Shown here: one piece after another, positions 1-64,000 of the stretch
Numbering within the stretch: the first letter of the stretch is position 1
How the letters are laid out: the number at the start of each line of letters is the position of its first letter
Assembly: GCA_951799425.1 (NCBI GenBank)
Contig: OX637394.1
Coordinates: 17,169,001 to 17,233,000, forward strand
From: Ilex aquifolium
Lineage: Eukaryota > Streptophyta > Magnoliopsida > Aquifoliales > Aquifoliaceae
Direction: 5' to 3'
DNA length: 64,000 nt
The notes under the pieces: generated by a model
The model's input: only the letters and a program-made list of their open reading frames with translations
What the model was told of the DNA's origin: nothing
The model's database searches: none
Made by a program: the position numbers and the translations under genes

Positions 1-764
1 AACGGTTAGTCCAGACACATACGTCGTAGACACAATACCGTTAGAAAATTGATCTCTAATGGTATTATATCCATTGACTATGTGAAGTCAATGGATAATA
101 TTGCGGATTCGCTTACAAAAGGTTAGACTAGAGAGTAAGTTGAAAGTTCATCGAGGGGAATGGACTTAAAGCCTATTACTTAACCAAGAGTCACCATAAT
201 GGCAACCCAACTTAACTGACTGGAGATCCCAAGATCTAAGTTCAAAGGGATAACCGAGTTATGTGTAACTCAGTAAGCACTGAGGAGATTTTCTAAACTC
301 ATTCCCATTCCTATAATGAGACAGTGCACATCTACCGCGAGAACTAGGGTAAGTAATGCTTTTAATGATATTCTATGACTTGAAAATTTCCAAGTGGGGC
401 ATGACATGATACTCTTAATCAGAAATCACCTATGTGGGTGAAAAAGATGTCGTTTCTATAAGAATCGTAAGCTGATTACTCTAAAATTACTCATGAAATC
501 AAGTGGTGTTCAAGGCTAAAATGAACACAAACGTGAGAATCAACTGTGTCCAAAGGATACTGTGTAAATTCTATTGTCTTAATTTACACAAACGGATGAC
601 AGTTCAAAGACATCATGTCCACTGGATAGCCAAGTAAATTTGATAGTTTGTCACTACGAAAAGTTCAAGGCCACGGGCTACTTATCCAGATGCAGTAACC
701 TTTCACTTGTACTTGAATCAGTGTCTGCATTATCATACATCGAATTTTCATTCATGTGGGGGAT
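1..764 (+). mobile_element. 3' end of a Copia element (fossil)
   Basis: The first ~130 bases translate to the C-terminal end of a Copia RNase H domain, with a recognisable YVKS-DNIAD-LTKG pattern. About 600 bases of non-coding sequence follow, ending in a purine-rich tract (GTGGGGGAT, about 756-764) directly before an LTR start. The element enters from outside the window, so its 5' part is not seen. It is broken. The family assignment rests on the RNase H end and its usual position just upstream of the polypurine tract. Confidence 0.75.
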
Positions 765-1858
765 TGTTGAAAAAAATAGTTTTAAACAAGATAATTTGAG
801 CAATTTGAGACTTAAATAAAAGTGAGACCCACACCTCGAAATTAGTGGGACCAAGGTTAAATGCGTACTCATCCGTGAGGAGATTAACGTGGTATATTTA
901 TTTATCCAAAATCAATAAAATTTAAATGAGTAATTATGTCTTAAAGTGACCTATTTGAAGTAATGAAATAAACTAAGATTGGTGTAGTAAAATAAGGCTT
1001 GTCCCGCATTGGAAGAATACCAACTCTTTGGTGAGTTAATATACTCCTAGCTGGCTTCATGAGTTGGACCCCAAGGGGTACCACACTTTTTTTAGCAGAG
1101 TGAGCGTCTACACTACCTTGGTTATCACACACGCGCACCGCCCGCCATGCTACTACCCCGACCCAACCGGGCTGGGCTCGGGCTTGGGCAAAAAAAGTAC
1201 AATCTTTTTGGACAAAATTTATTTAAAACTATGCGAGTCATTGGTTAAATCAATCGGATCCAAACGTAGATCGAAATTAAAATATCAACTGAAATTTAAA
1301 TCCAATCGGATTTTTAAATTTATATCTGTTACTTTTTGAATTTGGCGCCAAAGTGAGTCTGGTTCATTCCAGAAGTTGTGTTCAGATTAAAGAGGTGTCT
1401 TTCCCTATTCAGATTAACGAATGTGTTTCTTCAATCTGAACAATGGCAACCCATGCCTCTTTAGGCAATCTGAACAGCTATCAATGGTCTATAAATAGAC
1501 TACCCCAATGCCATTTCAATCCATCACATTTTGGATTCCAGTTTCAGAATTTCTTCTCTCTCTCTCTGCATATTGTGGCATTATTCTTTTGGTTCGGTTC
1601 AAGTATAAACACAAGTTATGTTTGTTGAAATCTTGAAAATTGAAGTGTTGCTTCTTCAAGAAGGTAAAATTCGTTCTATCTTGGGAGACAGTTGCTCATC
1701 GACCTTGAGCACCGAGAGGGAGCAAATCTATCTTAAGGAGATTGTGTTTCACAAGGTTCGGATTGAAGTTCTGGTTTATTTATTTATTTATTTATTGTTC
1801 GTGCTGATCTGCGTCCCTGTGAGTGCACTGGTTTTGATTTCTACATATTCTGTTTAGA
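765..1858 (+). repeat. Copia 3' LTR (approximate end)
   Basis: It begins TGTTGA directly after the polypurine tract. It shares with the sequence at 2589 several blocks in the same order: a CCGTGAGGAGA-AACGT-TATATTTA block near the start, the GACCCCAAGGGGTACCACA block at about 1068, and a C-rich block with CACACGCGC. A dinucleotide CT run and a TTTA repeat lie near the 3' part. The 3' boundary is my estimate from loss of similarity, since no clear CA end or target duplication was found. Confidence 0.6.
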
Positions 1859-2588
1859 GTAGCGCATAAGTTAGACTTTATACAATTTAATATAATCTAG
1901 TTATATACATATATTCAATAACACACTTCACGTACATATCACGTGTATGATCTTAAATATTCCTAGAGTTTGACTCATATAATGTACACGTAAAATGTTT
2001 CGTTAAAATTAACGATAAATTTAAACAAAATTAAGACATTTAGTAGTTAAGGGTTTATATTGACACAAAATTTAATTTAAGGGGTAAATTAACGACATAG
2101 TTTTGGGGTCATCTATAGTTTACTCCTTTTTCTTTTTACTTTTTCTGTTGGTTCTTTTTAATATGTACCCTCATTTACACCTATATATCAATTTTTTAAA
2201 CACTACTAAACTAACTAACATATATTGTTGTCAAATTCTGTTTATCATAGTAGTATGGATGATTGAACTAATAGGTCTCATTAAAATTTTTTTAATCGAA
2301 CCACTAATTGAGTCTTCCACTTTATTTTAATAATTAAATTTTTGATAGAACACAAAAGGAAAATAAAATGCAAATTGCCCAACTTATTACACTTTTTTTT
2401 CCTTTTTTGTTTCTTCAATATTTGCACTCAATGTATCATTTTCCATTTAACTAGATTGCTAGTTTTTTAGCTTTAAATCAGATTAATGTTTCATTACCTT
2501 TAGGTAGCATAAGGTGTTTCATACACATCCATTTTTCCAAAGGTAGCACATTCCATCTACATACACTTATAGCAGCACCAGTATCAAT
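1859..2588. other. AT-rich stretch, no gene seen
   Basis: Low-complexity AT-rich DNA between the two related LTRs. The open frames here are short and have no recognisable domain. It could be flanking host DNA or decayed element sequence. Confidence 0.5.
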
Positions 2589-3480
2589 TGTTGGACTAAA
2601 AACAGATTTTAGTAATTAAAATTTAATTTTTGTTTGACTTTGAGCCTAAATTAAAGTGGGACCGGCTCGTTGTTTCGAGTAAACTTTTGTGGGTTCGTAT
2701 TCTATTCCGTGAGGAGAATAACGTAGTATATTTACTTGCTCAAATCGAGTAAAAAATGAATGAGAAAACAGGTTCTAAAGTGACTCTTTTGAAATGAGAA
2801 AATAGAGGTTGTGCAATGTATGTTTTGACACCAATTCCACATTGATTGAGGAAGAAGTTCTACATGAGCATATATAGGTCAAGTTTGCTCTGAGATTGGG
2901 CCCCAAGGGGTACCACAATTTTATGAGCGGAGCGAGCGCCTACATGCCTTCAGTTCAACCGCACACACGCGCGTGCCTCGCCCCGACCCGGCCAAGCCTT
3001 GCCCGGGCTCGGGTGTGGGTTAGACCAAGCTCTATCTTTTTGGAGAAAATGCGTTTAACGAATTGGGCGTGAATTTCTTAACCAGAATTTAATTTCAGTA
3101 CCCGTTGGCTTAAAATTCGCACTTGTTCGGATTAGTGTTTCTTCCAATTCTAAATTTCAGTTGTGTTGCATCCGTTTCATATGGTGACTGTCCGGATCAG
3201 TCACAATTTTATCTATAAATAACCTAGTCACATAATAATTTTGCATCCAACAAATTCGTAGTCATTTAAGACAATCTCATATATCATTAGCAGTCTGTAT
3301 TTGGAGAGTACACAACATAATTTCTGATTCGATGGACGAGTAGATTGGAGTGTTACTTCTATTTGCGTGAAGATCATTGTATCATAGGAGGCAGACGCTT
3401 TGATTTTCATAAGCACCGTGTGTGGGGCCGAAATTTGTCTCAAAGACATAGTGTCAAACACTAACTTTAATCTACTTAAA
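2589..3480 (+). repeat. Diverged LTR copy related to the one at 765
   Basis: Starts TGTTGGAC and repeats, in the same order, the blocks seen in the LTR at 765: the GTGGGACC block, the CCGTGAGGAGAATAACGTAG block, the AAAGTGAC block, and GGCCCCAAGGGGTACCACA followed by GC-rich sequence with CACACACGCGCG. No element interior is recognisable on either side, so it may be a solo LTR or the far end of a collapsed element. The 3' boundary is uncertain; no target duplication was found. Confidence 0.55.
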
Positions 3481-3838
3481 GTTCAATAACAGTTTCTGTT
3501 CTGCAAACGGGTCAATTTTTATATTGTTTAAATATATATTTATTGTGTTACTGTTTTGTTCGTATCTGTTACAGTTTCATACCTATAACTGTTTCGTATA
3601 TACTATTGTAATTGTTTCATTCTTAATTGTTATTGGTTTGTTTTGAACTACATGTTTCAAATCAGAAATTTCAATAAGCAATTTTACTATATTTGGAATA
3701 TCAAAAACAACATCAATTAATACACTCTATATGGCTTATAACCTGCATAATTAAATTCTCCTAATACATAAGCCTATCTTTTCTTTTCCCATTGCTTATA
3801 AATCTGTATAAATTTCGGTACTCCCAGGAACGTCGTAC
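3481..3838. other. AT-rich stretch, no gene seen
   Basis: AT-rich sequence between the LTR-like repeat and the LINE fragment, with CTGTT-rich words. It may be the tail of the preceding LTR. No coding signal. Confidence 0.4.
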
Positions 3839-4883
3839 TTGAAAGGCAAAGAAAAAGAGAAAGAGATTCATTGGAAGAGTTTGGAACAAATGACAAGAGG
3901 AAAGATGGGTGGTGGCATCGGGTTTAGGGATCTAGAATGCTTCAATAATGCAATGCTAGCGAAACAGGCATGGAGGCTAACACAACAACCTTCCTCCTCA
4001 TGGGCACAAATTTTGAAAGCCTACAAGCTAATCCTTCTGGCAAGCAAAAACCAAAGCAGTTGATTCATGGATATGGAAAGGGATTATGGAAGGTATGGAT
4101 CTATTGAAACAAGGGTGTTATTGGCCAATAGGTGATGGAAGTCAGGTTAACGTTTGGAGGTGCTAGTTGGGTTCCTGAATACAAACACATTCCCAAGACA
4201 CTCAATAGCAACATTACAAGAGTACAAGAGTTGATACAGCATAACTCAAGGAGCTAGATTCACCCTTGGTCTCATCTTCTTTCACACTTGAAATACCAAC
4301 CAGTAAGACACTTTAAGGTGGACATACAACAAGAATGATCATTACTCAGTTAAGAGTGGCTACCACACCCAGATCCAAAATGCAACAAATATCCATGAAG
4401 ACCACAGTGGCATCATCCTCCTATCAGGTTCCTAAAGGACTGTGGAAGCTACTATGGAACATTCGAGCAATCCCTAATGTTAAAACGTTTGTTTATTAAA
4501 AGTGGCAAATAGAGCGGTGGCAACAAGCTAGAGCCTCTGGAAAAGGAAATTGGTTAACACCCCTACATGCCTAATTTGTGCAGATATAAGATTTCTAGAA
4601 TTGAGAATTGGCTCACAAATCAACTAAAGTTTTTGAAAAAAAGATAGAAACGGGAGCAAAGGAGAGACAGACCACGATGGCATACCTATGTTGGTTTTTA
4701 TGGAAGGCAAGAAATGATTGGGTGTACCACCATTAGAAAACCATGGCCACAACAGCTTGTAAATTGAGCTATGGAGGCAAATGCTGAATTTCTCAACCAG
4801 AAGGGCAATGAGCCATTGGTTTAGCAGAGATCCCCTTCTCTTTAGATTCGCTAAATGTACTGTTTGTTTTTCTTTTGTATTTG
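3839..4883 (+). mobile_element. L1-type LINE, 5'-truncated 3' part of ORF2
   Basis: The first ~220 bases encode the conserved block after the reverse-transcriptase core of plant L1 LINEs (IHWKS...GGIGFRDLECFNNAMLAKQAWR). Downstream, in shifted frames, come SWIWKGIMEG, YWPIGDGSQVNVWR and GLWKLLWNIRAIPNVKTF, which fit the zinc-binding RT-associated region (zf-RVT). The frame is broken several times by shifts and stops, so this is a dead copy. The 5' part (endonuclease and RT core) is absent, as is usual for truncated LINE insertions. Its 3' tail continues beyond the nested Copia element at 7077. Confidence 0.85.
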
Positions 4884-4888
4884 GTGAC

Positions 4889-5090
4889 TGTTGGAGTTAT
4901 TTCCTAGTTTAGAGTTATTTCCTAGTTTGTTAGGGTTTTCCTTATTTTACCTAGTTTGGAGTTATTTCCTAGTTTGGAGTTATTTCCTAATTTGTTAGGG
5001 TTTTCCTTATTTTACCCTTTATTTTTTACTATATATACGGGGGCTCTACAATTGGTTTGTATCCCTTTCTTTCTTCTAAATATTTCAAGT
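4889..5090 (+). repeat. 5' LTR of the nested Copia element
   Basis: About 202 bp, starting TGTTGGAG and ending ATTTCAAGT. It contains repeated GAGTTATTTCCTAGTTT words and a TATA-like ACTATATATACGG. The 3' LTR has one fewer internal unit, which explains the length difference. Confidence 0.88.
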
Positions 5091-5102
5091 TGGTATCAGA
5101 GC
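5091..5102 (+). promoter_or_regulatory. Copia primer-binding site
   Basis: TGGTATCAGAGC, complementary to the 3' end of initiator methionine tRNA, sits directly after the 5' LTR. This is the standard site for priming reverse transcription in plant Copia elements. Confidence 0.88.
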
Positions 5103-5200
5103 ATGGTTTCGATCCAAAATATATTGTAGCACCACAGTAATTTAGTTGGAGAAAGAATATATTTTTGGATTAGGGTTGCTGATTTTTTGAGGTTCTAAGG

Positions 5201-5280
5201 GCTGTGAACAGTGCCGAAGTACTGTTCACGCACTGTGAACAGTGCCGAAGTACTGTTCACGCGCTGTGAACAGTGCCGAA
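5201..5280 (+). repeat. Tandem hairpin units in the Copia leader
   Basis: About two and a half copies of a ~31-bp unit. Each unit holds the inverted repeat GTGAACAGT / ACTGTTCAC around GCCGAAGT. In RNA each would fold into a 9-bp stem. It lies in the untranslated leader between the primer site and Gag. Confidence 0.85.
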
Positions 5281-5960
5281 TTTGACTGTTATGGGTATTT
5301 GATTTGCAAAGTTGTTGAGTTGATTTGTGACGAACTTTGGATTGTTTGGCGTTGGCTGTCTCCTCTCTTCTGCTAGTGTTTCTCGTTGTTTGGTCTTCCT
5401 CGCTGAACTAGTCGTTGCAAGGTAAGAAATCCTAATTACTAGGGTTTGTTGATTTTGGCTACTGCTGGTTGAGGCTATTGGTTTGGCTTTTCTTCTTCTC
5501 TTTGTCTAATTTGGGCTTTTCTCTGTTGGGCTATTAGTTTCTCTTTGTTGGACAACCCCAATCCTTTGGGTTTGTTGATTTTGTCTACTTTTGGTTTGGC
5601 TATTCTTTTGTTAATTTGGGCCGTTGTTGGTTTTGTGCATTGAGGATTCGTCACGTTGCTGGTTTGTTTAATCTGTTTGTTGAGTCGGTGATGCTGTGTT
5701 GCTGGACTGGTCTGATTGTAAGGCAATCGGTGATGGGTCATTGCCCAGCCCACTCATCAGCCCGCTGTCGGGTCGCGTTTTTTGTTAAGTGGGCTTCATT
5801 CTTCGCACTCTTCGTTGATCTGCTCTTGATGCAGTAGATCACTTTTATATTTTCTGAATTTCTGGGCACCGTAACTTGATTATTTGGGCACCGTGACTGG
5901 ATTTCTTCGTTGATCTGCTCTTGATGCAGTAGATCATTTATTTATATTTCTTGGATTTCT

Positions 5961-6204
5961 GGGCACCGTGACCTGATTATTTGGGAGCTTTCTGGATCTT
6001 CTTTATTTGTCGTTATTGGTCGACTGGAGGTATATTGTTCTCCCTTATTTTATCTCTCTATTTATTTTAGAGTTATTTTTCTGGGCACCGTGATCTAATT
6101 ATTTGGGAGCTTTCTGGACCTTCTTTATTTGTCGCTATTGGTCGACTGGAGGTATATTGTTCTCCCTTATTTTATCTCTCTATTTATTTTAGAGTTATTT
6201 TTCT
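5961..6204 (+). repeat. 122-bp tandem duplication in the Copia interior
   Basis: The block running from GGGCACCGTGA through the TTATTTTAGAGTTATTTTTCT tail occurs twice with a period of about 122 bp and few differences. A shorter related repeat (GATCTGCTCTTGATGCAGTA) occurs at about 5817 and 5911. Confidence 0.8.
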
Positions 6205-6887
6205 GTCACGGGTGCCCTAGTATTATTGTTGTTATGACCACTACTGAGGGATTTGAGACCCCTACTGTTGACACCTCTACCGTTGAGACCTCTATTGGTA
6301 CTTCCACCTTTATGTTTGACCAGCGCCGTTAGGGCGCCCCAGACCAGTGCAGATAGGGGGATTCTCGTCAGTGTGATTATTGTGGCCGACCAGGACATCT
6401 CAAGGCTACTTGTTGGAAGCTTCATCCGGAGCTTAAGCCGTCTCCTCGCGGCCGTACTGCTGCTACTGCTGTTATTGCTGAGATACCACCACCTACTACC
6501 GCTGTTCCTGTTGCTGCTCCTACTGTTCCTCCTTGGCAGAGTGATATGGATGCTATCACATCCCGATTGGATATACTTATGTCCACTCTGACTTCTCAGG
6601 GTCCGACTTCTGCTACTGCCACCATTACAGGACCTGAGTACCAGGAGGATTATTATCAGGAGACATGAGAGAGATGAATTTGTCTTTATCTGTTCCTAGC
6701 TTGCATGCTAGTATTTTACCTAGTTTCTTCGAGAGAAGGTTAGCAGTGGTATTGTCACTCCATCGTTTGTGGGGATCAGTGATCAGGTTGCAGATGTTTT
6801 TACCAAACCTGTCACTCTATCCATTCTTCGGGACTCCGTTGTCAAGCTTGGCTTAATTGACATTTTTGCGCCTAGCTTGAGAGGGAG

Positions 6888-7071
6888 TGTTGGAGTTATT
6901 TCTTAGTTTGGAGTTGTTTCCTAATTTGTTAGGGTTTTCCTTATTTTACCTAGTTTGGAGTTATTTCCTAGTTTGTTAGGATTTTCCTTATTTTACCCTT
7001 TATTTTTGACTATATATACGGGGGCTCTACAATTGGTTTGTATCCTTTTGTTTCTTCTAAATATTTCAAGT
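6888..7071 (+). repeat. 3' LTR of the nested Copia element
   Basis: About 184 bp. It matches the 5' LTR closely apart from one fewer GAGTTATTTCCTAGTTT unit, and is preceded by the purine-rich GAGAGGGAG. It is followed by the GTGAC target duplication. Confidence 0.88.
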
Positions 7072-7076
7072 GTGAC

Positions 7077-7148
7077 AACTGTTTTATAAGTCTCAAGTAC
7101 TATACTACTTTTTTCATGACCACCAAAAATAAAAAAAATAAAAAAAAT
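7077..7148 (+). mobile_element. 3' tail of the interrupted LINE
   Basis: After the GTGAC duplication the LINE 3' untranslated region resumes and ends in an A-rich run (AAAAATAAAAAAAATAAAAAAAAT), as expected for a LINE tail. Removing the Copia element and one GTGAC would join it to the sequence ending at 4888. Confidence 0.65.
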
Positions 7149-7541
7149 CGAGGAACTACTTCTATTTCAGCTTTTCTTCATAATTATCCTCTGGTGCCAC
7201 AAAAACTAAAAATTTCAATACTTGGAAATTGAGTTCATTGGAAGCAGTTCTACACAAACTTAATCAAATACGATTCAATACAATTGCATCACAAAGTATT
7301 TCCAGAAGTAAAAGAGAAACAGAACTATTTGCTGGAGCTTACCTTGCTTGTCATAGATTCGTTTGGTTGGTTGATAATATATTCCACAGTTTTTACAGAC
7401 AAGCACTACAATCTTTGACACAGCCTACAATCTTTGACACAGCCTATAATCTTTGACACAAGCTATGACTAAAACAGCAAGAAATCATGTTTAATCTTAA
7501 TTCTACATCAGGAAGAGACTGTTTTTGTATGAGGAAACAAC
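7149..7541 (-). other. 3' flank of the kinase gene, with a small tandem repeat
   Basis: Probably the 3' untranslated region of the kinase gene read on the minus strand. It contains about three copies of a 19-22-bp unit (ACAATCTTTGACACAGCCT) at 7408-7462. No other gene is visible. Confidence 0.45.
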
Positions 7542-10500
7542 CTATAACTTTGTGGTTGCACTTGCTGTCTTGTGAGGGTAATTCATGTTCCTGATCCCAC
7601 AATCTTCCAACTTAGCATGGGGTGGGGTCCTCGGAACATCCAACTTAGCGTGGGGTGGAGTCCTCGGAACATCCTTTGATGTGGGTAGTTGTTCCAATGT
7701 GGTTAGAACCTCCATCATGGGAGGCCTATATTTGGGATCCGTGGAGAGGCACCGCAATGCAAGGGCACCTACAGCTTGAGCCCCCTTCTTGGAGTACTGA
7801 CCCCCCAACCTCGTGTCCATGATTCTCATAACTCGCCTGTTGTCACCTATGAATGGCTTTGCCCAGTCCACTAAGGTTTCTTCAGCAGACCCAGCTTTCT
7901 CGTCATCCATTGCTCGTCTTCCTGATAGCAACTCTAGCAATACGACTCCTAAACTGTACACATCGCTCTTTGGAGTCAAGTGGCCTGCATGAGGAGAAAA
8001 TCACAAGTTGGACAAAATTATAGATACCGCTTATATTGATGTTCGCAAATATCAGAGCCTTACAAGCTTATCTACTCAAGCTATTTGCAACCCTAACACC
8101 TTAATGAACTCATTCTACATATGAGGTTGTGACATGAGTCAGTTTCCACATTCCTTGAAGTGTTTTCAAATGGATGTAGTCTACCAAACATCTGACATTT
8201 ATACAGCCTCATATGGTGATATTTACAAAGTCAGCTTCACGTGTCGTGAAGTGCTATTATAGTTGGGAATGATCGCAGGTGAGAAAAGTCTTATACTTCT
8301 GTCAATATGCTGCATCAGTTTCAAATTGATTGTCAATTCCTCGGTAAATAATTTGGGGGAAAGATATGAAAAAAAATTGCTGGAAAGAATAGTCAAGGAC
8401 TGGTTTTACTCCAAGCAAACTCATGAGACCAACTTAGTCATGATGGACCAAAGGGCGACAAGAACTATTTTGAGCAAGTCATGAACAATATCTTTACACC
8501 AGTTTGCAGGGAGAAGAGTGGCAAAATCCATAATTGAGGGAAATACTACACATTTTTCATCAGTATGAGTAATCGTAGGTGATGGTTAGACGTGCACAGG
8601 TTTAATAGGACTTTTAATGCATAATCATCTTCCCATTCAAAGTGAGAACTATGATTAAAATACCAGAGGCCTACTTGTGATGATTCCAGAGTCTGATGTC
8701 TAGTAGGTACCGAAAGCAAAGAAACAAGTGCATGAATATACAAAGCTACAGAGGTGGATGGATCCCAGTAGAGAATTATTCTGGATTTATTATGGTCATG
8801 AGACATGACATAAAGAGGAAGAGCAGTTAAAAAAAGATACCAAGAAAAGAGAAGCAAGAGGCAACAATCTTCAAATCAGAAAATTGTTGGCACCAAGAGG
8901 TTAGCTGTCGAGCTATTATACAAATAAAGATCTTAAATCTGGGTTATACCTAACCCCCTATGCCTCTTTAGACTTCTTGCGTTTCTACTAGCTTTAGATG
9001 GATGATATAACTGACAAGAAATCACGCAACATGCAAAAGCAGCCCCCACCGTAATGTCATATGGGCCTGTCCAACTGATTAGAAGGGCATGTGCAATGAA
9101 CCCTGCTTGGCATCTACAAAAAGACACTTGTGCCTTAATGCCGTGATTGAAATGATAGCGGCTCATGTCTACAAGTGGAGTTTCCAAGGTGCCTCGGGCC
9201 AAAGACGATGTCACTATCATGAAGCATTAGAAGGAATAATGGTGAAATTACAGTGACTACAGCTTTATGAATACTTGTTTCTGCTGCAGAGGACTTGCAT
9301 ATGTGACATCTAAAAGACACATGCAATTGTGACAGCAGGATGGTGAACCTGAATTACCTTTATGGTTTTAAACAAGTACTTCCAGGGAACGCCTTTGTGT
9401 GGATTTGTTTCCTACTGCCAATGTATTACATTTTCAACTTAGACGTTCTGAAATATTCTCTAAGAAGATACAGACTTGTTTCGCTATTCTTTGGCGATAA
9501 ATGATATTAATTGTGGTATATCCTTGGCAATGACATTTCAGAGAGAAAAGGAACAGCACTGAATTAAGCAGCCAATAACCAATAATAGTCATGCCTTTTG
9601 TCAGCCAGTAGACTATGCAGCTACATGGACTAAACTTTAAGTGATAATAAAATTGTGGTGTGTATTCCTTCAATTTTTTCAATTTGTATTATTGATTCTA
9701 CTGCAATCTAAAGTTGACGTATGTAAACCCTATTGGTCAAAAGCCGCTCCTCACCCCCTTCCCCCGCAAAAAAAAAAAAAAAATGAATGAAGCGCGTTAT
9801 TGTGTTTTGAAGTGAAACATATTAATGATCTTGAAAATTAAACTGGAGGCAGCAAAAGAAGATATAGTAGCAAAACAGAAACCTGTTGCCATATATTCAG
9901 GTGCAGCATAACCCTGAGTACCCATGACTCTGGTTGAAACATGAGTGTTATCTCCTGTAGGACCATCTCTTGCTAAGCCAAAATCTGAAAGCTTTGCATT
10001 GAACTCCTACAAAAGCATATCACAGATAGCTCCATGAGATGTGAAAACTGATCATGTGAATTTAAGGGCTGCATTATGATCAATTCACCCATATTTTTAA
10101 ACTTTGCATAGGTCACATACTGAATCAAGTAGAATGTTGGAAGCCTTTAGATCACGGTAGATTATGTTGGCATCTAAATTATGTAAGAAGGATAACCCCC
10201 GAGCAGCGTCGATTGCAATTCGCATTCTTGTAGCCCAAGTTATAGGCTGAACACCTTCTGCAGAAAGAAATGACGGTATAGAGTACTACTGTCAGTTTTC
10301 ATAATTTCTGGAATGTCAGTATTCATTGACAATACACATGGCTTGAATGAACCAAACAATATACAGCAGAATTTTCTTTGCAAAGTGATCACACTAACAT
10401 GGAAAACAAGGTGTGAGGGAACAACAAAAAAAAAACTTCAATTTCACCACAAGTCTTCCAGCTTAGCAGCATTATAACTTGCTGCTTATAAACAAGAAAC

Positions 10501-13026
10501 TCAATTCTAGTTATGTGTCCTGAAGAGTAATTGGCCCTGGTTGGTAGAGGACTTGCCATCAAAGATAAGTTATCAAAAGGACAAATTACACATGATCTAT
10601 ATATTTAATATAAAAATGTAAGGATAAAAAAACTAGAATTCATATAAGCAAAGAAGAATTTACTAAAGATTTGTCAGCATAAAGAAAATAAACATACTCC
10701 AAAGTAGACAATAATTTCAGCTATATCATGTGGTTAGTCTTGTCTTAAAGGAAACTCTCAGGATAGCTGGAACTGGACAAATTCCCATATTGGCAGTTTT
10801 ATATGGGTTCTGCAGAACTTTGATGGAATATTAGGTATATATGCCATGCCAGCATTTTCACAGCCAAGTTGGTGCAACAAACACTGGGTAATGGCTATCC
10901 CGTGCACAATGGACAAATTTGAAATCGAGTAGCACAAACTCACAAAGGATATACCACATGAACTTACCCAAATCCTTGGCTTATTGATACTACTTAATAA
11001 CAGTACCCTACCTTTTGAGAACAGTGATTTAACAGTTAACTGGATAAAAGGGACACTGCTACTTTTAGCCATATAAAAAAGATTTAATTTATACCAAAAT
11101 GGGCCAAAAGGATAGAAGGCAATGATATAGAGAAAAAACAATTACTTACTTCTAAATAGATGGTTTTCCAAACTTCCCTTCGGCATGAATTCATACACTA
11201 AAAGTCTATTGTCACACTCTGAACAATACCCAATGAGTCTCACCAGATTTTCATGACGAAGCTGACTCAAGTAATTAACTTCTGTCTGCCAATTAGAAAA
11301 GATCAAAACAAAGATAAGTTTTTATGAAGCTAGGCAAGGCTCTGTAAGAAACTGTTTAAGAAAGCTTAATAAGGTGGTCCTTTTAACATACAAGCCATTC
11401 CCTGTGACCTTGAAAGCTTTCTGCCTTAAGTTTTTTGATGGCTACTACCATTCCAGTTCCTGGTTTGCACGGAGCATAGGTGTTCTCATCGATCCATCCT
11501 TTAAAGACACACCCAAACCCTCCCTCACCAAGAAGACTCTCTGAGCGGAAGTTCTTAGCGGCATTCTTGAGATCATTAAAGCTAAAGGACCTGAGGTTGT
11601 TGGATGTACCACCTTCTGGTGCTACAAGAGCTTTGTTCGAACTGCCAGAAGTTGTTTGCTGGTTGGAAGAGGTTGAATCAGGTTTTCCCTTGCGAAAAGC
11701 ACCTGTAGCTTCTATATAAAAACAAAAAAATAAATAAAATGTAAGATTTTTTGTGCAATAAAGCCTGAACCTAAAGTTGCATTGTCCACGACTAGTGAAG
11801 TGTGAGCTATGTATTGCGCATAAGTAATAGAATCTTCTATACCAACTACAACAACACATATCCCTTAAGACATATACAAAGTTCAAACAAAATCACATCC
11901 AAACCTGTAGTCACCAGACCACCATATAATACAGGTCGACACTTGTCACAGAATTTTTATCTTTTCTCACTTCGTTTGGCTTGGGCATTACTCGTAGCCA
12001 ATATATATGTTACATGTGTAAAACTCACTACATAGTACAGCTGTTGTATCATTATATTTTACTATTTTTTGTGTTTCCTAATTACCATCTCCAACGACAT
12101 ATTAAATGGAAACTGAAAAAAGTTCACCAACAGTATACAGATTCCATGGACCATTTCTATTCAGGTTTAGGATGAGGCTAGTACTTCAGAACTTACAAAA
12201 AGTAGTCTTTAAAAGAGTGTCATTTAAAATACTAAATCAATTAAAAGGGGTTTATAATCAAGACCATGTAACTTACACACTGCAATGAGATGAAAGGATT
12301 AGAATTGGCTGTCAATCACATAATTGGTCAGAGTTCAAGACTCTCAAGCAGCCAACCTTATGCTTGAAATCCAGTAAAGGTTTACATGCTTTATTTCGGG
12401 CAATCGACAAAAATTACTCATTCTCCAGAACTTCATATAACCAACACATGCACTGATTTGTAAAGACACATGTTTAAGTGAGTTCCAGAACCCCAGAAAA
12501 GGATAAGAAAGCAAAAGGATAAAGATTTTCCCACGCATTCAGAATGAATTCAAAGCAAAATTCGTATATATAACAAAGTTTTGCAAATTTTTTTCGTGGA
12601 AATACAGGGTGGTAGTGGAAGAGCTTATCCTTTCTTACATCCTGCTATAAGCTGATATGAATAGAGTTAAATACCCTCCTAATAAATTGTATGTGGGTGT
12701 CTCTGAATTATTGTGAAATTCCAGAACTTCACACAAATTTATCAAATCATATTATGAGAAAAAAAAACAGGGTAGGCTCTTCCATGATCATGAATGAAAT
12801 TAAGCTGATCAAATAAAGGCTCAATATAGAGTTCAAATTTCACTAATGAAGAAGACTCCATAAGATTTCAAATTTCAACAAGAATTAAGAAAGAAATAAT
12901 CAAAGTACAACTCAAGATTCAAAAGGGTGTAATCAAAGAAGAAATTCAAACAAGGAGAGACATACCAGAGAATTGGCTAGAAGTAGCATGAGCACATTTA
13001 GCAGGTTTTGGCCAGCAAATACCCAT
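7542..13026 (-). CDS. Receptor-like cytoplasmic kinase, RLCK-VII / PBL (APK2-like)
   Basis: Six coding exons on the minus strand (12966-13026, 11392-11711, 11150-11285, 10121-10257, 9883-10006, 7542-7984) have GT-AG borders and compatible phases, and total 1221 nt, or 406 residues plus stop. The start is a short exon beginning [11 protein letters not shown]: Gly2 fits N-myristoylation and Cys4 palmitoylation, so plasma-membrane anchoring is likely. Kinase features are the glycine loop LGEGGFGCV (81-89), VAIK lysine 113, YRDLKASN (206-213), DFG (226-228), APE (253-255) and GRR-MD near 281. The YRD in place of HRD is normal for RLCK-VII. Length and motif spacing match Arabidopsis APK2A/PBL3 and PBL2, which act downstream of surface receptors in immunity and growth. 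All key catalytic residues are present, so it looks functional. The C-terminal tail has an 11-residue duplication. The exact orthologue is not certain. Confidence 0.92.
7608..7673 (-). repeat. 33-bp tandem duplication in the kinase tail
   Basis: The last exon encodes [11 protein letters not shown] twice in a row (residues 364-374 and 375-385), from two nearly identical 33-bp units. It lies after the kinase domain, in the variable tail, and keeps the frame. Confidence 0.9.
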
Positions 13027-13770
13027 ATTTGACTAGTTGTTTTTCTCTGAGACAACCAAGAAGAAATAAGTCTCCGCGTGGAGATTGGAGACACAGAAAA
13101 GGGGAAGGAGTAGGAAGAAGAAGAAGACGCAGAGAATAGTAGCAAACCCATTGATAGATATGAGTTTTTTGGAACTAGGAACTATCGGCCTAGTCCTTGG
13201 TCAAAGGTCTGAGATATCAACATTGAAAAATTAAGGACAAGGCAGTTTAGTCATTTTGTGGTCCCAGCGTAATAACTTCATCAGAAAGGTGGTTTCTTTG
13301 AAGAGATTGGGAGGAAGCAACGTAGTCCTTACTTAGTCAAAAACTGTTTTTTTTTTCTTTTTTTTTGTCTTTTTTTGTGAGGCACTATTGCAAGGATGAG
13401 ATGACTTTAAAGTCGACGGGAATAACAATTAGACAAACCGTTTAAGTAAAAAACGAAAAATTCAAAGGTTTTTTCTATAGCCAGAGAATTATAAGGTTCC
13501 AAAAACAAACTTTACATTGGGGTGAGACCAAAAAAAAAAAAAATTTATTCTGGAAATTAAGAAGGTGAGGAACTTGATCCTAAAAGTCAAATTTTTTTTA
13601 GAACGGATCCTAAAATATTATAATGAATATTATTCTTTTTATTGTACTTGACTTTGTACCATGAATGTGGTGTTGTGTCTCTCTCGGTACCAAAGTCAAA
13701 TTAGGCTCACCTGGTTCCTCATTTACACGGGAAGAAAAAAGTGTCTTGTATATTCTTTGTTTATCTCAAA
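13027..13770. other. Upstream region of the kinase gene
   Basis: Contains the presumed 5' untranslated region and promoter of the minus-strand kinase gene. Several T and A homopolymer runs (about 13348-13375 and 13531) and AT-rich sequence follow. No convincing TATA box or other gene was picked out. Confidence 0.4.
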
Positions 13771-14562
13771 TCTATATAATAAAATAATTTACAATTCAAA
13801 TTTAAAAAATAAATAAAATAATTTTTACTTTTCGCGGTTCAGATCGCTTTAAATTTTACTTTAAAGTTAATCTAATGACTAATATTAACACCTTAAATTT
13901 AATAGGAAAAATAGGCTCTTAAGGGTGTATTTGAAATTACTTTTTAAAAGTACTTTTAAAAATTATTTCTCATAAATACTTTAAAAAAAAAAAAATAGTG
14001 TTTGAAACCGCCCCACCACTATCTCTACCACCACCACCACCATCACTACCGCCGTCGCCACTGCCACCGCCACCACCCCACCCCCACTGCCACCACCACC
14101 CATCACCACTACCACCGTCGCCACCGCCACCGCGACCAGCACCACCACTGTCGTCGTCCCCGACCACCACTGCCATCGTCATCGCCGCCACCATCGCCAT
14201 CGCCATCGTCGCCACCATCACCGTCGTCGCCGCCGTCACCACCACCATTGTCGCCGCCGCCGTCGCCGCCACCATCGCCACCACCACCACTACCACCGCC
14301 GCTGCCATCGTCGCTGTCGTCCCCACCATCGCCGCCGCCGTCGCCGTCGCCGCCACCACCACCACCACCACCACGGTTATTGCCACCCACCACAACCATC
14401 ACCGTCTCCTACCACCACTACCTCTCACCCCCACTACAACCGATGCTTAAATTCATTTATCTCTCCTCTATATTTGTGATTTGATTTTGAATATGAATAC
14501 AAATATGTTTATTATTTATCATTTTTTATTATTATGTACCTTCAGGCACAGACAATAACTAG
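13771..14562 (+). mobile_element. Non-autonomous Helitron with a triplet-repeat core
   Basis: Begins TCTATATAATAAAATAATT after an A and ends CTAG before a T, the A|T insertion pattern of Helitrons. A short hairpin (GTACC-TTCA-GGCAC) lies about 9 bases before the CTAG end. A closely similar copy occurs at 42745-43358, which fixes both ends. The middle (about 14016-14380) is a degenerate CCACCR/CGCCAC triplet repeat that creates long but meaningless Pro/His/Thr/Ala frames on both strands. There is no Rep/helicase, so it must rely on another element. Confidence 0.82.
14016..14380 (+). repeat. CCACCR-type triplet repeat inside the Helitron
   Basis: A run of CAC, CGC, CCA and ATC triplets, nearly all of CNC or CAN type, about 365 bp long. 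It is GC-rich against an AT-rich background. The homologous tract in the second copy (about 43000-43215) is shorter, so the tract length varies between copies. Confidence 0.85.
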
Positions 14563-15298
14563 TAATGTAATATAATAATTGAAGGTGACAATTTTAATTT
14601 ATTATCACTAATTTCCCCCAATCTATCCATAAATTAAGAATTGAATAACTTGTTTATTAGTATGGATTGATAATAAAGGGATTAAATAATATAATTTATA
14701 TGAGGATTAAAAAGATTATAAATGGGTGTTCTTCACTTGGCAATAGAATCAAGGCGTGCAAGACAAGTCCCATGGAACAAATCTATAAGTTATAATAGGA
14801 ACGGGTTATAAATTTAGACGTCTTAAATTTGAATCTTGACAATTTTTTGGGGCTAGGTCATGAGAGATCTATCCCTTGTGAACACCATAATTCTGACATG
14901 AATGACTTGTCTTTGACCAGACTATAGAAAGGATTAAAGAAAGTGCGCATAAGATGACCTAAATACACCCTTACCGTTGAACCAAAAAAATGGAACAAAT
15001 CTACAAGTCAAGAGATTAAGGACATGTTTGGATGGTGAAATGAATAGGGAATTGGATTACATTTTTTTGCTCTTCAAATTCCACTCGGTTGGTTTTTACA
15101 TGGGATTCATGGGTTTCACCATCTCAGCCCATGTTCGGGAAGCAAACATAAGGCTCATGTCAGACTAGTATAGAATTGACTCAGACACCCATTATTGAAT
15201 CCAATGCATATATCTCTTTTTGGGGTACTAATATCTTTTTAGCCACATATTCAAACTACTCATCTTTGAAACCCACTCCTTGTGTGTGTATTTGGAGT
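14563..15298. other. AT-rich intergenic stretch, no gene seen
   Basis: AT-rich sequence with short open frames only. A phrase like GACATGTTTGGATGG near 15021 resembles the edge of a MITE, but no matching opposite end was found. Confidence 0.4.
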
Positions 15299-15534
15299 AA
15301 ATATTGGGTGTAACGGTGACTCTACGTCGTCATTGATACGTAGTATCACCATCTAATATTAAATATTCACATGAACAAACTGAATTCAATTTGAGTGGTT
15401 ATTAAATGATATGATAGGAGTGGTTACTGTAATATGTGAAATTCACCTGTTTTTTTGTTATATTTTTAGTAGATAGTGACATCACGTGACAATGATGATG
15501 TGGTGTCACCGACTCACCGTTACACCCAATATTT
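15299..15534. mobile_element. MITE with 21-bp perfect terminal inverted repeats
   Basis: AAATATTGGGTGTAACGGTGA at the left end is an exact inverted match to the right end (15514-15534). The 236-bp element has no coding capacity. The AATATT at each end is itself palindromic, so the border between inverted repeat and target duplication cannot be set and the superfamily stays open. It sits in a GT-rich tract. Confidence 0.8.
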
Positions 15535-15709
15535 TTGTGTATTTGTGAGTATCATGCGTTTGTGCATTTCTTATGTGTTTTCTTATAAGAGTGTGTCTAT
15601 GTTTTTAGTGTATCCACGTGTGTGTTGTTTTAGAGTGTGTGTGCATGTGTTTTTCTTGTAAGTGTCGGTCTGTATTTGTGTTTTAGTATGTGATAGTTTG
15701 TGAGTGTAT
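15535..15709 (+). repeat. Degenerate GT-rich tract
   Basis: Imperfect GTGTNTTT-type repeats (TGTGTTTTC, GTGTGTCTATG, GTGTGTGCATG). The same kind of sequence resumes at 26975-27085, on the other side of the Gypsy element. One original tract was therefore split by that insertion. Confidence 0.65.
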
Positions 15710-15714
15710 GTTTT

Positions 15715-16818
15715 TGTGCGTACCGATTTTTGCACAATAGATGTATGAGTAGAAACAGAACACAGGTGAACTCGTGTTTACCTTAGATGTCAACGATTTT
15801 GTGGCAGAGAGGTAGGCGTGATGTAGCCAAAGAGAACTTGGTTGGTCGGAACGGCTGAACCCCGGGGTAGTTGGATCGTTCCCAGCGGACAGTAGGGTAT
15901 TCCGGCGTATCCTGGCATCAAAAAGAAGGGTTAGAAGGGTGCCGGAGTCTCTCCGGCGTATCCCCTCCGATGGTTAAGTCAGTTCTTTTCTAGAGAGAGA
16001 GAGAGAGAGAGGATCCTGAGAGCACTATTTCGTTTCAGTGGTTGTATATGCGTACCTGTGTTTCGTCTCTTAGAGGACTATTTATACATTTGTTGGTAGT
16101 CATCATTATAGGCTAGCGAGTAATAGGTTGTGCCAGTCATGGGGAAGCGTCCTCCCTCTTTTACAGGGATGATTGTAAGTTCTTAATTGCTCGGTGCTCC
16201 GAGCAATTAATGATCTCTTCCCCAGGCGCCCGAGCAATAAATGTTCTTGCTTCTATGTAGAGACATTAAATGCCTGACCTTTGAGCCATTTAATGCACCC
16301 CTTTCCGGGCTTCAGCAGTGATCATAGACGTCCCATCATTCTGGAGTTTATTAAATGATCCTCTGCACTGCCGCATAGTTGCTGGAACCTCTCTACAAGG
16401 TCAGGTACGACTCTGTTTATAACGCCACGTGTCCATACCCTCTTGGTTGTCAGCTCTGTTTACCCTGCTTTCCTGACTTGATGGGAAGGGCAGGCTAATG
16501 ACTCATCACCTGACTTGGTTTAATAGATTGAAGGATGTCGGCGCATCCCCTAAGACCGAGATGACGTGCTCCTATAAAGGAGCCTCTCAGATCGAGAATG
16601 GATAGGTCGTCATGGAGCCAGACGGAAGGCCTGGTGCCGAGGACGTGTGGTCGGGTCTCTTTATCCCGAGGAGCATTGGAACCGAGGACACGTGTCGCCG
16701 TCGGGTAAGTGGAGCGCCCTTGATGCCGAGGCCACGTGTCGTCTCCCTAACAATCGGTGGTACTCTGGTGCCGAGGCCACGTTTCGCCATCGTGAGGCTC
16801 TTAGAAAATGTCCCATCA
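15715..16818 (-). repeat. 3' LTR of the Gypsy/Tat element
   Basis: About 1104 bp, nearly identical to the LTR at 25845. Next to it on the inner side is the purine tract read on the minus strand as GGGCTGGGGGGCAGT, the usual plus-strand primer. Confidence 0.9.
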
Positions 16819-16865
16819 ACTGCCCCCCAGCCCTTAGCCTTCGTACGGCAGAGGACACGTGTCGT
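16641..16865 (+). repeat. ACGTG-core repeat set at the LTR edge
   Basis: Five imperfect units of the form GCCGAGG(A/C)CACGTGTCG spaced about 40-80 bp apart (near 16641, 16685, 16731, 16774 and 16852). The last lies just beyond the LTR. CACGTG/ACGTGTC is the G-box/ABRE core bound by plant bZIP and bHLH factors. The other LTR has an additional unit. Confidence 0.7.
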
Positions 16866-16986
16866 TGAGAAGGCGAAAAGGGCTCATCAACTCCATCACT
16901 TCTGCAGCCGTATTCCCCCCTTCGGATGTCGTGCGCATTAAATGCGCCCAACATCGTGCTTTGTGCGCAATGATGAGGACAGGTCC

Positions 16987-16994
16987 TATATAAA
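16987..16994 (+). promoter_or_regulatory. TATA-like box before the antisense frame
   Basis: TATATAAA on the plus strand, about 370 bp before the proposed ATG at 17360 and 170 bp inside the element from the LTR edge. It fits an internal promoter for the antisense frame. Distance, direction and consensus are the only evidence. Confidence 0.5.
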
Positions 16995-17359
16995 CATGAC
17001 TTAGTGCCTGCCTGCTCACCTTTTCGAAAACCAGTAATCCTCTTGGAGCCATTTCCGTTGGAGAATCGCCGGAGCCACTGCTATTGATCAGTTTTGCCTC
17101 CTCCATTGACGTTTTTCTGAAGACAAAGGCCATCCGTTGCCACTGCCTCCATCTTTCTTCCTTATTCCGGTGAGTTCTCTTGCACCATTTGCTTCTCTTT
17201 CTTATTTCTTCATTTTTCCGGCGACCAATCCCCTCCCCCTTCTTTGCCTGCGTCAAGAGTAGCTTCGCCCTCTCATCTTCCCGTCTGTCACTGTGTTTCC
17301 CATCGAGTCCCGTAAGTCCATCAACCAGGAACCCCTTAGGACCTCCCTTTCCCCGAGAT

Positions 17360-19764
17360 ATGCCCAAACGCAGTCCAAATAGGGTCGCCGAGGCAGACGA
17401 GGCTGGTCCCTCTCGGCCCCGGAAATATACCGTAGCGGGTCGGCAACAAATAGTGAATTTCAAAACCCATTACTCCATTCCCCCCGAGGTGACGGTAGAC
17501 GAGTTCAAGGCAGATAAGCATAAGGCCAATATCGGCACCGAAGTCGAGATGCCTTTTTATACGAAGGCCATCATGGAGGGGGGAATTAGGTTTCCTCTTC
17601 ATCCTCTCCTCCTTCGTTTCCTGCACCGATTTTGGCTCTTCCCCGAGCAATGTTGCCTCAACACCTTTAGGATCATCATGGGTGTCATTGCTTTGAACGA
17701 GCGTCTCAACCTCCACCTTGGTTTGGACGACATCCTCTTCTGTTATGCCTTGATGAGGGTCATGCCTCAACAGATGTACTATCTCAAGGCTCGGGACCCC
17801 ACCATGTACCTTGTCACCCACCTTCCGGATTCCGACAAAGGGTACAAGGATGACCTCCTCATCCTCGGCGGTCAATGGGAGAAAGGGCTCGGTCCAGAAT
17901 ATGCTGCTGACTTGTGGTGCCCCAAGCAGTGGAGGACTACGAGTACGTCGGCCCTCCTCTCATTTAAGTTTTCACTTTTCTCCGAATGTTCTACAACTGA
18001 TGACTATTTTTGTTGTTAGGGATCCCTGACGCCGAGACAGCGGCCCTTCCTCGGAATCAAGTGAACATTGGCGACATCAGCTTTGTGTGGAACTTCTTGG
18101 GAACCAAAGGCTTAGGCCGAGCTGCCCATCTCCTTCTTGACTACACTCCGGGGTACAAGAAGTTTACTCAAACACCTCACAACTTTGATCCCTCGGCGGA
18201 AGCGGAGCTTGCTGCGGCAAACTTAGAGAACGACCCCGACAGGGCCCCAGACGCCGAGGTAGAGGGAGTCGCCGAAGGCGAAGTTACTGAAGAAGAAAAC
18301 GACGAAGTCGTTGAGATCAGGAATCCTGTTGTTGCTTCCGACACTGAACCCAGCACATCAGTGAGGGAGACTTGGCCAAATTTCGAAGTTCTTCACAGCT
18401 TGAACATAGAGGACGCCCTCGAGGTCGCGATGTCTGGTTATCGCCTCGACCTGAATCTGATCAAAAAACGAGCTGCCCTTAAAGAGGGTCAGGGCCGAGG
18501 GTCTAGTTCAAACGAACCTCCTCCCCCACCACCTAGAAGGACTCCATCTGTTAATTTTCCCCCACCTCCTTCCCCTTCAAGGTCGTCGGGGCGTGGCCGA
18601 GGCTGCGAGAGAGATCCTCAACCAAAAGAGGAAAGAAGAGTAAAACAGAGACTCGACGGGGCTGGCCGGGGTAGGGGAACTCCAGCTCCCCCTTCAGCGT
18701 TATCAACTCCTGACATCACTCCGCCTCCTCCACCGGTGCCAACGACTCAAGCAGCGGAGTGGCGCCCTCGGGCTCGGGATCGTGAAGGTAGACCGATCCA
18801 AGTTTCTGACTCAATCATTAACTCTCCTCACGTGGCCTATGCCGTGAGTGAGACCCTCCTCTTTCACGCCGACATGGAGGAGCACCGGGCTAGGCCATTG
18901 AATCAACTCCTCCGCAACATCATTCAGAGCTCATTGGTGGTAAGTGCCCAAATCACCCTTTTTTTTTTATTCACTGGCTTCATTAACTTTGCTGACCTTT
19001 TAATTCTCTTGTAGACTGCCCAGCAAGTCTCGGCCATTGCCGATCGCTTCTATTCTCAGCGGGACGTGCTGCAGGATTTGGAGAAGCAAAAAAGCGAGGC
19101 TCAGGCAGCTCTTACATCAGCCAAAGAGGAAGTGGTGGTGAGAGACAAGACTTTGTCTTCTCAGGCCGCACAAATTGCTGAACTTCTCAAGGAGGCCGAG
19201 GTGGCGAGGCTGAAGGTCGACAAAACCAATGCAGCCCTCGCTGATGCAGAGAAGAAAATTACTGAATCAACCAAGCAACTCTCGGCATCGGAGGCTAAGG
19301 TGGCGGAGTCGGAACAGACTTGTTCCGCCCTTACCCAGGAACTGGACAAAGTCCGAGCTACATTGGAAGCTGCTAACAAGACTCGACAGGAGATCGTTGA
19401 TCAATGTGCCGACGACATTCTGGTAGCTTTTGAAGAACAGAAGAAAGAATTCTTTAAGCTCGGATGGGACGCGGCTTTGAGGGCGGCTGGGGTGCCTGAA
19501 GACTCTCCACTTTTCCAGGAGCATACCTACGTCCCCTCTTCCGAGATAGTGGCAGCCTCGGGGGAAAACGTTGTTGAAGGTGCGGAGAATGTCCAAGGGT
19601 CGAATGCGGCGCAAGCGGCTACAACTCTTCCTGCCCCTTCCTCTGCCTCGGTGCCTCCGACCGACGCCCCTGGCGCAGATACTCTATCTGCCAGCATTGA
19701 TGAGCTTTTCGGAGACATAGGGGGCAACATCGGTGGAGACGTGGCCGGGCCTCCTGCACAGTAG
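17360..19764 (+). CDS. Element-borne antisense reading frame with a coiled-coil C-terminus
   Basis: Runs opposite to gag-pol, between integrase and the 3' LTR. Three open segments (about 17360-17942, 18020-18939, 19015-19764) are separated by short stretches with GT...AG borders and matching phase, so two introns of about 75 bp are likely. The first segment has a conserved-looking globular part (IPPEVTVDEF, LHLGLDDILFCYALM, YKDDLLILGGQWE). The second is Pro- and RG-rich (PPPPPPRRTP, SSGRGRG). The third is a long Ala/Glu/Lys coiled coil. Antisense extra ORFs are known in Tat-type elements, but their function is not established. I assign none. It is unusually complete. Confidence 0.75.
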
Positions 19765-20209
19765 CCTAGGTTTTTCCTTCTGTCTTGTAATTTTTCATTT
19801 TCAATTTTTGTAGCCTGGGGGACGCAAAGCCCCTTTTTGAAATGAAAATTCGACTTTGTTTTCATATATCATGTCTCATTTCACCTTTTTAATGGACTTC
19901 GGGGCTACTGACTAGATGCCATACTCATGTAGGGGGACGTCGGGGTATCCTCCCCATCGGGGTTTGGTTTCCCGTTGTCGGGCGTTATTTGGGTGACAAA
20001 ACTGATATATATTTTTCACTCCGGTTAGCTTCATCTTTCTAGCTTGTTGGCTCGAGGAGATGGGGTCGGATTCCTTCGCCCTTCGGCTCCGAGGGATTGC
20101 GTCTTTCTTAAGAGTCGCGCTCCAGTTTCCTAGTTAGGAGGCAGGAGTCTGGGACTCCACCTCCGGGGTCATGCCCTTTTAGGATAGTATTTCCCACAAG
20201 ACTTGAATA

Positions 20210-23200
20210 TCAAAAGTAATATTTTTTCAAATTCATTACATTCCAAGGTCTCTTTACAACATTTCCTTCCACGTCTTTCAACTCATACGAGCCAGAGGCT
20301 CCTACCGATGTGACCTTGTATGGACCCTCCCAATTGGGCCCCAGCTTGCCATCCGCCGGATCCCGGGTGTTTGCCACCACCCTCCTGAGCACAAGATCAC
20401 CCACTCAGAATTCCCGGGACTTGACCCTCCTGTTGTAGAGCCTGGACACCCCTTCTTGGTATCGGGCCAGCTTTAAGGCGGCCATTTCTCTCTTTTCCTC
20501 CACGAGGTCTATGTCCAAGCCGAGTTGGTGGTCATTGTCCCCTGTGTCAAAGGCCAGCGTCCTTATGGTGGGAAGGCCTACTTCAAGGGGGATGACTGCC
20601 TCGACCCCGTAAGCGAGGGCATATGGCGTCTCCCCTGTTGATCTTCGAAGGGTAGTCCTGTATGCCCACAGGACGTTCAGGAGTTCTTCCACCCACTTTC
20701 CTTTGGCCCTTTCCAACCTTTTCTTGATACTATTGATGATGGCCTTGTTCGAGGATTCAGCCTGTCCATTCCCCTGAGGGTACGCGGGGGTGGAGTAATA
20801 GTTCCGGATCTTGAGGGGCTCACAAAAAGACTTGAAAGGCCCGCTGTTGAATTGGGTCCCGTTGTCTGATACGAGGGCACGGGGGACCCCAAATCTCGTC
20901 ACTATGTTTCTCCACACGAACTTCTTGGTGTCCACATCCCTGATGTGAGCTAGAGGCTCAGCCTCGACCCACTTTGTGAAGTAGTCAGTTCCCACTATCA
21001 AGAACCTCTTATTGTCGAGGGCCCTAGGGAGGGGCCCAACCAAGTCGAGTCTCCACTGGGCGAACGGCCAGGGACAAGTTAACGGGTGCAAGTCTCCAGC
21101 TGGCTGTCGAATAGCTGGGGCAAACCTTTGGCATTGATCGCATCTTTGAGCGTACGCTTGCGCGTCCCTCTGCATTCGCGGCCACCAGTACCCTTGCGAC
21201 ATGATGCGGTGTGCCATTGATCGTCCTCCTAAGTGACCCCCACATATGCCCTCATGCACCTCGTACAAAAGTGGTTCAACTTCGTCTTCACGGACGCAGA
21301 GCAGATACGGCCCGGAAAATGACTTTCGGTACAGCTTCTGATCTGGAGAAGCCCAGAACCTTGGAGCTTTTACCCTTATTTTCCTAGCCTCCTTTGGACA
21401 TTCTGGGAGTACCTCTGAGAGGAGGAACCCGAGTAGTGGATCCACCCAGCTAGGGGGCTTCCCCTCCTGTTGAATAACGGCCACACAAGGGACTGGATCT
21501 ATGGTGGGGCCAGGTAGGTATTCTACGGTGATCCTTCGCGTTGTGGTGGAGTCCAACGCCGAGGCCAGACATGCCAAGGCGTCGGCATGGGCGTTCTCGC
21601 CTCGGGGTACCTGCCTGATTTCCCTCTTCCCGAATTTGTGGAACAAAGTCACTGCTTCACGATAGTAGGCCTTCATCCTAGGGTCCCTTGCTTCGAATTC
21701 CCCGTTGACTTGATTAACCACTAGCATGGAGTCACAATGGACCGTCAATCCTGTTGCCCCTGCTGTGTCGGCGAGTTTGAGCCCAGAAATGAGAGCCTCA
21801 TATTCTGCTTCATTATTGGATGCTTTGAACCCTAGTCGGACAGCTTGCTCTGTGACTACTCCCTCCGGGGAGACTAGTAACGCCCCTATGCCGGAACCCC
21901 TGTTGTTGGAGGATCCGTCCACGAAAAGATTCCAGGAAGGTTCCTGGGATGGAGGCGAAGACTGTTTGACAGCGCCGGGGGGTTCTTCTTGGGGGAGAGG
22001 AGGCCTCTCCTTAGAGAACTCCGCTATGAAATCCGCCAATACTTGCCCCTTTATGGCAGTACGAGGTTCGTAACGGATATCGTGTTCCCCCATCTCCACC
22101 GCCCACTTGGCTATCCTCCCTGAAAGGTCGACTTTTCTCAAAATAGCCTTCAGAGGTTGATCTGTGAGGACCGTGATCGGATGTGCTTGGAAATAATGCC
22201 TTAACTTCCTCGCAGCCGTGATTAATGCCAAGGCCAACTTTTCCAATGGCAAGTATCTCGTCTCTGCATCCAACAAGGCTTTGCTTACATAGTATACTGG
22301 CTTCTGTTTACGTTCATGCTCATGAACCAATACCCCACTAACTACGAATTCTGATACTGCCAAATAGAGGAATAATGTTTCTCCTGGTGCCGGGACGGAC
22401 AGGGTTGGGAGAACCCTGAGGTACTCCTTGATCCCTTCGAGTACCTCTCTACATTCATTGTCCCAAGTTCCCTTCCTGGATCTCCTGATAGCATCGAAGA
22501 AGGGTTTACATTTGTCCGATGACCGAGAGATAAATCGGTTTAGCGCGGCCAGCATTCCAGTGAGTCTTTGGACTTCCCGAACCGTCCGGGGGCTTTGGAC
22601 GTCTAGGATTGCTTGTATCTGCTCCAGGTTGGCTTCGACCCCTCGCCGGCTTACTAAATACCCTAGGAACTTCCCGGATCCAACCCCAAAGACGCATTTC
22701 GCCTCGTTCAACTTTAAACCATACTCCCAAAGGGTGGAGAAGGTATCCTCTAGGTCCCTAATGTGGTCATCCTTCCTTCGGCTCTTTACTAGCATGTCGT
22801 CGACGTAAACTTCCATCGTATCCCCTATCTGTCTCTTGAACATTCGGTTCATAAGTCTCTGATATGTGGCCCCAGCATTCTTTAGGCCGAAAGGCCTGAC
22901 CTTGTAGCAGTAGACTCCCCTGGGAGTAATGAATGCGATCTTCTCTTGATCGGACAGATGGAGGGGAATCTGGTGGTAGCCAGCCCTGGCGTCCAGGAAG
23001 GCCATGCGTTGGTGTCCTGCGATGGCGTCCACCAGTTGGTCCACCTTCGGGAGGGGGAAGTCATCCTTCGGACAAGCTTTGTTCAGGTCTGTGAAGTCCA
23101 CGCATACGCGCCATTTTCCACCTTTTTTCTTTGCACAAACGGTATTGGATAGCCATTCCGGAAATTGAACTTCCCGGATGGCGTCGGCTTCCAGGAGCCT

Positions 23201-23473
23201 TTCCACCTCTTCATTTACAGCTTGGGCATGATGCGGGGCCGCACGTCGGGGCTTCTGCTTTACAGGTTTATGGGTGGGATCGACATGTAGCTTGTGAGTG
23301 ATAACGTTGGGGTTTATCCCCTTCATCTCCATGGAATCCCATGCAAATACGTCTGCATTTTTTCTCAAAAAATCAGTTATGTCCCTTTGTTCAACCAGGG
23401 ACATGGTGGAACCAATCAGGAAGTATCTTTCTTCGTGCCCTTCCACCAAAGGTACCTTCAGGAGATCCTCCAT
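20210..23473 (-). mobile_element. Pol part: RT, two RNase H domains, integrase
   Basis: In order: reverse transcriptase (KKKGGKWRVCVDFTDLN, then YVDDMLVKS around 22800), a Gypsy RNase H (KPVYYVSKALLDAETRY), a second archaeal-type RNase H (LFVDGSSNNRGSGIGALL...NNEAEYEALISGL), and integrase with its zinc-binding HHCC block (about 21120-21260) and a D,D,E core (DYFTKWVEAEPL, SDNGTQFNSG, GQAESSNKA). The C-terminal tail runs to about 20210. The second RNase H is a hallmark of the Tat lineage. The catalytic motifs are visible and the region looks nearly whole. Confidence 0.9.
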
Positions 23474-23533
23474 TGACCGGTCTGCCGGGTCGACCCTTGG
23501 CTCATCGACCCCGAGTCGCCCGGACTGTAATTG

Positions 23534-25795
23534 TTATTTATTTAGCAACTCCTCTGGGGGCCGTTCCTTTTCCTTGGAGGCGACCCCCGCCTTCACAACT
23601 GAGTAGAAACATGTTTTGGCTGATGCCTGATCCCCGCGGATCTCTCTTACTCCCTCCGGGATAGGAAACTTCAACTTCTGGTAGTAGGTGGAATGCACCG
23701 CCCCTAGTGCATGTAGCCAGGCGCCTCCCATGATTATGTTGTAAGGCGAATCAGAGTCTATCACCACGAATTTTGTGTTCGTCGTAACTGGCCATGTGAC
23801 GACCGGTAGCGTGATTTTTCCCGAGGGCAGAGTATATGAGCCATTAAACCCGACGAGGGGCGTGTCCACCTTGACGAGATCCTGGGGACCAAGTCCCATA
23901 CGCTTCAGGACCTCGTAGTACATCACCTCGGAGGAACTCCCGGAATCCACCAAGACTCTCCTAACATCAAAGTTGCCAATTTTCAGGGTGAGGATCAAGG
24001 CATCCTCGTGAGGGAGGACAACGCCCGTCAAGTCGGCGTTGGAGAATGTAATATCCTCGTCACTTGTCCGGACCCTCTTACTAAGCCGGTCCCCTTTCTC
24101 TTCATCCACCTTTCTCGTGAAAGTCACCCTTTTCAAATCAGACCTGAGGGTGTTGGACGTCGGACGATCCGTGGGGCAGACGTGGATGACGTCAATGACA
24201 TTGCCTTGGACATTTGTCTGTCCATCAGCGACACGGGCCTCCCTTGGAGCCGCTTCGTCAATGTATTCCTTCAGGTACTCCTCTTGCACCAACTTTTCCA
24301 GGAAAGACTTGTAGACCCTACAATCCTCGGTGAGATGTCCCATATCTTGGTGGTACGAACACCTTACCTTCTGGTTTCTGGTGGATGGATCACCCAGCAT
24401 TTTAGGCGGCCATTTAAAGAAGGGCTCCATCTTCATCCTGTTGAGTAGCCTGTAGATAGGTTCCTTGAACACGGTCTGGATTCCTTTGAAGGAGCCACCG
24501 GACGAGGGCATTAATCCCTTCCGAGGGAGTTCTCCTTTCTCACTTTCCTTCTTCCTTGGGGCCAAGAGTTTTCCTTTGCCCCCCAACGTTTCGTCCTCTA
24601 CCCTGGAGTATTTATTGATTCGGGCCATCAACTCTCCCATGCCCGCAGGCGTCTTCTTCGTCAAGGATCTGTAGAGGTTGGTGTCCCGTGAGAGGCCAAG
24701 TCTGAAGGAGGCAGCTGCCATGACCTCAGAACAACCCTCCACTTCGTTTACTTCCTCCCAGTAGCGGGTGGCATACTGGCAGAGCGTCTCTCCTTCCCTT
24801 CGTCTTAAAGTCAACAATGACCCGACATCTTTTGGGCGCTTGCTCCCCGTAATGAATCGAGCCAAGAATTGCTTGGTTAACTCCTTCCAAGATCCTATAC
24901 TGCTGGGTGGAAGGGTTTCAAACCATTTCATGGCGGAGTCGCCCAGACTCATCGAGAACACCCGACACAATAATCGGTGGTCCGAGTGATAGAGAGACAT
25001 CATTTGCTTATACTGCCTTAGATGAGCTTCAGGGTCTCATCGCCCGTCATAAATTTTGAACCTTGGTACAGCGAATTTCTTCGACACTTCCATGTCCGCG
25101 ATACCCTTAGTGAATGGTGACTGAATGACCTCGTCATCCGTATCGTCTTTTAACGCGGCTTTGTCCCTTCTGGTGGAGTTCAGCTGCATCCGGAGATCCC
25201 CTTGGCGTCGGGATCTTATCTCTTGCTCATCCCGGCGCCTGACGGGACATCCGGACCTATTGTTCCTCACTAAGAGGGTAGACCCCTCCTCGGATTCCTC
25301 CACCCCCCTCACCCGGAGAGTTTCCGACGGAGGTTATTCCACTCCAGTGACCTCGTCTTCTTGGCTGGGACCCCCGGGAGCTCTCCCCTGGCCCTCGGGC
25401 GCTTCGGAGCCCTGGAATTGTTTGATCCGCCGCTGAGGCGATTTCTCAGATCTTGAGCCCCCACTCCCTTGACGGGGGGTTCGTGTGATCGCCGTTGATC
25501 CTCCGCTGGAGAGTGTGAACTCATTGAGCCGGTTTAGGACATTGACGTTGTCCTCTTCCAACTGCCTCAAGCAATCCCCGAACTGGTCTTCAATCACTTC
25601 GGTAAGTTGCCGTGCCGACGGGGCTGACTTCCCAGATCCAATACCCATGTTGGTTTGGTAGGTCCGCCCTTTGGAGTGAACGGAACACTCCCTATTCACG
25701 CTTTCCAAGTGATCCTTCGTTCTTGACATGGAGGGGGCTGTTAACTCAACGTTCTTTTGTTGAGTGCTCTTTCCCTTTTGACGAGTATTCACCAT
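23534..25795 (-). mobile_element. Gag-protease part of the Gypsy/Tat element
   Basis: Starts MVNTRQKGK. The central block with LGDSAMKWFETLPP, LARFITGSK and YATRYWEEV is the retrotransposon Gag capsid-like domain. A YHQDMGHLTEDCR motif follows in the nucleocapsid position. The aspartic protease signature LVDSGSSSEVMY comes next. The reading is mostly open with a small number of breaks. It encodes the particle protein and the enzyme that processes the polyprotein. Confidence 0.85.
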
Positions 25796-25823
25796 GGTCA
25801 CTGATCCTCGGGGAGTATGATCT

Positions 25824-25841
25824 TTCCCACAGACGGCGCCA
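25824..25841 (-). promoter_or_regulatory. Gypsy primer-binding site
   Basis: TGGCGCCGTCTGTGGGAA, three bases after the LTR end on the minus strand. TGGCGCC starts are typical of plant Tat/Athila-type Gypsy elements. I did not assign the exact tRNA. Confidence 0.75.
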
Positions 25842-25844
25842 GAT

Positions 25845-26974
25845 TGTGCGTACCGATTTTTGCACAATAGATGTATGAGTAGAAACAGAACACATGTGAA
25901 CTCGTGTTTACCTTGGATGTCAACGATTTTGTGGCAGAGAGGTAGGCGTGATGTAGCCAAAGAAAACTTGGTTGGTCGGAACGGCTCAACCCCGGGGTAG
26001 TTGGATTGTTCCCAGCGGACAATAGGGTATTCCGGCGTATCCTGGCATCAAAAAGAAGGGTGCCGGAGTCTCTCCGACGTATCCCCTCCGATGGTTAAGT
26101 CAGTTCTTTTCTAGAGAGAGAGGATCCTGAGAGCACTATTTCGTTTCAGTGGTTGTATATGCGTACTTGTGTTTCGTCTCTTAGAGGACTATTTATACCT
26201 TTGTTAGTAGTCATCATTATAGGCTAGCGAGTAATAGGCTGTGCTAGTCATGGGGAAGCGCCCTCCCTCTTTTACAGGATGATTGTAAGTTCTTAATTGC
26301 TCGGCGCTCCGAGCAATTAATGATCTCTTCCCCAAGCGCCCGAGTAATAAATGTTCTTGCTTCTATGTAGAGACATTAAATGCCTGACCTTTGAGCCATT
26401 TAATGCACCCCTTTCCGGGCTTCAGCAGTGATCATAGACGTCCCATCATTCTGGAGTTTATTAAATGATCCTCTGCACTGCCGCATAGTTGCTGGAACCT
26501 CTCTGCAAGGTCAGGTACGGCTCTGTTTATAACGCCACATGTCCATACCCTCTTGGTTGTCAGCTCTGTTTACCCTGCTTTCCTGACTTGATGGGAAGGG
26601 CAGGCTAATGACTCATCACCTGACTTGGTTTAATAGATTGAAGGATGTCGGCGCATCCCCTAAGACCGAGATGACGTGCTCCTATAAAGGAGCCTCTCGG
26701 ACCGAGAATGGATAGGTCGTCATGGAGCCAGACGGAAGGCCTGGTGCCGAGGACGCGTGGTCGGGTCTCTTTATCCCGAGGAGCATTGGAATCGAGGACA
26801 CGTGGCGTGCTGGAGAAACACTGGGGTTCCAGTAGTGCCAAGGACACGTGTCGCCGTCGGGTAAGTGGAGTGCCCTTGATGCCGAGGCCACTTGTCGTCT
26901 CCCTAACAATCGGTGGTACTCTGGTGCCGAGGCCACGTGTCGCCATCGTGAGGCTCTTACAAAATGTCCCATCA
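25845..26974 (-). repeat. 5' LTR of the Gypsy/Tat element
   Basis: About 1130 bp, TG...CA ends. On the minus strand TATAAATAG (26189-26197) is a good core-promoter box, leaving about 340 bp of R-U5 before the primer site. The U3 part contains a set of imperfect repeats around an ACGTG core (about 26745-26945). Confidence 0.9.
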
Positions 26975-26979
26975 GTTTT

Positions 26980-27306
26980 AGTTTGTATTTTACAAGTGCG
27001 AGTGTGTCTGTATTTTTTAGAATGTTATGTGTGGATTTTTTTTTTAGTGTATGTGTGTGCTTATGAGTGTGGCTTTTTTATCTGTATATGGGCGACTACT
27101 TTAAATTTTTTGTTATTTTGCAGGTAGTGGGTTTAATTCAAATCTATACTCAATTTATTATAATTAATTTATATGAAGTGAGTTAAAAAAAATTAAAATT
27201 ATTTAACACTAATTTGAAGACTTAATTTATTGTGATCATTGAATTGATAATGGAGTGCATTCAATACTATGATCCACCGACAATCCAATGACCACAACCA
27301 ACGAAC
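26980..27306. other. GT-rich tract end and AT-rich flank
   Basis: The GT-rich sequence interrupted by the Gypsy element continues to about 27085. AT-rich sequence without a coding signal follows. Confidence 0.45.
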
Positions 27307-27442
27307 AATGCTACATGAACTTAAAAAGTAAACTTGATAATTACAATCTTTGATTTCACTATGGGTCCCAGTATTTATTGGGACTCACTACCTATTAAAT
27401 AGTTGTGATTATCAAGTTTAATTTTTAAATTCATGTAGCATT
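27307..27442. mobile_element. Short MITE with ~40-bp inverted repeats
   Basis: AATGCTACATGAA...TAAACTTGATAATTACAA at the left is mirrored at the right end with about 5 mismatches over 40 bp. Total length is 136 bp, giving an almost complete hairpin. No clear target duplication was found. Confidence 0.7.
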
Positions 27443-27908
27443 ACTCCAATCATTAAATCTCTAAATTATGTTTCAATAGTATTGTTCCTTTTCTTTTTTG
27501 ATTCTCTAAATAAATATGCAGATATGTCACTCCACATATCCGCCATGGAGTATTGTCCCTCAGCACCACATAACTATCTATAGGGAATTCCACCGCAACT
27601 ACGTTGGGATTGAAATTAAAGTCCCACTGCGTGCTTTGCACGCTGAAAAATAAGTTTAACCACAACGAACTGTTATAGCTATGAAGATTCGAACCCAAAC
27701 ATTGAGCGAAAAAATCTGAATTTTTACCCACTGGGCCAACAACTTGTTTATAATAGTATTGCTTCTTCTAAAATGCATGACATGCATTCCACATCAACAA
27801 ATTTAAATGATGAAAATCAATAATGATGCATAGCATGCATTGCACACAATACATTGGGTGCTAGACACAAACCTCTTAAGTTAAAATAAATGTTATATAT
27901 AACGACTA
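27443..27908. other. AT-rich stretch, no gene seen
   Basis: Between two MITEs. Short frames only; a minus-strand frame at 27453-27731 has no recognisable domain. ATGCAT words are repeated near 27770-27850. Confidence 0.4.
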
Positions 27909-27911
27909 TAA

Positions 27912-28357
27912 GGCTCTATTTAGATGGCGATAATTTTAGTTAAGAATGGTAATCTCATTTCTAAATCCATGAATTATCATGTTTGGGTGGTTAATGAGTC
28001 GGTAATTTATATCAAAAATAAGATCACTATTGGAATCAAATTCCCAATGATAGTTGGGAATCTTAAATCCACCATCAATGATGGTAATCTCATACGTACC
28101 CAACTTAATTGGGTATTCTAAGAAAGGAAAAAACATTCAAATTCAAAGTTCTTTCAAAAATTTAGTTTATTGCTAAAACTAAGCTATCTTCCTAAAATCA
28201 TGTTCTTTCCTAAAACAAAGTTCATTACTAAAAACAATAATGAAATAGATATTCATTCCTATATAAAAGATTACTACGATTTTTTAAATTCAGGTATCAC
28301 TTTACTAAGAATGAGATACTCATTCCCGATTAGGATTGTAGTCATCCAAACGAGGTC
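27912..28357. mobile_element. PIF/Harbinger-type (Tourist-like) MITE
   Basis: Imperfect inverted repeats of about 55 bp (GGCTCTATTTAGATGG at the left; GACCTCGTTTGGATGA read inward from the right). The flanks carry a TAA duplication (27909-27911 and 28358-28360). The 3-bp TAA target and G-rich start fit Tourist-like MITEs. The 446-bp interior is non-coding. Confidence 0.78.
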
Positions 28358-28360
28358 TAA

Positions 28361-28836
28361 GAACTATTATACTTTAAGATACCGAGTATTGGGCAAGTAA
28401 GAAATAATACATTCAAAAATTGTGTATGACGGAAAGGATAATATTAAGATGAATATATGATAAAACTAGAAAGAACAAATTTTATGAATGATTATGTTCG
28501 AAAAAAAAATTAGAGGCAACAACTATAAGAGATAAATGAAGGGAGAAGGACTTAAGTGCTTTAAAAATATTTATAAATGGCCTACTCCGGCATCGATGAG
28601 AAAGGGTTATATGATAGTTATTGACGGTAAGCATATGGGTAGAGGAAGAAAAAAATTAACTTTAAACAAAATAATAAAGAAAGATATGATAAATTATAGA
28701 ATAATATAAAATATAACATTTGATAAAGTACAATGCCAAAATAAGATTCATGTAACCGACTCCAAAAATATTAAAACAAGAGTTTGTTGATTTTAATAAT
28801 GATGCTTGTACTTAGTTAAGGGACTTAATACATTAT
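28361..28836. other. AT-rich stretch, no gene seen
   Basis: AT-rich sequence between two MITEs with no coding or structural signal I can support. Confidence 0.4.
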
Positions 28837-29329
28837 GGGTGTGTTTGGTTTAAGTTTTAGGAAGGACCGGATTAAATAATGTTGTTCATCCATTACTCAT
28901 CCATCCGGCCCTTGCACTAATTATAGTAAGAATCCTTCCTCATCCCATATTTGGTTCAAGTATTAAGAAGTAGTGAACCCCATATTTATCTTATTCAATA
29001 CTTTGTTTGGATGAAGTATTGAATGATGGTATAAACATTAAATTACTAAAAACCCCTCAAGATAAAGAGTGATCCTAGAGATACTTGAGGGTAAAAATGT
29101 CTTTTGGCCAAATACATCCCAATTGGACTATTTAAACCCACCAAAAAGATGGGTTTATTTAAGAGGTTGTATGTAGTATTAAATATACTATTCATCCAGA
29201 CCGGTATTATTTTTAGGTGATAATACCGAACTCAAAATGTGTATCTAAACATGGGTATAAGAGGAATAAGGTGGCGCCGACGTTATCTTTTACAATCCCT
29301 CTTTACTAATACCTAAAGCAAACACACCC
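28837..29329. mobile_element. Tourist-like MITE, GGGTGTGTTTGG ends
   Basis: GGGTGTGTTTGGTTTAAG at the left matches the inverted right end (GGGTGTGTTTGCTTTAGG). This terminal motif is very common in plant Tourist-like MITEs. The presumed 3-bp target copies (TAT and TGT) no longer match exactly. The 493-bp interior is non-coding. Confidence 0.75.
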
Positions 29330-29448
29330 TGTGTTCATTGGGTTGTCAATAGTTTTCAATCAGTGCTAAGACCTATGACCTACACTAATTCAATGAATAC
29401 AATATGTTGAAATTTGACTCAAACTCTCTAATTGTTATGAAGGGGAGT

Positions 29449-29863
29449 TGTTGGGTAATTAATGTAGGAGTCCTAATAAACCATTGATAGGTTTATTAGT
29501 GACCAAATAAAATAGAAAACATATTAGAAGAGTTTTAATATATCACGAATAGGTATAATAGACATGTGATATGCAACATAAAGATCAAGTTGTATCTAAA
29601 TAGGTTTGGATTATAGTATTTTATCTCTATAAATAGGATTAAGTATTATTTAATCAGTTACTAGATAACTAGTTTTTCAGTGAATAATATATCGATGTAG
29701 ATTCTTTGTATGTGGATGTAGGTTCGGTGTACCAAGGTGAGTATGCTGTATCGAACCCTGTTATATTTTTGTGTCATGTTTTTATTGTTTTCTTATCTTT
29801 GTTTGAATTTCTATCTTCCCACAAGTATTATTTATGTTAATTATCCGCTGTGAAAAATCAACA
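29449..29863 (+). repeat. Copia-type LTR with primer site
   Basis: Starts TGTTGGGT, ends AAAATCAACA, and is followed two bases later by TGGTATCAGAGC (29866-29877), the initiator-Met primer site. So this is a 5' LTR. Only about 170 bp of interior remains before the next element. A fossil. Confidence 0.8.
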
Positions 29864-30048
29864 ACTGGTATCAGAGCTAGATTGATGATTCTGGTAGATC
29901 AATCAGACCTAGATTGATGATCCTGACAGAACAATCAGAGATAGATTGATGATAAATTAAGTTCTCCAATTAGAACCCAAATTAAGTCATAAGAGCATTG
30001 CTTGATGGAAATTTTCATAAAATATATAAAGAACTGAAAATATATGGG
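29864..30048 (+). repeat. Remnant of Copia interior with a small tandem repeat
   Basis: Contains the primer site and then two and a half copies of a ~31-bp unit around AGATTGATGAT-CTG-CAGA-CAATCAGA (29879-29952). It ends where the Gypsy LTR starts at 30049. Confidence 0.55.
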
Positions 30049-30584
30049 TGACGAGCCCAAGTCCGACTGGGTCAGGCCCAACCAATTAATTAAGCCTAGA
30101 TCAGTCACAAGGCAGGTCAAGTCCAGTTAGTGAATTCGGCTCAGTCCAAGGTCCAAGGAATCCAAGAAGATTAGAGCACGTGGGGAGCAATCACCGGGAT
30201 AGCCACTCTCAAAGATTAAGACAATCTTTAATTGTATCTATCCTTCGGGTTAGTACATTTACCTTCACGTCACCGTCTCAACTCAGGCTCTGTGCATATA
30301 AATTGTAAGTTATCTCTACATGAGAGGACATCTCTTTACACACCTCTACATAGTTATCACTCTCATAGCTATCATATATCTCCCCGAGCTCTCTCTCACC
30401 TTACTTTATTAATAAAGGTTCTCCGGCCACCGTTGCCGTTTCTAGAGAGGAGTAATCCCCCTGACCGAACCATTATATATCTGTGTATTGACCCAATATT
30501 TGTCTTTTATTATTGATTGCTTCATTAATTACTCTACATTACACACTCGACTGTTGATTGTGCATAAACTTATTTTGTGCATCA
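30049..30584 (+). repeat. 5' LTR of the old Gypsy/Tat element
   Basis: TGACGAGCCCAAG...TGCATCA, 536 bp. It has a TATA-like CATATAAATTG near 30295 and an AATAAAGG polyadenylation-like word near 30411. Confidence 0.85.
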
Positions 30585-30590
30585 TTAGTT

Positions 30591-30608
30591 TGGCGTCATC
30601 TGTGGGAA
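30591..30608 (+). promoter_or_regulatory. Gypsy primer-binding site
   Basis: TGGCGTCATCTGTGGGAA after the LTR and a six-base spacer. It is close to the TGGCGCCGTCTGTGGGAA of the element at 15715 and to the third element, supporting a common lineage. Confidence 0.72.
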
Positions 30609-30649
30609 ACGACTGAGTTTTCTACTACCTTGCTATTCTTTTTCAAATT

Positions 30650-32330
30650 CATGGCAATCACAACCAGGTCGATGAATTAACAAGCGGAGGACAACAACCC
30701 AGCCTGCTAGGAGGAGGCTCTGCCTCCATTTGCACCAGCGAAACCGTCCACTGCGGCAACTCTCATGGTTGGGCAACAACTTTTGGAGGTAATGCAATTG
30801 TTGGTAAATCAAAACCAACAAATCATCCAGCTAATGCTCACCTCGGGAGGCGTCGCCCCTCAACCTGTGGGAACAGTACTCCCTCCAATCGGAGATGTGC
30901 CACAGCCTCCCCACTCTGGCCGGCAAAGCGCTCCCCTCGCCAGGGAATCCTCCCACTGCACACAGGTGCCTCACATGTTCCCCCTCCCTATATACCTACT
31001 TCGCACACAGCCGACCATCCTGGGCAGGAGGATGAGGGGGAGAACCAGTATGCGGATCATGAAAACTACTACAATGATCCAATAGAGGATGTCCCTAACC
31101 AATAGGACGAGAAGATTAAGGAGGTGCAAAACCAGCTTGGCGATGCCCTTAACGCCAACAAAGCACAGGCATCAGAGACAGTGGATTATTTGGTAAGGTG
31201 CATTGACACCCTGTTTGTTGCAGATGTTGTCAATTATCCCCTACTCTCGAAGTTCAAGATGTTTGCTATCGAGATCTTTAATGGCACCAAGGACCCTCTG
31301 GATCATCTCGACACATATAAATCTCTCATGTAACTCCACAACGTGCCTGGTGAAATCATGTGTAGAGTCTTCTCTACCACTCTGAAGGGATCTGCTTGAC
31401 AATGGTTTGCGAAGCTCAACCCTTTTTCCATCCATTCCATCACAGAGTTAAGCAAATCCTTCGTCTCCCACTTCATAGGGGGACGCCGCCACCAAAAGCT
31501 AGTTACTCACCTGCTCACCATCAAGCAGGACTAGGATGAAAGCCTCAGGAGCTACCTCACTCATTTTAACAAGGAGACTTTCCAGATCGAAGAGCCAGAC
31601 GATAAGGTAACCATGGCCGCCTTTATTGCAAGTCTACGATTCTCTAGTTTTATGTTCTCCGTTCTAAAGAAGCCACCCTCCAGCATGCCCAAGTTGTTGT
31701 CAAGGACACAGAAATACATGAATGTTGAGGACGTCACCAAAGCCCGACGAGGTGAGTCCTTCTAAGGAGGGGAGAAAATGAAGGACACTCGCGAAGACAA
31801 GCGGGAGGCAAAGAATAAGAGAAAGAGGACAGAGAGAGTCTCAATCAAGGACCGCCTCGATCCCGTACCCCAGAGAGAACGACAGACCTTCATACCTCTC
31901 AATGCCTCGGTAGAGCACATCTTGTTCTAGATAGAGGACGACCCCATGCTCCGCTGGCCAGAGAAGATGAAGCCTGCACCAAACCATAGAAATCCAAACA
32001 AATATTGTCGTTTCCACCACGACACTGACGATTGCTTCGAGTTAAAGAGGTAGATCGAGGAACTTATTCAGCGTGATCAGTTACGACATTATGTTGCTAG
32101 CAGAGGACAGGCCCCACCGCCTGATAGGAATCAGGAAGACAGAGAACACCAGCAATCCATCGGAGAGATCCAGACGATCTCCGGAGGTTTAGGAGGAGGG
32201 GGTGTCTCTAATTCTACCAGGAAAGCCCACACTAGGAAAGCCAGACAAGCAAAGTCGCATGACACTCGCCCGATAAAGACACCCCGACATGGGGAAGAAG
32301 AGATCACCACCTTCTCGGATAGGGATCTCG
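30650..32330 (+). mobile_element. Gag region (fossil)
   Basis: Recognisable Gag blocks: FKMFAIEIFNGTKDPLDHLDTYK, then a QWFAKLNP-like stretch, then YCRFHHDTDDCFELK in the nucleocapsid position. The region is clearly broken. Confidence 0.7.
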
Positions 32331-35300
32331 AGGGAATCCAAGTCTCTCACAATGATCATCTAGTCTTAACCATGATGGTAGCCAACTACCAGGTTAAGAG
32401 AGTTTTGGTCGACAACGGCAGTTCAGCCGAAATCCTGTTCGCACCAACCTTTGACAGCCTCTACCTTGGCAGGGAGATATTGTAACCCGTCAGGACTCCA
32501 CTTGTTGGCTTCTCAAGGGAAAGAGTTTATCCTTTGGGTTCTATCACCTTGTCAGTTATAGCAGGAACAGCGTCAAGAAGTTCCACCATCATGATGAACT
32601 TCTTTGTATTGGACTGTCCCTCCACTTACAACATCATTCTTGGACGTCCCGCACTCAACACCCTAAGGGCAGTGTCGTCCACCTACCACCTACTCCTCCG
32701 TTTCTCAACCCCTAGTGGAATCGAAGAAGTCAAAGGAGACCAGGTCTCTGCTAGAGAATGCTACGTGGCCTCTATGAGGGTCAAGAGGCCACATGAGACC
32801 CTCCAAGTCGACGTATCGGACCCTCGGGATGACAGCACCTTGGAGAGAGGGGAACCAGCAGAAGAACTTCAGCCAGTAGAACTAGACGAGAGCCTTCTAG
32901 AGAGGAGAGTCTATATAGGCTCCTCACTTTCCCATGAGTAAGCATCCCACTTGGTAGACTTCCTCAAGTGGAACATGGATGTTTTGGCCTGATCCCACGA
33001 AGATCTAGAGGGAATCAACCTTGAAGTGGCCATCCACCAGCTCAATGTGGACCCCATGTACAAACCAGTCTGCCAAAAATTGAGGAATATAAGTGCTGAG
33101 AAAGGCCAAGTCATGGAGAAGGAAGTGGGGAAGCTACTAGCAAACGGGTCAGTAGGGCAGGTAGCCTACCCGGATTGGCTATCAAACGTGGTGATGGTTA
33201 GGAAGGCTAACTGGAAGTGGCGCCTCTGCGTGGACTTCACAAAGCTCAATAAAGTCTGTCCCAAAGACAATTATCCACTCCCACGCATCGACCTCCTTAT
33301 TGATGCCACTGTAGGACACGAGCCCCTGAGTTTTCTGGATGCTTACTCTGGGTATAACCAGATTACCCTAGATCAGGAGAAAATCTCATTCATCACCCCG
33401 AAGGGCACTTACTGTTATAGGATGATGTCTTTCGGACTTAGGAACGCCGGAGCCATATACCAGTGCCTCGTCAACAAAATGTTCGAGGCTCAGATTGGGA
33501 AGACCATGGAAGTCTACGTGGACGACATGTTAGTGAAAATCATGGCCGCGCCAGACCACGTGACACATCTCCAGGAGCCCTTTAGCATCCTGAGAGCCTA
33601 CATGATGAAGCTGAACCTTGAAAAATGTGTCTTCGGCGTTTGTTCAAGGAAATTCTTAGGTTTAATAGTCAAAAAAAGGGGTATTGAGGCCAATCCAGAA
33701 AAAATCAGAGTTATCTTGGAGATGAAGTCCCCAGCCTCTATGAAGGAGGTTCATCGCCTTAACAAGAGGATAGCAACCCTCAACAAGTTTGTTTCAAAGT
33801 CAATAGAAAAATGTCTGCCTTTCTTCAGAATCCTCCACAAATCTTTCCAGTGGGGACCAGATGCAGATGAGGCCTTCCAAAAGTTAAAAGCCTACCTCAT
33901 TACACCCCCTTGCTCTCCCATGCTGTACCAGGAGATACCTTGTACCTCTATCTCTCCTCCTCGTCCTCTGACATGAGCTCTGTCCTTGTTAGGGAGGATG
34001 GAGGCGTCCAAAAGCCTGTGTACTATGTAAGCAGGGCATATCAAGGAGCGAAGGTAAGATACTCAGAGCTTGAGAAGTTGGCTCTCGCATTTGTGACTCT
34101 GCCAGACGCCTACGCCATTACTTTTAGAGTCATACCATCATAGTTATTACAGATCAATCACTCAAGAGAATCTTGGGAAAGCCTGACATGTCCGGCCGAC
34201 TACTTAAATGGGCCGCCGAGTGAGTGAGTTCGACGTACTGTACCAAGCGAGGGCAGCCATAAAAGCGCAAGTAGTTGCGGACTTCGTGGTCGAGTTTATG
34301 CCACCATAGGAACCCCAGGGTGAAGCACCATACGCCCCTGCCCTCGCCTGCTCAGTACATAGTGCCTCCAATCATTATGAGGCAAGCCCAGTCATTATCC
34401 TCAGAAAACCTAACGTCCTGGAGACAGCCCCTCAAGGCCCTGAAGACCAGACCCCGAGGCCAGAAGCCTCCACCTCCCTTGTACCTGCTCCACCAGATCC
34501 CTCAGTGCCCTTCCTGCCCACGCCTCAGTCTACTATACCATGTTGGAGACTGCATATTGATGGGTCTTCCACTAGTGAGGGTTGTGGCACAGGACTGGTA
34601 CTGATTAGCCCCCACGTCACTTCACTCAAGTACGATGTCTCCCTCCACTTTGCGACATCAAACAACCAAGCTGAATATGAGGCCCTCATATCAGGCTTGA
34701 AGGTTGCGATGGTGATGGAAGTCCACTGCTTGACAGCTTACAACGACTCACAGCTGATAGTCAATCAAGTAAAGGGAGACTTCAAAGCGAAGGAGAAAAA
34801 GATGTAGGAATTTCTGTCAATGGTCCAAGCTTTATTGAAAAAAATTAACCACTTCTAGATCCACCACGTGCCTAGATAGGAGAATGTCATGGTAGACTCC
34901 CTCGCCAAGTTCGCATCTGCCAACATACTCGTGGGTCTAACATTGACAGGCCATCAGTTTGAGCTAAGCACGCTCAAGGCAGAGGATGACGATGTTAATT
35001 GTACATCCTCTGAAGCCAACTGGATGACACCCATCTGAGTCTACCTAGAGGAAGGTGCTCTCCCAAACAACCCAGTGGAAGCCAAAAAGTTGAGAATGAG
35101 AGCGTCTAGGTATGTCATCTTACAAAACACCATCTATAAGAAAAGTTATTCACTGTCACTACTCTGTTGTCTTACCCCTGAGGAAGTCGATTATGCCATG
35201 AGAAAAATCCACGAGTGGATATGTGAGAATCACTTAGGAGGGCGTGTACTGGCTCATAAAGCAGTAAGGCAAGGCTATTACTGGCCTAGCATGATCAGAT

Positions 35301-36253
35301 ACACCCGTGAGTTTGTAAGGAAGTCTGGCAATTGCCAGCGCTTCGCAACTGTACCCAGACAACCACCAGAAGAGCTCACCACAATCTAGAGTATGTGGCC
35401 CTTCTTCATGTGGGGGGATCGACATCCTAGGTTCTCTACCCATGAGTCGGGGCCAATGCAAATTTGTGGTGGTAGTCATCGACTACTTCACTAAATGGGC
35501 AGAACCTGACGCCTTAGCCAGGATAACAGACCAGAATGTGAAAGACTTCATTTGGAGGAGCATAGTCTGCCGCTTCAAAATACCTCATGCAATTGTAAGC
35601 GATAACGCTAAGCAGTTTGACAATAACTCCTTAACAACTTATGCGCTAACCTACAGATCAAGCAGTCCCACTCCAGCTCAGCTCATCCACAGGCGAACGG
35701 ACAGACGTAGGTCACTATGAGAACCATCCTCCGTAACTTGAAAACCAGATTGGAGAGTGTGAAGGGGCGATGGGTGGACGAACTCCTAGGAATACTATGG
35801 GCTTACCGAACAACGCCAAGAAGCCCCACGAGTGAGACTCCTTTTTCCTTAGCCTATGGGAGAAAGACAATCATACCGGTCGAGATTGGGGTACAATCTC
35901 TTAGGGTTCAACACCATGACCTTACCACTAATGAAGAAGGCCTCCGCATCAACCTCGACTTGGTAGAGGAGAGGGAGATAGTCATGCTCAGAAATGCAGA
36001 GTACAAGCGTCGCATGACCAAGTACTACAACTCGAGGGTGAATCCTCGCTCCTTCTTGCCCGGGGACCTAGTCCTCAAAAAGGTCACCTTATCTACCAAG
36101 GATTCTCGAGAAAGGAAGCTAGGACCTAACTAGGAAGGACCCTACACGGTCGCAGAAGTTGTAAGACCGGACACCTACAAAATTCAGAACTCTGAGGGAA
36201 AAGTTCTGGCCCATCCATGGAACGAAAAGCACCTGAAGAAATATTACCAATAG
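32331..36253 (+). mobile_element. Protease, RT, dual RNase H and integrase region (fossil)
   Basis: Protease (VDNGSSAEILF), RT (WRLCVDFTKLNKVCPKDNYP, YVDDMLVK near 33520), Gypsy RNase H (KPVYYVSRAYQGAKVRYSE), second RNase H (HIDGSSTSEGCGTGLVL, NNQAEYEALISGLK) and integrase (HLGGRVLAHKAVRQGYYWP, DYFTKWAEPDALA, LLGILWAYRTTPRSPTSETP) in the Tat order. The last readable words are HPWNEKHLKKYYQ. The region is broken. Confidence 0.82.
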
Positions 36254-36482
36254 TTGGGGGCAAGACAGTGGGTGCATAAGTCAGTAGTCACCATTTAAAT
36301 TATCTCTTGTTGTTTTAGTCAATTTTCGTTCTTATCCACTTCAAATTATGAAATAAAATTTCGCAAGACTTTGTCTTTTTCAAAAGTTGTATCTCATTCC
36401 ATAGAAGTTCATAAACTATTTACAAAAGATAAAACATGCCTAGCAACAAAAACACGTAGATAAAAATATCATCCTCCTGACA

Positions 36483-38420
36483 TCACTCACTGCTCCCCAA
36501 TCCGCTCCCATGAAAGCTCTCCTTCTCGTCATCAGTTCTTGGTGCCTCGTAGGGAACGAAGCCAAAAAAGTCATCGGCAGGAAAAGCTAGTGAGACCTTC
36601 TCCTTAAGTTCCTTGTAACCATCGATAAAGGCGCCTGCTACAGCCCTTTCAGCAACATTCCTCTTCTTCTCCATCTCAACTGATTGAGCCTCTGCCTTGG
36701 TAGCTCTCTCAAGAGTTGCTCGAAGGTCAGCCTCTACCACGGCAGCCCTCTCCTGAGCTATCCGTAACTCGGCCTCAACTCCGGCGGCCCTTTCACGGGA
36801 CACTCGCAACTCTATCTCTGCTCTCATGCAGACAGCCTTCCTATCAGCCTCCAGCTAGGCGGCCCTCTCACGGGATGCCAAAAGCTCGATCTCAAGGGGC
36901 ACAACTCTTTCATGTGCTAGCCTCAACTACTCCTCAACAGCCTCTCGCGCCTCAGCTGCTCCTCAACAGCCTCTCGTGCCTGCCTCTCTGCTGTCAGATC
37001 TCTGAATGCCTTTTCGAGCTTCATCGTACTTGAAAAAAGACAGGGGAAAGCAGTAGCCACCTACATGCATTCGAAAGGCAGAACATGAAAAAAAGAAGTC
37101 AGGTATAAGATTAAAGCTAAATAAAAGACATACCATAGCAAAGTCCTCCATTGTAGTGTCAATGATGCCCTCTAGGCCTCGAGAACCGACCTCTTGGATC
37201 TCTGCAATGGTCACAAACCCCTAAAGTCGCTCCTTGGCCAGATTCACATCCTGCAACATGGATACTGAACCATTGCTAGAAGCAGGGCGGCTAGGTGAAG
37301 CTCCAGTCCTCATAGGAGACTGCTCTGGGGCCTCAATCCCCACGATCGTACTAGGACTAGCTTTGGAATGCGAAGGAATAACAACCGGGGAAGAAGTGGG
37401 GGGATCACCGGGTCCCGCCTCCCGGGGATTAACCTGGCCAGCATACCTCGGCTAAGAAGTGCTGGGGGCATCAAACTTCACCCTCTTAGAGGAAGGAGGG
37501 GAAAATGACACCCTAGAAGCGTAAAGAGCCTCCACCATCATTCTATCAACAGAAGGGCATGCGGCGTTGGTGTAAGAAAAAGAGCCTATGAAGTCACAAC
37601 CATCAAAAGTCTATTGGAAGGATCAAATACATTTTCTCTTCTGCCTAGGGGAGACTTTGGGACGACCCGAGACGAACATGATGGCTGAAAAATCCTTGAA
37701 AGGATGATCTCGCACGACCTGGATGGAGTTGCAAAGAAACCAAACACACAATAAGAACAGATACGTAATGGCTATATGTAAAATTAAAAGTGAAATTCTT
37801 ACCTAACTTGGTCCTCGGAATAGTGTTCCATCTTGAAAGCACCAAGTCACGGTCTCCCTCAGCGGCCCACTCTCCTCCGACGAAGAAGAACCTAGACTTT
37901 CAGCTGTGAGGGTAGTCAGTAATAAATCTTTCTGACCTCAAGGCAAGATGATACCACCTTTGATGAGGAGTAGGGTTCTCCAAAAGCACGTACGAAGTCA
38001 AAAACTCCTTGAAATGGGGAGGAACATCAGCACTGTGAACTAGTCGTCATAATGAAAAGAATGCCATGATCACTCTCCACCCTGTTAGGAGTCAACCTCC
38101 CTAGAGCCAGTGAAAGGTGTCCCAGAATTCGACAGATGGGTCTGGGTATCGAAAACCTCGAACCTGCCTCCAAAACGTCCTTGTAAAAACCAATCTCCCC
38201 AAAAGAGTCAAACACACATCGGCTCGTCCCCCTCGGCTCGACGACACATAATAGCGGGAGGTATGTGGTACAACGATATAATGCAAGCAACGTCATCATC
38301 GCAATCGATTGAGCTAAAAATAGAGTTTACCTTCGAACTATCACCCGTAGCGATCCCCCTGCCTCGCTGAGAGCCTTATGTAGCAACCTTCATCATGTCC
38401 TTGTCAAAGTGGATACCTGC
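36483..38420 (-). mobile_element. Antisense reading frame of the old element (fossil)
   Basis: On the minus strand, the part nearest integrase encodes a coiled coil rich in Ala/Glu/Arg heptads (RERAAGVEAELRIAQERAAVVEADLRATLERA, shown in pieces at 36483-36827). Farther upstream are blocks such as RFFFVGGEWA and LSRWNTIPRTKLG. Position, strand, coiled-coil end and a FFFVGGEW / LLILGGQWE-type block match the antisense frame at 17360-19764. It is broken. Confidence 0.65.
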
Positions 38421-38689
38421 CAAAAACATAACCAAGTCAGAATCAAAGTAAATGTCAAAGGAATACCAGCGTCAAAGCAAGGCGAGCTGAGTCCTCGCAT
38501 AGTCGAAAATACAAAAAGACACATGTAAAATCTACTTTTTTGCGGTTAAAGTTCAAATTCTGTGAGAATGAAGCATTTTTTGAAAAAATTTGGTGCCCAA
38601 AACGTCGTAGATCTCGAAAAAATACTTAGATTCAAATTTTTTTTTTACCTCAAACGGACAACCAAGTGCAAAGTTATGGTCGTTCGAAA

Positions 38690-39250
38690 TTTTGTCATGC
38701 TAGTGCCCAGGGGCGTCGCCCAGTTAGCCCACTAGCCACTGACGTCGCCTCCTCTCGCAAAGGGACCCACCAGCAATGGCGTTGCCACCAGATCCGTCGC
38801 CATGGATACCTACACCTTGGGCGCCGCCACCCAACATGCAACCCAAGTGGTCGTCGGCGCCGCCTAGGTCCCCGTTTGAACAGCCTCCCATACCTCCAAC
38901 CTTTGAGGCGTCGCCAAGCGCCCCATGGGCATCGCCAAATGTCCCATGGGCATCGCCTCTCAACTCTTCGCGAAGACCAGGACTTCTCTCCAAGCATCGC
39001 CATCCTCCTGGTCCCGCCTCCCTCATGGGCGCCATCTCCATCAATTCCTCGCCTTGAGGCATCACATGTATCTCCTACGACTGAGGCACCATCTCCTAGC
39101 GCCGCCATGACATTACTTGCACACGCCATATCCCTCGCCTAAGGCGTTGCACGCGGAGCAGCTAGTGCCGCCTCTGCCTAGTTGGCGTCGCCCCTCCTCG
39201 CTAGACCAGCACTATCCGACTTTTCCTTCGATTTCCCTTTGGTCTCCATG
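38690..39250. repeat. GC-rich stretch of GCGTCGCC-type words
   Basis: Irregular repeats of GGCGTCGCC / GCATCGCC / GGCGCCGCC and CCCATGGGCATCGCC, within the old Gypsy element between the antisense frame and the 3' LTR. Long frames here on both strands follow from the base composition and are not taken as genes. Confidence 0.6.
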
Positions 39251-39617
39251 GCTTACTTCACTTTGCAATCAAATGAGGGGAAATTTAAACCCAATCCAAA
39301 AAATGGTAAAAGATGAATAGCCACTAGATCTATGAATGCCTACGTTTGAAAGCCCTAGAAGGACGTTTCCTTATCGCAAGAAGGGAACTTTGGTATGAAC
39401 AGGAGGAGCTTGGTGGAGGGCCCAATAAAAAAGATATTGATAATTACAACGGGTGACTAGCAATGGAGTTTGTTAAGTAAAAAAGGAAATTTTATAGAGC
39501 ATAGAAATGAGAAGCAGAAGAGGCTACCGTGAGGAACAAGAAACCCTTATCTGTCCAAAGGCTTACTTATGTCCTCAATTTCCTTGACACCACAAGGACT
39601 TGGGGCATGGGTGGCAA

Positions 39618-40145
39618 TGACGAGCCCAAGCCCATATCAGTCGCAAGGCAGGTTAAGCCAAGTTCGTGAATTCGGCACAGTCCAAGGTCCAAGGAGTCCA
39701 AGAAGATTAGAGCACGTGGGGAATAATCATTGGAATAGCCACTCTCGAAGATAAAGACAATCTTTAATTGTACCTATCCTTAGCTGTAGCTATCCTCCCC
39801 GAAGAATTAGTATATTTACCTTCACGTCACTGCCTCAACTCAGGCTCTGTGCTTATAAATTTTAAGCTCTCTCTACATGAGATGACATCTCTTTACACAC
39901 CTCTACATAGCTATCACTCTCATAGCTATCATACCTCTCTCAGAGCTCTCTCTCTCTCACTTTACTTTATTAATAAAGGTTTTTGGTTACCGTTGCCGTT
40001 TTCGAAGTGGAGTAGGTCTCCATGAGCGAACCACCATATATCTGTGTGTTGATCCAATATTTGTCTTTTACTATTGATTGTTTCATTAATTATTCTGCAT
40101 TACACACTCGACTGTTGATTGGGTATAAATCTATTTTGTGCATCA
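39618..40145 (+). repeat. 3' LTR of the old Gypsy/Tat element
   Basis: TGACGAGCCCAAG...TGCATCA, preceded by the purine-rich GGGGCATGGGTGG. It aligns along its whole length to the LTR at 30049 with roughly 10 percent differences. Confidence 0.85.
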
Positions 40146-41326
40146 TCAATAGGTACTTAAGTTAAATGTCATAGTATATTTAGCACATTTAACCTTTTTA
40201 ACTTGTGTCAACATTGTTGCATTTAAAAGAAATATAACTTGCCGTGATAGACCGTCTTGTGAGGAATTTCTGTCGTGTTTTAGAATGAAGACTAGCTGGG
40301 ACAGGTTTGCCAAGGGAATTTTGTTTTGAAGGCCTAGGTCAGCATGTGGAAAATGCTACATTACTGTCGTCCGAACCGGTATTAAAAATTATAATTTTTT
40401 AATAATAAGTTATAATTTTTTAAGGATAAATTATAACATTTTTTTGGTCATTAGTTACAATTTCAAAGATCATGACCGATCATAGGAGATTAGGATTGAT
40501 ACTGAGATTTTCATGATTGATCATGACTTTTTATTGAACAGTTGTAACTATTCTTTTCAAAATTGTAATTTTATTATAAAAAATGGTAAGCAGTGGTACC
40601 GATATCAATTTTTTTTTTTGGTACCATAGAACCCTTTCCCTATTAAAGATATTTTATGACAAGGAAAAAAATAAATTTTTTTTTTTGATTTGAATATGGA
40701 ACCGAATTTTTTTTTGGTACCGTACCTCCAAAATTTACTACTTCAACGAGTGTTTTTATAATTTTTATGGGTCATTTTACAATAAAAAAACTTATCACTT
40801 TTATAGGTAATTTATCACTTTTGTATGTATTTTTATTACTGTTATGAATGGTTTTACTATTATTATAATAAATATTTTTATCACTTTTCTTCGTTATCAC
40901 AATAAAAAAAAAATAATAACAATTAAAAATACTCAAATATCACAAATATCCGCAACAAATCTCCACCATGACTTATGTAACCACCAAGCCATCAAAACCA
41001 AAATGAATACAACTTGTTGCCTTCTCTAGAATAGAAAACATATTAAATCTTTATCAGCGCTGAACAAAGTATCTTATAAAAAACTTTTGTCAAATCATTC
41101 TGCCAAAGCAACAATATATAATTGGATCCGCCATAAGGTGAAATTATTATGATCACCAATTTTTTTTAAATAATATAATTAAATAAAAAAATAAATATAA
41201 ATTATTATAAGAAGTGGTGGAAGATTTCGCGGGGTGCCATTTCCTTATTCATTTCATCTTTGTTGACTTCAAATTTGCATTTGGGGTAGTTTCCTCCTTG
41301 GAAAGTATGTATGAATATTTTAGATA
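40146..41326. other. AT-rich intergenic stretch, no gene seen
   Basis: Very AT-rich, with TATAATTTTT words near 40390-40450 and T/A homopolymers near 40610-40700. Short frames without domains. Confidence 0.45.
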
Positions 41327-41666
41327 TCTATATAATAAAATAATTAGGTATTTGAAATTTTATCACATACATATTTTCTCTCCCAAAATTATATTATCAC
41401 CCATATTTAAAATTTAATAAATTTGTAGTTTAATATAATTTTTATTTCAAATATTATTTATACGCGATTGTATATACATGTTAAAAAAATTTGTCAGATT
41501 ACGTATTTTTGTCGATATTTTCAAAAAAAAATAATGGGGGAAAAATAAATTTTAAACGATGTAATCAAATAAATAAATAAAAAATATTATTTAATATAAT
41601 GAAATTAATTTTTTGAACGTTCGAATTTTATATTTTATCGCATCTTCAAGCACGAGTTATCACTAA
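41327..41666 (+). mobile_element. Short Helitron, decayed 3' end
   Basis: Starts TCTATATAATAAAATAATT after an A and ends CTAA before a T (CTRR consensus). The sub-terminal hairpin (GCATC-TTCA-AGCAC) is weakened by mismatches. It shares order and words with the copy at 42174-42463 across its length. Confidence 0.6.
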
Positions 41667-42173
41667 TCTCTTAATGCGTCACTTGTAATAATTGCACGTC
41701 TGAGTAGGTTCGCCGAAGCTAATAGTTGCTTATTTGACCTTATTTAATTGAGTTGACTTGACTCTGTGTAGATTACGACATAGCATTTATTGATTATTAT
41801 AACGAAGTTTTCCTCCTGTCCCAACCTAACGAAAAATTTATCTAATATTTATATTTATTCTATTTATAAATGTCAGACTCTATAAAAAAATCATAATTTT
41901 TTATTTTATTCTTAATTATAATGATAAAATCAATTATGCCTACTTATATACCTTCATCCAAGTTTTGTTTTTTTACTATTATTCGACTTTCAACTCATTC
42001 AAAACTCGTTTATAAGTATTTCTAAATTATTTTGAACTCATTTATTAATAGTTCATTTACATATAATTTTTTATATCTATATGAGCAAGTAAAGTCGTAT
42101 ATATGTTAAATTATTATATATATTATTAGATTAAATTTCTTGATCAAATATATGTTATGTACATTTTTTGGTA
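41667..42173. other. AT-rich spacer between Helitrons
   Basis: No coding signal. AT-rich, no repeat end identified. Confidence 0.4.
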
Positions 42174-42463
42174 TCTATATAATAAGATAGCTCACAACTT
42201 GAATTTTATTTCCTACACATTTTTCCTCCGAAAAAATCACATCACTCATTTTTATCACATACGCAATTATTTTAATATTTGATTAATTTATAGTTGAATA
42301 TAATTTTTATTTTAAATATTATCCATAGATGATAGTATACATATGTTGAAATTTTTTTATCGAATTATGTATTTGAAAAATTATTATTTAATATAGTGGG
42401 ATATATTTTTTTGGCGCTTGAATTTTATGTTTTATTGTGTCTTTAGACACAGGTTATGACTAG
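42174..42463 (+). mobile_element. Short Helitron with a perfect 3' hairpin
   Basis: Starts TCTATATAATAAGATAGCT after an A and ends CTAG before a T. The hairpin GTGTC-TTTA-GACAC (42437-42450) lies nine bases before CTAG. It is 290 bp, non-autonomous, and related to the copy at 41327. Confidence 0.78.
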
Positions 42464-42483
42464 TACAATAATATTATAAGTAA

Positions 42484-42602
42484 TCAAATCACTCTGTTTA
42501 ACAAAATAAAAATTAATAATTGTATAAATTAATAATTATATTTTTTATAAAAATAATATTATTTAAATTTATTTACGTGCAAGGCATGTCGTGCATTGCT
42601 AG
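42484..42602 (+). mobile_element. Possible very short Helitron
   Basis: Ends GTGCATTGCTAG before T, with CGTGCAAGGCATG upstream as an imperfect hairpin, a common plant Helitron 3' end. The 5' end (TCAAATCAC after A) is only a guess. Confidence 0.4.
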
Positions 42603-42744
42603 TTATAATTAAGAAAAAGAATTTTCAACTTATAAAAACACAATAACGAACAAGATTGATCCAATCTTCATTTACTTTGATCCAATGGTACAAAATTCAT
42701 TCTATAATATTTCTTCCGCCCCAAAACATAAATTTATCTGCACA

Positions 42745-43358
42745 TCTATATAATAAAGTAGCTTACAATTCAAATTTCAAAAGATAAACAAAATAATTTT
42801 TGCTATTCGCGGTTGAGATCACTTTAAATTTTACTTTAAAGTTAATCTTACGGTTAATATTAACACTCTAAATTTAACAGGAAAAATAGACCCCTAAAGA
42901 TGTGTTTGGATTGATTTTTTAAAAGTACTTCTAGAAATTATTTCTCATAAGTACTTTAAAATAAATAATAGTATTTGAAACTGCCCTACCACTATCTCTA
43001 CCACCACCACCGCCGCCACCACCGCCGTCGCCGCCACCACTACCTTTACCACCACCACCACTGTCGCCACCACTACCTTTACCTCCACCACCGCCGCCGC
43101 CCACACCACCACCGCTGCCGCCACCCTCGCCACCACCCTCCTCACCGCCACCACCATGGTCATTGTCACCCACCACAACCATCACCGTCTCCTACCACCA
43201 CCACTGCCGCCCACCACCTCTCACCCCACTACAAACCGATGCTTAAATTTCTTTATTTCTTCTCTATATTTGTGATTTAATGTTGGATATGAATACAAAT
43301 ATGTTTATTATTTACCATTTTTTATTACAATGTGCCTTCAGGCACAGACAATAACTAG
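42745..43358 (+). mobile_element. Non-autonomous Helitron, second copy with a triplet-repeat core
   Basis: Starts TCTATATAATAAAGTAGCT after A (42744), ends CTAG before T (43359), with hairpin GTGCC-TTCA-GGCAC (43332-43345). It is homologous to 13771-14562 over both flanks, with a shorter CCACCR-type core (about 43000-43215). No Rep/helicase. Confidence 0.82.
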
Positions 43359-43555
43359 TCTATTAATATCAGACAACTCAATCAACGTATTTCCCAATGT
43401 CAAATAATCTCATATATCCACACCTACCTCTTTTTTTATTTTTATTTTAATTTATATAATTAAAAAAATTAAATTATTTTTTAAAATACAAATATTACAA
43501 TATCAATTCAATTTTTAATATTGTACATTATTTTTAGATACATGATTATTGCTAG
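43359..43555 (+). mobile_element. Helitron remnant abutting the previous copy
   Basis: TCTATTAATATCAG starts directly at the last base of the preceding Helitron, and CTAG ends at 43555 after TTTTTAGATAC-type decayed hairpin sequence. If real, the copy at 42745 inserted exactly at this element's 5' A|T junction. Confidence 0.45.
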
Positions 43556-43559
43556 TACA

Positions 43560-43952
43560 TCAATAAAGTTTGCAACTTCAAATAGTATCGAGTGTTTAAT
43601 CCGCATCTTTTATTTCACCATCTAGATGCTTGGAAAAAACCTAAATGCATGAAAGAATTCTGTAAACCTAATTCAATAAAAAGATCTAGACAAGCTCAAT
43701 TTCAATTACTCAAATTACATCAAGATCAATCATTCAAAGTTAAATGCATTATATTCTCAATTTCAATCTAAAAACATTATTTTCTTTGTACGGTCTTCAA
43801 TGCCAAATAAGTCAACCAACACACTTACTTCTTTTCTCTCTCCCCTATTTTTTTTTGATTACTTTAATGTTAAATAGTATAAATATTGCACGATTAATAC
43901 TCGATATTTAGTTTACAGAGTGTCTTCGGGCGATGCCCCGTGTTATTTCTAG
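43560..43952 (+). mobile_element. Short Helitron next to the PAG1 promoter
   Basis: Starts TCAATAAAGTTTGCAACTTC after A, similar to the 5' ends of the neighbouring copies. It ends TTTCTAG before T, with a GGGC-GAT-GCCC hairpin (43928-43938) about ten bases earlier. The 3' end is clear; the 5' end is less sure. Confidence 0.6.
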
Positions 43953-44230
43953 TGGCATAATGGTTGAGTTGGGTCTGGGCCTAAGATAACACAATTGGGT
44001 TACGTACATGCCGGGGGCGGGGCTTAAAAACCAAACAAGCCCAATACCCAAAAAGAAAGTTACGAAGCCCTACTATTATCAGTACGACAGTCTCTCACAA
44101 TTGGGGCTTTATTTTCCATTTCTTGAGATCCAAGACAACAGAGTTGCTTTTTAACAGTTTGAGCAGAGGAAGAAGATCGATCGAACAAGCTTATCACTAG
44201 GAAGAGGAGAGAGAATTAGGGTTAGGAAGA
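43953..44230 (+). promoter_or_regulatory. PAG1 promoter and 5' untranslated region
   Basis: The 278 bp between the last Helitron and the PAG1 ATG hold TGGGCC (43976-43981) and AGCCCA (44038-44043, the reverse of TGGGCT). These are site II-type motifs usual in promoters of plant housekeeping genes. A GGGGGCGGGG run lies near 44022. No clear TATA box was seen. The purine-rich stretch just before the ATG is a likely leader. Confidence 0.6.
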
Positions 44231-47200
44231 ATGAGCAGTATAGGCACAGGTTATGATCTATCAGTCACCACTTTCTCTCCCGATGGGCGAGTTTTCCAGG
44301 TCGAGTACGCTGCCAAAGCCGTCGACAACAGCGGAACTGTTATTGGTATAAAATGCAAGGATGGGGTTGTTATGGTAAAGCTCTTTGAATCGTTTTTGCG
44401 AATGATTTTTTTCAGACCTTTTGATTATATGTATGTAGTTAATTTCGTGTTTTTTTTACTAGGGTGTGGAGAAACTCATAGCATCAAAGATGATGCTATC
44501 TGGTTCCAATCGCAGAATTCACTCTGTTCATCGTCATGCTGGCATGGTAGATCTATATTCTTTTGCTCCTGCTGTTCTCTCTCTCTCTCGATTGTGTGTG
44601 CGAATGTGTGATTTCTTTCTGACCACAATATCCTCTTATTTCCCTAGAACGCTTAGCAAATGGAAAAGGAATTTTGGGTTGTAATGTTAAATTTGCATAG
44701 GGTTGATTAAGTGGTGGTTATAGTATTACCAGTTCGGAAAACAAAAATCCGTTAATTACAATGAAGAACCCCATTTCTCATTAGAAAAAGTTAAAGAAAT
44801 GAATTTCACACTAATTCATTATTAGCTCGGTCACATACGCTTTGGAAACTCAGTTCTGGAAGTGTTGGTCATAATAAACAAAACCAAACCAAATCAAGCC
44901 TTATGTCCCAATCATTTGTGGTTGGCTATATGAGTTCGTCATCGTCATTTATTTCGATCATGCGCTATACGCTCGTTGACGTTAAATATTTTTATATCTT
45001 TTTTTATGATTTCATTCAATGTTAATTTAGGTCTACCCCTACTTCTAGTATCATTAAAAAAAATTCTATCATTTTTTCGAACCGGTGCCTCTATCAGCCT
45101 CCGTTGAACATGACAAAACTATCTTAATCTATTTTCTCTTAACTTATTCTCAATTGGAGGTACTCCTACTATTTCTCTAATACGGTTATTTCGTATTTTA
45201 TCGTTTCTAGTTTTTTCAAACGTCCATCTTACCATTCTCATTTCCACTACACTCATTTTTGTCACTATGTTGTTTCCTAGTTGCGCAACATTTTGTCCCA
45301 GACAACACTGCTTCCCTTATAGATGTTTGGTAAAACAAGTATCGGTCATAATCGTGACTAAAATTTCATTTTAGAATTTTGAAGTTAACCCAAAAATTGA
45401 CTTCCTTCAATATAGTATGACAGCAGTTTTAGTGGCTTTTGGCATCCTTCTACTACCAGTAGTTATAACATACTGCATTCTAAGAGATTTACATGTTTCT
45501 TGATTTTTATGCTTCTCAGTTCTATAACATCTCTTTTATGCAACTTAATTTCCCTATAAATTGTAGGCTGTTGCTGGACTAGCGGCAGATGGGCGACAAA
45601 TAGTTGCGCGAGCAAAGGCTGAAGCAACAAATTATGAAAGGTTTGCATCTCGTTCAATGTGTTGAGCTGCAGAAAACTTCACAACTTATTATTTTGGATA
45701 ATATTATACGAAAGCCTCATACTGGCTGGGTTTAAAGTAGAATTTACTAATTGTTTGATAACACCAGAAGTTGATTTAGTTTGTTGAGGTTTAAACCTAA
45801 AACGTTATATGATGGTATATAAGGCAAGAAACTAAAGTGTAAATCGGAAGTATGGTCAGTCTAGATATGGATGGAAATACACTTATTGGAAAAGAAAAAA
45901 CAATGTGGCTGGAAATATGTCTTGATATAGGGCTGAAACTTATGGTGGACCTTATACTTAATTTTGTGGAAATGTTTGGTTTGCCCCTTGCAAATTCTGT
46001 TATGCTTGTAAATGGTGCAAAGGGATAATCGATGTTGTTTGGGGCCTGAACTGGTTGTATAGACTCTTGCTATCTTTCATATCATGCGAAAATGGATCCA
46101 TACTAAACACGTAGGAGCCAGATTGCGTGTAATTACAACGATGATGTGCAAACATTCTTATTTATACCTTTATGTCAAAATGTGTAGACGTATCAGGAAT
46201 TTATCTCATGTCTGCTTGTAAAACACTTTAAGACTAGCAAGATAGGGAAACACCAAAAATCCGTGTAACTTAAGAGCACTCACAATTTTTCACAATATTT
46301 GACTTACTCTTTCACTTGATTTTCCAAAACTATAACAATTAGAGCCAAATGAGTATTCTTTGGCTCTCTAACTCTCTGTCTCTCTAATAGGAAAAATGGT
46401 AGGGGTCTCCTACAAGCTTTGAGGATAGAGGTAGATTGGTTTTCATTGCTAATTACTATTAGGCCATTCGTAGCAAAATGTTGTTGTAAATATGAAGTAT
46501 TTTGTATGAATTTAGCCGAAGTGCAATAGCAAAACCCTTAAGTCTTATAGTTTTGTTCCCGAACAACAATCACTTTCGCTATTAGTTGATTTATAGGCTT
46601 TTATGGTTATTGATTGTAATATAATAGAAAGGACAACAAAAACGCAAGTTCCACTCACATGCAAAAAAAAAAAAAAGAAGCTTAGTACTTGGAAAAAAGA
46701 TGATCCAATTGACACAACTTAGATGTTGAAAAGAAAGGAACCCTTTGTCATTGCAGATAAGCAAGTGTCTTGCTTGATTACAAGACTGTAGGAGTGTAAG
46801 AAGTGGGTTTTGAGGGTAGTAATCGAGGCATAACAAAATTTGGGTGGTATTTTGATTCTATGAGTGTTTCACTTGAATGATGACTTTGGTTCATCCTGTA
46901 GTTTTAGCGTGCTAGGGTTGACTTTTATCAAATCCCAACAGGAAAAAGAATGATTAAAGAGAATTAGAGGAGGAGAAAAAAGTCTAGGAGTCACTAAGGG
47001 GAAAATATAGTAATCACATCTTTAATTAAAATTGTATAAAATGAGAAACTTCATTTTATGACATTATATCCCTTTGAATCAGCTAAACATGATCTATGAA
47101 GAGCCAATAACAGAACTTTATACCAGGAAAACCTCCCTCGAACAACATTGTAGCCCATGACCGGAATATAGAGATGATATAAACTCTTAAATAAACCTTA

Positions 47201-50200
47201 ATTAATCAAACTGGAAACATACTAACGATGACGTTGCACAAAATTGACCCGCCTCCAAAAGAAACCACTTGTTTTAGGATACTGTCTTTTATGCTGTTGA
47301 TTTTTTCTTGAGCCTCCTTATAGTTGACTCTAGTAGTGTGTTTTCCATCTTCCTGGTTTTCGTATCAAAAAAAAAAAAAAAAAAACCCACCACCACAAAC
47401 AACACATCATTGCTGTTCTGAAATTATTTGATCCTCTAAGTGTTGATGCAGGATCTTCTTAGAGTCCCAACACTATTTTGGGATAGAACTGATAAAATGG
47501 TCTTAGGACTGATTATTGAGTTATGATGGAAAGATTACTGTGGATAAGGACTTTTAGTGTCTGGATGGTGATAGAGGCTTAATTAGCCAAGAAAAGGGCA
47601 ATGTGCTAGGTTATTCTGGGTGCTGCGACCATGACCAATGAAATGCTCAAGTGTACCTTGCTTTTCCAATGCTTTCTAAGATCTTTCCCATTATGTTTCA
47701 GCTTTGCAACTCCTCATTTTCTGTTATTCTGCTCTTTGAGAAACATGGATTTTTGATTTTATAAGGTATCAACACAAATGCTTCGTTGTCTAAAATACAT
47801 ATATGTCCTTTTTATATGATTCTTTCTAGTTTGTTTTGTGTCTTGTTTCCTTTGCCTTTTATGGGGACTTGTTCTTTCTGTTGAGGATTTCTTATGCACC
47901 TTTCCTTTTCAGGTCCCTTTTTCATTAATTTCCAAAAAAAAAAAAATTTGATTTGTAAAAATGCAAATTGAGAGATAAAAGTGAAATTGAATATGTATCA
48001 TGGAGTATTATTTGGGGAGTCATTCCCATTTTCATGATTTTTTCCCTTCTGCTGCAAACTTTGTCATATATTCTAAGCAGCTGATGTCAAATGATCCAAA
48101 ATACAATCCCACCTTTTGTTTTTTCCATATATGTTTCCAGTTGTCAATGATCAGTTGATATTTTTCTTGTCGTGCAGTACCTATGGTGAACCTATTCCTG
48201 TAAAGGAACTGACTGACCGTGTAGCAAGTTATGTGCATCTATGCACACTTTATTGGTGGCTCAGGTTGGAGAGTTCATCTTTAAATTTTTATTAGCGGAT
48301 ATTGTATTCCTTTTTCTGCTCTAGATACATTGGCTTTCCTTTTAGGAAAAAAAAAATACTAAGAGACAATGGTTGTTGTTGCAGACCCTTTGGATGTGGA
48401 GTTATTCTTGGAGGGTATGACAGAGATGGACCACAATTATACATGATTGAACCCTCTGGTATTTCATATGTGAGTTGATTCTCTCCCGGGTCATTAGTGT
48501 AGTAGCTACAACTTCAGTCTTTCCTCATCTGCTTCGTGCATTGGCATGTACAATGACTTATGTTCCTTTACTGTTTTCAGTTGCCTGTGATTTGTGAATG
48601 AAAATGTACTACACTTTCTTTTATTGTTGTGATATTTGGATGTCCTTTTGTTCACTATTTGTGTTTGAAATTTTTGATAGAGGTACTTTGGTGCTGCAAT
48701 TGGAAAGGGAAAGCAGGCTGCTAAAACGTAAGTTAATCATGATGTCTTCCATCTTGGACCCTTTAGCAACAAAGTACCATTATGATCAATTGTGATTCAT
48801 GGAGAATTGTGGAAATATAAATGTTGAAACTATTATTGACACTGCTGTCAGATAAGGCATCATGTTGGGTGTAGAGGCTCTGTATATTTATACTATTACT
48901 TGTTTTTGATTGCGCATGATTCAATAATTCTGTGTATTTATATTATAGGCCTGTAGATTTGTTTTTGATTGCGCGATGCAACAATTTATTCTTAATAGAA
49001 ATGTCGAAATCTAAGAAAGTTTATCCAGTTAGCATTTCATAACCAGAGAGGAGAAAGTACGTAAACTTGTAATTATTTTCATGAAAACTAAACATATTCA
49101 GGGTTTATGAATTCCAGTTCATAATGTCTTAATATCATTTTGCTTAAGTTTCTGGTTGTTTGATTTTTCTGCTTTTAGAAAGGAAGCATGTTGCTTCTCA
49201 ATGACCAAGAATTGGCAATTGACATGGGAAGGAACTATAAATTACCTGGAATCTCACAGAAAGATTGATTTTTATTAGTTGTTCATCCAATGAATTTGAA
49301 TCAGTTGTGTCTTGCTCAGACCAACAAATTGTTCACTATATATACGCCATCTGTATATTTTTTTTAATGTTACGTGAGTCTTGTTTTTTGTTGGGTTATT
49401 GCCTCTTTAGGTAATTAGGTGTTTATGGGGATGATTACACTTGTCATGAAGGGTGGGAACTTTTTATGCTACTTTACTTGGATGCACTGTTTGTAGTTTA
49501 ATTTCACCAGTCGCTTTGGTCTCGTGCCACTGTTGAAGCATCCATTTTGAAGTAGTTATTGCACATTTCCTCTTGCTAACATGCTTATGTGATGTTGCTG
49601 TTTGGTTTTCACCAGTAGCTTTGATCTCATGCCACTACTGAAGCATACATTTCTGTTGTATTGATTGCACATTTACTTGTGCTAACATGCTTATGTAATG
49701 ACGCGGTCTGATTCCACCAATAGCTTTGCTCTCATGCCACTTCTGAAGCTTCCATTTTGAAGTAGTATTGATTGCACATTTCCTCATGCTAACATGCTTA
49801 TGTCATGAACAGAGAAATTGAAAAGTTGAAGCTTTCCGAAATGACCTGCAGGGAAGGTGTTATTGAAATAGCCAAGATGTGAGTGATTCATTCTTTTAAT
49901 TCTTTTTGTTTCATTTTCTTGCATTCAATGTTTTACTCTTTCTTCGATTCAGTCTTCTGGTATTAGAATCATCTTAGAAAAAGAAATAGGAAATCTCTAG
50001 CAGCTTATGCTAATTATGCACACTTTGAATCCAAGAAAGAAGTGAGTTTTGAGGATTTGAGATCAATGGGTATGTGTATCACCTTATCACCTTAAACTTG
50101 GGGCCTTTGGGGTGAGTCTTATGAAATTCTGCAATAGATTCCTGGATTCTGACAGGCTTATCTTTATCCTAGTAAGGTAATTCTATAACTCTAATCTTTT

Positions 50201-53200
50201 CATCCACATGTAATAAATAAAATAAGTGCAGCCCAATGCATGAGGGCCAGTACGGGGTCTGAGAAGGGTCAGGTGTACGTAGCCTTAAAGGCTATTTCCG
50301 CTGCTCAAACCCTTGATGCGCAGGTCATAGTGGAGCAACCTTACTATTATGCCAATGCCCACCCTCCTTCTCCAAATATGTACACAAAAATGCAAAACAA
50401 GAATATGTCTTGTGAAAACACAAAACTGTGTTTATATTTGGTTTCATTATTTTATTAGTTTCTCGTTTGAGCTTCTAAGTCCACAATGCTCGTTTCTTCC
50501 CTTCTCCAATAAATTTTATTCTTGTTCAAGAGAAAAAGTATGCTGACATATTTCATGAGCATATATATGTGTGTGTTAATATTGATTATTGAAATGACAA
50601 ACCAGATATAAGGGACTTAAGGAAAATGTATATGTTTGTAGTTTAAAGGTTTGGTACTGAAATATAATTTGTATATTGCAGATAAAATTTTCATTTTTCT
50701 TGGGTTCTTGATTTTTGTTTGTTGATTTTTTTTTTCCAAAATAATAATAAAGAGAGGATTCAGATTCAAATCAGTGACTTTTAATTTCTCCAGCTCATTG
50801 ACCAAATTAAATTGATTAGTTTTTGGGATCTTGCTATTATTAGTGCTACATGTCCTTCTATAGGACGATCACATGTCTAGGTTTCCATGCCTGCCAATAC
50901 ATAGGTGGACTTTTATGTCTGTGTTTGCTAGCCTGAGCATGAGAAGTGAGAAAGGGAGAGATAAAAATCATTTATGCTTTGAGAGAGATAGAGTATGAGA
51001 GAGAGAGAGAGAGATATTGATGTTGCTGCTGTTAAGTCTTAATCTGATCTTTTCATAATAGAAAAAATCCACTCTTGAAACTTGTAACAGTCCCAGAGTT
51101 CTTATTGTTTACATGCAGAATGATTTAATTTGACATTGTTCTGCTAGATATGTAAGGCTCTGTTTGAAACTTGGGAACTAGGAAGGGAAGAAAAAGGATT
51201 TGCAGAGAAGTTGTGATGAATATAGAGTACAAAGGAGAACGGGGAAACGAGTTTTTCTTATAGGATGGTGAGAAGATGCACAAAATCTCAAGAAAATTGC
51301 ATCCTGTTTTTTTCCTAAACCTTTCATTTTCTTTGTTTTTTTGGATTTTCAAGAATATCATTATAACCATTTGGGTTAGAGTGATGGACAATGGCCACGC
51401 CGTTGGCTTTTGGGACAGTGTGAGATACATGACATGCACTTCACTATTTTTCATCCAAAATCTTACAGTCACTGATTTTAGGGCGATGTGAAATCGATTA
51501 ATATAGTTGAGGGCATAGTTATTAGTATCGTACGATACGCGATACGTATCGTACGATACGTCACGATACATGGGTAAAACGATACGAATCGTAGGTATGT
51601 ATCGTTTTTGTATAGTATCGTCCGATACACGATACGTTTTTCCGATACGATCCGTATCGTTCGATACAAACGATACGCAAAGTCTGTGTAAATTTTTTTT
51701 TTTTTTTTTAACAGATCGCACAGAGCCCAGAGAATAGAGAAAATGCCAAAGAAAAGGCAAGAGAAGAAGACAAACCACAAATCTGCAAACCCACAAACCA
51801 GTCCACCAAACCCACAACTCAGCAAAAACACCCAAGCAAGCAAATCAAACAAATTTTTGAAATTGAAAAACATAGCAACACTAACCTGTATATTTCGGAT
51901 GAAACCCTAGGTCTCACGATCTCTCCCTCTTTGTCTCACGATCTCTCTCTCTTTGTCGCCGTGAGCTGCGACCACGAGGTACCAGCCACCAGGTATCTTC
52001 TTCTTCTTCTTCTCTCTCTCCGGCATCGGCATCGGCACCGGCTTCGCCCATCGCCTCTCGCCTCTCAGCTCTCAGCTCTCAGCTCTCAGCTCTCAGCTCT
52101 CAGCTCTCTCTGTTTCTCTCTGTTTTTGTTCAGTCGTGAGTCACGACTCACGACTCACGACTCACGACTGAGGGTTTTGGTTATAAATATCAAAAATTAC
52201 ATTTGCTACCCCACAACATTATAACCTTTTAGTTTTAAGTATCAAGAATTATATTTACTACCCCCACAACATTATAACTTTTTAGTTTTAAGTATCAATA
52301 ATTACATTTATTACCCTACAACATTATAATTTTTTGTTTTAAGTATACATAAGTACTATTAATTTAATTTGATACCCTTCATTATTTTTTTAATATTAGT
52401 AAATTATATTGGTAACTTGAATAGTAGGTGGAATATTAAAGAAATATTATGTTTTTATGATTTTATGATTTTTTTCAAAAGTATATATATTTTATTATTA
52501 ATTATTTAAAATTGCGCCGTATCTTACGATACACGATACACGATACGATACGATACACTATTTTTAAAAAACGATACACCTTCCGATACACGATTTGATA
52601 ACTATGGTTGAGGGAACAATGTAAGAATTTTAAGGGTTGGGGTGGGGGGTAAAGTGAGATTGGGGTGATAGTTTTGGTTGCTAAGTGTAGTTTGTCCAAG
52701 AATTTGTTACCTTGGAAACATTTGTAATGCAGCTAAAGTCTCACAACTCATTTCTTTCTAATACCATATATTCCTTGTTATTGAAGGATAAGCTATAAGC
52801 ATCTAACACTCACCCGCACGTTCAATCTGTCCACATGAAGAGGTAGACAGAAAACTTAGAAGACAGATCAAAGACATTACAAGGTGCACTTAAGGCATGA
52901 ACGAATGGGGAGTTGATTACGAATCATGAAACTGAAATTGAGAGGCTTGCCCAAAACCTCATGAAGCCCAGTTTTGATACCATAAGAAAATATCCAAGTC
53001 AAAATCCATTGACAATTTATGCAGACGCGGACAAGGTGGATACACCAAGTATTATAGCACTGTGGAATAAGCTCTAACATTAGTAATCACTGACCAAAGT
53101 TCTGCAATGAGTACGTACAGATATCTGCGGAATCTTTTTCACAGCATAAGATTCTAGACTTATGCTTCAGTACTGACTTGCACTTGCGCTGTCATATTCT

Positions 53201-54877
53201 TCAGAGCCAATTCTACACCAGTTGTTCTCTAGTGATTTCACATAGCAGACATGATTTAGTTTAACTAAATTCTACAGGTGAAATAATATAAGACACATTC
53301 TAATTCAGCTAACTGAACTCGCATCCAGTGGGGAGTTAAACTTTATGACTCTTTCAAATCGTTGTCATCAGCATCCTCATCCTCATCCTCATCCTCATCC
53401 TCATCATTATTTGGCTTAACAAATAAGTCCACTTGTGAGTGATAAATTTGTTGTATGCATTTTATGTAATTTCAAAATAATAATCAAAGTAAGCAAGATC
53501 TGTTTATTCCTATCTTCAAGAGGAGCATTTTGAGTACTCTCCTATGAGTTCCCTTTTGCATGTGTGTGTGTAAATTCATAGTTCTTCCATTTTATGGGTG
53601 AATATCTATTTGTACATGTGTTATGTAGCATTTACAAGATACATGATGAGGCCAAGGACAAGGCTTTTGAATTGGAGATGAGCTGGGTTTGTGATGATTC
53701 AAAGCGCCAGCATGTGAAGGTAATCTCTCATCTGAACTTCTCTCTGACAGAGATGCTTCATATATTATAGGGCATTTTCATTTATACTTTTAAAGAATGT
53801 CCAAGGTTCTTGGCACACCTTCCCCCACCCAAACTAGTAGTAATAATAATAATGAGGAGAAGAAGAAGAATGTAAATAAAACAGTATGCATTATCCTATG
53901 ATCCCATCAAAGTACAACTAATTTATGGGTGGTTTTATTAATATTTAACATTTTTTGGGCGATTATATTGAAATTATTACTTCTTGTTTCATAGTTAGAA
54001 TTTTAATCATGAAAGTGGGAAGCTCAAAACATGTGCTTTAAACCCAACTCTATAATTAAGTACCTTTCATGTGCAAAAACATAAACTTCTAGGAGATTTT
54101 ATTTCCGGGTTTAATTTTCCATACCTTTTATCTGTGCATGCTTCAGGTAAAAAATATTTCCCAGAATGAAGGATAGCTTGAACATTCGTTGTCAAAGCGT
54201 TGTCAAATTGGTCATCCAGTGCTCTAAAATGCCATTAATGTTACAAACCAATCCTCCACCCCCACTGTGCCCACCCAACCACCCAAACACAAATACACCC
54301 AGCTCAAAGAAAAAGTGTAAAAGACACAACAGAAAATGAAAGAAGAAAACACAAACACATAGCCATGCCCACCTTCCTGTTTTCTTCCTCCAAATGAGAA
54401 AACCCAACCACCATGGCAACCGGGGATAGCAAGGCCAGGGTGGGAAGTAAATGATAGCAACTGCTCAATGTTTCAAGTTTCAGCATTGGAATGATTTGCA
54501 TGCATGATAAGGATGTGGCCTTTTCCAATTTACATCGAACTGCACTTTGACATCGACAGTTTTGCAAAATAAAACTTATGGATTTTTAGTTAATTTCCGG
54601 AACAGTTATTGTTTTGGCTACGCGATATTCATACATGAACTAGCAATTTTCATGAGGCTGGCAAGAGGTTTGTTTTTCATGTTGGATATTCTAATCTTTT
54701 TTCAGTAGGCACAAGGGAAAGGCAATTCCTATTTAGATCTCCTTTTTCGGCATGCATCTATAATTAATTGCTTCTTTAAGTGCCTATTATTATGCGTTAT
54801 ATCAGGTACCAGAAGACCTTTTAGAGGAAGCCAAGGCTGTTGCTAAGGCCGCATTGGAGGAGATGGATGCTGATTAA
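44231..54877 (+). CDS. PAG1: 20S proteasome subunit alpha type-3
   Basis: Nine exons (44231-44374, 44463-44546, 45567-45640, 48178-48264, 48385-48469, 48681-48727, 49813-49878, 53629-53719, 54806-54877) have GT-AG borders and matching phases, and total 750 nt: 249 residues plus stop, the same length as Arabidopsis PAG1. It begins [20 protein letters not shown], which includes the proteasome alpha N-terminal signature ([13 protein letters not shown], about 15-27). Further landmarks are [11 protein letters not shown] (49-), [17 protein letters not shown] across the exon 2-3 joint, [37 protein letters not shown], and the acidic end LEEMDAD. Alpha-3 is a non-catalytic member of the outer heptameric ring of the 20S core, shaping the gate. 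Every exon is open and conserved, so the gene looks functional despite large transposon-filled introns. Confidence 0.97.
44880..45310 (-). mobile_element. RTE-type LINE fragment in PAG1 intron 2
   Basis: On the minus strand it reads as the C-terminal end of an RTE-type [19 protein letters not shown] near 45250, then a KIRN-IRE-VGVPPIE block, then HVQRR-IEAPVRR. Several frame breaks and stops are present, so it is a dead 3' fragment. It lies opposite to PAG1 in the 1-kb intron 2. Confidence 0.75.
45641..48177 (+). other. PAG1 intron 3
   Basis: A 2.5-kb intron. It holds A-rich runs near 46660 and 47370. A possible inverted pair GAGCCAA...TTGGCTC at 46342-46368 may belong to a MITE I could not delimit. 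No coding exon was found, and the phases of the neighbouring exons fit directly. Confidence 0.5.
48880..48987 (+). repeat. Twofold ~55-bp repeat in PAG1 intron 6
   Basis: Two similar blocks, each running from CTGT(A/G)TATTTAT through TTGTTTTTGATTGCGC to CAATAATT/CAACAATT. Diverged and non-coding. Confidence 0.55.
49503..49807 (+). repeat. Three ~105-bp tandem repeats before PAG1 exon 7
   Basis: Units start TTCACCAGT(C/A)GCTTTG at 49503, 49608 and 49712. Each contains CTC(G/A)TGCCACT-CTGAAGC, ATTGCACATTT and GCTAACATGCTTATGT. The last unit ends a few bases before the splice acceptor at 49812, so it supplies the branch-point region of intron 6. Confidence 0.85.
50227..50380 (-). mobile_element. 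tRNA-derived SINE in PAG1 intron 7
   Basis: On the minus strand an A-box-like TGGCATAATAGTAAGG (50339-50354) and a B-box-like GGTTTGAGCAG (50301-50311) are followed by GGAAATAGCC, AAGGCTACGTACA, GACCCTT and CAGACCCCG. It ends GGGCTGCACTTA, with an A/T tail on the plus-strand left side. This body and end resemble the widespread Au-type plant SINE group. The box positions indicate a tRNA-related head. Confidence 0.72.
52064..52170 (+). repeat. Two heptamer microsatellites inside the hAT element
   Basis: About six units of TCAGCTC (near 52064-52107), then about four units of ACGACTC (near 52140-52168). Confidence 0.8.
52183..52350 (+). repeat. Three ~65-bp tandem repeats inside the hAT element
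   Basis: Each unit contains TAAGTATCAA-AATTACATTT, TACCC-ACAACATTATAA and TTTTTAGTTT. They are imperfect and AT-rich. Confidence 0.75.
52615..53628 (+). other. Remainder of PAG1 intron 7
   Basis: Non-coding apart from a (CATCCT)n microsatellite at 53372-53406. A possible short retrotransposon remnant at 52813-53076 was considered and not accepted. Confidence 0.5.
53372..53406 (+). repeat. CATCCT hexamer microsatellite
   Basis: About five to six CATCCT units in the intron before PAG1 exon 8. Confidence 0.85.
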
Positions 54878-55265
54878 TGGACCTTATCCCATTCCTCTCC
54901 TACTCCTTCCCCTTACATGTTTTGTTCATCTAGTGATCTATATACAACATTGTGAATGCATGTTTGCAAACTTTGTAAGGGGTTCATTTGTGTACTATTA
55001 AACGTCCCTACCTGTAGGGTTTACTTCGTTTATTTTTATCCCAACTTTTTCATCTGATTTTCTCCGAAGACACAAGGTAGTTATTGAAGTTTACACCTTA
55101 AAATTATACTTGACACATGGTGGTCTATGATGTGCTTAGTCACATGTTTTTCTACATTGCTGCTCCTTCCTTTTACTAGTCTTCTTGGCTGGAATCATAA
55201 ATGGGTTCTTCTATGTGATGATCTTTTCTATAGGTTATTGTGAGTGGTCTAAACTTTGACCCTTA
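54878..55265 (+). other. PAG1 3' untranslated region and flank
   Basis: Follows the TAA stop. A TATTAAAC word near 54998 could act as a weak polyadenylation signal; no perfect AATAAA was seen close by. No other gene. Confidence 0.45.
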
Positions 55266-55274
55266 TTTCTTCTA

Positions 55275-55617
55275 AGGTTAATAGTACTTTTGGTCCCTAA
55301 AATATGTATTTTTGGTCAGTTTAGTCCTCAATGTATTAATTTTGTTAATTTGATCCTTAAAATGTTCAATTCATGTCATTTTGGTATTCATATAAACGAA
55401 TTGTTGAGTTTTTTGATGGAAGTGACTGTGTCATTGTTTTAGATGATATTATGTGTTTAACACGTAATTATTTTATCAAAAATGTAACAGTCTGTCTATG
55501 TGGAGATTAAAATAAAACGAATTGAATATTTTAGGGATTAAATTGATGAAATTGATATATTGAGGACTAAGCTGACAAAAAAATATATAGTTTAGGGATC
55601 AAAAGTGTTATTAACCT
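55275..55617. mobile_element. Mutator-type MITE with long inverted repeats
   Basis: AGGTTAATAGTACTTTTGGTCCCTAAA at the left is mirrored at the right (AGGTTAATAACACTTTTGATCCCTAAA), and similarity extends about 110 bp inward. The flanks TTTCTTCTA (55266-55274) and TTTTTTCTA (55618-55626) match at 8 of 9 positions. A 9-bp duplication and long inverted repeats fit a MULE-derived MITE. Non-coding. Confidence 0.78.
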
Positions 55618-55626
55618 TTTTTTCTA

Positions 55627-55880
55627 ATTATGTTCTCGTTCGTACTCTATTTGACAAAAATTTAAATATTTTGTCGAACACGACTTCACTCATATGAATT
55701 ATGAGTTTTATTAATGTAAGTTGGATCAATTTTAAATAGTATATATCTGTTAATTATAATTCCTTGTTTCAAGAGAACATTGTTTGATTTTAGCGAGAAA
55801 TTATCACATATTATCATTTACCCCACAAAGGGAATGGAAAAATAATATTTTATTTGTAGTGGCGGTTGAACCTAAATTAA
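55627..55880. other. AT-rich flank, no gene seen
   Basis: AT-rich sequence between the MITE and the first recognisable repeats of the third Gypsy element. Confidence 0.4.
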
Positions 55881-55889
55881 TTGTCTAGG

Positions 55890-56250
55890 TGGCCTATGTA
55901 CCTGTTGATGGGATCAAGTCGATTTATAGTTCGGTGAGGTTAAATTATTTTTTGGTTAAGATCAACGAATAAATGACCCATTGATTTTGAATGGATAAAA
56001 TGTCCATAATGTTTGAAATGGATAAATGACCATTTGAATTTGATACGGGTTTAAGACCCACTTGGTTGGGGCCGGGAGAGTTGTGATTGCGTTTAGTTTA
56101 ATTAGACTGTCTACGTATCCAAAATAGAATCAAGTCAGTCGTAGTTCATAAATTTTGGAATTGCGACTATGTCTAAGATAGATGTTGGACTGCCTATATA
56201 TCTAAAAATAGAATCAAGTCTGATATAATTCGTGAAAAGAATTTTGGAAT
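55890..56250 (-). repeat. Threefold diverged repeat, 3' part of the third Gypsy element
   Basis: Three blocks share GACTGYCTA(C/T)RTATC-AAAATAGAATCAAGTC and a following TTCRTRAA...AATTTTGGA phrase (near 55895, 56105 and 56186). Non-coding. Confidence 0.6.
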
Positions 56251-56464
56251 CTAAAAGATTTGAGTGAGATTTTAAATGAGTGAATGACTCATTTAATTTG
56301 GAATTTCACTTGGTTGGTTTGAAATGGGTGAGTGACCCATCATTTTTTGGGATGGACTTGAGTCGTATTTAAAACAACTTTGACTTGTGTGAATTTTAGG
56401 ATTCATATAGGTTGTGACTTAGCATGCAATTAAATTCCATGTAAAAAATTAGTGACTTTTTGTG

Positions 56465-57525
56465 AGTTAGAAGCTCAAAAATTTATTAAGAGTCTAAGAC
56501 TCTTTTCATAAAGATCGTTGAGGAGTTTTAAACCCCGAAAATTAGTAAAAGAGTTAGAAACTCTTTACTTTAATTTTTGCACTATTTAATTTGTAGGAGT
56601 TTTGAAACTCCAAAAATAGTGAAGAATTTAAATGATCAAATTATCACTTAAAAGGAGTCACATACTAATATCAATTTAAAAGAGTTATAAACTCTTTAAG
56701 TTAAATTTTTTTGTTCACCAACAAATCTTTTTATGGGATGCACCAATAAGTTTTGTCGAGAGAAGTCGAAGGCTCTATTAGAGTTAAAATTCTATTCTTT
56801 GCTAAAAGGAGTCGAGGACTTCTTCATGTGTTTCATGGGTGATTTGAGAGACCTTTAACCAAGTGGGTTGCCAAGTGAGTAAATTTTGCCAATTCTACAA
56901 GCCATCTAGAGTCTAGAATTTTTATGCTTTCATTTTAGCACATTTTCTTCAGATGGGCTCAATAGTAGATTCTTTGAAAGAGTTTGAAACTCAAGCCAAA
57001 TTAAATTGGGTCCATCTAAGACTTTTCGGTTGCCATTTTTTTATGTATAGAGGAGTTTGAATTAGATTCAAAGACTTTTATTTTGCTAAGAAAACAGTAG
57101 GTGTCTTTGGAGAGAATTCGAAATACTCTTTCATTTAACAGTTTGGTTGATTTGTGAAGAACCTAAGGCTCTTTTAGTGCCGCGAAGAGTTTATAACTCC
57201 AGGGATCTTTGCGCTATAGCAAACTTTAGGAGTTGATAACTCCTTAAATCACATCATGAGCCTTTGTAAAGGGGAGTCGGAGATTCCAAGAAATTTAGTT
57301 GACGAGTCCAAGACTCCATATTTTTTCGAGTTAAAAACTCAGAAATTTTTAGGAGTTAAAACTCTAGCCCGCCCTCTTTTTATAAGGAGTTAGAAACTCC
57401 TTTGCCATACAATATGGAAGACTCCATAACGAGAGAGTCGAAGAAGCTTTTGTCAGTTTCATAGAAGAGTGTAACACTCTTACAGTTTTTGCGTCGTACT
57501 GAAGCGAAGGAGTTGAAAACTCCGC
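56465..57525. repeat. Array of short quasi-palindromes (GAGT...ACTC)
   Basis: About two dozen units of the form (A/G)GAGTT(N2-4)AAACTC(C/T) recur every 30-70 bp, for example GAGTTAGAAACTC, GAGTTTGAAACTC, GAGTTATAAACTC, GGAGTTGATAACTCC and GGAGTTAGAAACTCC. Each can form a 5-7-bp stem. The spacers differ, so it is not a plain satellite. The array lies downstream of integrase and runs into its last codons. Confidence 0.8.
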
Positions 57526-60500
57526 TTTGAAAACAGCTTTGGATGACTGCATGGATGGAAATGAAAGAGTTTAATAAGACTTCTTCTTCTGTTTGCAACT
57601 CGTAGTTTTTATGCCTGATTACCCTTGAGATGATGTAAGGACCTTTCCAGTTAGGACCTAACTTTTCATGAGTGGGGTCTTTTCTCGCAGGAAAGAGTTT
57701 TCTAAGTACTAGATCTTCGACTTTAAAACTCTTGTGTTTGACCCTCATGTTGTAATATCTTGTTGTCTTCCTCTGATAACCCTTGATGTGGTGCAAATAT
57801 TTGTCTCTTTTTTCATCTAAGAGGTCGAGATTTAGCAGAAGTGATTCGTCATTATGCTCAGGCTCTGAGAATTCATCCCTAGGGGATGGGATACCAACCT
57901 CTACCGGTGCTACTACCTCGGTTCCAAATGCCAAAGCGAATGGTGCTCCCTGAGTTGCTGATCTGGCGATTGTTATGTAAACCCACAACACTTCTGGGAT
58001 GTGTTTTACCCATTTCCCTTTCAGAACTTCTAGCTTGGTCTTTAAGGCTGCTTTTATGGTTCTGATGGTCACCTCCGCTTGCCCGTTGGACTGTGGATGG
58101 GTTGGAGCTGAGAAGTAATTCTTTATTCTTAGCTCGGCACAAAACTTTTTGAACTTGAGATTGTCAAATTGCTTCCCATTGTCGGAGACGATTGCTCTGG
58201 GTATCCCAAACCTACAGATTATAGACTTCCATGTGAAGTTTTGAACCTTCTATTCTTTGATGGTTGTCAAGGGCTCCACTTCTGCTCATTTGGTAAAGTA
58301 ATCTACCCAAATGTTAGCGAACTTGCATTGTCCAATACTAGTGGGAAGGGGTCCAAGTATGTCCAGACCCCATTGCTGGAACGACTAAGGGCTTACCACT
58401 GAGGTCAGGAGCTCTGGTGGACAATGAGGGACGTTGGCGTGTACCTGGCAGACCTTACATTTTTTGACCATATCTGTGGTGTCTTTGAGTATAGTGGGCC
58501 AGAAATAGCCCTGCCTTAGTACATTTCCTGTCAGAGCTCGGGCTCCGATATGGTTGCCGTAAATTCCTTCGTGAACTTCCCTGAGTATGTAGTTAACATC
58601 CTCATCTCCTACGCATTTGAGGAGAGGTGCTGAAAAATCTCGCTTATATAAATTTTCCAGCAGAATTGTGAATCTGGATGACCTGACTCTTAGCTTTGCA
58701 GCCTCTTTGAGATCTTCTGGCAGGGTTCCATTTTGAAGATACTCTCTGATTAGGTCCATCCAACTCGACGGGGCCAATACAGGGAGCACTTCTTCATCTT
58801 CATGGCTTACGGATGGTTCAGCTAGGTGCTCGACTGGTATTAACCTATCCAAGTTCTCATGGGATACTGTAGCGAGCCTTGCCAAAGCGTCTGCTCGAGA
58901 GTTCTCAGCTCTAGGGACATGTTTGACTTTAACTTGAACGAACTTTTTGATCAATTCTTTCACCTTCTTGAGGTACAAGACCATTCTTTCTCCCTTAGCC
59001 TCATAAGTTTCCTCGATCTGCTTCACCACGAGCTGGAAGTCGCTGTAGATTTCTAGCTGTTCTGCCTCCATTGAGTGCGTCAGATTGAGTCCAGCAATGA
59101 CAACTTCATATTCTGCTTCGTTGTTTGAGGCCTTAAATCCGAATATGAGGGTGTATTCGACATCTATTCCATCTAGGGAGGTCAGAATCAACTTTGCACC
59201 GCTTCCTTGAGCGTTGACAGCTCCATCTATTGAAAGCTTCTAGGTGGGGAGGTCGGGTACCAGCTGGGTGGCTTCCATAGGTGCCTCTGGGGTCGTAGTA
59301 AACTCTGCCATGAAATCTGTCAGAACCTGTCCTTTGATTGCTACTCTGGGTTTGTACCTGATATCGAACTCACTGAGCTCTATGGCCCATTTGACCAACC
59401 TCCCAGAAGACTCGGGTTTATGTCATACCTGCTTCATTGGCTGGTCTGTTGGGACCTCAATGGTGTGAGTCTGGAAGTACGGTCTGAGCCTTCTTGCATC
59501 TGTAACCAGAGCTAAGACAAGCTTCTTCATCTTTGGATATATCTCCTATGCTCCCCTCAGAGCTCTGCTACAGTAATAGACTGACTGATGAGCTCTGTCT
59601 CGTTCTCTTACCAGTGCTGCACTGGTCTAGAAATCCGAAACAACGAGGTAGAGGGTGAGCACTTCCCCTTCTAGAGGACTTACCAGAACTGGAGGTGAAC
59701 TTAGGTAATTTTTAAGGGCCTTGAATGCTTCTTCGCATCAGGTGTCCCACTGGAATGCATTTTTTAAGATTTAAAAGAAAGGTTGACATTTGTCGCTTGA
59801 CCTGGACACAAAGCGACTCAAGACTGCGATTCTTCCTGTAAGGCGTTAGACCTCTCTGGTATTGGAAGGAGGTTGCATGTCTAGTATCGCTTTGACTTTC
59901 TCTGGGTTAGCCTTAATCCCTCTGCTATTGACTATGAAACTCAAGAATTTTCCCGCAGAGACCCTAAAGGCACACTTGGCGGGGTTGAGCTTCATCTGGT
60001 ATTCCTTTAGGACCTGAAACGATTCTTCAAGGTGCCTGATGTGGAGTTCGGCTTTCAATGATTTTACCAACATGTCGTCAATGTATACTTACATAAATGT
60101 TCCCATTTGTTTTTGGAATATTCGGTTTACCAGGCGTTGGTAAGTGACTTCAGCATTCTTGAGTCCGAAGGGAATGACCTGGTAGTAGTATGTCCCCTGC
60201 TCTGTTACAAAGGAGGTCTTCTCTTGGTCACTGGGGTCTATTCTGATTTGGTTATGCCCAGAGAAAGTGTCCATAAAGCTGAGGAGCTCGTGTCCGACTG
60301 TGGCATCTACAATCAGATCAATCCGTGGTAAGAAAAATTATTTTTAGGACAAGCTCGGTTGAGGTCGGTAAAGTCGATGCAGAGGCGTCACTTGCCATTG
60401 GTCTTCTTGACGAGGACCACGTTTGCTAGTCAGGTCGGGTAATCCAACTCCTTGATAGCTTTTGCGTGGAGAAGTTTGCTGACTTCCTCATTAATCACAT

Positions 60501-61341
60501 TTTGGCGCTCTGGGGCAAAACTCCTTCGTTTCTGCTTGATGGGTTTATAGGATGGGTTCACACTGAGCTTGTGTGTGATGATTGAGGGGTCAATTCCTTT
60601 CATGTCTTCTTGTTTTCAGGCAAACACTTCTATATTTCTTCTGAGGAATTGAATTAGGAGATCTTTAATTTCCCTACTTAGCTTAGATCTCACGTATACC
60701 AAATGCTTTGGCTTTTCATCAAGCTGAATGAGCTCTAGCTCTTCCAAGGGCATCAGCTTGGTCTCCAGCTCATCCCTCATGTCAAGATCGTCCAACTGGA
60801 TGTTTTCGACCTCTTTTGTTTTCATGGATGCCATGTAGCACTCCCTTGCTGTACGCTGGTCTCCTCGGACCATTCCAATTTCATTTTTCGTTGGGAACTT
60901 TATGATGAGGTGGTAGGCAGAAGGGATAGCCCTCATGGCATTGAGGAAAAGTCTTCGAAGCAGGATGTTGTACGCTGAAGGTGCATCAACCACTAGGAAT
61001 CTCACTGTGGTGGTGGCCTGGCAGGGAGGATCTCTCATAGTGAGCATGAGCTGGATTGATCCCAAGGGTAGCACCTTTTCTCCCAAGAATTCCAATAGGT
61101 GGGCGCTTACTGGCTCGAGTTTATCTCTGCCTATATCAATCTTGTCGAAGGCAGACGCGAAGATGATGTTGGTAGAGCTCCCGTTGTCAATTAGGACTCG
61201 ATGGACGGTTCTGTTGGCGACGATGACCCTTACCACCAGGTGGTTGTCATGGGGATGCTGGCAGCCTTCCAAATCTGAGTCTGAGAAGGTGATGTCCGTG
61301 TTTAATCGAGGTGTTTTGGACACGGTGTGAATTTCCAGCAC
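57380..61341 (-). mobile_element. Protease, RT, RNase H and integrase region (fossil)
   Basis: Protease (VLIDNGSSTNIIF near 61170), RT (SFVTEQGTYYYQVIPFGLKNA near 60220, and LVKSLKAELHIRHLEESFQVLKEY), second RNase H (FGFKASNNEAEYEVVIAGL near 59120), integrase zinc block (HEGIYGNHIGARALTGNVLRQGYFWP near 58540) and catalytic end (VLWVYITIARSATQGAPFALAFG). The order and second RNase H fit Tat. Broken. Confidence 0.78.
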
Positions 61342-61439
61342 CTTGTCAATTCTGATTTTGCGTAGGTGAGCCTTCTTGGCTGAGATGGACTCTCTGCCTC
61401 CAGCGAATCCTCCGAATATTACTCTGATCTCCCCTAGAG

Positions 61440-63021
61440 GTTGTTGATGCTGTGCAAGGACTTGCTACTGAGGTGCTGGAGTTCGGTTCTGATTTTCATA
61501 TGCCACAAAGCGGCGCAACTGCCCTCGTTGAATTAGGAATTCGATTTTCTTTTTCAACTGGATACAATCATCAGTGAGGTGGCCATGGTTTCTATGGTAC
61601 TCGCAATACTTTATCGGATCTCTTTTTGTTGGGTCCGCCTTCATTCGAGGTGGCCACCTTAGGAATTTCTCGTTCCGCACTTCATAGAGGATCTAGGATA
61701 CTGTAGCTGTGAGAGGAGTGAGTTGCCGATGTGCGTACCTCCGTTGCAATTCTGGCTACGGAGGACCTAGGCGGTCCCTGACATCTCTCCTCCTTTTGGG
61801 GGATCGATTTATGTCTCTTCTTGGAAACCTGTCTCTGCCATTCTTTGTTTTGGGACTTCGATCCCTCTTCTTTTCTTCCTTCCCTTTCTCCTTCTGTGCG
61901 GATGAGTTTCCCATTTTAGAAAGGAGAACCTCTTCGCCATTAATTACTTTTCAGCCTTGGCAAGCACCTCGGCCATACTGGTCTGCGGGTTTTTGGATAT
62001 GGAGAACATCAAGTCCTTTGATTGTACTCCTAGCCCGGCGATGAAAGTAGTGATGACAAATTTTTCGTCTGGAACGTCCACTTTCAGTGACTCTGAGTTG
62101 AACCTTTGGACATAGGACTGCAGGTTCTCATCAGGTCTTTGTTTCACATTCAATAAATGGTAACTCAGTTTTCGGTAGGTACGAGCTCCCTATGAAGTGT
62201 GACACAAAGGATATAGAGAGCTCTTTGAAAGAGGAGATAAATGCTGGGGTTAGCCTGTTGAACCAGGCTAAGGCTGAGCCCTTTAACGTGATGGCGAAAG
62301 CTCGGCATCGTACAGGGTTTTGATATCCGTGTAACTCCATCTGGTTTTTGTAGGTGTTGAGGTGATCCATGTGATCTTTCTTCCCATCAAAGACCTCCAT
62401 CTGAGGCATTCTGAATTTCAGAGGGAGGGGGAAGTGCAGCACGTTCGCAGTAAAAAGGGACTCAGTCTGCTACACCAAGGCGTCCATAGTTACTGGAGTC
62501 TTGCCTTTAACAGTTTCTTTCATGTTGTTGAGTTCTTGCTGGATATCTTTGAAATGTTGTTCCCAATATTGTTCTCTTCTTTCTTGCGGAAAAGGGAAAA
62601 ATTCATTTTTCTCAGTTCCCACGATTTGGATATGTACTTCTTCGTTGTCTCCATTTCTAGGAGGTGGATGAGGAGCATAGTCCATGGCTTGACTATTTTC
62701 ACCCCCTTCATTAACTTCTCTTAGGGGATCGAGACGTTGATGCTCTCCTTGTGGGGGATCATTCTGGGCTGGTCGTGTCTTCTGGGGACCTTGTCGGAGT
62801 TTCAAAAGCTCTTCATTCTATTGAAGTAGACGTTAGTTGACTAGACAAAGAGTTTTCAGTTCATTATTTGAAGGAGGATCCGCCATAGGAAGGTTATTCT
62901 CAGTGGTAGACAGGAAATCTTGAAGGTTTTCTTGTTGTCTTCCACTGGTGGCTTCCTGTTGGTTCTGTATCCGCTGAGGATTCAACTGGCTTCTGCTCAT
63001 ATTATGCGTAGAGACCATCAA
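61440..63021 (-). mobile_element. Gag region (fossil)
   Basis: Contains the capsid-like blocks MEVFDGKKDHMDHLNTYKNQM, LKGSALAWFNRLTP and RPDENLQSYVQRFNSE, and farther on YCEYHRNHGHLTDDCIQLKKKIE in the nucleocapsid position. An Asn/Gln/Pro-rich N-terminal stretch lies near 62470-63021. Broken. Confidence 0.75.
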
Positions 63022-63085
63022 TTACTGAAGGAGATCAGTACTTTTATGACAGGAATAGTCATTCCTACAGACGGCGCGAAACTAA

Positions 63086-63689
63086 TGGTGATCCAAACGT
63101 GGTTGAACAGTACAAATATATATATGAAAGTAAGGTTTGGTTCATTTATATATATATATGAAAGTAAGGTTTGGTTCAAGCTACGAGGCTTTTGAAGATA
63201 ATGCAACGATGTGTGGATAAATGATAGTTTGCGCAGTAGAGTTATAAAAGTTCACCAGCTCGGGAGCTCGGCTAATCCACTCTTTAATGGAGTCTCTTGC
63301 TCCTGGGATCTATATTGACGGTTTTGAGATGATTACACAATATTCTAGGTACAACTTGGGTTGCTTGTCTCGTAATGAGGTCTTAGTACAATATTTATAG
63401 CCTAATTCCTAATTCTATGGGATCTGTGGGGAGATATTCGCCTTCTTCTCACAGGATCTCCTTTGATTTTAGGAGATGATCTTGGACGGTTGAGAGTTTT
63501 ATGCCTTGACAGTCGCTTACTGCCGTGGAGGGGATGCCTTCTGGTAGCCAGCTGTCTTCCACTCATCTTCTTCATTGTGCAGACTAAGGAGGGCTCAAGG
63601 TCTGGACCTTTGAGCTCTGGATCTCTTGGCTGACCTCCTTTCCTGACCTCAATTCCCAAGCTTAAACTTAGAATTTTTTTTAGGTATCA
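63086..63689 (-). repeat. 5' LTR of the third Gypsy element
   Basis: On the minus strand it runs from TGATACCTAAAAAAAATTC to GGATCACCA, directly before the TTAGT spacer and primer site. A short repeat with TATATATATGAAAGTAAGGTTTGGTTCA lies near 63115-63178, given here in part only. Confidence 0.65.
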
Positions 63690-64000
63690 TCAGGGTGTTT
63701 GTTTTTTTTAATTGGATTGGAAACAAAGGTTTATTATAGTAATAAAAATGGTTGTAGTACTAGTACCATGAGAGCAAAGGAGGACAAATTGTCCAACGGA
63801 TTGTGCAACACAACAAGAAGGCACTACATTAAAATCAGGAAAAAAAACAGTGCAGTATGGTTATACAACATCAAAATCATAAATTCCTGTCCAATTCACC
63901 AAGATTCTAAAAAGAGGTACATTTGTAAATTCTTACGGATGCCCAAAAAGACGTTGAGATATACCCACAATTCCAATCCTTCAAGCACCTAAACCTTATC
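63690..64000. other. Unassigned right edge
   Basis: No domain was recognised in the plus-strand frame at 63699-63992. Read on the minus strand, an AATAAA near 63733 and the AT-rich unstructured composition would fit the 3' untranslated region of a gene lying to the right, outside the window. This is a guess. Confidence 0.3.

Follow-up and report, generated by a model that had tools for sequence, protein, structure and literature searches.

A probable spliced accessory gene opposite to gag-pol in a Tat LTR retrotransposon of Ilex aquifolium

The locus and its host element

The analyzed stretch of DNA (hereafter the window) comprises 64,000 nt of the forward strand of Ilex aquifolium (assembly GCA_951799425.1, contig OX637394.1, 17169001-17233000). 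It hosts on its minus strand a complete Ty3/gypsy LTR retrotransposon of the Tat type, and between pol and the 3' LTR of this element lies a predicted gene on the plus strand, consisting of three coding exons with a joined product of 750 aa (Table 1). Antisense orientation and placement between pol and 3' LTR are those of the additional ORFs of Retand-type elements. The three open segments, compatible in phase and bordered by GT-AG, were confirmed where the original prediction had placed them.

Table 1. Positions of the annotated features in the window. dN/dS values are pairwise means (Nei-Gojobori) across the main set of sequences described in the text.
Feature	Position	Strand	Remarks	dN/dS
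Complete Tat-type LTR element	15715-26974	minus
Target-site duplication GTTTT, left	15710-15714		flanks of the LTR comparison
3' LTR	15715-16818	minus	compared with the 5' LTR
Region from pol to 3' LTR	16819-20404		3,586 bp; contains the antisense gene
TATA box TATATAAAC	16987-16995	plus	ranks second in length among the invariant runs of the 540 bp upstream; 20 of 20 sequences
Longest upstream invariant run TCCGGTGAGTT	17166-17176		20 of 20 sequences; contains a splice donor
Probable 5'UTR intron	17170-17328	plus	donor GGTGAGTT, acceptor AACCAG; pairing inferred
Coding exon 1	17360-17942	plus	remote TRP28-like domain; ends in phase 1	0.14
Donor 1 stretch GAGTACGTCG	17941-17950
Intron 1	17943-18019	plus	77 nt, phase 1, GTACGT...TTAG
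Coding exon 2	18020-18939	plus	acidic part, Pro/RG-rich part with basic patch, conserved end	0.18
Intron 2	18940-19014	plus	75 nt, phase 0, GTAAGT...TGTAG
Coding exon 3	19015-19764	plus	including stop TAG; coiled coil	0.13
pol: RT, RNase H, second RNase H (RVT_3), integrase	20405-23533	minus	Pfam	0.12
In-frame stop of gag-pol	23534-23536		between protease and RT
gag capsid region and protease	23537-25036	minus	Pfam
In-frame stop of gag-pol	25037-25039
In-frame stop of gag-pol	25334-25336
5' LTR	25845-26974	minus	compared with the 3' LTR
Target-site duplication GTTTT, right	26975-26979		flanks of the LTR comparison

The domains of the element follow the order LTR, gag, protease, RT, RNase H, and integrase that is expected for Ty3/gypsy Tat elements, with Retrotrans_gag scoring 43 bits, over the Pfam cut-off, and the protease matches staying below theirs. 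A second, archaeal-type RNase H domain is the hallmark of the Tat lineage, and pol carries both RT_RNaseH (residues 384-481) and RVT_3 (residues 538-654). The originally proposed Tat membership fits this domain set, an assignment made by Pfam domain content. Between the two LTRs we determined a K2P distance of 0.0254 (1085 sites; 21 transitions, 6 transversions; 66 gap columns excluded). At substitution rates for LTR dating of 1.3e-8 and about 7e-9 per site per year, this would correspond to an element age of about 1-2 million years, consistent with the one to two million years estimated before.

Three in-frame stops were recorded in the gag-pol frame of the window, two of them within gag. The one between protease and RT is also found in two further copies (L017 and L033), while two others (L020 and L022) have no stop at this position but align poorly there; it may be natural. 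At 13935-14484, the sequence is of low complexity, with long Pro/His/Thr-rich open frames overlapping one another in several reading frames, and is probably a simple repeat.

Codon selection, splice sites, and promoter of the antisense gene

Copies of the gene were collected from the same genome by a DNA search with exon 1 and intron 1 as query, in which the 40 places scored out of 447 candidates were 86-100% identical. The main set consisted of the window sequence and 19 of the 20 best matches, with L026 being dropped as a near duplicate of L025. Deleted or rearranged sequences were omitted, leaving 20 sequences for exon 1, 18 for exon 2, 17 for exon 3, and 14 for pol. Pooled dN/dS values (95% codon bootstrap) amounted to 0.147 (0.100-0.202) for exon 1, 0.187 (0.150-0.228) for exon 2, 0.139 (0.106-0.181) for exon 3, and 0.122 (0.106-0.140) for pol. 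Hence, the comparison across genomic copies that had been suggested along with the original prediction yielded ratios that are not neutral. Since exons 2 and 3 as well as pol were absent from the query used for selecting the copies, this result is not due to copy choice. Read from these ratios, all three exons are under purifying selection, exons 1 and 3 being about as constrained as pol and exon 2 somewhat less. Four of the five other frames over the exons gave dN/dS values of 1.15-2.12. The mirror frame on the opposite strand, with 0.21-0.26, was rejected as a wobble echo and is closed by 5-14 stops per copy.

Identity and indel counts were calculated on 20 copies including L026, with indels scored against the window and shared indels counted once per copy. 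Among copies covered to more than 80%, mean identity to the window was 0.913 for exon 1, 0.876 for exon 2, and 0.816 for exon 3, compared with 0.863 for intron 1, 0.832 for intron 2, 0.840 for the upstream region, and 0.812 for the spacer. The raw mean of exon 3 lies below that of intron 2 because exon 3 is replaced in L025 and L026 (0.451 each); in the other 16 copies it ranges from 0.837 to 0.904. The share of indels whose length is not a multiple of three was 3/8 for exon 1, 12/32 for exon 2, and 29/43 for exon 3, as against 19/19 for intron 1 and 113/126 for the upstream region. Of the 29 frame-breaking indels in exon 3, 28 are found in L025 and L026, and the last one is a 2,143-bp insertion in L027.

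These data bear on the idea that the antisense transcript acts as RNA, i.e., as a dsRNA or silencing trigger or as a decoy, with the open frame being incidental. Retrotransposon antisense transcripts can indeed form dsRNA and limit retrotransposition (PMC7264820, PMC12786077), and a conserved TATA box supports transcription only. Selection acts on codons, however, with dN/dS of 0.13-0.19 in the coding frame, and exons 1 and 2 are conserved above the introns, the upstream region, and the spacer. We consider an RNA function with an incidental frame very unlikely, and a non-coding antisense RNA as the whole story was rejected on the dN/dS values.

The description of the frame as intact-looking holds for the window copy but not for the other compared ones: all three exons are present, in frame, and stop-free in the window only (1 of 20 sequences). 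The 19 decayed sequences consequently cannot make the full protein now, and with a single intact copy among 20, the observed selection records past activity rather than present-day expression. The start ATG is kept in 19 of 20 sequences (AGG in L015). In two copies, L020 and L022, the stretch from exon 2 to pol is missing, with differing breakpoints.

Splice sites were examined in the main set and, additionally, in nine hand-picked further copies (L040-L048), of which six share about 70% aa identity with the window and three 86-88%; two of the latter three were picked for their long open frame. In the main set, the donor of intron 1 is GT in all 20 sequences and its acceptor AG in 19 (AC in L016). 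For intron 2, the donor is GT in 18 of 20 and the acceptor AG in 16 of 20, with L020, L022, and L025 being deleted or rearranged there and L014 having AC. Among the nine further copies, both donors are GT throughout (9 of 9 each) and both acceptors AG in 8 of 9, L040 being the sole miss at both. Most second donors read GTAAGT or GTGAGT, and the usual acceptors are TAG or CAG, variation that a splice site tolerates. The length of intron 1 is a multiple of three in only 3 of 20 sequences.

In the six distant copies, the introns are 45-59% identical to those of the window and vary in length (85-98 nt for the first, 70-91 nt for the second). Exon 1 of these copies is 68-73% identical to the window on DNA level, exon 2 57-60%, and exon 3 36-60%; with exons 2 and 3 at this low level, it is exon 1 and the splice sites that carry the contrast to the introns there. 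Conserved GT-AG borders, matching phases, and drifting intron bodies together are what is expected of spliceosomal introns at the sequence level. As a separate observation, the stretch GAGTACGTCG around donor 1 is identical in 25 of 29 sequences (exceptions L022, L028, L031, and L040), also beyond the splice consensus at +7 and +8. In L046 and L047, intron 1 measures 78 nt and contains no stop, leaving one continuous frame from exon 1 to exon 2 even in unspliced RNA.

The latter two copies would suit a different reading, in which unspliced RNA is translated into the products of three short, independent ORFs or into the exon 1 protein alone, the GT-AG borders being a coincidence or seldom used. 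Both window introns end in TAG, which lies in the frame of the preceding exon and forms part of the acceptor; in the window, unspliced reading of exon 1 thus ends at the acceptor of intron 1 and would give a clean TRP28-only product. Conservation is also unusually high at the start of intron 1. On the other hand, exon 3 of the window copy contains no methionine and the first one in exon 2 is preceded by 136 codons, yet both exons are selected, and the splice sites were kept although the introns drifted. The methionine argument is not general: exon 3 is free of methionine in 13 of 20 sequences (the window counted) plus the fragment of L020, while a methionine occurs inside it in 6 of 20 sequences of the main set and in 3 of 8 copies checked by eye. 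Based on methionine absence, selection, and splice-site retention, we rejected separate unspliced ORFs as the main product and regard this reading as very unlikely; intron retention may provide a second isoform.

Intronless copies were absent among the 40 places scored out of 133 candidates for junction 1 and the 40 out of 97 for junction 2, and a pattern search across the spliced junction 1 returned none. Such an outcome fits an intron that lies on the other strand and is never lost from the genomic RNA; it is no direct proof of splicing. In the search with junction 2, four matches covered query bases 60-158 and so extended some 20 bases over the junction; two further ones began at query bases 71 and 72. 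As the end of exon 2 is separate and located upstream wherever inspected, we rejected these matches as cases of intron loss and read them as chance extension into the intron tail.

Upstream of the coding region, 174 of 540 columns are invariant in the 20 sequences. The upstream TATA-like box assigned to the gene before is present and identical in 20 of 20 sequences. The acceptor AG of the putative 5'UTR intron (17327-17328) is kept in 19 of 20, as judged by eye, with L033 differing. Taken together, the conserved TATA box and donor point to a probable own promoter and 5'UTR intron.

Overall, codon selection, splice-site conservation, the behavior of intron length, and the conserved TATA box all speak for the intron-bearing antisense gene proposed at the outset, making a real spliced gene very likely as opposed to a chance reading frame. 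Judged from the sequence comparisons, it is highly probable that this gene is a spliced accessory gene of the Tat LTR retrotransposon, encoded on the strand opposite to gag-pol.

Relation to TRP28 and related genes in the genome

The protein-family search suggested for the first segment gave a divided result. Exon 1 of the window yielded no match to the Pfam family TRP28 (PF04195; cut-off 26.2 bits), and from an alignment of eight sequences (A1) one member matches this family with an E-value of 0.076. Two other loci of the genome, L009 and L010, match PF04195 at 49.5 and 47.6 bits. Comparison of A1 with the alignment of these two sequences (A2) by hhalign resulted in a probability of 97.9 and an E-value of 4.2e-13 over 152 columns, the E-value holding for one comparison and A2 being a shallow profile of two sequences. 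At profile level, homology to TRP28 was accordingly found, and exon 1 is best described as a remote TRP28 relative below the Pfam cut-off.

For the remainder of the protein, exon 3 produced Pfam matches of coiled-coil type, all under the cut-off, and translations showed a Pro/RG-rich linker whose basic patch is kept between subfamilies. Solved structures related to the protein were not found up to an E-value of 1. A single-sequence AlphaFold model reached a pLDDT of 38.7 and was not used further.

A search of the genome with the exon 1 protein led to 5043 candidate places, of which 150 were scored; all 150 match, down to 70% identity. Within these, 28 share an identical exon 1 score of 393.1 bits at 86% identity together with an open frame of 271 aa, pointing to near-identical copies from a recent burst. 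The more distant copies L041-L045 served as a replicate of the selection analysis (L040 excluded; L043 and L044 each carrying a stop within the analyzed portion of exon 3) and gave dN/dS values of 0.08 for exon 1 and 0.11 for the initial 115 codons of exon 3, counted from QQVS, with dS being saturated between this group and the closer one.

L009, the best PF04195 match of the genome, allows a comparison of gene architecture, with intron borders set by eye. Its TRP28 exon is followed by a phase-1 intron shortly past the motif PKAW; next comes another phase-1 intron in the middle, and the last one, of phase 0, immediately precedes the coiled coil. All three are present in L010 as well. Intron 1 of the window lies a few codons past PKQW, matching the placement in L009, while the middle intron has no counterpart in the window gene. 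Between L009 and L010, dN and dS are 0.093 and 0.746 for exon 1 and 0.120 and 0.439 for the coiled-coil exon. A pol sequence 52% identical to that of the window (L051) follows on the opposite strand about 3.8 kb past the coiled-coil frame, making L009 part of another Tat-like element. From these two elements of one genome, the intron places look ancestral. The L009 element further contains two antisense TRP28-like genes in tandem, the second of which has a phase-1 donor right after the domain (one locus; acceptor by eye), and, at about L049:3810-4442, an array of 54-55 bp tandem repeats.

This distribution is relevant to the question of whether a host gene was recently captured by the element and kept by chance. 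A TATA box, introns, and a strand of its own give the window gene the look of a nuclear gene. Against a recent capture, all 150 scored of the 5043 candidate places encode exon 1, down to 70% identity; pol sequence lies within 6.8 kb in the same relative orientation in 18 of 20 fetched copies (not in L025 and L026) and, at about 81% identity, on the opposite strand at the one distant locus checked (L042/L050); and a homologous gene resides in another Tat-like element. We regard recent capture as extremely unlikely, whereas an ancient capture of a host gene may have taken place. In one scan of one collection of viral contigs, no relatives of exon 1 were found.

Known antisense genes and proposed mode of action

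Introns of the Ogre and EVADE elements lie in the sense transcript; those of the window, in contrast, belong to a gene on the other strand and are so retained in the genomic RNA. Ogre and EVADE have been named as notable exceptions among plant LTR elements in having functional introns, which give rise to subgenomic RNAs via alternative splicing (PMC12786077). Antisense TRP28 ORFs as such are already known: they occur in 97% of recently active Retand clusters, are predicted to bind DNA, and have no known function (Vicient 2025, PMC11963269). Like them, the window gene is located antisense between pol and 3' LTR, in a region whose 3,586 bp compare with 2,933-6,566 bp in that survey, and shares the TRP28-type head, which in the Retand ORFs is often joined by an SMC-like second part (PMC11963269). 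It differs from the ORFs as surveyed by being multi-exonic with conserved introns and by a head below the TRP28 cut-off; the survey relied on an ORF finder with ORFs of at least 600 bp, and the word "intron" is absent from its main text (PMC11963269). Antisense ORFs are common in Retand elements (PMC11963269), but their status is unsettled; the window case gives codon-level support for a gene.

The maize element Grande carries with gene23 another antisense gene between pol and 3' LTR, which is reported to be transcribed from its own promoter and to have a nuclear product (Gomez-Orte et al. 2013, as reviewed in PMC7264820); for the window gene, the likeness in promoter consists of the conserved TATA box only. 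The same paper urges a search for antisense and spliced transcripts (PMC7264820). Both sources draw the analogy to antisense genes of HTLV type, namely HBZ and APH-2, likewise antisense regulatory genes in a retroelement (PMC11963269, PMC7264820). The HTLV antisense promoter is situated in the 3' LTR (PMC7264820), as opposed to the TATA box of the window, which is found in the internal region. Within titles, abstract openings, and selected texts, conserved introns in such antisense genes were not found described, although Steinbauerova 2011 and Gomez-Orte 2013 may mention them.

In the proposed course of events, transcription by RNA polymerase II would begin some 30 bp past the TATA box. Removal of three introns, one of them in the 5'UTR, would then give the message for a protein of 750 aa with TRP28-like head, Pro/RG-rich linker, and coiled-coil tail. 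Since the genomic RNA corresponds to the other strand and has none of these splice signals, the introns would persist through retrotransposition, and the protein could consequently be made only from a DNA copy in the nucleus. In respect to the predicted DNA binding of TRP28, the Pro/RG-rich linker with its basic patch, and the coiled-coil-like tail, we tentatively propose an oligomeric nuclear protein that binds DNA of the element, chromatin, or RNA and either regulates expression or counters silencing, a role we hold to be possible rather than probable.

A more general form of this proposal, for which the chances appear evenly balanced, is that a multi-exonic structure is ancestral to the antisense genes of TRP28 type in Tat elements, one intron lying just after TRP28 in phase 1 and another just before the coiled coil in phase 0. 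Being antisense to the genomic RNA, these introns would have been retained, and the protein would be made only in the nucleus from integrated or extrachromosomal DNA. If true, the very layout of the gene would naturally confine an accessory protein to the DNA stage. Codon selection near that of pol, conserved introns, and a conserved core promoter argue for gene status, provide an exact exon model, and suggest that surveys of uninterrupted ORFs would split and mis-annotate such genes. Intron retention could, in addition, yield shorter forms of the protein that do not include the coiled coil.
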